A stretch of 35,240 nt of DNA from positions 1 through 35,240 of the forward strand of contig JAJRWB010000059.1 of NCBI GenBank assembly GCA_024276995.1, in the 5' to 3' direction. Position 1 is the stretch's first letter; each line of letters starts with the position of its first letter. A program made the position numbers and the translations under genes. Origin of the DNA: Candidatus Eiseniibacteriota bacterium. GTDB lineage: Bacteria; Orphanbacterota; Orphanbacteria; Orphanbacterales; Orphanbacteraceae. Shown here in pieces: positions 1-35,240 of this stretch. The notes under the pieces were generated by a model. It was not told where the DNA came from. It did no database searches and saw only the letters and a program-made list of their open reading frames with translations.

Positions 1-157
1 ACTCCCGGCGCTGGGAGCAAAGCTCCTGGCGCAAAATCTCTGCCAGAGCTTTTCGTCCCAGTTCGTGGATCCTCTCCCACCCCTCTCCCGAGTAATTGAA
101 GGACTTGAGTTCTTTGATCGCTTCCGCCATAGTTAGTGCAGCCAATTCCTTGGCCAT
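1..157 (-). CDS. Probable transposase, N-terminal part (runs off the left edge)
   Basis: An open frame starts at an ATG with an AGGAGGT Shine-Dalgarno about 5 nt upstream and continues to the window edge, giving about 52 residues that begin MAKELAALTMAEAIKEL. The segment is helical and charged and reads like the leader of a DDE-type transposase (a W-E-R-I-x-E-L-G-R-x-A-L-A-E-I-L pattern resembles the start of UPF0236/ISLre2-like or ISKra4-like transposases). The catalytic domain would lie outside the window, so the family cannot be fixed. The sequence just upstream, about 211-240, contains TGACACAATTTA followed by GTACGTCACC and could be the terminal inverted repeat of the element, but the other end is not visible. 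A hairpin covers the Shine-Dalgarno, which is a known trait of transposase genes. An unrelated small gene is the main alternative. Confidence 0.4.
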   Translation of the reverse strand, partial: MAKELAALTMAEAIKELKSFNYSGEGWERIHELGRKALAEILRQELCSQRRE

Positions 158-201
158 GGGGTACCTCCTTTTTGGGTGTTGATTACCTTGGAGTACCCCA
201 T
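156..201 (-). promoter_or_regulatory. Hairpin occluding the ribosome binding site of the putative transposase
   Basis: Bases 156-168 and 190-201 are inverted repeats: 12 pairs with one bulged base and a 21-nt loop. On the minus-strand transcript the 3' arm contains the AGGAGGT Shine-Dalgarno and reaches the start codon. A transcript entering from upstream would contain both arms and fold, hiding the initiation site. Several insertion sequences (IS10 is the classical case) limit transposase translation from read-through RNA in this way; that role here is inferred. Confidence 0.55.
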
Positions 202-249
202 TTCTCTGCCTGACACAATTTACGGTACGTCACCGCGGGGACAACACGG

Positions 250-278
250 TTGCGGTTCGTGCCGGAAATTGTTAGAAT
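250..278 (+). promoter_or_regulatory. Possible promoter of the LVIVD propeller gene
   Basis: TTGCGG (250-255) is separated by 17 bp from TAGAAT (273-278). The -10 box matches 5 of 6 consensus positions, the -35 box only 3 of 6. Transcription would start near 285, about 70 nt before the chosen start codon. The site lies just beyond the presumed insertion-sequence end, so the element may have replaced older upstream regulatory DNA. Confidence 0.3.
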
Positions 279-354
279 AGAAATCACTCCCTCAGATTAC
301 ATTTCGCGATTCCTTCGAAATCCGCTGCTGCCCGGAAAGGACGGACCTATCAAT

Positions 355-1716
355 ATGTTCTTCAAACGAGTCGCCCCGGTGGTTACGGCTCTGGCGGTCG
401 CGGCGACCGTGTCTTCCGCCGCAATCAGTCTCAACATGACCCTCGAGGCCCAGAAAGACGACTACGCCGGATCGTATTCCGACATCTGGGGGTACACATC
501 GCCCGCGGGGGTGGAGTACGCCATTATCGGCCATCAGAACGGCACGATCTTCTATAATATTTCCGATCCGGCCAACCCGGTGGAGGTGGGCTACATTCCC
601 GGTCCGAACTCGATCTGGCGGGACATCAAGGTGAACGGGCCGTACGCGTTCATCGTCACCGAGGGGTCGGGCACGGGAACCGGCATGCAGACGGTCAGCC
701 TCGCGGATCCGGAGAACCCGGTGCTCGTGAACACGTGGGATCTCAAGTTCACGACGGCGCATAACATCTTCATCGATACGACCCGCTCCCTCGCCTACGT
801 TTGCGGCACCGCCAAGGGGATGCACGTCGTGGACATCTCCGACCCGGTCAACCCGGTTCAGACGAAGATCTGGCGGGCGATCGCTCATTACTATATCCAT
901 GATCTGATGGTCGTGAATGACACGGTCTGGGCGGCGGCGATCAACGAGGGATTCATGCATATCCTCGCGAATCCCGACTCGGCGACATTGCAGGAAGTGG
1001 TGTCGTGGACATACGCCGGATCGGCGAGTCACGCGGGCTGGCTCCACACCGATAACCGCTACTTCATCAGCACCGATGAGACGAGCGGGGGCCACATTCG
1101 GATCTGGGACGTGTCGGACAAGCTGAACATCACGCAGGTGAGCTCGTACGAGGTGGGCGTCGACAGGAGCGTCCACAATGTCTTCGTTAAGGGTCAACTC
1201 GCGTTCATCTCGTACTACACCGAAGGGACGCGTGTGCTCGACGTGAGCGATCCCTTCAACCCGGTGGAGGCGGCATACTACGACACCTACATCGGCGGCG
1301 GTCTGTACAACGGGAACTGGGGCGTTTTCCCCTACTTCAATTCGGGGACGATCATCTCGAGCGATATGTCGGGGGGCCTTTTCGTCTTTTCTCTCGACAC
1401 GTACACCGGTGTGGACGACCGCGTCAGACCGGTTCCCGGCATAGCCCGCCTTCTTCCGGCGACGCCGAATCCGTTCAACCCGGTCACCGAACTCGGCTTC
1501 TCCGGCGGTGGGGAAGGGATCTACCGGCTGCAGATCTACAGCGTCGATGGGCGGCTGGTTCGCACGCTCTTCCAGGGACGATCGCCCGGCGAATCGTCCG
1601 GTCTCTACTGGGACGGTACGGACGACAGGGGGACGCCCGTGGGCTCCGGTTCGTACCTCTACCGGCTCACGGGACCGAACACGGTCGACCAGAAGAAGAT
1701 GGTACTGATCCGGTGA
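355..1716 (+). CDS. Secreted LVIVD-repeat propeller protein with FlgD-like C-terminal module
   Basis: The protein has 453 residues. I chose the ATG at 355 rather than upstream in-frame codons because it begins a signal peptide (MFFKRVAPVVTALAVAATVSSA). The body consists of repeated blocks of the form 'D-I-S-D-P-x-N-P-V' followed by a beta strand, the LVIVD repeat that builds a propeller in 'choice-of-anchor B' proteins of the FCB group. Around residue 370 a PNPFNP motif starts a FlgD-like Ig module (LQIYSVDGRLVRTL, then WDGTDDRGTPVGSGSYLYRL) like those at the C-terminus of exported FCB proteins, where it may serve in sorting or surface attachment. It is probably exported and surface-associated; no enzymatic activity is visible. 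The gene stands alone, convergent with the tRNA-Leu/glycolysis operon, and a hairpin terminator follows. Confidence 0.8.
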   Translation: MFFKRVAPVVTALAVAATVSSAAISLNMTLEAQKDDYAGSYSDIWGYTSPAGVEYAIIGHQNGTIFYNISDPANPVEVGYIPGPNSIWRDIKVNGPYAFIVTEGSGTGTGMQTVSLADPENPVLVNTWDLKFTTAHNIFIDTTRSLAYVCGTAKGMHVVDISDPVNPVQTKIWRAIAHYYIHDLMVVNDTVWAAAINEGFMHILANPDSATLQEVVSWTYAGSASHAGWLHTDNRYFISTDETSGGHIRIWDVSDKLNITQVSSYEVGVDRSVHNVFVKGQLAFISYYTEGTRVLDVSDPFNPVEAAYYDTYIGGGLYNGNWGVFPYFNSGTIISSDMSGGLFVFSLDTYTGVDDRVRPVPGIARLLPATPNPFNPVTELGFSGGGEGIYRLQIYSVDGRLVRTLFQGRSPGESSGLYWDGTDDRGTPVGSGSYLYRLTGPNTVDQKKMVLIR

Positions 1717-1740
1717 CATCCCACGGCGGGCGCGTATGAC

Positions 1741-1779
1741 GCAAAGAGCCGGCCGAGCGCTCCTCCGCCGGCTCTTTGC
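1741..1779. terminator. Bidirectional hairpin terminator between convergent units
   Basis: A perfect 13-bp inverted repeat (1741-1753 with 1767-1779) has a 13-nt loop. On the plus strand the distal arm ends CTCTTTGC and is followed by TTTC, so it suits the propeller gene that ends 25 nt upstream. On the minus strand it lies 20 nt beyond the tRNA-Leu CCA end and can end the gap-pgk-tpiA-secG-tRNA transcript. Confidence 0.7.
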
Positions 1780-1799
1780 TTTCAACTCGATAGTGAGGA

Positions 1800-1885
1800 T
1801 GGTGCCGAGGGCGAGATTCGAACTCGCACGAGCATCGCCCACTGCCCCCTCAAGACAGCGTGTCTACCAATTCCACCACCTCGGC
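1800..1885 (-). tRNA. tRNA-Leu (anticodon GAG)
   Basis: The minus strand folds into a class II tRNA. The 7-bp acceptor stem is GCCGAGG with CCTCGGC, the discriminator is A (1803) and an encoded CCA follows (1800-1802). The D-loop contains GGAATTGGTAGAC, the anticodon stem CTGTC/GGCAG encloses the loop TTGAGGG with anticodon GAG at 1849-1851, a long variable arm follows as expected for leucine, and the T-loop is GTTCGAATC. It reads CUC and CUU codons. It lies 63 nt downstream of secG on the same strand, so it is probably cotranscribed and processed from that mRNA. Confidence 0.95.
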
Positions 1886-1948
1886 ACAATCGGATTTAGC
1901 AATGTAGCCTCTCCCCCGAACGATGTCAACCTGCGAGGAAGAGAACCA

Positions 1949-2395
1949 TCAGGGCGTCGTCGCTCCGCCTCCCGCGGGTCTGCCCGCGTCGCCTCCTCCG
2001 GATGTGGGCGCGCCCGCATCCGGGGTGGCCGGAGCAGCCGGCGCATCGGCTCCGCCGGCGCCCGCCTGTCCCGCTTCGCCGGGGACGGGGAGACCCTGTG
2101 TCGGCACACCCTGTCGCTGCTCCGCCTCGAGAGCGCGTCTCATCGCGCTGTCGGCTTCCATCCCGCGCCGCCCGAGAACGGTCAGCGTCAGCGACGTGAG
2201 CATGAAGATGATCGCGAGCACGGTAGTGGTTCTCGACAGGAACGTTCCCGCCCCACGACCGCCGAAGACGGCCTGCGAGCCGCCACCGCCGCCGAAGGCG
2301 CCCGCGAGCCCCCCCCCCTTGCTCGATTGCAGAAGAACCACCACCATGAGCAGGAGGCAGTTGATCACGTGGATTGCCGTCAGAAACGCTATCAT
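1949..2395 (-). CDS. secG: Preprotein translocase subunit SecG
   Basis: SecG is the small accessory subunit of the SecYEG channel in the inner membrane. The 148-residue protein starts MIAFLTAIHVINCLLLMVVV, the first transmembrane helix, followed by the signature LLQSSKGGGLAGAFGGGG and the segment SQAVFGGRGAGTFLSRTT leading into a second helix (about residues 56-76). This is the standard two-helix SecG layout. Residues from about 90 form an extension rich in Ala, Gly and Pro with no visible motif, making it longer than the usual 75-110 residues. It follows tpiA by 24 nt; the order gap-pgk-tpiA-secG is common in bacteria. It ends in TGA. Confidence 0.95.
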   Translation of the reverse strand: MIAFLTAIHVINCLLLMVVVLLQSSKGGGLAGAFGGGGGSQAVFGGRGAGTFLSRTTTVLAIIFMLTSLTLTVLGRRGMEADSAMRRALEAEQRQGVPTQGLPVPGEAGQAGAGGADAPAAPATPDAGAPTSGGGDAGRPAGGGATTP

Positions 2396-2419
2396 TCGCC
2401 AGTCACCTTTCCTCTGATT

Positions 2420-3175
2420 TCACGCCGCAAAGATGGCGTTGAAAGACTCGGCATCGAGGCTCGCTCCTCCCACGAGGACGCCGTCGATATCGTTCGCACC
2501 GAGCAGCTCCGCTGCGTTGGCGGGCTTGACGCTACCGCCGTACAGGATCCGTATCTCTTCCGCGAGGCCGGTATCGTACCGCCCGGCGAGGACACCCCTA
2601 AGGAAGGCGTGCATCTCCTGCGCGTCCGCCGACGTGGCGGTTCGACCGGTGCCGATCGCCCACACGGGCTCATACGCCACGACGAGGCGCCCGGCGGCCT
2701 CCTCTCGGGAAACGGCGCCGAGGGCGGCGTCGATCTGGCGTCGCACGACGGACCGCTCTTCGCCCCGATCGCGCTCGGCCTCTTTTTCGCCCACACATAG
2801 TATCACGTTCAGGCCGCAATCGAAAGCGCGCCTCATCTTCGCGGCCACCACATCGTCGCTGTCGCCGGAGTGCTCCCGCCGCTCCGAGTGCCCGGCAAGA
2901 GTGTAGCGGCAGCCGACGTCGACGAGCATCTCCGCGGATACCTGGCTCGTATAAGCCCCTTCCGCATATTGAGATACATCCTGTCCGGCGAGGAGGACCG
3001 GACTCCCTTCGAGCGCTTCGCGCACGGCGGCGAGGTACGGATAGGGCGGAGCGATGAGCACCTCCCTCCCGTTGCGACCGGTGGCGGCCATCGTCCTGCA
3101 CGCCCTGGCAAGCCCGACCGCCTCGGAGCGGTGGAGGTTCATCTTCCAGTTCGCAGCGATCAGTTCGTTTCTCAC
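2420..3175 (-). CDS. tpiA: Triosephosphate isomerase
   Basis: The enzyme interconverts dihydroxyacetone phosphate and glyceraldehyde 3-phosphate in the cytosol. Its 251 residues match the usual length. Visible active-site elements are the substrate Lys in AANWKMN near the N-terminus, the catalytic His in LAGHSERRE, the catalytic Glu in [12 protein letters not shown] (which also begins flexible loop 6) and the phosphate-binding GGSVKPANA. Translation appears to start at GTG (3173-3175), with GAGG 5 nt upstream. It sits 24 nt after pgk and 24 nt before secG, in the glycolytic operon. Nothing is missing. Confidence 0.96.
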
Positions 3176-3199
3176 GACATCCTCTTTCTTCCGCTTTCC

Positions 3200-4393
3200 C
3201 TACGCGTCCGTGAGCGCGGCGACGCCGGGCAGTTCCCGGCCCTCGACGAACTCGAGCGAGGCGCCTCCGCCGGTGGAGACATGGGTGATCCTCTCCTCGA
3301 GGTCCTCCTCGCGAACGGCGCGGGCGGTGTCGCCTCCACCGATGACGGTGACGGCGCCCCCGTCGGTGGCGCGTGCCGTCGCCTCGGCGAGGGCGCGGGT
3401 CCCCGTCGAAAAAGGAGGCATTTCGAACACACCCATCGGCCCGTTCCAGAACACCGTCCGCCCCTCGACGATCTTCGCGGCGTAGAGTTCCACCGAGGCG
3501 GGGCCGATATCCATGATCCGCCATCCCGGTTCGATCTTCTCCGGCGCCACCACGCGCCTTGCGGCATTCTCGCGGAACGCGGAGGCGACCACCACGTCGA
3601 CGGGAAGAAGCATCTTCTCCTCGCCTATGTCGGAAAGAAGGGCGCGGGCGACGTTAATCTTCTCCTCCTCGACGAGGGAGTCGCCGATCGCCCATCCACG
3701 GGCCGCGAAGAACGTTCCCGCCATGCCGCCCCCGATGAGGATCGTATCGGTCCTGCCGGCGAGGTTTCGAATCACGTCGATCTTGCCGCTGATCTTGGCC
3801 CCGCCGAGCAGAGCGACGAACGGGGATTCCGGCTTCTCGAGAAGACGGGAGAGATAGTCGAGTTCCTTCTCCATCAAGAAGCCGCCGGCGCACCGTTCGA
3901 AATGGCGCGTCACCCCCACGGTCGAGGCGTGCGCCCTGTGGGCCGTGCCGAAAGCGTCGTTCACGTAAACGTCACCGAGCCGCGCCAGGGCGGCGGCGAA
4001 ATCGGGATCGTTCGCCGTCTCCCCTTCGTGGAACCTCAGGTTCTCGAGGAGAATGATCTCCCCCGGCGCCAACGCGCCGATCCGTTTCTCGACCCTCTCC
4101 CCCACCGTCGCGTCGATGAAGTTCACCGTCCGCCCGCCGAGAAGGTGCCGCAGATGTTCCGCCACCGGCGCGAGCGAGAGTTCGGGCAGAACCTTCCCCT
4201 TCGGCCGCCCCAGGTGGGTCATGAGGATCGCCGTGCCGCCCGCTTCATAGATGTGGCGGATCGTGGGAAGGGCGGCGCGGATTCTCTTATCATCCGCCAC
4301 CGTTCCCGCATCGGAAAGGGGAACATTGAAATCGACGCGCACGAGAACGCGCTTCTCCTTCACATCGAGATCGCGGAGCGTCAGCTTCTTCAT
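3200..4393 (-). CDS. pgk: Phosphoglycerate kinase
   Basis: The enzyme transfers phosphate from 1,3-bisphosphoglycerate to ADP in lower glycolysis. The 397-residue protein has the family start [12 protein letters not shown] and the substrate segments [10 protein letters not shown] and [10 protein letters not shown]. The hinge and nucleotide half contain [15 protein letters not shown], and the C-terminal glycine loop is VIGGGDTA followed by [15 protein letters not shown]. It starts with ATG 54 nt after gap and ends with TAG. That amber stop is useful evidence that UAG is a normal terminator in this genome. Confidence 0.96.
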
Positions 4394-4447
4394 CGATCCA
4401 TTCCTCGACCGGTCCGCCCGGCCCGACCCCGCCGAACCGGTGTATTC

Positions 4448-5455
<1,008 letters not shown>

Positions 5456-5503
5456 GATAGGCCTCCATGGGGTGGAATCCGTTCTCCAACAGGTGGTATG
5501 CGC

Positions 5504-5532
5504 AAAGTAGAACCCGAGGCGGGTGTTGTCAA
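5504..5532 (-). promoter_or_regulatory. Probable promoter of the gap-pgk-tpiA-secG operon
   Basis: On the minus strand TTGACA (5527-5532) precedes TACTTT (5504-5509) with a 17-bp spacer. The -35 box is perfect, the -10 box weak (3 of 6). Transcription would begin near 5497, about 40 nt before the gap start codon. It lies in the short gap after the kinase-like gene, so the glycolytic operon can be transcribed separately. Confidence 0.55.
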
Positions 5533-5555
5533 GCCCGACGGACGAAGCGGCGTTT

Positions 5556-6440
5556 CTACTCTATCGCCGGCAGGGTGAGAACCACTTTCGTGCCTTTCCC
5601 CCGGGCGCTCTCCACGCGAATCGTCCCCCCTGTCTCCTCGACGATCGAACGGCAGGCGGTCAGCCCGAAGCCCTCCCTCCCCGTCCCCTTCGTGGTGAAC
5701 CCGGGGTCGAAGATCCGGGGCAGATCGTCGGGGGCGATTCCCCGTCCCTCGTCTTCCACGATCAGCTCGACCCTCTTACCGGATGGAAGGTTCCCCGTCG
5801 ACACGTGGATCCGCCCCCCTTCCCCACGTCTCTTTCCCACCGCGTCGGCGGCGTTCGAGAAAAGGGAAAGGAGAAGCTGCTGCCAGCGCGCCGGGTCGAG
5901 GGAGAGAGGCGCTAAGTCGGCGGCGAGGCTCAGGTCGAACTCGATATTCTCGTAGGGGCCGAGGAGCCGGACGAAATGAACCGTTCCCCGGATCAGCTCG
6001 TTCAGATCGCTGCGGAAGCGGTGCTCCCGCTCGCCGGACAGATCGATGAGCGCCACCGCCAAGGTCTGGAGCTGCCTGCACTGCTCCTGAGCGATGCGGA
6101 CGTTCCGCATCGCCCGGGCGGCGTCGCCGGTGTCGAGACAGACCTCGGTCACCTCGATGCGGGCGGTGAGCACCGAAAGGAGGTTGTTGATCCTATACCC
6201 TACCTCCGCGGTGGCCCTCCCGAGCGCCGTGAGCCGCGCCGTCGGGACGGCCTCGGGAGAGGGCGACCGACGGAGCCGATTCCCGAGATTCTCCAGACGC
6301 TCCGAAAGTTCCGAGGCGACGGAGAGGAGCTTCCTCTTCGTCTGCACATCCTTTTCCGCCGCGGCGATGGAATCTCCCCGGACAATGACCTGGAGATCGT
6401 GCAGAAGCGAACGGGTCGTGTCGATCTCGGAATGCGCCAT
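5556..6440 (-). CDS. Histidine-kinase-like ATPase lacking the phosphoacceptor histidine
   Basis: The 294-residue soluble protein has no membrane segment or recognisable sensor domain. I start it at ATG 6440, which has GGGGAGG 5 nt upstream; a longer frame would run into rnc. Residues 15-60 look helical and coiled. Residues 70-130 form a HisKA-like dimerisation helix pair (LGRATAEVGYRINNLLSVL), but the position where kinases have His (H-E-x-N-N) is Tyr82. The HATPase_c domain is complete: N box LFSNAADAV (Asn196), G1 DEGRGI (230-235), F box FDPGFTTKG, and the glycine-rich GREGFGL (254-260). It can probably bind ATP but is unlikely to work as an ordinary His kinase. It follows rnc after a 100-nt gap containing a hairpin; no response regulator is adjacent. 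Confidence 0.75.
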   Translation of the reverse strand: MAHSEIDTTRSLLHDLQVIVRGDSIAAAEKDVQTKRKLLSVASELSERLENLGNRLRRSPSPEAVPTARLTALGRATAEVGYRINNLLSVLTARIEVTEVCLDTGDAARAMRNVRIAQEQCRQLQTLAVALIDLSGEREHRFRSDLNELIRGTVHFVRLLGPYENIEFDLSLAADLAPLSLDPARWQQLLLSLFSNAADAVGKRRGEGGRIHVSTGNLPSGKRVELIVEDEGRGIAPDDLPRIFDPGFTTKGTGREGFGLTACRSIVEETGGTIRVESARGKGTKVVLTLPAIE

Positions 6441-6489
6441 CCATGCCTCCCCTTCCGGGCGGTGCGGGTCTCCCGCCACACAGAAGATC

Positions 6490-6508
6490 GGCCGCCCACA
6501 GGGCGGCC
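6490..6508. terminator. Hairpin between rnc and the kinase-like gene
   Basis: GGCCGCCC (6490-6497) pairs perfectly with GGGCGGCC (6501-6508) around a 3-nt loop. It lies 33 nt past the end of rnc on the minus strand. The following GATCTTCT is only a poor U-tract, so this may attenuate rather than fully stop transcription from the fab operon. Confidence 0.4.
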
Positions 6509-6540
6509 TTGACCGGAAGCGCGTTACGGCGGGATGTTTT

Positions 6541-7422
6541 TCAGGAGGAGGGGGACTCGGGTCTACGGCCGCGGCCGCCGCGCCGGGAACGGCGCCTCGG
6601 CCGGCGACGGCGCGGAGGAGTTTCATCGCGGGAAGTCCGGGACTTGCCGCCCCGCAGCTTCTCGATGGCGACACGGGCGGCGGCCTGCTCCGCCTCCTTC
6701 TTCGTATGCCCCTCGCCGCGTCCCCAGTGGCGTCCACCGATGATCACGTCGACCTGGAAGATCTTCTCGTGGTCCGGCCCCGCTTCCCTGCGGATCCTGT
6801 AGACCGGGTGGTCCTTCCTCTCGCTCTGCACCTTTTCCTGGAGGAGGCTCTTGTAGTTGATATTCTCCTCGTTCTGGGTGATTTCCTGCATGCCGACGAG
6901 GAAGCGATCGGTAATGAAACGGCGTGACGCCCCGAGGCCCCGATCGAGGTAGATCGCTCCGATCACCCCTTCGAGAGCGTCGGCGATGATCGATGTTCTG
7001 TTTCTTCCGCCCGACTCGATTTCACCGCTCGACAGGAGAAGATACCTTCCCAGATCGAGTTCCTCCGCCTTCTGAGCGAGGATCTGTCTGCTCACGATGA
7101 GCGACTTGATCTTCGTCAGGTTCCCCTCGTTCTCACGGGGCTTCGTCTTGTAGAGGTGCTCGTTCACCACGAGACCGAGAACCGAATCGCCGAGAAACTC
7201 GAGTCGTTCATTCGAATCGATACGGTTCGCGTTCTTTCCATTCAAATAAGAACGATGCACGAGAGCGTGATTGAGAATATGAAGATCCCGGAAACGGACA
7301 CCGAGCTTCTTCTCGAGCTGGTGGAGGAGCTTGCGCCGTCTCGAGTGGAGCGATTCCGATTCGATGGCCGACGACTCGGAGGAGACGGAGGAGGTGAAGA
7401 ACTGTCTGAGCCGGTCAAACAT
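6541..7422 (-). CDS. rnc: Ribonuclease III
   Basis: RNase III cleaves double-stranded RNA in rRNA and mRNA processing. The 293-residue protein has the endonuclease domain at about residues 32-175 with the signature NERLEFLGDSVLG and the downstream metal-binding acidic cluster ADALEGVIGAIYLD. A double-stranded-RNA-binding domain follows (about 185-255: NYKSLLQEKVQ to KKEAEQAAARVAIEKL). The N-terminus has a Ser-rich 25-residue leader. The C-terminus carries an unusual Arg-rich tail ([17 protein letters not shown]) of about 35 residues that could add RNA affinity. It is the last gene of the fatty-acid operon, 27 nt after fabF, an arrangement (acpP-fabF-rnc) known in many bacteria. Confidence 0.95.
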   Translation of the reverse strand: MFDRLRQFFTSSVSSESSAIESESLHSRRRKLLHQLEKKLGVRFRDLHILNHALVHRSYLNGKNANRIDSNERLEFLGDSVLGLVVNEHLYKTKPRENEGNLTKIKSLIVSRQILAQKAEELDLGRYLLLSSGEIESGGRNRTSIIADALEGVIGAIYLDRGLGASRRFITDRFLVGMQEITQNEENINYKSLLQEKVQSERKDHPVYRIRREAGPDHEKIFQVDVIIGGRHWGRGEGHTKKEAEQAAARVAIEKLRGGKSRTSRDETPPRRRRPRRRSRRGGRGRRPESPSS

Positions 7423-7449
7423 GCCGCTGCCATCCGGCGGGACGGGATC

Positions 7450-8697
7450 TCATGGTTCGAATCTCCTGAGCAAGAGGCTCACGTTGTGCCCTCCGAATCC
7501 GAGGGAGTTGGTGATCGCCGCACAAAGGGGCGCTTCCTTCGCCTCGTTCGGCACGTAGTCCAAATCGCACTGCGGGTCGACGTTCTCGTAGTTCACCGTC
7601 GGCGGGACGATACCGGTCTTCAAAGCCATCGCGGTGGCGGCCAGCTCGATCCCCGCCGCCGCGCCGAGAAGATGTCCGGTCATCGACTTCGTCGAGTTCA
7701 CCAAGATCCGCCGCGCATGATCTCCGAAAGTGGTGTGGATCGCCATCGTCTCGAGCTTGTCGTTGAGCGGTGTCGATGTGCCGTGCGCATTGATGTGGCC
7801 CACCTCCTCCGGCGCCGTGCAACCGTCCTGAAGAGCGAGGCTCATGGCGCGCGCCGCCCCCTCGCCGCCGGGCGACGGAGCGGTGAAGTGGTAGGCGTCG
7901 GCGGTCATCCCGTAGCCGGCCAGTTCGGCATAGATCTCGGCGCCTCTGCTCTTCGCATGGGCCGCCTCTTCGAGCACGGCCACCCCGGCGCCCTCCCCCA
8001 TGACGAAGCCGTCCCGCTCGAGATCGAACGGCCGGCTCGCGTGCTCCGGGGCGTCGTTGCGGGTGGAGAGCGCCTTCATCGAGGCGAACCCGCCGATGGC
8101 GAGCGGCGTGATCGCCGCCTCGGCACCGCCGCAGAGCATCACGTCGGCGTCGCCCCTCTGGATGGCACGGAACGCCTCGCCCACGGCGTGGGCGCCCGAC
8201 GAACAGGCGGACACGGTGGCGTAGTTCGGTCCTTTCGCCCCGTACTGCATGGAGACCTGCCCCGACGCCATGTTACCGATCATCATCGGTATAAAGAAGG
8301 GACTCACCCGCCGGGGACCCCTCTCGAGGAGCACGCTGTGCTGCTTCTCGAAAACCCCCATGCCGCCGATCCCCGTGCCGATGATCACGCCGAACCGGTT
8401 CGAGTCGGCGCCCTCCCAGTCGAAGCCGGAATCGTCCACCGCCATGGAAGAGGCCGCCACCGCGAACTGGACGAACTTGTCGAAAAGGCGCGCTTCCTTC
8501 TTCGACATCCACTTCGTCGGTTCGAACCCCTTCACCTCGGCCGCGAAGCGGACCTCGAAACCGGAAGCGTCGAAAACGGTGATCGGACCGAATCCCCCGC
8601 GCCCGTGGATCAGGGAGTCCCACGTGGAGGCGAGATCGAGTCCCACGGGGGAGACGACACCGAGTCCGGTGATCACCACTTTTCGATCCTGGGTCAT
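7450..8697 (-). CDS. fabF: Beta-ketoacyl-ACP synthase II
   Basis: The enzyme condenses malonyl-ACP with acyl-ACP in the elongation cycle of type II fatty acid synthesis. The 415 residues match FabF in length. The catalytic triad is visible: Cys in TVSACSSGAHAVGEAF, His in NAHGTSTPLND and His in KSMTGHLLGAAAGIE. The N-terminus VVITGLGVVSPVG and C-terminal NSLGFGGHN are typical. It starts at ATG 25 nt after acpP with only a weak Shine-Dalgarno, suggesting coupling to acpP translation, and precedes rnc. Confidence 0.96.
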   Translation of the reverse strand: MTQDRKVVITGLGVVSPVGLDLASTWDSLIHGRGGFGPITVFDASGFEVRFAAEVKGFEPTKWMSKKEARLFDKFVQFAVAASSMAVDDSGFDWEGADSNRFGVIIGTGIGGMGVFEKQHSVLLERGPRRVSPFFIPMMIGNMASGQVSMQYGAKGPNYATVSACSSGAHAVGEAFRAIQRGDADVMLCGGAEAAITPLAIGGFASMKALSTRNDAPEHASRPFDLERDGFVMGEGAGVAVLEEAAHAKSRGAEIYAELAGYGMTADAYHFTAPSPGGEGAARAMSLALQDGCTAPEEVGHINAHGTSTPLNDKLETMAIHTTFGDHARRILVNSTKSMTGHLLGAAAGIELAATAMALKTGIVPPTVNYENVDPQCDLDYVPNEAKEAPLCAAITNSLGFGGHNVSLLLRRFEP

Positions 8698-8722
8698 ACG
8701 ATCTTTGTCGATTTCCGCCGCA

Positions 8723-8962
8723 TCAGCTGGCGGGAACGTGGTCGTTCAGGTAATTGACCGCGTCTTTCACGGTATTGATCTTCTCGGCGTCCTCGTCGGG
8801 AATCTCCACGTTGAACTCCTCTTCAAGGGCCATTACGAGTTCCACCGTGTCGAGCGAGTCGGCACCGAGATCGTCGATGAACGACGCGTCGGGAGTCACC
8901 TGGTCGGCGCTCACACCCAGCTGCTCCACGATGATTTCTTTCACTCTCGCTTCGTGCGACAT
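8723..8962 (-). CDS. acpP: Acyl carrier protein
   Basis: This 79-residue acidic protein carries growing acyl chains on a 4'-phosphopantetheine arm. The attachment Ser lies in the canonical [21 protein letters not shown]. The start codon has a strong GAGGAG 9 nt upstream, in keeping with the high expression needed. It sits between fabG and fabF. Confidence 0.97.
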
Positions 8963-8995
8963 TCCGATATTCTCCTCTTCAAGGGTATGGCGGAT

Positions 8996-9778
8996 CTATG
9001 ACATCACCATGCCGCCGTCGACGTTGATCACCTGTCCGGTGACGTAATCCGCGGCGGGGGACACGAGGAACCCGACCACGTTGGCGACATCCTGACCGAC
9101 ACCGAGTCGTCTGAGCGGAATCTGCCGCTGAAGCTCCTCGCGGACTTCATCCGACAGGACCCGTGTCATCGCGGTGTCTATGAAACCGGGGGCGACCGCG
9201 TTCACGGTGACTCCCCGGGATGCTAGCTCCTTCGCCACCGACTTGCTGAATCCGATGATCCCCGCCTTCGACGCCGCGTAGTTCGCCTGGCCGGCGTTCC
9301 CCATCAGGCCGATCACCGATGCGATATTCACGATGCGCCCCCGGCGGGCCTTCACCATCGGCCGGACGACTGCTTTCGTGAAATTATAAGTTCCTTTCAG
9401 GTTAACCGCCAAGACGGCGTCCCACTCCTCTTCTTTCATTCTCAGGAGCAGATTATCCCTGGTGATTCCCGCATTGTTCACGAGGATATCAACGCGGCCG
9501 AATTTTTCCAGCACTTTTTCCACCACGCCGGCGGTCTCCGCCGCGTCGGTGACGTTCGTCTGAAGGGCGAGGGCATCGCGACCCATCTCCCGGATCTCGC
9601 GTGCGGTCTCCTCCCCCTTCTCCCGGTCGACATCGACCACCACCACGTCCGATCCCGCGCCGGCGAGAGTAAGGGCGATCGCCCGTCCGATGTTCCGAGC
9701 CGCGCCCGTCACGATCGACAGCTGTTCTTCGAGCATCGCCGTACCGTTCCAGAATGGAACTTCCCGGTTCTGTGTCAT
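8996..9778 (-). CDS. fabG: 3-oxoacyl-ACP reductase
   Basis: FabG reduces 3-ketoacyl-ACP with NADPH. It is a classical short-chain dehydrogenase: cofactor motif TGAARNIGRAIA, NNAG in ILVNNAGITRDNLL, catalytic Ser in NIASVIGLMGNAGQANYAASK, which also supplies the YxxxK pair, and the C-terminal ADYVTGQVINVDGGMVM. As listed it has 260 residues with GGAAGGGA 9 nt before the ATG. An internal ATG at 9736 (MLEEQLSIVTGA) gives 246 residues, closer to the usual FabG length, so the true start is uncertain. The cofactor motif has Asn where many FabG have Gly, a variant that occurs in the family. It ends with TAG and lies between fabD and acpP. Confidence 0.94.
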   Translation of the reverse strand: MTQNREVPFWNGTAMLEEQLSIVTGAARNIGRAIALTLAGAGSDVVVVDVDREKGEETAREIREMGRDALALQTNVTDAAETAGVVEKVLEKFGRVDILVNNAGITRDNLLLRMKEEEWDAVLAVNLKGTYNFTKAVVRPMVKARRGRIVNIASVIGLMGNAGQANYAASKAGIIGFSKSVAKELASRGVTVNAVAPGFIDTAMTRVLSDEVREELQRQIPLRRLGVGQDVANVVGFLVSPAADYVTGQVINVDGGMVMS

Positions 9779-9799
9779 CGGTTGCCGTCCCTTCCGGAA

Positions 9800-10726
9800 T
9801 CACTCCAGCGCCTTGCGGAGCGACTCCCCGTCTGCGATGCCAATCACCGGAATCGACCGGTCGATCTTCCGGGCGAGTCCCTTCAGGACCCGGCCCGGCC
9901 CGATTTCATAGAACCGGGCGCATCCTTCTTCCTTCATGCGCCGCACCGATTCCTCCCATCGAACCGCCCCGCGCAACTGCCGGACAAGCGCTTCGCGAAG
10001 CTCGGCCCCATCGGTCCGGGGCACGGCGTCCACGTTTACCACAACGGGCACGGCGGCGGAGCGGAATTCGATCTCCTTCAAACACTCCTCGAGGCCGGCC
10101 GACGCGAAGGCCATCAGCTCGGAATGGAAGGCACCGCTCACCGGAAGGGGAACGACCTTCTTCGCCCCCCGTCCCGAGGCGAGTTCCATCGCCTTCTCCA
10201 CCGCCGCCACTTCGCCGGAAATCACGATCTGTCCCGGGGCGTTGAAGTTCGCCGGCTGCACGATGCCGACCTCCTCCGCCTCGCGGCAGACCTGGACGAC
10301 CTGGTCGGCGAGAAGGCCCATGACCGCCGCCATGGCGCCCGGTTTCCTTTCGCCCGCCTCGAACATCAGCTCCGCCCTCCGCCTCACCGCGGTGAACGCC
10401 GACCGGGGAGTGAGCACCCCCGCCGCCACGAGGGCGGTGTACTCGCCGAGGCTGTGGCCGGCGACGATCGCCGGCTCCCACCCGCGATCTTCGACGAGCT
10501 TGAGCAGCGCGAGGCTCACCATCAAGATGGCGGGCTGGGTGTAACGCGTCTCGCGGAGAGTCTCCTCCGGCCCCTCGAAGGCGAGCGTCGTGAGAGGATA
10601 CTCCATCACCTCGTCGGCGAGGTCGAAGATTTCCGCCGTTTCCGGGAACTCGCCGCGGAGCGTCTTCCCCATCCCGACGAACTGGGAGCCCTGGCCCGGA
10701 AAAAGATATCCGAAAGAAGACGACAT
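9800..10726 (-). CDS. fabD: Malonyl-CoA:ACP transacylase
   Basis: FabD moves malonyl groups from CoA to ACP, supplying the extender unit for FabH and FabF. Of 308 residues, the N-terminus has YLFPGQGSQFVGMG, the catalytic Ser lies in VAGHSLGEYTALVAAG, the substrate-binding Arg in AVRRRAELM and the catalytic His in VSGAFHSELM. I use ATG 10726, which overlaps the fabH stop as TGATG; an in-frame GTG one codon upstream would make an ATGA-like overlap. Translation is probably coupled to fabH. Confidence 0.95.
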   Translation of the reverse strand: MSSSFGYLFPGQGSQFVGMGKTLRGEFPETAEIFDLADEVMEYPLTTLAFEGPEETLRETRYTQPAILMVSLALLKLVEDRGWEPAIVAGHSLGEYTALVAAGVLTPRSAFTAVRRRAELMFEAGERKPGAMAAVMGLLADQVVQVCREAEEVGIVQPANFNAPGQIVISGEVAAVEKAMELASGRGAKKVVPLPVSGAFHSELMAFASAGLEECLKEIEFRSAAVPVVVNVDAVPRTDGAELREALVRQLRGAVRWEESVRRMKEEGCARFYEIGPGRVLKGLARKIDRSIPVIGIADGESLRKALE

Positions 10727-11712
10727 CACAGCTTCACCACCGCCGAGGCCGACGTGAATCCACCGCCGAAGGCGACGAGGCCGACCGTGGTGCCGCGCGG
10801 ACAGCGTCCGGCGCGGACCGCCTCGTCGAGGGCGATCGGCACCGAGGCGGCCGAGGTGTTCCCGTAACGATCGACGTTGATGAACACCTTCTCCTCGGGG
10901 ATCTTCATCCTCTTCGACACCGCCTCCATGATCCTCAGGTTCGCCTGGTGGGGAATGAAAAGATCGAGATCGTCCGTCGACATCCCGGCCTGCTCGAGGG
11001 CGGCGTTCATGGCGCGGGTCATGAACTTCACGGCGTGCTTGAAAACCTCACGCCCCTCCATGTGGATGCAGTGGAGCCGCTTCTTCACCGTCTCCTCGGA
11101 GGCGGGCATTCTCGAGCCTCCCGCCGGCATGTGAAGCAGATGTGAAAGAGTGCCATCGGTGCACAGCTCGATCGAGCAGATCTCCCTTTCGTCGTCGGTC
11201 GGGCCGAGCACCACGGCGCCGGCACCGTCGCCGAAAAGGACACACGTGGTCCTGTCATCCCAGTCGACGATCCGGGTGAGCGTTTCCGCCCCGATCACCA
11301 CCGCGTTGCGGTACGGACCGGTTTCGATCAGCCCCCTCGCCACGGCGATGGCGTAGATGAAACCGGAGCAGGCGGCGCTCACGTCGAACGCGACCGCGCC
11401 GGCGGCTCCCAGCTTCGCCTGCACGAGCGCGGCGGTGGACGGGAAGAGCATGTCGGGCGTAGCGGTGCCCAGAACGATGAGATCGATATCCGCAACGCCG
11501 AGGCCGGCCGCCTCGAGGGCGCGCAGCACCGCCGCCGCGGCGAGGTCGGACGTCGCCGTATCCTTGTCCGCGATATGCCGCTCCCGGATGCCGGTGCGGG
11601 TGGTGATCCACTCGTCGGTGGTATCCACCATTCGGGTCAGGTCCTCGTTACTCAGTATCTTTTCGGGAGCGAACGACCCGGTTCCCCTGATGCAGATTCT
11701 TGTTTTATTCAA
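10726..11712 (-). CDS. fabH: Beta-ketoacyl-ACP synthase III
   Basis: FabH starts fatty acid synthesis by condensing acyl-CoA with malonyl-ACP. The 328-residue protein shows the catalytic triad: Cys in DVSAACSGFIYA, His in DLFIPHQANLRIM and Asn in NVDRYGNTSAASVPIAL. The N-terminal GTGSFAPEKILSNEDL and C-terminal FGGGFTSASAVVKL are typical. The apparent start is TTG, with AGAGGTGA a few bases upstream and an 8-nt overlap with the end of plsX, so translation is likely coupled. Confidence 0.95.
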   Translation of the reverse strand: MNKTRICIRGTGSFAPEKILSNEDLTRMVDTTDEWITTRTGIRERHIADKDTATSDLAAAAVLRALEAAGLGVADIDLIVLGTATPDMLFPSTAALVQAKLGAAGAVAFDVSAACSGFIYAIAVARGLIETGPYRNAVVIGAETLTRIVDWDDRTTCVLFGDGAGAVVLGPTDDEREICSIELCTDGTLSHLLHMPAGGSRMPASEETVKKRLHCIHMEGREVFKHAVKFMTRAMNAALEQAGMSTDDLDLFIPHQANLRIMEAVSKRMKIPEEKVFINVDRYGNTSAASVPIALDEAVRAGRCPRGTTVGLVAFGGGFTSASAVVKL

Positions 11713-12745
11713 CGGTCACCTCTTGGTAAGCCTCGAGCTTCTTCTTGATTTCCGCGTTGATATTGTAACGGACGAAACGGCTCGCCGTCCGTATGGCGTT
11801 CGATATGGCGAGCGGCGACGATCTTCCGTGGCAGATGATCGTGATGCCGTCGATCCCCAACAGCGGCGCGCCGCCGTACTGCTCGTAGCTGAGCTGCTTT
11901 TTCAGTGTGGCGATCACCGGTGTCAGGAGGAACGCGCCGATCTTCGCGAGAGGCCTGTGCCGGATCTCGCCGCGCACGAGCACGGTGATCCGTTCGAATA
12001 CACTCTCCGCGAACTTGAGAGCCACGTTCCCCGTGAAGCCGTCGCATACCGCCACGTCCGCCTCGGCGCGAAAAAGACCGTTCGGCTCGACATTCCCCAC
12101 GAACCGGAGCCCCGACTCACGGAGAAGCTCGTTCGCCTCGCGGGTGAGCTCGTTTCCCTTCGATTCCTCCTCGCCGATGTTCAGCAATCCCACACGGGGC
12201 GAGGGCCTATCGAGGAGTCGCTCGGCGTAGATCGAACCCATCTGTGCGAACTGCACAAGGTCGGTGGGGCGACAGTCCTTCGTCGCGCCCACGTCGAGGA
12301 GGAGATACCCCCCTTTCGCTCCCGGCACCATGGTGGCGATCGCGGGACGCCGCACGCCGGGAAGCCGGCCGAGGGCGATCAGGCTGCAGGCGACCACAGC
12401 GCCCGTATTGCCCGCGCTCACGAAGGCGGAGACTTCCCCCTCCTTCTGGAGCATGAGGCCGCGCGCGATGGAGGAGTCCTTCTTCCTCCTGAAAGAAGAG
12501 GCGGCATCATCCTTCATGCCGATCTCTTCGGTGGTGTGAACCACGCGGGGAGGATTGTCCATCTTCCCGGCGCCGAGCTTCTTCAGCTCCGGATAGATCC
12601 GCCCGGAATCGCCCACGAGGATGATCGTGTCGGCGCGGCCCGTTTCGCGGAGATAGTTCACCGCGCCTCGCACCACCACCGAGGGGCCGGAATCGCCCCC
12701 CATGGCGTCCACAGCGATACCGACCGGAGAGCGGGAGTCACTCAT
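11705..12745 (-). CDS. plsX: Phosphate acyltransferase PlsX
   Basis: PlsX makes acyl-phosphate from acyl-ACP and phosphate, feeding PlsY in phospholipid synthesis. I chose ATG 12745 (346 residues), 5 nt after the rpmF stop, because it places the family start VGIAVDAMGGDSGP near the N-terminus; longer frames overlap rpmF. Further family segments are VSAGNTGAVVACSLIALGRLPGVRRPAI, LLDVGATKDCRP and VCDGFTGNVALKFAES. No good Shine-Dalgarno is present, so translation probably depends on rpmF. Confidence 0.94.
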   Translation of the reverse strand: MSDSRSPVGIAVDAMGGDSGPSVVVRGAVNYLRETGRADTIILVGDSGRIYPELKKLGAGKMDNPPRVVHTTEEIGMKDDAASSFRRKKDSSIARGLMLQKEGEVSAFVSAGNTGAVVACSLIALGRLPGVRRPAIATMVPGAKGGYLLLDVGATKDCRPTDLVQFAQMGSIYAERLLDRPSPRVGLLNIGEEESKGNELTREANELLRESGLRFVGNVEPNGLFRAEADVAVCDGFTGNVALKFAESVFERITVLVRGEIRHRPLAKIGAFLLTPVIATLKKQLSYEQYGGAPLLGIDGITIICHGRSSPLAISNAIRTASRFVRYNINAEIKKKLEAYQEVTVE

Positions 12746-12750
12746 CGGCG

Positions 12751-12927
12751 TTACTCGACGATGATAACGCGCCGGCCCTTGTAGTAACCGCAGTGGGGGC
12801 AGATTCGGTGAGACGGTTTCGCCTGCCCGCAATGGGAGCAGTTCGACGGTGTCGCCGCCGCGAGGGCGTGGTGCGAGCGTCTCTTGTTTTTTCTCGTCTT
12901 CGAGGTTCGTCTCTGTGGAACAGCCAT
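12751..12927 (-). CDS. rpmF: Ribosomal protein bL32
   Basis: This 58-residue basic protein of the large ribosomal subunit starts MAVPQRRTSKTRKNKRRSHH, the typical bL32 leader. It has a four-Cys zinc ribbon (CSHC and CPHC). The yceD-rpmF-plsX-fab order is widely conserved. It begins 2 nt after the yceD stop and ends with TAA. Confidence 0.97.
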   Translation of the reverse strand: MAVPQRRTSKTRKNKRRSHHALAAATPSNCSHCGQAKPSHRICPHCGYYKGRRVIIVE

Positions 12928-12929
12928 GA

Positions 12930-13469
12930 TTAATCCTTCTTTTCCAGTTCCTTTTTCAACCCGCCCAGCGCCGACCAGGCGCCGTGGCCCCCGCCGATCA
13001 CGCAGCCGCACTCCGTCTCGTTCCTGTCCACGCCGCACGAGGGGCACAGCCCCCTGCAATCCGGCCGGCAGAGCGGCTTCAACGGCGATGATACCAGAAT
13101 CGACTCCCGTACGAGAGGATCGATTGACATCACCCCGGGGGAAGTGCCCAGGAAGCCGGGATCGCCGTCGTAGGAATCATCGAGAACGACCACCGTGTCT
13201 CCCTCGACGCGAACCGCTTCGAAGAAAGAGACGTCCACCCGCTCCTCGAACGTCGCGAGGCACCGGGCGCACTCTCTCCTTGCCGCCGTGTGGACCGCGC
13301 CGTCCACGGTCAGCGTGGCGGCGGTGCAGGTGACCCGCACTTCCACGTCCACGTCGCGCTCGTATGCGGTCCCTTCCTCCTCGAGGACCAGCTCGCCGGG
13401 AGAGACGAGGAACCGGTATCGGTTGACCCCTTCCTCGACGGCAGACAGGTCGATGTCCAAAGGAGGCAT
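12930..13469 (-). CDS. yceD: YceD/DUF177 family protein, probable large-subunit rRNA assembly factor
   Basis: The 179-residue protein belongs to the DUF177 family that almost always precedes rpmF and has been linked to 23S rRNA accumulation. The central segment RRECARCLATFEERVDVSFFEAV and the C-terminal CRPDCRGLCPSCGVDRNETECGC carry the Cys pairs typical of the family and may bind zinc. ATG is preceded by GGAGG 4-5 nt upstream. It is the first gene of the fatty-acid operon, about 90 nt downstream of the predicted transcription start. Confidence 0.9.
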   Translation of the reverse strand: MPPLDIDLSAVEEGVNRYRFLVSPGELVLEEEGTAYERDVDVEVRVTCTAATLTVDGAVHTAARRECARCLATFEERVDVSFFEAVRVEGDTVVVLDDSYDGDPGFLGTSPGVMSIDPLVRESILVSSPLKPLCRPDCRGLCPSCGVDRNETECGCVIGGGHGAWSALGGLKKELEKKD

Positions 13470-13564
13470 GCCCCCTCCCGCGCCGGTTCACAGGTGTCCA
13501 CTCTTTGGGGAACGAACTGGCGGATAGCCCCATTCAGCGGTGGGATCTTTTCCCGAAAGGAGAA

Positions 13565-13594
13565 ACTATATCGAAATCGAAGGAACGGTGTCAA
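13565..13594 (-). promoter_or_regulatory. Promoter of the yceD-rpmF-plsX-fab-rnc operon
   Basis: On the minus strand a perfect TTGACA (13589-13594) is followed after 18 bp by TATAGT (13565-13570). Transcription would start near 13557, leaving a leader of about 88 nt before yceD. The barrel gene promoter at 25165-25194 has the same boxes and spacing. Confidence 0.75.
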
Positions 13595-13606
13595 GTCCCC
13601 GGGAAG

Positions 13607-13633
13607 GCGCGGCGCGCCGTGAGGGCGCCGCGC
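13607..13633. terminator. GC-rich hairpin after the second M16 gene
   Basis: GCGCGGCGC (13607-13615) pairs with GCGCCGCGC (13625-13633) around a 9-nt loop, immediately after the stop of the M16 gene and before the fab promoter. There is no U-tract on either strand. It probably separates the two transcription units. Confidence 0.45.
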
Positions 13634-13640
13634 GTCCCGC

Positions 13641-14921
13641 TCAGACCGACAGCGAGGCGATCGACTCCTCCACCGGGGCCGGAAGCGGGGGACCGGCCAC
13701 CGACAGGGCGAATCTCTCGGCGGAAAGGAGGCGGCCTGCCACGCGAAGGAGATCGGCGGCGGTCACCGAGGTGAGTTCCTCCCGGTAGCGGGTGAGATAG
13801 CCGGGCCCGAGACCGTAGTACTCCTCGTTGAGCAGAAACGCGGCGATCCCCTCGTTCGTCTCTAGGCGGAGGGGGAGGGAATCGATCAGGTAGCGCTTCG
13901 TCTCGTCGAGCTCCCGCCGGCTGACCCGCCGCTCGCGGATCCGATCGATCTCCTCGAGAACGAGGCGGACCGCCCTGCCGACATGATCGGGATGGATACC
14001 GGCACGGATCACGAACGGCCCCGGACCGACCGAGGGGCGGATCGCGCTGTAGACATAGTACGCGAGCCCCTCCTCCTCACGAATCCTCCCACCGAGCCGC
14101 CCGCCGAGCCCGAAAGCGCCGAGAACCTGGTTGAGCACCACGGCGGCGTGAAAATCGGGGTCGAGCCGCCGGATCCCGACGAAACCGAGGGCGAGATCGT
14201 TCTGCGTCTTGTCGGCCATCGCCTTCACTCGGACAACGGTCTTTTTCATCGGCGCCGCGTCGGGAACGTCGGGCGGTTCGGCGGGACCGTCGCCCTTCCA
14301 TCGCCGGAAAACGGAGGTAGCCTTCCGGAGCGCTTCCCTTTCGTTCACATCACCGACGATGACGAGGATCGCCCCTCGCGGGTAGTATCGCCCGTTGTGA
14401 AACGCCACGAGATCCCTCCGGGCCAGACAGCGGATGCTCCGCACCGTCCCCCCTCCCGGTCTCCCATATGGATGCCTCCTCCCGTAGAGGATCGTTTGCA
14501 GCGCCTTCATCGCCACCGACCGGGTGTCGTTCTCGTCCTCCCTCAGATCACCGATCAGCTGCCCCTTGACCTTCTCCAGGTCCCGGGCGGGGAAGACCGG
14601 CTCGATAAGCATCTCCACGAAGAGCTTCAGGATCGCGTCGAGATCCCCCCTCATCATCGAACCGAGAAGAAGGGTGGAATGTTTGTCCACCGATGCCCCC
14701 GTTTCGGCGCCGAGAAAATCGATCATCTCGGAAATCTCGGCGCCCGTCCGTTTGCGCGTCCCCTCCTCGAGAAGGGCGGACGTGGTGAGCGCCAGCCCCT
14801 CGCGCCCGGCGGGATCGTGGACGCTCCCGGTGTGGAGGCACAGGCGCACCGCCACCGCCGGGCTCAACCGGTTCCTCTTCACGATCACCCGCATGCCGTT
14901 CGGCAGTTCACCGCGCACCAT
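13641..14921 (-). CDS. M16 family peptidase-like protein, non-catalytic subunit
   Basis: The 426-residue protein has the two-domain M16 fold: ELPNGMRVIVKRNRLSPAVAVRLCLHTGSVHDPAG at the start, and the C-terminal glycine-loop segment LGGRLGGRIREEEGLAYYVYSAIRPSVGPGPF. The inverted zinc motif HxxEH is absent; the equivalent segment reads GLALTTSALLEEGTRKR. Such subunits pair with an active partner and contribute the substrate-binding RxxxY half (here ...EEGLAYYVYS). I chose ATG 14921, which overlaps the end of the catalytic gene by 14 nt and has GGAGG 10 nt upstream; the longer frame reads through that gene. The two products probably form a heterodimer. Confidence 0.88.
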   Translation of the reverse strand: MVRGELPNGMRVIVKRNRLSPAVAVRLCLHTGSVHDPAGREGLALTTSALLEEGTRKRTGAEISEMIDFLGAETGASVDKHSTLLLGSMMRGDLDAILKLFVEMLIEPVFPARDLEKVKGQLIGDLREDENDTRSVAMKALQTILYGRRHPYGRPGGGTVRSIRCLARRDLVAFHNGRYYPRGAILVIVGDVNEREALRKATSVFRRWKGDGPAEPPDVPDAAPMKKTVVRVKAMADKTQNDLALGFVGIRRLDPDFHAAVVLNQVLGAFGLGGRLGGRIREEEGLAYYVYSAIRPSVGPGPFVIRAGIHPDHVGRAVRLVLEEIDRIRERRVSRRELDETKRYLIDSLPLRLETNEGIAAFLLNEEYYGLGPGYLTRYREELTSVTAADLLRVAGRLLSAERFALSVAGPPLPAPVEESIASLSV

Positions 14922-16221
14922 GCCGGCGCCCCCTCCCGTTCCGGGCCGGCCTGTAGACGCCGATCGTCCGGTTGTTCCTGCGGAAGATCCGCTCCGCCGT
15001 TTCGCGCACTTGTTCGGCACTCACCTGCTCGATCTTATCGAGAAATGTCTCGAAGAAACGGTATTCATCGATCGTTTCGAAGTAGCCGAGCTGGTGGGCG
15101 ACCTCGGTAACAGAGTCGCTCTGGAAGACGTGGGCCGCACGGATCTGGTTCTTCGCCTTGCGCATCTCCCGTGCGGAGGGCCTCGCGGCGGCGCACTTTT
15201 CGAGCCGCCGGAAGAGCCTTCTTTCCACCTTCTCCACCGGTACGTCCGCGCCGGCGGTGACGGTGAAGTAATAGAGGAAGGGATCTTTCGTGGGAATATA
15301 GAAGGAACGGACCGACGTGGCGACGCGCGAATCGATCATCTCCCTGTAGAGGGGGGAACTCTTCCGCGTTTCACCGTCGAAACTCCAAAGGCTGATCCCC
15401 TTCGCCCCGGCGAGAACGGCGTCGAGCACCACGAGGGGATAGACATCCGGCTCCCTGACGGAAGGGGCGCGAAAAGCGGCGTGAAAGTACGATGTCGTCC
15501 CCCCCCCTTCCAGCTCGACGCGCCTTTCCCCCCGCTGGGGCGCCTCGGGCGTGCGAAGCGGTTCGGGCGCTTCGCCGGAGGGAATCGCGCCGAAGGCGGC
15601 GCGGATCTTCCGCATCGCCGCGGCGGCGTTGAAATCGCCCACCACGACGAGGGTGGCGTTGGAAGGAACGTAGTGCGTCCTGTAGTGGCGGATCATCTCC
15701 TCGCGGGTGATCCTCTTCACATCGGGCTCCCATCCCACCGTCGGCCACCGATAGCCGTGCGCCTGGAAGACGGCGGCGTTCACTTCGCGGTCGAGAAGAG
15801 ATTCGGGGTTGTTCTCTCCCCCTCGGAGTTCGGAAAGGATCACCGTCCGCTCCGAGGCGAACTCCGCGCCGTCGATCAGGCTGTTTTGCATTCTCTCCGC
15901 TTCGAGATCGAGGGCGAGACCGAGATGTTCCGCCGGGAGGGTTTCGAAATACGTCGTCTGGTCGATCCACGTGTAGCCGTTCCAGTAGCCGCCCCGCCTC
16001 TCGATGAGACTCTTCATCTTCTCCTTCGAGAAACGCTTCGTTCCCTTGAAGTTCATATGTTCGAGCCAGTGGGAAATCCCGGTGAGTCCCGGACGCTCGT
16101 CGGACGAGCCGACTTTGTACCAGCACCAGACGCTCACGATGGGCGCCGACTTCGCCACCTGGAGGAGCACTCTCAGCCCATTGCGCAACCGGTGAGATTC
16201 CACCGAACCGTTTCGCTTCAA
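14908..16221 (-). CDS. M16 family zinc metallopeptidase, catalytic subunit
   Basis: The 437-residue protein has the M16B layout. The inverted zinc motif is H-W-L-E-H in GISHWLEHMNFKG, and the third metal ligand Glu lies in RTVILSELRGGENNPE. The N-terminal RLRNGLRVLLQVAKSAPIVSVWCWYKVGS is typical. No signal peptide is visible, so it is probably cytosolic or exported by a route not evident here. The start appears to be TTG overlapping the TGA of the upstream propeller gene (TTGA), indicating coupled translation. The likely substrate is small peptides or cleaved signal peptides, by family analogy. Confidence 0.92.
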   Translation of the reverse strand: MKRNGSVESHRLRNGLRVLLQVAKSAPIVSVWCWYKVGSSDERPGLTGISHWLEHMNFKGTKRFSKEKMKSLIERRGGYWNGYTWIDQTTYFETLPAEHLGLALDLEAERMQNSLIDGAEFASERTVILSELRGGENNPESLLDREVNAAVFQAHGYRWPTVGWEPDVKRITREEMIRHYRTHYVPSNATLVVVGDFNAAAAMRKIRAAFGAIPSGEAPEPLRTPEAPQRGERRVELEGGGTTSYFHAAFRAPSVREPDVYPLVVLDAVLAGAKGISLWSFDGETRKSSPLYREMIDSRVATSVRSFYIPTKDPFLYYFTVTAGADVPVEKVERRLFRRLEKCAAARPSAREMRKAKNQIRAAHVFQSDSVTEVAHQLGYFETIDEYRFFETFLDKIEQVSAEQVRETAERIFRRNNRTIGVYRPARNGRGRRHGAR

Positions 16222-18311
16222 CGGATCACCGCTTTCCCGAGCGCGCTGTTCCCCGCCTGGTCGGTGACACGCAGCAGGATCACCTGCTCACCGCCGCCGG
16301 ACGAATCGACGGCGAAGTCGAATTCCTCTTCCCACGAATCGTAGATACCGTCGGCGCACGCCACGGGCTGCCACGCATCGGCGTTCAGCGAGTATTCGGC
16401 CCTGAGCAGCGGACTCGTCTCGTCCCTCGCCTTCCCCTTCACCGCCAAGCGGCCGTCCCGGCGTTTCACGGTGAGGCTCACCACCTCGGGCGGCGTGTTG
16501 TCGACCTCGAAGGGATCACCGATTCTCGCTCCGATGAGCGCGGACGCCGGCGGGTTCGACCGCTCGTCGCGGGCGACCACCTTGATCCGGTAATCCCCGT
16601 CGGGCATCGACCTCGAGTCCCACGAGTAGTAATTCATGGTGAGATCCTTTTCCATCGGTTTCCAGCGCTCGTCCCCTTCCCGGCGATAGAAGATATCGAA
16701 GTAAAGATCGTCGCCGTTCGGATCGGCCGCGTCCCACCGGGCGGTGCGGATCGAGCGGGTCCACATTTCCGACGCCGCCACCGGTTTCGTATCTCCCTGG
16801 GAGGGGGGATAGTACTCGACCCGGGTACCGTCGCCGAGCACCTGGTAGAGAAGTTCCGGCCTCGGATCGGAAGGACCCTCGAAGAAGCTCGCCTCCGCGG
16901 CGCCGACGTTCACGGCGAGCACGCGGGGAGCGAGATTCTGTTCGACATACGCGATACGAACCCTGTCGAGTCTCGGGGACGATTCTCCTTCCGACTTCAT
17001 CTCCGCGCGCCACTGGAGGAATCGCGCCGCCGGCGAACGGATCGCTCCGCCCGACCGGCCCGAGTCGATCTCCTCCCAGTCGCTCCACGTCCGGTTCGCC
17101 TCTTCCGTGTTGCCCGACCGGGTGGAGAAACGAAGCGACGTTTTCGCCGGCACGTCTCCCCACCAACGGAGGGTGCCCCATCGGGTGACATTAACCATGT
17201 CCTTCGCTTCCGATTCGTACGTTCCCTCCCGCGATCCTTCACCCCCCAGAGTGTAAAGCCCTCCCTGGTTTCCCGTGCCCACCCAGGTGACGTCCCCCTC
17301 TTTCTGGAGCGCGAGAAGCTGTGACTCGGCGAGGGTGGCCAGCTCGGCGGCATTTCCCTCGGCGTCGATGCGCACCAGTTGCCCCGGGTTTCCGGTGCCC
17401 ACGAGGAGCGAACCGTCGTCTTCGAGAAGGAGGGCGAAGAGATACTCCGAATCGGATTCCCAGATCTGCTCCACCGCACCGGTAGGAGCGACACGGAAAA
17501 GGAGCGCCTTGCGGCGGGGTTCGCCGTTCTTCTTCTTCCGGTCGGCGCTCTCATCCCCGGCGGCGGCGACATAGATCGTCCCGTCCCCGGCGAGGGCGAT
17601 ATCGCCGATTTCGTTCCGCGGGGAGTCGAAGAGGACGGATGCGTTCGCGTCGGCGTCGAGGGCGATGAGCAGTCCGTTCCCGTCGCCCCCCGCGAGGATC
17701 CGTTCGCGCGGTGCGTCCCGGACGAGACAGAGGATATTCGTTTCGGGAGAATCGTAGAACACAATCCCCTCGCCGGACGGATCGACGCGGTAGATCTTGC
17801 CGTTCTCGCCCGTACCGGCGTAGACATCGCCCTTTTCATCGACCAGGAGGGACCAGACGTAATGCTCGGGCGTGTCGAAGAAGGTGCGCGCCTTCCCCTC
17901 GGTGTCGATGGCGTAGATCACGCCGTCGGGCGACGTGCCCGCATACACCGTCCCGTCTGGGGCGACGGCGATCGAGAGCACATCGAGTTCGACCGAATCG
18001 AAGATGAGCGTACTCTCCCCTTTTCGATCGACGCGGTAGATTCTTCCCTCGTCCCCCGTTCCGACGTAGAGATTCCCCTTCCCGTCGGGAGCGAGACACC
18101 AGACGTAGTACTCCGAGATCCCCCCCACGTCCTCGAGTGACGGCGAGAGGGAGAGCGTGCCGAGGGGGCCGACCATCAGGTTCCTTACCGTGCCCTCGCC
18201 GATCTCCTCCTTTCCCGCAAGATCCCAAAACGATGTATTCACCGCGCCGACCGCCGCGGGGAGGGCGAGCATTCCGAAGAGAACGGCGATCCGTCTTGCC
18301 GATTTACCCAT
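16218..18311 (-). CDS. Exported beta-propeller protein with C-terminal Ig-like domain
   Basis: The 697-residue protein begins with a signal peptide (RRIAVLFGMLALPAAVGAV). Residues about 70-360 hold propeller blades with recurring 'G-x-x-Y-x-G-T-x-x-x-G-x-I-Y-R-V-D' units (YVGTGDEGRIYRVDRKG, YAGTSPDGVIYAIDTEG, YAGTGENGKIYRVDPSG), like the NHL/SMP-30 and two-component-regulator propeller families. A middle region (about 370-460, RTWSDWEEIDSG, FLQWRAEM) resembles a carbohydrate-binding-like sandwich. The C-terminus has a fibronectin/Ig-like repeat (DNTPPEVVSLTV...). It is presumably periplasmic or on the surface. No catalytic residues are evident. It lies 27 nt after the S55 peptidase gene and overlaps the M16 gene, so these products may act together. 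Confidence 0.78.
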   Translation of the reverse strand: MGKSARRIAVLFGMLALPAAVGAVNTSFWDLAGKEEIGEGTVRNLMVGPLGTLSLSPSLEDVGGISEYYVWCLAPDGKGNLYVGTGDEGRIYRVDRKGESTLIFDSVELDVLSIAVAPDGTVYAGTSPDGVIYAIDTEGKARTFFDTPEHYVWSLLVDEKGDVYAGTGENGKIYRVDPSGEGIVFYDSPETNILCLVRDAPRERILAGGDGNGLLIALDADANASVLFDSPRNEIGDIALAGDGTIYVAAAGDESADRKKKNGEPRRKALLFRVAPTGAVEQIWESDSEYLFALLLEDDGSLLVGTGNPGQLVRIDAEGNAAELATLAESQLLALQKEGDVTWVGTGNQGGLYTLGGEGSREGTYESEAKDMVNVTRWGTLRWWGDVPAKTSLRFSTRSGNTEEANRTWSDWEEIDSGRSGGAIRSPAARFLQWRAEMKSEGESSPRLDRVRIAYVEQNLAPRVLAVNVGAAEASFFEGPSDPRPELLYQVLGDGTRVEYYPPSQGDTKPVAASEMWTRSIRTARWDAADPNGDDLYFDIFYRREGDERWKPMEKDLTMNYYSWDSRSMPDGDYRIKVVARDERSNPPASALIGARIGDPFEVDNTPPEVVSLTVKRRDGRLAVKGKARDETSPLLRAEYSLNADAWQPVACADGIYDSWEEEFDFAVDSSGGGEQVILLRVTDQAGNSALGKAVIR

Positions 18312-18338
18312 GATTCCTTTATCCCGACGCGACGCCCT

Positions 18339-20102
18339 TTAACGGGGCGCTCCGCGGTCGATGGTGACGGGAAGAGACTTGCAGCCCGAAACGACGAAGT
18401 CGAAAGGATACTCCACCGCGGCCACCACATGGCCCTTGCGATAGGCGCCGTCGTCGTCGTGAAGCGGCTCCGCGAGAACGGAAAGCACCGATCCGGGAAG
18501 CCGTGGAAGCGCCTTCCCCCGGATCGTGGCGCCCGTCGATTCGTCGAAGAGCTGGCAGTACACCTTGTCGTTGCTCCGCATCTCACCAAGAAGCCGCACG
18601 AGATCGTTCACGCTCACCGCGCGGAGCCGGTTCGGCGCGCGCTTGTCATCCCACCCCTCTGAGGAGGGGGCGTCGCAGAGACGAAGCTTCAGCTTGCCGT
18701 CCGGCAGGTCGTCGGGAAGGGGGATCTCGATGGGAAACGACTCCATCCCTCCCCGGTAGCGGCGCAGTGTGAACGAACCACGAAGCATCTCGCCCGGGCG
18801 CCACAGCTTCTTTTCCAATTCCAGTTCCTCGATCCGCGCCGAGCGCAGCCCCTCGGAAAACTCGACGCCGACATCGACGCGGTTCAGATGGATTTCGCCG
18901 AGGTTGCTGTTGGCGAGCACCTGCATCGGGAGGGAAACATCGGTCGCCGCCTGGTCGATAAACCCGAATGAACTATAAAGATTATCCATATGAAGATTAT
19001 CGTACCCGTCGAGATCGAGATCCACCGTGACGCGCACCGTCCCTTCTCCCCACGTCTTCTCCCGATGGGCGATCGAATTGCGGGTGGCCCACGCGGCGAG
19101 CGCGGGGGTGAGCGCCCTGTGGTCGAGGGCGCGGTACTCGAACCGGTCCTTGCGGATGCCGGGCACATCGACGGTGATCGAGATCGGTATCGTCGGGGCG
19201 ACCGCCCCGATCGTGCCGGCGATGGCGGTCCGCCTGTCCTGCACCATGGCTCCCACCGTTTCGATGGGCGATCCGATTTTGAACGAAACCGACCGGCTCG
19301 GCATCACCGTGTGGATCTCCACCGACACGAGGGGAAAGTCGACCCCCCCCGACTGGAAGAGAGGATGGCCGAAGGCGAGAATCCTGTCGCCGTCCACCCA
19401 GGTGATCGTCCCGATGGCGGTGAGGTTGGCGTCCCCCGAGAGGAGGCGCACACCGATGCCCGCGCCCGGCATCGCCTTCCACCCCTTCTCCTTGCTCGTT
19501 CCCGTTCCCGAACCGCCGGCGGTGGTGACCATCCCTCTTTCATTGAAGAAACGATCGATCTCGTCGGCCACCTCGGGCGCGAAACCGGAAAGCGCGATCG
19601 GCGTGGAGATCGGCTCCGGTCTCTGGGAGAGCCCGCTCGAACGGTCCTTCCCTTCCGGCCGGAGGGCGCCGTCCCTCGGGACGGAGAGAGCGTTCTCCCG
19701 GTCTTCACGCCCGATGAGTTCCATCATTTCACCGATCGGCGTAACACCGCCAATCGGCACCTTGGCGAAGGGGTAGGCGAAGGCGAGCGCTCCGGCGACG
19801 CGCCCGTCGAAGTAGACCGGCGAGCCGCTCATCCCCTGGGCGATACCGGTGAGATCGGTGTCGAGACCCGACACGCGCACGAGGATCACGTCACCCGAAC
19901 CGGCGCGGCCGCTCATCACGTCGACCACCTCCACCTGGAACGTATCGATCCGCGTCCCCTCGACCACGGTGAGACCGAAGCCGGTCATTCCCCTGTGAAT
20001 CTGTGATACAGGAATCGTCTCGTCCGCCGCTCGAAGGGAAGATACAGCCGGCGGCGACAGCAGGAGCGCCGCCACGGCGGTCAGGATGATGAATGATCGC
20101 AT
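18339..20102 (-). CDS. SpoIVB-type (S55) peptidase domain protein
   Basis: The 587-residue protein starts with a signal peptide (SFIILTAVAALLLSPPAVSSLRA). Residues about 30-260 match the SpoIVB S55 serine peptidase domain: GMTGFGLTVVEGTRIDTFQVEVV, then the nucleophile motif GMSGSPVYFDGRVAGALAFA at residues 90-109, and later WVDGDRILAFGHPLFQSG. The rest (about 300-587) is beta-rich without a recognised family. The genome shows no sporulation gene here; S55-domain proteins also occur in non-sporulating FCB bacteria, where their role is not settled. ATG has GAAGGAG 7 nt upstream. It sits between the PHP-like and propeller genes in the envelope cluster. Confidence 0.85.
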   Translation of the reverse strand: MRSFIILTAVAALLLSPPAVSSLRAADETIPVSQIHRGMTGFGLTVVEGTRIDTFQVEVVDVMSGRAGSGDVILVRVSGLDTDLTGIAQGMSGSPVYFDGRVAGALAFAYPFAKVPIGGVTPIGEMMELIGREDRENALSVPRDGALRPEGKDRSSGLSQRPEPISTPIALSGFAPEVADEIDRFFNERGMVTTAGGSGTGTSKEKGWKAMPGAGIGVRLLSGDANLTAIGTITWVDGDRILAFGHPLFQSGGVDFPLVSVEIHTVMPSRSVSFKIGSPIETVGAMVQDRRTAIAGTIGAVAPTIPISITVDVPGIRKDRFEYRALDHRALTPALAAWATRNSIAHREKTWGEGTVRVTVDLDLDGYDNLHMDNLYSSFGFIDQAATDVSLPMQVLANSNLGEIHLNRVDVGVEFSEGLRSARIEELELEKKLWRPGEMLRGSFTLRRYRGGMESFPIEIPLPDDLPDGKLKLRLCDAPSSEGWDDKRAPNRLRAVSVNDLVRLLGEMRSNDKVYCQLFDESTGATIRGKALPRLPGSVLSVLAEPLHDDDGAYRKGHVVAAVEYPFDFVVSGCKSLPVTIDRGAPR

Positions 20103-20182
20103 CGCTTTTCTCCTTCGAGTTCATCGCGCCGCCGCCCCGAAGGCGACCGTCCCGGCATTCTAGCGCCCCTCCTTCCGGCGTG

Positions 20183-22618
20183 TCAATTCACGCCGTTTCC
20201 CTGGCGCACCCCCGGTGGATCGAACCGTCCGTTCAGATCGTAATCGATCCACACCGGGTTGGTGAAAGCGACCGGATAAACCGCCTCCCCCCTTCTCCCG
20301 GAAACGACCGGCTCGAGGGGCGTCGTACCGGTGGCCACCACCACGACCCACGTGTCCTGATAGATAGCGATAGATTCGTTCAGGCGCACGTGGGTGGGGG
20401 CGCCGCTGAGGCCTACCTTCGATTCCGCCACCATGGCGCCGTTCGCGAAGGCCCTCACCCGGTTCACGTCGATCCATGACGGAGCATCGACATGGATGGC
20501 GAGATCCACGAGCCCATCCCCGCCGGGCACCAGGTCGCCCGGAACGCCCCTGCCGTTCACTTTCACGTCGATCAGCGGTCCGGTGGTGACGAAGAACCGC
20601 CCCGACCGAAGCGACTCGAGTAGAACCCCGGTATCCACGCCGGCGCCTCCCGCATCGACGTAGCATCTCGGCGTTCCGACCGTTCCCGGGTCGAGCGCGC
20701 CTGCCGACGATCCTCCGGTGGCGAAGAAGTCGTTACCCAGATTGAGAAGATGGAACCAGTCGGCGAGCACGGCACTCGCCCCTTTCAGCGAATCCCCGCC
20801 GGCCACCTCGAGAAGATCGAAGTCGAAGCTCGCCTCGATATTCGTCGACAGCCCGGTCACCGGATCGATACCGATCGCCTCGAAATACCCCACCGAGGAG
20901 GAGCGGGGCGCACCGACCTGGATGAGCGGATGTCCCGCGAGACGGCGGAAAGCGGCGAAGAGCGCGGGGGGGGACTTTCCCTCCGCTCCGGCGGGTCCGG
21001 TGACGGCGATTTCGTTCTCCCGGAAGAGCGGAAAGATCTGGAAGCTCCCCACTCCGGGAAGGACCACCGCTTCTCCGCCGATGACGAGAAGGTCCTTCAC
21101 GGTGTCGAGATCGGCGCTCCTCGGGGCGGTCCCCCGGTCGGCGATGACGGCGGCGTCGAGGCCGGCGGCGCGCGATGCGACGGCCAGTTCCTCCAGCGTG
21201 GCACGCGAGTCGAGACCGGCCACGGTCCGCTGGCGGAGATCGACGGCGACGAAGCGGCCGCGCTCCACTTCGCGATCGAGCCGGAACACCGCCATCGACG
21301 TCTCTCCCGCCTTCACCTCCACGCGGCGTCTTTCGATGGAATACTCCGGGCCGTGAGAAGCGGTGATCGTGTATTCCCCCGGCGGAAGGGGAAAGGCGCA
21401 CTCCTCGCCGGCGGTGTAGTGCGCCCCCGGGATCGGCCGGCTTCCCCGCTCCACGCCGATCATGCGACCGGAACGATCTCTCACGGAGATCTTCGCCGCG
21501 AGAGGTCGGCCCTTCCCATCCGTCACGACACATCGAACGTCACCGTCGCGGGGGAGGCGGAGCCACAGTTCGCGCGACTGTTCGAACGCGGCGTTGAAAC
21601 TTTTCCCCCGACCCCGCGTCCCGCCGGCGCTCACCGGAACGGCACGGTAGATCCCCGGCGGCAGAGCCATGGCGAAGCGGCCGTCCTCGCCCGCCACCAC
21701 CTCGGCCGCCATCCCCGACCCGCCGATGATTTCGATCCGCCCCCCCGCGGCGGGAACGCCGTCGGTATCGTCGGTCAACCGGCCCGTCAGCGGAACGGAA
21801 CCTCTCTTGTCGATCACCCCCATGAGCCCCGCGATATCCCCGGGCCAGACGTAGAAGCGCCGTTCCACGGTAACCGTCGATTTCGCACGCACCCGGAAAG
21901 GAGCGAACGGGAGACGAAAGGCGTTTCCCCCCACCCGCACGGGAAGCTGTGCGGTTTCGCACGTCCAGCCGTAGATCGCCCCTTCCGACCGAAAAAGAAC
22001 GGCGGGAAGTTCCGGCGGAAGATCCGCTCTGGCGGGAAAAGGATCGCCCGTGAATCCATACCCGGGAAGGAAGGGGGAGAGCCTCCCCCCCTCGACGAGA
22101 TCGGCGGCGATGCACGAATCGAGATCCCTGCGAAGATTGTTGGTGTAGCGGGTGGTCACCGACACGAATGGATCGCCGTCCCTAAGGGAGTAGACCGTTT
22201 CGATCACGATGTTGTCGTTGCGGCTGTCGGCGCCTCGAACGGCGAGCGCCGCCACGCTTCCCCTTTCCAAGCCGGGGACGATTTCGATCTCGTCGTAACG
22301 CGCCTGGCGCGGGAACTCGGAAGTGACCATGAAAATCGTCTGTCCCCAGCAATCGAATCCGCCCTCCGGCGCGGCGTCGATGATTCGCCCCCCGCTCAGC
22401 GCGCTCCCCGCCGAATGGCTCACGTCGCTCACCACCACGCGGATTCGGCCGTTCTCGAGGAGATAGTCCCCCTCCCTGCCGAGCGAGGCGGGGCCGCGTA
22501 TCGCATCCGCCTCCCCGATAATCGTGGAAACCGATGCCCCCCACACCGCAGGAGAATACGCGGCGAGCAGGAGCGCGAACAGCGAAGCGCCCGGCGAAGG
22601 GCAGAAGCGGTCGGACAT
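20183..22618 (-). CDS. Exported CehA/McbA-like protein with a degenerate PHP domain
   Basis: The 811-residue protein has a signal peptide (SLFALLLAAYSPAVWGAS). Residues 30-260 form an N-terminal beta-rich domain. Residues 275-345 and 358-448 are two carboxypeptidase-regulatory-like beta sandwiches (LTGRLTDDTDGVPAAGG; VRCVVTDGKGRPLAAKISV). Residues 455-690 align by pattern with the PHP domain of CehA/McbA metallohydrolases, but the metal ligands are gone: the LHxHT element is LRQRT (461-465), the TDH element is ADRG (493-496), and the ATGGSDSH element is ATGGSSAG (633-640), while the adjacent GTPRCYV remains. The most likely reading is a non-catalytic, binding or structural PHP-like protein. 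It starts 8 nt after the YugP-like gene. Confidence 0.75.
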   Translation of the reverse strand: MSDRFCPSPGASLFALLLAAYSPAVWGASVSTIIGEADAIRGPASLGREGDYLLENGRIRVVVSDVSHSAGSALSGGRIIDAAPEGGFDCWGQTIFMVTSEFPRQARYDEIEIVPGLERGSVAALAVRGADSRNDNIVIETVYSLRDGDPFVSVTTRYTNNLRRDLDSCIAADLVEGGRLSPFLPGYGFTGDPFPARADLPPELPAVLFRSEGAIYGWTCETAQLPVRVGGNAFRLPFAPFRVRAKSTVTVERRFYVWPGDIAGLMGVIDKRGSVPLTGRLTDDTDGVPAAGGRIEIIGGSGMAAEVVAGEDGRFAMALPPGIYRAVPVSAGGTRGRGKSFNAAFEQSRELWLRLPRDGDVRCVVTDGKGRPLAAKISVRDRSGRMIGVERGSRPIPGAHYTAGEECAFPLPPGEYTITASHGPEYSIERRRVEVKAGETSMAVFRLDREVERGRFVAVDLRQRTVAGLDSRATLEELAVASRAAGLDAAVIADRGTAPRSADLDTVKDLLVIGGEAVVLPGVGSFQIFPLFRENEIAVTGPAGAEGKSPPALFAAFRRLAGHPLIQVGAPRSSSVGYFEAIGIDPVTGLSTNIEASFDFDLLEVAGGDSLKGASAVLADWFHLLNLGNDFFATGGSSAGALDPGTVGTPRCYVDAGGAGVDTGVLLESLRSGRFFVTTGPLIDVKVNGRGVPGDLVPGGDGLVDLAIHVDAPSWIDVNRVRAFANGAMVAESKVGLSGAPTHVRLNESIAIYQDTWVVVVATGTTPLEPVVSGRRGEAVYPVAFTNPVWIDYDLNGRFDPPGVRQGNGVN

Positions 22619-22626
22619 CTTCTTGA

Positions 22627-23316
22627 TCAGTTGTTCCTTCCCCTGAGGACGAGAAGACGGAGAAGCTGACTGAGCGCCATCGCCGTCGCCGCCACGTAGG
22701 TGAGCGCCGCCGCGGTGAGGACCCGCCTCGCCCCGGCGAGTTCATCCTCCCCGAGATACCCCCCCTCGCGTAGCTGGACCATCGCCCGCCGGCTCGCGTT
22801 GAATTCCACCGGAAGGGTTACCACCGTGAAGAGGACGGAGAGGGCGAAGAAGGCGATCCCAAGATCCATGAGGGGGCCGAAACGGAAAAAGAACCCTGCG
22901 AGAAAGAGGGGAAACGCCAGGGTCGTCCCCAGGTTCGCAACGGGAAGGAAGCTATGCCTCAAGGAGAGGGGGATGTAGCCGTTGCCGTGCTGCATCGCGT
23001 GGCCGACCTCGTGGGCGGCGATACTCACCGCAGCGATCGAGTCGGACCTGTAGTTCCCCTCCGAAAGACGGACCGTCCGGGTCCGGGGGTCGTAGTGATC
23101 GCTCAGCGTCCCCGCGACCGGCTCCACGGGAACGTCGCCGAGACGGTTCGCCGCGAGGATGGCCGCCGCCACGTTCGCCCCGGTCCGACCCGCGCGGGAG
23201 GGAACCGCGTTGAACGCGCTGTACGTGGAACGCACCTTCCATTGAGCCCACATGGCGAGCGCCATCGCGGGGAGAAGGAGCATCATCGATGAATCAAAGA
23301 AATAGAAAGGAATCAT
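22627..23316 (-). CDS. Membrane zinc metallopeptidase, YugP family
   Basis: The protein has 229 residues, starting at ATG 23316 with GAGG(AGG) 8 nt upstream. It belongs to the neutral zinc metallopeptidase family PF04298 (YugP). An N-terminal transmembrane helix (about 8-25) is followed by a soluble loop, the zinc motif HEVGH (102-106) in SIAAHEVGHAMQHGNGY, and hydrophobic segments at about 120-165 with a final helix near the C-terminus. The loop LSDHYDPRTRTVRLSEGNY is typical. It is the first gene of the envelope cluster and lies behind a predicted promoter. Its substrates are unknown. Confidence 0.9.
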   Translation of the reverse strand: MIPFYFFDSSMMLLLPAMALAMWAQWKVRSTYSAFNAVPSRAGRTGANVAAAILAANRLGDVPVEPVAGTLSDHYDPRTRTVRLSEGNYRSDSIAAVSIAAHEVGHAMQHGNGYIPLSLRHSFLPVANLGTTLAFPLFLAGFFFRFGPLMDLGIAFFALSVLFTVVTLPVEFNASRRAMVQLREGGYLGEDELAGARRVLTAAALTYVAATAMALSQLLRLLVLRGRNN

Positions 23317-23423
23317 CGGATCATCCTCCTCTCTCCGGGGGACGGTGTCTCCTGCCGCACGGGTTGCACCACGCGGCGACCCGCGCGGTTCCGGAACCAC
23401 TTTGCCGGCCGATCGCACGGGAG

Positions 23424-23453
23424 AGAATATCAGAGGGTGAATGGAACAGGCAA
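23424..23453 (-). promoter_or_regulatory. Possible promoter of the YugP-to-M16 gene cluster
   Basis: On the minus strand TTGCCT (23448-23453) is separated by 18 bp from TATTCT (23424-23429); each box matches 4 of 6 consensus positions. Transcription would start near 23417, about 100 nt before the YugP start. The -35 box directly abuts the hairpin that ends the preceding unit. Confidence 0.45.
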
Positions 23454-23483
23454 GCGATCCCCCCCTTGTCGGGGGGGGATCGC
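23454..23483. terminator. Hairpin terminator between the HTH gene and the YugP cluster
   Basis: A 12-bp stem (GCGATCCCCCCC at 23454-23465 with its complement at 23472-23483) has a 6-nt loop. It lies about 100 nt beyond the HTH gene on the minus strand. No U-tract follows, but the stem is very stable. Confidence 0.55.
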
Positions 23484-23584
23484 CGAGGTTGCATCGTTCC
23501 GGCGGGAGGCTCCCTTCTTCCCCGGCGGGAGAAGGCGGCAGCGTCTCACGATGACCGATCAGGGACGGAAGGCGGAATGGAGCG

Positions 23585-23812
23585 CTAGACCCGAGTCTTC
23601 TCTTCTTCCCGAGACGTGTTGCTCACCGATTCCGTTTCCTCGCCGACCCATCCTTCCTGGAACAGCTCGTCGAGACGGTCCTTGGAGAACCTCCACTGAC
23701 CGCCGATCTTGAGGCCGGGGATCTTCTTTTCCTTCGCGAGCTTATAAAGTGTGGCCCGCGTGATGTGAAGATACTCGGCTGCCGCCCCTACGTCCAAGAT
23801 TTCCTTTGCCAT
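23585..23812 (-). CDS. Small helix-turn-helix (excisionase/MerR-type) DNA-binding protein
   Basis: The 75-residue protein starts MAKEILDVGAAAEYLHITRATLYKLAKEKKIPGLKIGGQWRF, the excisionase-type winged HTH family: recognition helix RATLYKLAKEKKIP, wing KIGGQWRFSKDRLDEL. The acidic tail (residues 52-75) has no motif. The start at 23812 has AGAGGTG 4 nt upstream; a longer in-frame leader lacks one. No integrase or phage gene is near, so a chromosomal regulator is likelier than a prophage excisionase; proteins of this type also act as subunits or regulators in other systems. It ends in TAG. Confidence 0.85.
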   Translation of the reverse strand: MAKEILDVGAAAEYLHITRATLYKLAKEKKIPGLKIGGQWRFSKDRLDELFQEGWVGEETESVSNTSREEEKTRV

Positions 23813-24132
23813 GCAGCACCTCTCGCTAAAGGATGGAACCCCTGCAAACTTCTTTAACACTTTTGCTTTGTGTATCGGCGAAACGGTGCGCGCCTTGAGT
23901 GTTTTCTTGCGTCGATGGATGTTTTTCATCGGCGAAAAACGCTTTTTTCATCTTGCGCAGGTTCAACGGCTTACACGCAGACATCCCTGTTCGACCCCTC
24001 CTTCCCTCGGGGGGCGAACCGGTCCCCCGAAGGGCCTCCACGGGCGGAAGGGGATTGCACTATAGGGCAGGGGATCCGGGATCAGGAAACAGCGCAAGGG
24101 GGCGGCTCAACGGGAAAGCACGCGATCGCCGA
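23813..24132. other. Intergenic region upstream of the HTH gene
   Basis: The 320 bp hold no gene. The decamer ATCGGCGAAA occurs twice in direct orientation (23874-23883 and 23928-23937) 54 bp apart, five helical turns, which might be binding sites but may be chance. A hairpin (24004-24013 with 24024-24034, one bulge) could end the barrel transcript. A TATAGT on the minus strand (24059-24064) has no good -35 box. Confidence 0.4.
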
Positions 24133-25137
24133 TCAGAAGTGGTAGCGGAAACCGGCGGAGAAAGTGAGCCCCGTGAAAACCACGTCGATCGGATTCGACG
24201 GATCGGCGCCATAGCTGCCATAGATGAATTCGGGCGGTGAGAAAGGTGTCCAGACCGAGGCGACATCGGTGTAGCCGATGACGATCGGCTCGGCGATCGG
24301 CTCCTTCGTCTCGGCGGCTCGCAACGTGGCGATACTCGCATCGTTGTATTCGAGCCGGTCGAACTGCATGTACTGGTAGCCGACCTGCCACGAAAGGGAG
24401 AAGAAGGAAGTGTAGAACTCCTCCCCGCCTACGGAGATCTGCCACATCGGTTTCCATTGGCTCGCCTCGAGAAGAGTCGGGGGGGGGATGGAGGAGAAAT
24501 CACGGGGCGGGATGAACAGCTCGATCTGGTGTATTCCCCTCGCGTACCCGAGCCCGGCGCTCACGAACACGTCACGCTTCGAGCCGAGGATCGGGAAGTC
24601 CCCCCGGGTCATTTCGCGGGGAAGGAAGAAGAGCATGTTGCCGCTTCCAAAGTACGCCTGGTCGGTGAGGGTGGCTCCGAACCCTCTCTCGGAAAGTCTC
24701 ATCGACGATCCCACCCGGCCGGCGGCGAATTCGAAGGCGAATCTTCCGCCGATGAGGGGAAAGCCGACCGTTTCGGGAAACTTGTACCGCGCTCCGGCCC
24801 GCCAGTTGAAAGCGACGGTCAGATCGGAAAACCCATCTCCCGACCAGCCGATATCGGCCACTTCCCCGATCTGGGCATTTACGGCGTTGAACATCGTTTC
24901 GATGCTGGCGATCGAAGCCGCCTGCTTTTCCGTATCGGACAGATTCTTCTGGCCCAGGCCGGCGGAGAACTGGAACGACCAGAGAGGTTCCCCCTCCGCG
25001 ACGATGGCATCGAGGTCGAGGTCGATCAGGTCCGGGTCCATCAGGTCGTCGGGGGCGGGCGGAAAGCGGTTCGCCCCGAAAGCGAAAGACGCCCCCAGTA
25101 ACATGCCGGCCGCAAGGATCCCGTATCGGTATCTCAT
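24133..25137 (-). CDS. Outer-membrane beta-barrel protein, unknown function
   Basis: The 334-residue protein starts at ATG 25137 with GGAGGGG 7 nt upstream and a signal peptide (YRYGILAAGMLLGASFAFGA). After a short acidic linker (DDLMDPDLIDLDLDAI) it has alternating beta strands (FQFSAGLG, LTVAFNWRAGARYKF, RFAFEFAAGRVG, VFVSAGLGYARGIHQIELF, FSLSWQVGYQYMQF, FTGLTFSAGFRYHF) and ends in Phe, as do substrates of the BAM machinery. No specific family is recognised. It has its own strong promoter and stands as a single-gene unit; the region downstream contains a hairpin. Confidence 0.78.
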   Translation of the reverse strand: MRYRYGILAAGMLLGASFAFGANRFPPAPDDLMDPDLIDLDLDAIVAEGEPLWSFQFSAGLGQKNLSDTEKQAASIASIETMFNAVNAQIGEVADIGWSGDGFSDLTVAFNWRAGARYKFPETVGFPLIGGRFAFEFAAGRVGSSMRLSERGFGATLTDQAYFGSGNMLFFLPREMTRGDFPILGSKRDVFVSAGLGYARGIHQIELFIPPRDFSSIPPPTLLEASQWKPMWQISVGGEEFYTSFFSLSWQVGYQYMQFDRLEYNDASIATLRAAETKEPIAEPIVIGYTDVASVWTPFSPPEFIYGSYGADPSNPIDVVFTGLTFSAGFRYHF

Positions 25138-25164
25138 CCTGAATCCCCTCCAGTTCGATAGGCC

Positions 25165-25194
25165 ACTATAGCCGAAGCGCCGCCGGAGTGTCAA
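25165..25194 (-). promoter_or_regulatory. Promoter of the outer-membrane barrel gene
   Basis: On the minus strand perfect TTGACA (25189-25194), 18-bp spacer, TATAGT (25165-25170). Transcription would start near 25158, a leader of about 21 nt before the ATG. The boxes and spacer length are identical to the fab operon promoter. Confidence 0.75.
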
Positions 25195-25310
25195 CGGAGT
25201 GGAAGCCCTCTTCAACTGCCGGACGGGGCATCCCGTCCGGGGTCCCTCGCGCCGCCGCGCCGGGAGGATTTCTCACGTCCCGCCGGGGGCGCATCCGGCG
25301 GGCGCGACGA

Positions 25311-25340
25311 ATAAAAGGGAGGCCCCTTCGAGCCTCCCTT
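25311..25340 (-). terminator. Rho-independent terminator of the Hsp20 gene
   Basis: GGGAGGC (25317-25323) pairs with GCCTCCC (25332-25338), extended by A-T pairs, around an 8-nt loop; on the minus strand the stem is followed by TTTTAT. It lies 45 nt after the Hsp20 stop. This is the most classical intrinsic terminator in the window. Confidence 0.85.
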
Positions 25341-25384
25341 CGCTGTTCGCGGCCGCTTCGGACGGCTGTCCGGCACGATGCGGT

Positions 25385-25822
25385 TTACTTCACCTTCACC
25401 TCGATCTGCCTCGGAAGCGCTTCCTCGTTCTTCGCGATGACCATCGTGAGAACGCCGTCCCGGTACTCGGCGGTGATCGAGTCGGTGTCGACATTGTCGG
25501 GAAGGCGGAACGACCGCCGGAACGATCCGTACGCCCTCTCCACGCTCCTGTACCCTTCCTCCTCCGACTTGACCTCTCCGTTCCGCTCTCCGCTCACCGA
25601 GAGGACACCGTCCTCGAGGACGATGTGGATATCCTTTTTCTTCATCCCGGGAAGGTCGAGAGCGATCCGGTAGCGATCCTTCTCCTCCACCACGTCGGCT
25701 CTCGGAGCGAGAACATCCGTGGCGAGGGGGGCGAAGAGATCGCCGGTGAAGAAGGTATTCAGGAAGCTGTCGATCGCGGGATAGTGATTCGTCCGACCGG
25801 GCCTGACCATGATCTGTCTCAT
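25385..25822 (-). CDS. Small heat shock protein, Hsp20 family
   Basis: The 145-residue chaperone holds unfolded proteins in oligomers. The alpha-crystallin domain covers about residues 40-135: PRADVVEEKDRYRIALDLPGMKKKDIHIVLEDGVLSVSGER, then YGSFRRSFRLPDNVD and the signature YRDGVLTMVIAK. The N-terminus is short (SFLNTFFTGDLF), as in class A bacterial members. ATG has AAGGAGG 8 nt upstream. No CIRCE element or clear sigma-32 box is visible upstream; regulation is open. Confidence 0.94.
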   Translation of the reverse strand: MRQIMVRPGRTNHYPAIDSFLNTFFTGDLFAPLATDVLAPRADVVEEKDRYRIALDLPGMKKKDIHIVLEDGVLSVSGERNGEVKSEEEGYRSVERAYGSFRRSFRLPDNVDTDSITAEYRDGVLTMVIAKNEEALPRQIEVKVK

Positions 25823-25932
25823 TTTCCATTCCTCCTTTTTCTTGTGAGGGGTGATTCCCTCGTTCCGTTGCCCCTCTCCATATCAATCTTCGTACCAAAC
25901 CGATGAGCGCCGGGAAATATCGCGTTAATTCA

Positions 25933-25961
25933 TTGACACGGTTTATCTTACGATATATACT
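25933..25961 (+). promoter_or_regulatory. Strong sigma-70-type promoter of the beta-helix gene
   Basis: TTGACA (25933-25938), 17-bp spacer, TATACT (25956-25961): perfect -35, optimal spacing, 5 of 6 in -10. Predicted start near 25968, leaving about 224 nt of leader. Confidence 0.8.
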
Positions 25962-25995
25962 CGAACGGCGAGAGAGAGGGCCGTCTAAATAAAAA

Positions 25996-26051
25996 CTGCC
26001 ATAATGGCACCATGCTCCTGCCGAGCCCCGCTGGTCATGCCGTTTTGGCAG
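25996..26051 (+). promoter_or_regulatory. Structured 5' leader hairpin of the beta-helix gene
   Basis: CTGCCATAATGGCA (25996-26009) pairs with TGCCGTTTTGGCAG (26038-26051): 12 Watson-Crick pairs, one G-U and one mismatch. A second small hairpin, GCGATC/GATCGC, lies at 26108-26123. No known riboswitch class is recognised. Confidence 0.5.
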
Positions 26052-26191
26052 CTTTCGACCTCATCTTCGACGCGGTTGACGGGGAACCGGGGGTGCGTCA
26101 ATATGGTGCGATCGACAGATCGCCGTTCTCTGTTCCGTATCGAGAGTCTTCCTGCCGGGCGAAAGTGCGCAGGAAGAAGAGGAGAATCAGC

Positions 26192-27220
26192 ATGATGAAG
26201 GGAATGACCCGTTTTTCTCTCGGCCTCGTCGCCACGCTTCTTTTCGTCCCGTCGTTCGTGTCGGGCACGTCGTTCGCCGTACCCGCCGACTACGCGACGA
26301 TCCAGGAAGCGGTAGACGCCTCGTCGGAAGGCGATTCGATCATGATCGCTCCCGGCACGTACGTCGAGAATGTGAAGCTCCGCGAAAGGGGGGCGGTCGC
26401 GCTCATCGGCACGGGCGGCTTCGAGGCGACGATCATCGACGGCGACATGTCCGACCGTCCTCTCACGGTGGAGGCGTGCAAGGGAACGATGATCTTAGAG
26501 GGTCTCACCTTTCAGCGGGGGGTGACGAAGACGAACGGGGGCGCCGTGCTGATCATGGCGACGAACGCCTCGATCACCCGGTGCCGCTTCCAGGACAGCG
26601 AGGCGGAGGGCGACGGCGGGGGGCTCGCCCTCATGCAGTCCACCGTGTACACCCTTTCCGATTGCGTGATCGAGCGGAACAGCGCCGTCGCTTCCGCCGC
26701 GCTGAACATCGTCGGCGGCGAGGGAGAGGTTTACGGGAACACGATCCGCAAGAACGACGGCGGCCTCACCGTTGCGATCCAGTTCACCGGCTGTGATTTT
26801 CACGACAACCTGGTCGTCCGTAACCTGGCGAGGGTGTACGGCCCCATCGGTTATCTATTCGGCATCAACGGCAAGGTGACGCGAAACACGGTGGCGTACA
26901 ACACCGGAAAGGCGGGTTCCGCGGCGATGATCGTTCAGACCGGAAAGACGCTCGTGGCGGACAACCTGGTGTGCAACAACACAGACCTTTTCGGATTCTT
27001 CGTTGAATCGCAGGACGACCTGGTCGTCGTAACGAACAACAACGTGTGGGGGAACGACGCCGGCGTCTACACGGGGAAACCGGTGGACGAGACGAACTTT
27101 TCAGAGGATCCCCTCTTCTGCGATGCGGAAAACGACGATTTCCATTTGAAGGGCGGCTCGACGTGCCTGGAAACGGGAAGCCGCGGGAGACTCGGAGCAC
27201 TCGGAAAAGGGTGCGACTGA
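26192..27220 (+). CDS. Secreted right-handed beta-helix protein
   Basis: The 342-residue protein starts at ATG 26192 with AGAGGAG 7 nt upstream and a signal peptide (RFSLGLVATLLFVPSFVSGTSFA). The start of the mature part, VPADYATIQEAVDASSEGDSIMIAPGTYVENV, is the pectate-lyase-like 'DUF1565/NosD' entry motif. Repeated rungs follow (ITRCRFQDSEAEGDGGGLAL, LSDCVIERNSAVASAALNI, NTIRKNDGG, ADNLVCNNTD, VTNNNVWGND), then FSEDPLFCDAENDDFHLKGGSTCLETG, a usual C-terminal cap. No pectate-lyase catalytic site is evident. An open frame continues 60 codons upstream, but lacks a signal sequence. It is convergent with the UshA-like cytochrome gene. Confidence 0.85.
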   Translation: MMKGMTRFSLGLVATLLFVPSFVSGTSFAVPADYATIQEAVDASSEGDSIMIAPGTYVENVKLRERGAVALIGTGGFEATIIDGDMSDRPLTVEACKGTMILEGLTFQRGVTKTNGGAVLIMATNASITRCRFQDSEAEGDGGGLALMQSTVYTLSDCVIERNSAVASAALNIVGGEGEVYGNTIRKNDGGLTVAIQFTGCDFHDNLVVRNLARVYGPIGYLFGINGKVTRNTVAYNTGKAGSAAMIVQTGKTLVADNLVCNNTDLFGFFVESQDDLVVVTNNNVWGNDAGVYTGKPVDETNFSEDPLFCDAENDDFHLKGGSTCLETGSRGRLGALGKGCD

Positions 27221-27236
27221 TCCAAGCCGGCGACCA

Positions 27237-27258
27237 CCGGGGACCGGGGCGTCCCCGG
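27237..27258. terminator. Hairpin between convergent beta-helix and cytochrome genes
   Basis: CCGGGGAC (27237-27244) pairs with GTCCCCGG (27251-27258), 6-nt loop, within the 53-bp gap between two converging genes. No U-tract on either strand. Confidence 0.5.
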
Positions 27259-27273
27259 CGATCGCCGTGAACG

Positions 27274-28716
27274 TCATCTCTTCTTCACACTGTGATCGAC
27301 GAGTCCGATCTTCTCGTCGAAATCGAATGTCGGATCGTGCCGACTGTTGTGGCACGCCACGCACCGGTCGACTACGGGAGCGAGGGTGTAGCTCCTGTCC
27401 GGCTTGGCACGGGCGTTTTCCATCGACTCTCCATTCACATACGCGATGTGATCGGCGCCCGAGCCGTGGCAGACTTCGCATCCCACACTCACCATGTTCG
27501 GCGTCTTCTCGTACGAGTGGAACCCGTTGAAGTGACCGTAGCCGGTCACGTGACAAGGTACGCACTCGGGATTGTGGTCCTGGTCCCTCGTCCGCAGCGT
27601 CTCGATCGCCCGGGAATGGGACGTGAGACGCCACTGCTTGAATTCCGCTTCGTGGCACTCCCCGCACGCGCTGCTGCCGACGAAGCGCAGATCCTCCAGG
27701 TCGCTCGTTTCCGGGACATACGCCTTCCCCGCTTCGTTCAGATCGACGCGGTACCGCTTGACCAGTTCCACCATGTCGGCGTCATCTTGCACTGTTTCAT
27801 CGAGGGGTTGCGCCCTGCCGTCCCGCTTCGTCACGATTCCTCTCTCGTCGAGCGCCAGCGTAACGATGCCGAGATACTTCCCCTGATCGCCGGGCATCAC
27901 CATGGGAGTCTCGCCGACGAGATACGGCTTCGGTTTCACATTCGCTCCGTGCCCCACCACCATCAGGTCGATCCCGGCGACACCCCGGGCGAGATCCTTC
28001 GCCTGGATCCATCCGGTGTGGGCGAGACAGATGATCAGGTCGCACTTGTCGTTCAACTCCTCGACGATCTCGCGGCCGGCGATGATCGGATCGCGAATGA
28101 CGAGACGGTCCTCCCCTTCCATCGCCGGAAGAATCGAGTTGTCGTCGAGCAGTTCGAGCACACCGAAAACGCCGACCCGGACCCCACCCCACTCGAACCC
28201 GAGGAACTTCTTACCCCCGATCCTCTTGATAATGTAGGGAGGGAGAAAACGCTCGCCGGTTGTGCCGTCGAAAACATTCGCCGAAATCACGGGCACTCCG
28301 TACGTGCGAACCATCTCGAGTAGGAAAGCCTGCCCCTGGTCGAGGTCCGATTCGCCGAGGTTGACGCAGTCGTACCCCATCTTGGCGTAGGCTTCGAACA
28401 GGTATTTCGCCTTGATCGGCGCCAGATTGTTCACGCCGCTGATCAGATCGCCGCAATCCACCTTCAACACCGACGCGGAATCGACTTCCGAAACCTCTTT
28501 AATGTAGGTGGCCCGCCGGGCCACTCCGCCCTTCTGGCTCACTTTTCAGCCGCACGGTTCGATACTTCCCCCCACGTCGCCCGAGTAGAACACCCTCAGC
28601 TTCCGCGCGCTCAGATCGCTCGATTCGAAACATCCCGTGAGGGCGAAGAGCCAGAACGGGAGAAGAACGATCCCGCCCGCCGCCACCCTCCGCAGCCGTG
28701 CCGATACGTTCATCAT
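27274..28716 (-). CDS. UshA-like lipoprotein with tetraheme cytochrome c domain; in-frame TGA, candidate selenoprotein
   Basis: Read through one TGA (28546-28548, codon 57), this is a 480-residue protein. The ATG at 28716 has AGAAGGAG 6 nt upstream and a promoter; no Shine-Dalgarno precedes the GTG at 28542 after the TGA. The N-terminus is a lipoprotein signal ending ALTGC (Cys29). Then SGDVGGSIEPCG-[TGA]-KVSQKGGVARRATYIKEV matches a phosphoesterase/5'-nucleotidase-like family whose motif is PCGC...GG(L/V)ARRAT, with TGA in place of the second Cys. The phosphoesterase-like domain (about 40-320) keeps CGDLIS and His233 in LAHTG, but GNHE is GESD and GGHTH is VGHGA. Four heme motifs follow: CGECH 351, CVPCH 385, CEVCH 413, CVACH 452, a cytochrome c554-like arrangement. 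It should be a periplasm-facing lipoprotein in electron transfer. Alternatives: nonsense mutation or base-call error. Confidence 0.75.
28508..28524 (-). other. Candidate bacterial SECIS stem-loop after the in-frame TGA
   Basis: On the minus strand GTGGCCC (28518-28524) pairs perfectly with GGGCCAC (28508-28514) around the loop GGC. The stem starts 21 nt and the loop 28 nt after the TGA. Known bacterial SECIS elements have a small apical loop with G at its first or second position, placed roughly 16-37 nt after UGA; this fits. The stem is only 7 bp with no clear lower stem, and short GC hairpins are frequent in this genome. Confidence 0.45.
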
Positions 28717-28801
28717 CGATTACTCCTTCTCGCCGCCGGCGCGCCATCCGACAACCGGCGAAGCGGGAAACAGGGGAACTCCACACTTCTTTACGGGATA
28801 T

Positions 28802-28830
28802 AGAATATCATCGGCCGCGCGCTGTCTCAA
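28802..28830 (-). promoter_or_regulatory. Promoter of the UshA-like cytochrome gene
   Basis: On the minus strand TTGAGA (28825-28830), 17-bp spacer, TATTCT (28802-28807): 5 of 6 and 4 of 6 matches. Predicted start near 28795 gives a leader of about 79 nt before the ATG at 28716, supporting that start. Confidence 0.6.
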
Positions 28831-28857
28831 CAGGCGGCGGCCGCCGGAACGACTCGT

Positions 28858-28889
28858 AGCACCGTTCTTTACCATTTTTTTACGGTGCT
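28858..28889 (-). terminator. Hairpin at the end of the ubiE/menG-like gene
   Basis: AGCACCGT (28858-28865) pairs with ACGGTGCT (28882-28889) around an A/T-rich 16-nt loop. The minus-strand 5' arm overlaps the last codons of the methyltransferase. No U-tract follows. Confidence 0.35.
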
Positions 28890-29638
28890 TTCCCCGGCGC
28901 GGGGACGGTGCCGGAAAAAACCCATGCCGGGCTGAGGAACATCCGCTTCGCCGTCACCGACTCGAGTCCCGCCTCCTCCAGCTCCCGGACGAACGCTTCC
29001 GGCTCGGGGAAGGAGTTCATCGACAAGGAAAGGTAGCGGTACGCGTCCCCCTTCGAAAGAGTGCCTCCCACGAGAGGGAGGACCGAACGGACATAGAGGT
29101 TGATCGCCCGGCTCGCCGCGCCGTGGCTCGACGTGGTCAGCTCGAGCACGACTACTTTCCCGCCGGGGCGGACGGCGCGGATCATCTCGGTGAGGGCACG
29201 GGATCGGTCGGGCACGTTGCGGATGCCGAAGGCGATCGCCGCCGCCGAGAATCGGTTCGCCGGAAAAGGGAGGGCCTCCGCGGCGGCGCTCACGAAACGC
29301 GTTCCCCCACCGGCGGCGAGGGCGTCGCACTTGGCGCGACCGATCTCGAGCATGGCGGAAGCGAAATCGATTCCCACGGCGCTGGCGCCCCTCGAGGGAC
29401 GGGCCATTTCGATGGTGAGATCCCCGGTGCCGCAGGCGACGTCGAGGGCGCGGTCTCCACGCCGGAGGGCCATCGAATCGACGGCGGCCTTCCGCCAGAA
29501 ACCGTCCATACCGAGAGAAAGGACGCGGTTGAGAAGATCGTACCGGGCGCTCACACGATTGAACATCGTGCGGATGGCGCGACGCTTCGATTCCGCCCGG
29601 GAGTCGCCGCATACGGTTCCGGCCCCATTGCCGTTCAC
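28880..29638 (-). CDS. UbiE/MenG family quinone C-methyltransferase
   Basis: The 252-residue SAM-dependent enzyme would methylate a demethylmenaquinone or a ubiquinone precursor. Family signatures are FNRVSARYDLLNRVLSLGMDGFWR near the N-terminus, SAM motif I LDVACGTGDLTIEMA, acidic VGIDFASAMLEIGR, AIAFGIRNVPDRSRAL, and RPGGKVVVLELT. The C-terminus YLSLSMNSFPEPEAFVRELEEAG is typical. Translation starts at GTG with GGAGG 7 nt upstream. With no UQ genes in view and an FCB-like background, menaquinone is the likelier product. It follows the regulator gene by 35 nt. Confidence 0.9.
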   Translation of the reverse strand: MNGNGAGTVCGDSRAESKRRAIRTMFNRVSARYDLLNRVLSLGMDGFWRKAAVDSMALRRGDRALDVACGTGDLTIEMARPSRGASAVGIDFASAMLEIGRAKCDALAAGGGTRFVSAAAEALPFPANRFSAAAIAFGIRNVPDRSRALTEMIRAVRPGGKVVVLELTTSSHGAASRAINLYVRSVLPLVGGTLSKGDAYRYLSLSMNSFPEPEAFVRELEEAGLESVTAKRMFLSPAWVFSGTVPAPGKAP

Positions 29639-29673
29639 TTCGCATCCTCCGTCGGCGGAGATTCGTCGAGCGG

Positions 29674-32652
29674 TCAGGTTTCGATCCGGTAACGGCGGAT
29701 CTTGTTTCGAAGACCCTTGCGGGTCAATCCGAGAAGGCGCGCCGCCATCGACTTGTTCCCCCCGCAGCGCTCGAGGGCGTCACGGATCATTTCGCCCTCC
29801 ACTTCAGCCACCACATCGGCGAGCGGTTTCTCCCCGGCGACGGGGATGGCTGGAAGCTCCCTCCGGCTGGAGGTCACCTCGTCGGAAAACGAATCGACTC
29901 CGATGATTTCGCCCGGCGAAGCGAGGGCGACGGCCCTTTCGATCTCGTTCTCGAGATCCCGCACATTCCCCGGCCAGTCATAGCGGGAAAGGAGCTCGAT
30001 CACATCGTCCGACAGCTCAATGTCGCTCTTGCCGAGCCTGTCGAGGAAACGCTGCAGGAAGTGCTCCGCCAGGAGCGGGATATCCTCGCGCCTTTCCCTG
30101 AGGGGAGGGAGATGGATGGAGATCACCTTCAGGCGATAGAAGAGATCGGCGAGGAACCGTCCCTCCCGCACCCGCTCGCCCAAGTCCCGGTTGGAAGCGC
30201 AGACGATACGGCAATCGACCTTCTTCACATGGACCGATCCGACCGGCTTGAACTCCTGGCGGTCCACCACGCGAAGGAGCTTCTCTTGGAACTTGCGGCT
30301 CGTCTTATCGATCTCATCGATGAAAACGGTGCCGCCGTCGGCCACCTCGAAAAGCCCCTTCTTCGACGAATGAGCCCCGGTGAAGGCGCTCTTCACATGT
30401 CCGAAAAGCTCGCTCTCCAGAATCGTCTCGGTGATGTCGGCGCAGTTGATCGTCACGAACGGGCCGGGATAACCGCGGGAGATCTCGTAGGCGAGCAGCC
30501 CCTTCCCCGTTCCCGTCTCTCCCTGGATCAGTATGGTGACGTGGCTTCCCGACAGCTTCCGGAGCATGTCGAGAATGTCGAGCATCCTCGGGCTGGCGGT
30601 GACCACGCCTCCGAAGCGGCACGTGCCGCCGGGAGGCGGCGCCTGGCCGCTCTTCGGTGCGGCGGGCGGCCCCGCGGCCGGGGCGAGAAGAGCGCTCACA
30701 CCGACGAGAAAGTTCAAATCTCTTCGCGTGAACAGAGGTTTGTCGGAGGAGAGGATCCGTTCCACGTAGACTCCCGGGGACTCCTCCCCATCGCCGGGAA
30801 CGATCATGCGCGAACGCAACCCGTCGGCGCGGCCGCCGGAGAGGAAGATCGCGGGGCGGGCGCCCCCCTCCCGCTTCCAGACGCGATCGGCGTCCGCCAG
30901 GACGGCGATCGCCTCGGAGGCGTCGAGGTTGCGGCGGTCGAGAATCTTCCACTCGCTCCCTGACTTCGCGAAAAGGAACCCGCCATCCGCGGCGAGAGGG
31001 CCGAGCAGTCCGTCGAGGGAGCGGGTCAGTCCGGGACGCGCCTCGCCGAGGAGCAGGAAGCGGTTCGAAGAACCGCGGGAACACTCGACGAATCGCGCCT
31101 CGACGCGCCGCCGGAGCTTCTCGATCTCCCCTTCTTCCTCGGTGATGCGCCCCTTTTCTAGAAACCTCTCCGCCTTGTGAAGAAGGACGAGAGCGTCTTC
31201 CACCCTGTCGGCGCGGATTTTCAGCCTCGCGAATTCGATCAGCACGCGACACGAATACCGGTCGGCGAAAAACCGGGGAAAGAGGCCCTCCGCCCGGGTG
31301 AGATCGGAGCGGGCCGAACCGATGTCGTCGAGAACAACCGAGATCGACGCCTTCTCCACGAGAGAGCGGGCGAGTTCGAAGGGGATGCCGATGGCGTCGA
31401 GGAGGCGGACGCTTCGCCCGGCGTAGCGGGACGCTTTCTTGAAGTCCCCCCCCTTGCGGCATGCGAGGGCGAGGGCGCGAAAGGCGAGGCCGACGAGACG
31501 CTTGTCCCGCATGGCGATCGCCATGCGGAGCGATTCCCTGGCGAGCTTCTCCCCTTCCCCGGGGGAGCCCGCCTCCGACTCGAGTTCGCTCAGCCGGCGC
31601 GTCACTTCGACGATATGATCGTTCCGGTCGGAAATCGTCATTGCGAAGGAGAGTGCCTTGCGATAGAAACTGCGGGCCGTTTCATACTGGCCGCGGTCGA
31701 AGTACCACGCACCCATCTCCTCGTGGGCGGCCGCCGCTTCACGCCGGTTCCCCTGCTCCGAGGAGAGACGGAGCGCTTCGCCGGCGTACTCTTTCGCCTC
31801 GTCCCACCGGCGCTGATGCCTCGCAAGGCGCGCGAGCGCCAGGGACGACCGGGAAATACCGAGAGCGTCCCCCACCGCACGCGACATGTGCAGGCTCTTC
31901 TCGATCTTCTCCGTCGCCGCGTGCCACTCGCCGCGATGATAATGAATGATACCGATATTCAGGGAGCGAAGCGCCACGCCCGAGTAGTTCCCATATTCCT
32001 TGTCGATGCGAAGGGCATGACGGAGCGCCGTGGTGGCGTTGTTCCACTGGCAGAGATTCTTGTACGCCACGCCGAGGTTGTTCTGCGCCTTCGCCTTCCC
32101 CTGGGGATCGTCGATCCTCCGGTATGTGGAAAGGGCGTCCTGGAAGTAGCGCACCGCCTCGCGAAAGTCGCCCTGCCGCAGGAATGTCGATCCCGCGGTG
32201 AGCTGCACCGCGGCGATCTCCTCGTTTTCCGGCGAGAAACGGAGCAGGAAGAGAGCGCGCAGCGAATAGGCGAGCGCGGCCCTGTGATCGCCGAGTTTCC
32301 GGCTCACCCGGGCGGCCAGGGAATAGACCTTTCCGAGGAGCCGAGGATCCTCTTCATCGCCGGCAATCGATTTCTCCGCCTGCCGGGAAAGCCTTAGCGC
32401 CGCCTCCAGTTCCCCGCGCCCGTCGTGGGCGCGCGCCATCTTGTACCAGATCCTCGCCCTTCCCCTGTTATCGAGGAGACGCCACCTTCCCGAATCCCTG
32501 ATCTTGCGAAAATAGAGCAGCGCCTGATCGAACTGGTCGGTGTCGAGGTAGACGTCTCCCACGTCCTCGCGTAGATCGGTCCGTTCCTCCCCTTCCGAAC
32601 TCTCGAGACGAAGGGCCGCCCGGATCTTTTGAAGCGTATCGTCTCTTCCCAT
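29674..32652 (-). CDS. TPR-containing sigma-54-type AAA+ transcriptional regulator with Fis HTH
   Basis: The 992-residue protein starts at ATG 32652, with GGGAGG 8 nt upstream; an upstream GTG lacks a Shine-Dalgarno. Residues about 30-520 are some ten TPR-like helical pairs (AKAQNNLGVAYKNLCQWNNATTALRHALRI). Residues about 530-655 resemble a GAF-type sensor. The AAA+ core has Walker A GETGTGKG (711-718), loop 1 SAFTGA (755-760; consensus GAFTGA), Walker B GGTVFIDEID, and DLFYRLKVISIHLPPLRER. The C-terminal Fis HTH is ALERCGGNKSMAARLLGLTRKGLRNKIRRY. TPRs probably sense a protein or peptide ligand instead of phosphorylation. The changed loop residue leaves open whether it works with sigma-54. 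Confidence 0.9.
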   Translation of the reverse strand: MGRDDTLQKIRAALRLESSEGEERTDLREDVGDVYLDTDQFDQALLYFRKIRDSGRWRLLDNRGRARIWYKMARAHDGRGELEAALRLSRQAEKSIAGDEEDPRLLGKVYSLAARVSRKLGDHRAALAYSLRALFLLRFSPENEEIAAVQLTAGSTFLRQGDFREAVRYFQDALSTYRRIDDPQGKAKAQNNLGVAYKNLCQWNNATTALRHALRIDKEYGNYSGVALRSLNIGIIHYHRGEWHAATEKIEKSLHMSRAVGDALGISRSSLALARLARHQRRWDEAKEYAGEALRLSSEQGNRREAAAAHEEMGAWYFDRGQYETARSFYRKALSFAMTISDRNDHIVEVTRRLSELESEAGSPGEGEKLARESLRMAIAMRDKRLVGLAFRALALACRKGGDFKKASRYAGRSVRLLDAIGIPFELARSLVEKASISVVLDDIGSARSDLTRAEGLFPRFFADRYSCRVLIEFARLKIRADRVEDALVLLHKAERFLEKGRITEEEGEIEKLRRRVEARFVECSRGSSNRFLLLGEARPGLTRSLDGLLGPLAADGGFLFAKSGSEWKILDRRNLDASEAIAVLADADRVWKREGGARPAIFLSGGRADGLRSRMIVPGDGEESPGVYVERILSSDKPLFTRRDLNFLVGVSALLAPAAGPPAAPKSGQAPPPGGTCRFGGVVTASPRMLDILDMLRKLSGSHVTILIQGETGTGKGLLAYEISRGYPGPFVTINCADITETILESELFGHVKSAFTGAHSSKKGLFEVADGGTVFIDEIDKTSRKFQEKLLRVVDRQEFKPVGSVHVKKVDCRIVCASNRDLGERVREGRFLADLFYRLKVISIHLPPLRERREDIPLLAEHFLQRFLDRLGKSDIELSDDVIELLSRYDWPGNVRDLENEIERAVALASPGEIIGVDSFSDEVTSSRRELPAIPVAGEKPLADVVAEVEGEMIRDALERCGGNKSMAARLLGLTRKGLRNKIRRYRIET

Positions 32653-32762
32653 CGAATCCCCCTCCCGAAGAACGCGGGTAAGGCTTCCTCGGTCGAACAT
32701 GCCGTCCCGCACAACGCATCCGGCCTGCCGGAGGCGAGGGGGGACCGGCCGTCGCGCCGGGA

Positions 32763-33032
32763 CTAGAAACCGAGGATCTGCATCATCCGCAGCACGGCCG
32801 CCACCGACACGCGCCGGCTTTCCGTCGCGCCCGGGGCGGATACCATGTCCGCTGATTCGAGTCCCGGCCCGTTGGTCGGATTCCCGTGAAGCCCTTCGAG
32901 GCCATCCGGGTCGACGTCATCACCGCAGATCGGGTCGGGTGTTCCGAACTCCGCGTGAGCCGGCATGGGGACCGCGAATGCGAGGAGAAGAGATCCAGCC
33001 GCCAGCCAGGCGGCGAACTGCTGCCGAGTCAT
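32763..33032 (-). CDS. Small exported protein, unknown function
   Basis: This 89-residue product starts at ATG 33032, with AAGGAG 6 nt upstream. A signal peptide (TRQQFAAWLAAGSLLLAFAVPMPAHA) leaves a mature part of about 60 residues, with an acidic start (PDPICGDDVDPDGLEG, one Cys), a low-complexity middle and a C-terminus SVAAVLRMMQILGF. No family is recognised. It is driven by a nearly perfect promoter whose spacer contains a palindrome, so it is probably well expressed under control. It ends in TAG and is followed by the regulator gene 110 nt downstream. Confidence 0.65.
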   Translation of the reverse strand: MTRQQFAAWLAAGSLLLAFAVPMPAHAEFGTPDPICGDDVDPDGLEGLHGNPTNGPGLESADMVSAPGATESRRVSVAAVLRMMQILGF

Positions 33033-33096
33033 GAGACTCTCCTTCCCTTTAGGGAGACGATTCAAAGGATACAAAGTACCCAGGGCGTGTATCTCA

Positions 33097-33124
33097 ATTA
33101 TACCCACGTCGTGGGACGTGTCAA
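33097..33124 (-). promoter_or_regulatory. Consensus promoter with palindromic operator in the spacer
   Basis: On the minus strand TTGACA (33119-33124), 16-bp spacer, TATAAT (33097-33102), both boxes perfect. The spacer contains the palindrome CCCACG-T-CGTGGG (33103-33115) touching the -10 box. A dimeric repressor could bind there. Start near 33090, leader about 58 nt. Confidence 0.8.
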
Positions 33125-33152
33125 GCGAACCGGCGGTTCCGCCGAATGCAAT

Positions 33153-33184
33153 ACCGGGGTTCGCAACGAGTTGCGAACCCCGGT
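33153..33184. terminator. Perfect 14-bp hairpin after the small membrane protein gene
   Basis: Bases 33153-33166 and 33171-33184 are perfect inverted repeats with loop CGAG. It lies about 95 nt past the small membrane protein gene and just upstream of the consensus promoter. There is no U-tract on either strand. Confidence 0.55.
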
Positions 33185-33277
33185 CGATCGAACGGATACC
33201 CCCTGGTCGAGATCCGAACGAAATCGGTTTTCCGATGGCGCCACCCGGCGCCCGGGAGACTCCGGGTGAACTCCGGA

Positions 33278-33475
33278 CTACGGCTTCATACCGGCCGGAT
33301 TCGCCGGCGAGGAGGCCGACCCGCCGTCTTCTCCATCAATCACGCCCCCTCCGTCCTGACGCGGCACCAGCCGGGCGAGCTTGTCCCAGCCGGCGTTAAC
33401 GGCGCAGAATCGGGCGACCACGAAGGCGAGGCCGATGTAGACGCCCAGCAGTAGAAACACGATGACACTGTTCAT
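33278..33475 (-). CDS. Small single-span membrane protein, unknown function
   Basis: This 65-residue product starts MNSVIVFLLLGVYIGLAFVVARF, one transmembrane helix, followed by GWDKLARLVP and a Gly/Ser/Ala-rich acidic tail ending PAGMKP. AAAGGAG lies about 12 nt before the ATG, rather far; a longer in-frame start (up to 109 residues) is possible. The family is not recognised. It stands between the glycosyltransferase and the small exported protein. Confidence 0.5.
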   Translation of the reverse strand: MNSVIVFLLLGVYIGLAFVVARFCAVNAGWDKLARLVPRQDGGGVIDGEDGGSASSPANPAGMKP

Positions 33476-33755
33476 ACATACGCGGGTCTCCTTTCCAATC
33501 TGATAGGCCCAGAAACTACCCATGCTGTTTCGTTGCATGTTCGGTACCAAAGAGTCATCCTGTACGAAGATTCCGGGCGGGATCCGAATCAACTGTTTGA
33601 ATCGCACGAAGTTAGGAAAGAAAAACTGAAATCACCGTGCCCGCGGTGGGACTCCAAACCGGTTCGGAATCGAGGCTGAGCGGATCTTTTCCACATTACG
33701 GTGGTAACCCCTTACCCGGAAGTGAATACCTTGTAACCGGGCGAGAAGGAGCGAT

Positions 33756-35240
33756 TCATCGCCTGCGACGAGCCGGAGTTTCTCCCGGCGAGATCTCTCC
33801 TTCGAGGAGGCGCCGGATCTCTTCCGACCGAGGATGGTCGGGCGCCGCTTCGAGAAACCGCCTGAAGTACCGCTCTGCTTCGCCGGTGCGCCCGAGCGCC
33901 ATGTTCGCGCTCCCGAGATTGCCGAGCAGTTCCACATCGCCCGGCCTCTCCCGGAGGAGTTGCTCGAGCATGGGAAGACCTTCTCCACATCTCCCCAACC
34001 GGCAGAGGAGCACGGCGAGATTCATCCGCGCCTTCGGGTCGGACGGATCGATCTCGAGACTTCGCCGGAGGAGGCGGCTCGCTTCGTCGAGGGAACCGCT
34101 CTCGGCCATGGTCATCCCGGCGAGGGCGAGCGTTCTCGCGTCACGGGGCCGAAGGCGGAGAAGAGCATCGAGCAGGGCGATGGCGGCGTCTCGCCGGCCC
34201 GTTTCCTCGTAGATTCCGGCGATCGTTCTCACGTACGAAACGTATGCATCGCTTCCGGCGCCTTCGCGGTCGAGAACGATTTCCGTGGCGGGGGAAGGGG
34301 GGCCGTTGCGAAGATACACTTCCACCACCGACCCTGTTCCCTTTCCCGGCCGAAACGTGCGGGCGAGGCGGAACGTCCTTTCCAACTCGCCGTAGAATCG
34401 GTTCTGCCGGGGGAACGAGACACGATCGGTGCGGTAGCGATCCTTCACATCCAAAGTGGTCACCACGGCATCGAACGGACGATAGAGGTCGATCTCGTAA
34501 TACCTCGCCGAGCGGTCGCTCTCGACGACGAACGTCGGGAGCGAGACGATATGGTAGGCGGGCCGCCGCGCGGCGGCGCGGAGGAGTTTCTCCCGGATCG
34601 GACCGTATTCCGCCTCCTCGCCGAAGGCGCGCCGCTCCTCGGCCGACGCGAGCTGGGGGCCGTGCGGTTCGAGCAGCACGAGAGACGACGGCGGGAGATT
34701 CTCTTCGATCCACTCACGCGCCGCCGTCCGGGAATCTCCCGCGGCAAGGGCGCGCCCGCGCTCGACCTCGCGGACGATCCCGCCGGTTGAGAGGAGGAGC
34801 GCGGCGAAGGCGGTGAGCAGCGCCGCCCGCGCCGGGCGGAAACGCGACGCCGCCCGGGCGATCGGAAAAGCGCCGAGAAGCGCGAGGGCGGGGAGGGCCG
34901 GCAGGGGATAGTGGGGCGCCTGCACACGGCTCGTGGAAAGGAAGAAGTAGAAGAGGAGCGGCACGGGGACGAGGAGAATCATCTCCTTTCGCCGGCGGGT
35001 GACGGCGAGGATCGCGCCGGTCGCCGCGAGCAGAAGGGGTGCCCATCCGATCGCCCCGGCGAAGAGGATCACGGCACCGAGAGGACCGCCCGCCGCACCA
35101 CCGAGATGTCCCGTCTTCATGTGGTAACTCTCGAAAGCGAAGTCTCGGAGGAACGCGGCATGATCGAGCAGGATATACGGGCTGGCGGCAAGAAAGGAGA
35201 GGACCACCGCGGCGAGTGAAATGACGAGCGGCCCGACGCG
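33756..35240 (-). CDS. Membrane glycosyltransferase (GT39/ArnT-like) with C-terminal TPRs, N-terminus outside window
   Basis: The frame is open to the right edge, so only the last 494 residues are seen. The visible N-terminal half has about five hydrophobic helices (LVISLAAVVLSFLAASPYILL, GAVILFAGAIGWAPLLLAATGAI, MILLVPVPLLFYFFLSTS, HYPLPALPALALLGAFPIARA, ARAALLTAFAALLLSTGG), as in polyprenyl-phosphate-sugar-dependent transferases of the PMT/ArnT type; the RxxxxHY(P) segment VQAPHYPLPALPAL is typical. A soluble domain follows (about residues 160-330), and the C-terminus holds TPRs (AIALLDALLRLRPRDARTLALAG, LLRRSLEIDPSDPKARMNLAVLL, AERYFRRFLEAAPDHP). The catalytic acidic loop lies outside the window, so the exact substrate cannot be judged. 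Confidence 0.75.
   Translation of the reverse strand, partial: RVGPLVISLAAVVLSFLAASPYILLDHAAFLRDFAFESYHMKTGHLGGAAGGPLGAVILFAGAIGWAPLLLAATGAILAVTRRRKEMILLVPVPLLFYFFLSTSRVQAPHYPLPALPALALLGAFPIARAASRFRPARAALLTAFAALLLSTGGIVREVERGRALAAGDSRTAAREWIEENLPPSSLVLLEPHGPQLASAEERRAFGEEAEYGPIREKLLRAAARRPAYHIVSLPTFVVESDRSARYYEIDLYRPFDAVVTTLDVKDRYRTDRVSFPRQNRFYGELERTFRLARTFRPGKGTGSVVEVYLRNGPPSPATEIVLDREGAGSDAYVSYVRTIAGIYEETGRRDAAIALLDALLRLRPRDARTLALAGMTMAESGSLDEASRLLRRSLEIDPSDPKARMNLAVLLCRLGRCGEGLPMLEQLLRERPGDVELLGNLGSANMALGRTGEAERYFRRFLEAAPDHPRSEEIRRLLEGEISPGETPARRRR

Follow-up and report, generated by a model that had tools for sequence, protein, structure and literature searches.

Our analysis indicates that a UGA at codon 56 of a lipoprotein gene in the window (the whole 35,240-nucleotide stretch of contig JAJRWB010000059.1, from a Candidatus Eiseniibacteriota bacterium) is read as selenocysteine (Sec) and that the product belongs to the UshA-like (seleno)protein family, NCBIfam NF041198. 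Judging from the sequence comparisons, we put the probability of this reading at about 0.93. The UGA would be decoded by the bacterium's own SelA, SelB, SelC and SelD, directed by a hairpin downstream of the codon, and the product would be an envelope lipoprotein. On the coding side we computed a frame that runs through the TGA, an exchange of Sec and Cys at one position among homologues, a co-varying hairpin and a set of Sec machinery genes.

Inspection of the sequence placed the in-frame TGA at 28548-28546 (minus strand) inside a single gene, 28716-27274, for which two adjacent ATG codons, at 28716 and 28713, are the start candidates. The features of this gene are as follows, with the evidence given in brackets.

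28723 to 28728, minus strand: Shine-Dalgarno-like AAGGAG (6 nt upstream of the first ATG)
27274 to 28716, minus strand: complete predicted selenoprotein gene from ATG to a terminal TGA, with one internal TGA, about 480 codons (frame, translation, family profile)
28630 to 28641, minus strand: lipobox LTGC, with Cys28 as the predicted lipidated residue (sequence; alignment in the phylum)
28546 to 28557, minus strand: putative PCGU motif (Pro-Cys-Gly-Sec), residues 53-56, with TGA at the second Cys of PCGC (translation, alignments)
28546 to 28548, minus strand: internal TGA, predicted Sec, codon 56 as numbered from the ATG at 28713 (translation, phylum and distant alignments)
28508 to 28524, minus strand: SECIS candidate with a 7-bp stem, GUGGCCC/GGGCCAC, and the loop GGC at 28517-28515 (folds, covariation, published model)
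27724 to 28602, minus strand: UshA/5'-nucleotidase-like metallophosphatase domain, residues about 38-330, with degenerate metal and catalytic residues (profile, model, Foldseek, columns)
27334 to 27669, minus strand: tetraheme cytochrome c554-like domain, residues about 349-460, with four CXXCH motifs (sequence, Cytochrome_C554, 1bvb)

The first-pass annotation had described a TGA that replaces the second Cys of a PCGC motif, in a frame entered through a promoter, a Shine-Dalgarno sequence and a lipoprotein signal. The motif is as it was described: the signal LFALTGC (ending at Cys28) is followed by FYSGDVGGSIEPCG-TGA-KVSQKGGVARRATYI, and SIEPCG-TGA-K stands downstream of the lipobox. The AAGGAG at 28728-28723 and the lipoprotein signal are likewise there. 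The promoter fared less well: a match exists, but it is a single 9-of-12 consensus match at 28830-28802 against 0.5 in shuffles, and so is no evidence by itself. Past the internal TGA, the frame continues through the metallophosphatase-like domain and the four CXXCH motifs to the terminal TGA at 27276-27274. No Rfam family matched in the region of the gene.

The family label that the first-pass annotation gave, 'UshA-like (seleno)protein', is real. The window product scored 296.7 bits against NF041198, above the cut-off of 275, in one stretch that spans the TGA (protein residues 25-291, profile positions 9-270), and the C-terminal heme part matches profile positions 354-518. The protein resembles NF041198 (UshA_like_PCGU) in passing this cut-off, in the PCGU motif, in the UshA-like N-terminal domain and in the C-terminal heme part; we found no feature that sets it apart, in a source phylum that is sparsely sampled (seven genomes). 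The same superfamily holds NF049981, 'UshA-like (seleno)protein family 2', to which the N-terminal stretch also matches. Membership of NF049981 was rejected at 57.5 bits, far under its cut-off of 140, as was that of the SoxB thiosulfohydrolases (76.3 bits against 550). In the part of PMC13188914 that describes NF049981, its motif is CxxU, not CxU. The novelty that the first-pass annotation implied was overrated, given that lists of selenoproteins have included the family from 2008 or earlier (PMC2398784); UshA-like selenoproteins with a CxU motif appear in passages of PMC2398784 (2008), PMC9312934 and PMC13188914 (2026). The passages of these three papers on the UshA-like family assign it no function, and loss of the metal ligands or the catalytic His in Sec/Cys members was not found in them. 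The member is thus new and the family, which is widespread, is already catalogued. Each genome of the phylum also has one or two additional paralogues with a TGA, below the NF041198 cut-off: a 'b' gene in all seven (L042, L051, L032, L031, L043, L035 and L039), tetraheme where the copy is complete, and a 'c' gene in two (L053 and L052), without hemes. Scanned against NF041198, the b and c members gave 223 and 117 bits, respectively.

Within the phylum, the neighboring genes are identically ordered across the three longer stretches compared; named by eye from sequence, they are a sigma-54-type regulator and genes for ubiE-like, beta-helix-like, Hsp20-like, porin-like and small DNA-binding proteins. 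In other phyla, no recurring partner gene was seen near the homologues when unannotated ORF translations were glanced at by eye. A scan of contigs with a single protein query returned only two relatives, both from the same phylum. Viral contigs held no confirmed relative, and among the best matches from plasmids and phages there were only remote ones (24-28% identity across at most 70% of the protein).

We also weighed a reading in which Sec is inserted and the protein has remained a metal-dependent phosphoesterase, with Sec and Cys serving as metal ligands or in a structural role only. The fold favors it: the model of the N-terminal domain (block-mean pLDDT 65-97 for residues 60-320) matched 5'-nucleotidases in Foldseek with an E value of 1.2e-22 to 3ivd, and the similarity to UshA/CD73 5'-nucleotidases (COG0737) extends to the N-terminal sequence. 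In UshA and CD73, the loop after the first strand bears Asp and His metal ligands, and an Asp, an Asn-His pair and more His residues follow further along the sequence. The window protein has Asp46, Gly48, Asp89, Glu121, Ser122, His232, His255 and Ala257 in these columns, so that Asp46, Asp89, His232 and His255 still occupy ligand positions. As a UshA-type 5'-nucleotidase with di-metal ligands and a catalytic His, however, the protein was rejected, given that the first His is Gly48, the Asn is Glu121 and the catalytic His is Ser122. Almost no Sec/Cys member retains the first His ligand, the Asn or the catalytic His. The columns were picked on the basis of what is generally known of CD73 and UshA, and a single count was made. 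Of the 77 Sec/Cys rows, 1 retains the catalytic His, versus 6 of the 9 that lack the motif; the first metal-ligand His is present in 3 of 77 versus 8 of 9, a contrast drawn between related rows and a small second group (9) in an automatic alignment; it leaves the motif and the metal site nearly mutually exclusive. The remaining ligand columns vary even among close orthologues, the His255 column also holding N, S or G. Moreover, a domain search of the window protein did not find the 5'-nucleotidase C-terminal domain, and a heme domain occupies that place. Unlike UshA and CD73, then, the window protein has mostly lost the metal ligands and catalytic His and has a putative Sec motif and hemes instead, and we consider a working phosphoesterase unlikely.

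The C-terminal part matched Cytochrome_C554 (9.4e-18) and the structure of cytochrome c554 (PDB 1bvb, E 5.3e-12). It shares the tetraheme domain with that cytochrome and differs in belonging to a lipoprotein, where a UshA-like domain is fused to it. In the structure prediction, pLDDT for the heme domain was below 50. In several distant homologues the open frame spans only 320-400 aa, which cannot accommodate both parts, and the heme domain is therefore not universal among homologues. The membership in NF041198, the tetraheme domain and the loss of the nucleotidase metal ligands and catalytic His were all computed here.

That the TGA is a nonsense mutation or base error, leaving a pseudogene or a shorter protein begun at a GTG past the TGA, is a reading with some local support. 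A 422-aa ORF does begin at 28542, downstream of the TGA, and the assembly has other broken genes, namely a selA in two frames and a gapdh-like gene in the window with an internal TAG. Set against this, orthologues with 52-57% protein identity to the window protein carry TGA at the same codon in all seven genomes of the phylum, which makes a base error very unlikely and means that the TGA is neither chance nor an assembly artefact. The lipobox and PCG are conserved upstream of the TGA, with the lipobox Gly-Cys kept in 14 of 14 'a' (orthologue) and 'b' proteins of the phylum. A protein begun at 28542 would lack the signal that four c-type heme motifs require. For a wider comparison, 290 genomes, nearly all outside the phylum, were searched for distant homologues, and 69 loci were taken, from which 70 rows had a residue in the TGA column. 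As the first-pass annotation had proposed for this alignment, the column holds mainly Cys or TGA: TGA in 32 rows, Cys in 30 (15 TGC and 15 TGT), another residue in 8 (Asp in 3, Tyr in 3 and Val in 2) and TAA or TAG in none. The share of TGA is no unbiased frequency, since 29 loci were best matches and 40 were hand-picked from the ranked list with internal-stop counts visible, and one of the 30 Cys rows, L117, has the look of a canonical nucleotidase with a Cys that is probably misaligned, so that the metal-site count places it with the 'other' group. This conservation, as read from the alignments, largely refutes a nonsense change or base error, which we now regard as very improbable. Two homologues, with PVGU (L030 in G003) and PSGU (L115 in G142), keep the TGA where the partner Cys is absent, which suggests that Sec, and not the partner Cys, is the indispensable residue.

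Two adjoining paralogues, L109 and L128 (G161:C5:975-2893), have TGA and TGT, respectively, at the motif and form a natural Sec/Cys pair; they join with 100% support in a quick tree, which has weak deep branches and was used for this tandem pair only. In the window itself, the gapdh-like gene (4448-5455, minus strand) has its TAG at 5012-5014, just upstream of the catalytic NASCTTN motif, at a position normally held by Ser. This TAG is a nonsense change, strain variation or an assembly error.

A SECIS-like hairpin, as the first-pass annotation proposed to look for, is present and co-varies. The stem GUGGCCC-GGC-GGGCCAC begins 21 nt past the UGA, has its loop 28 nt past the UGA and folds at -12.2 kcal/mol. 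The bacterial SECIS model, as set out in the relevant part of PMC13188914, calls for a loop of 3-9 nt with a G within its first two positions, a stem of 4-16 bp, a spacing of 16-37 nt and a free energy of -7.5 kcal/mol or lower, and the hairpin satisfies every one of these constraints, which were read between the description of the hairpin and the model check. The hairpin was first spotted by eye in folds, and the null test, the pair count and the model check were then run on the same stem. No other 27-nt window of the gene folds more stably (rank 1 of 471). When the window gene was recoded synonymously, a hairpin of equal stability arose in 5.6% of trials, and about 5% of the gene's codon positions have some qualifying hairpin; the evidence from one gene alone is thus modest. 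Its weight comes from persistence at one place in 'a' and 'b' genes whose proteins are mutually only 26-29% identical. Pairing was kept in 105 of 105 cells over 15 sequences, an alignment that omits L042, the 'b' paralogue of this genome, in which a C-to-A change makes one mispair and the hairpin fails the SECIS model, so that pairing would fall slightly below 100% with L042 included. Two pairs were changed on both sides. The covariation score was reached by 0 of 500 shuffles, and the count of two double-changed pairs, weak by itself, in 96 of 500. One of them, a G-C to A-U change in G004, is protein-silent on both sides; the other sets the 'a' genes apart from the 'b' and 'c' groups and may have arisen only once.

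The genome encodes the machinery that the first-pass annotation had named as a check (selA, selB, selC and selD), with selA frameshifted in the assembly. The tRNA-Sec scored 71.2 bits with the anticodon TCA and was also called as tRNA-SeC by ARAGORN, and a tRNA-Sec lies above the cut-off in six of the seven phylum genomes. The selB gene scored 359 bits and selD 380 bits, the latter with an in-frame TGA of its own. The selA gene was found in two different frames (410 and 99 bits); in the search of the seven phylum genomes it was intact in four relatives (G002-G005), whereas G001 and G006 gave no selA match. We give hardly any credence to TGA as an organism-wide sense codon for Trp, Gly or Cys, which an in-frame TGA alone would fit, given that the selenoprotein gene itself terminates at TGA (and some orthologues at TAA or TAG), that the genome has SelB and a tRNA-Sec whose anticodon is TCA and that the TGA sits on a Cys column. 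Two of the machinery genes are worth recording in their own right. The in-frame TGA of selD (L020, G000:C49:5158-6081) lies in an N-terminal AGU motif, a feature known from other SelD selenoproteins. The split selA (L009 and L010, G000:C12:38616-39982) is either an assembly error or a real defect.

For the window protein itself, we lean toward a redox mechanism, which its sequence features make somewhat probable. The Cys-x-Sec pair would be the working redox center, in the loop after strand 1 where nucleotidases have their first metal ligands; Sec would attack, Cys54 would act as the resolving partner, and the fused c554-type tetraheme domain would donate or accept electrons. The protein would then work as an exported oxidoreductase rather than as a nucleotidase. 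As substrate we would guess a small oxidant or a sulfur compound; SoxY, as a hint of a sulfur substrate, gave no match in the seven phylum genomes, nor did it in the control genomes, so that the search carries no weight either way.

In summary, ordinary gene calling would cut this gene after the TGA and so miss the lipobox and redox motif along with the signal peptide. For the family as a whole, we hold at roughly even odds that a binuclear-metal phosphoesterase fold has been turned into a selenium redox enzyme, with a CxU/CxC loop at the place of the first ligands, a decayed metal site and, in some members, wiring to a tetraheme domain. The anti-correlation between CxU/CxC and the metal site offers a concrete and testable idea, namely that members with the motif carry out redox chemistry and not hydrolysis of phosphate esters. 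If this is true, the protein would be a selenoprotein in direct electron exchange with c-type hemes.
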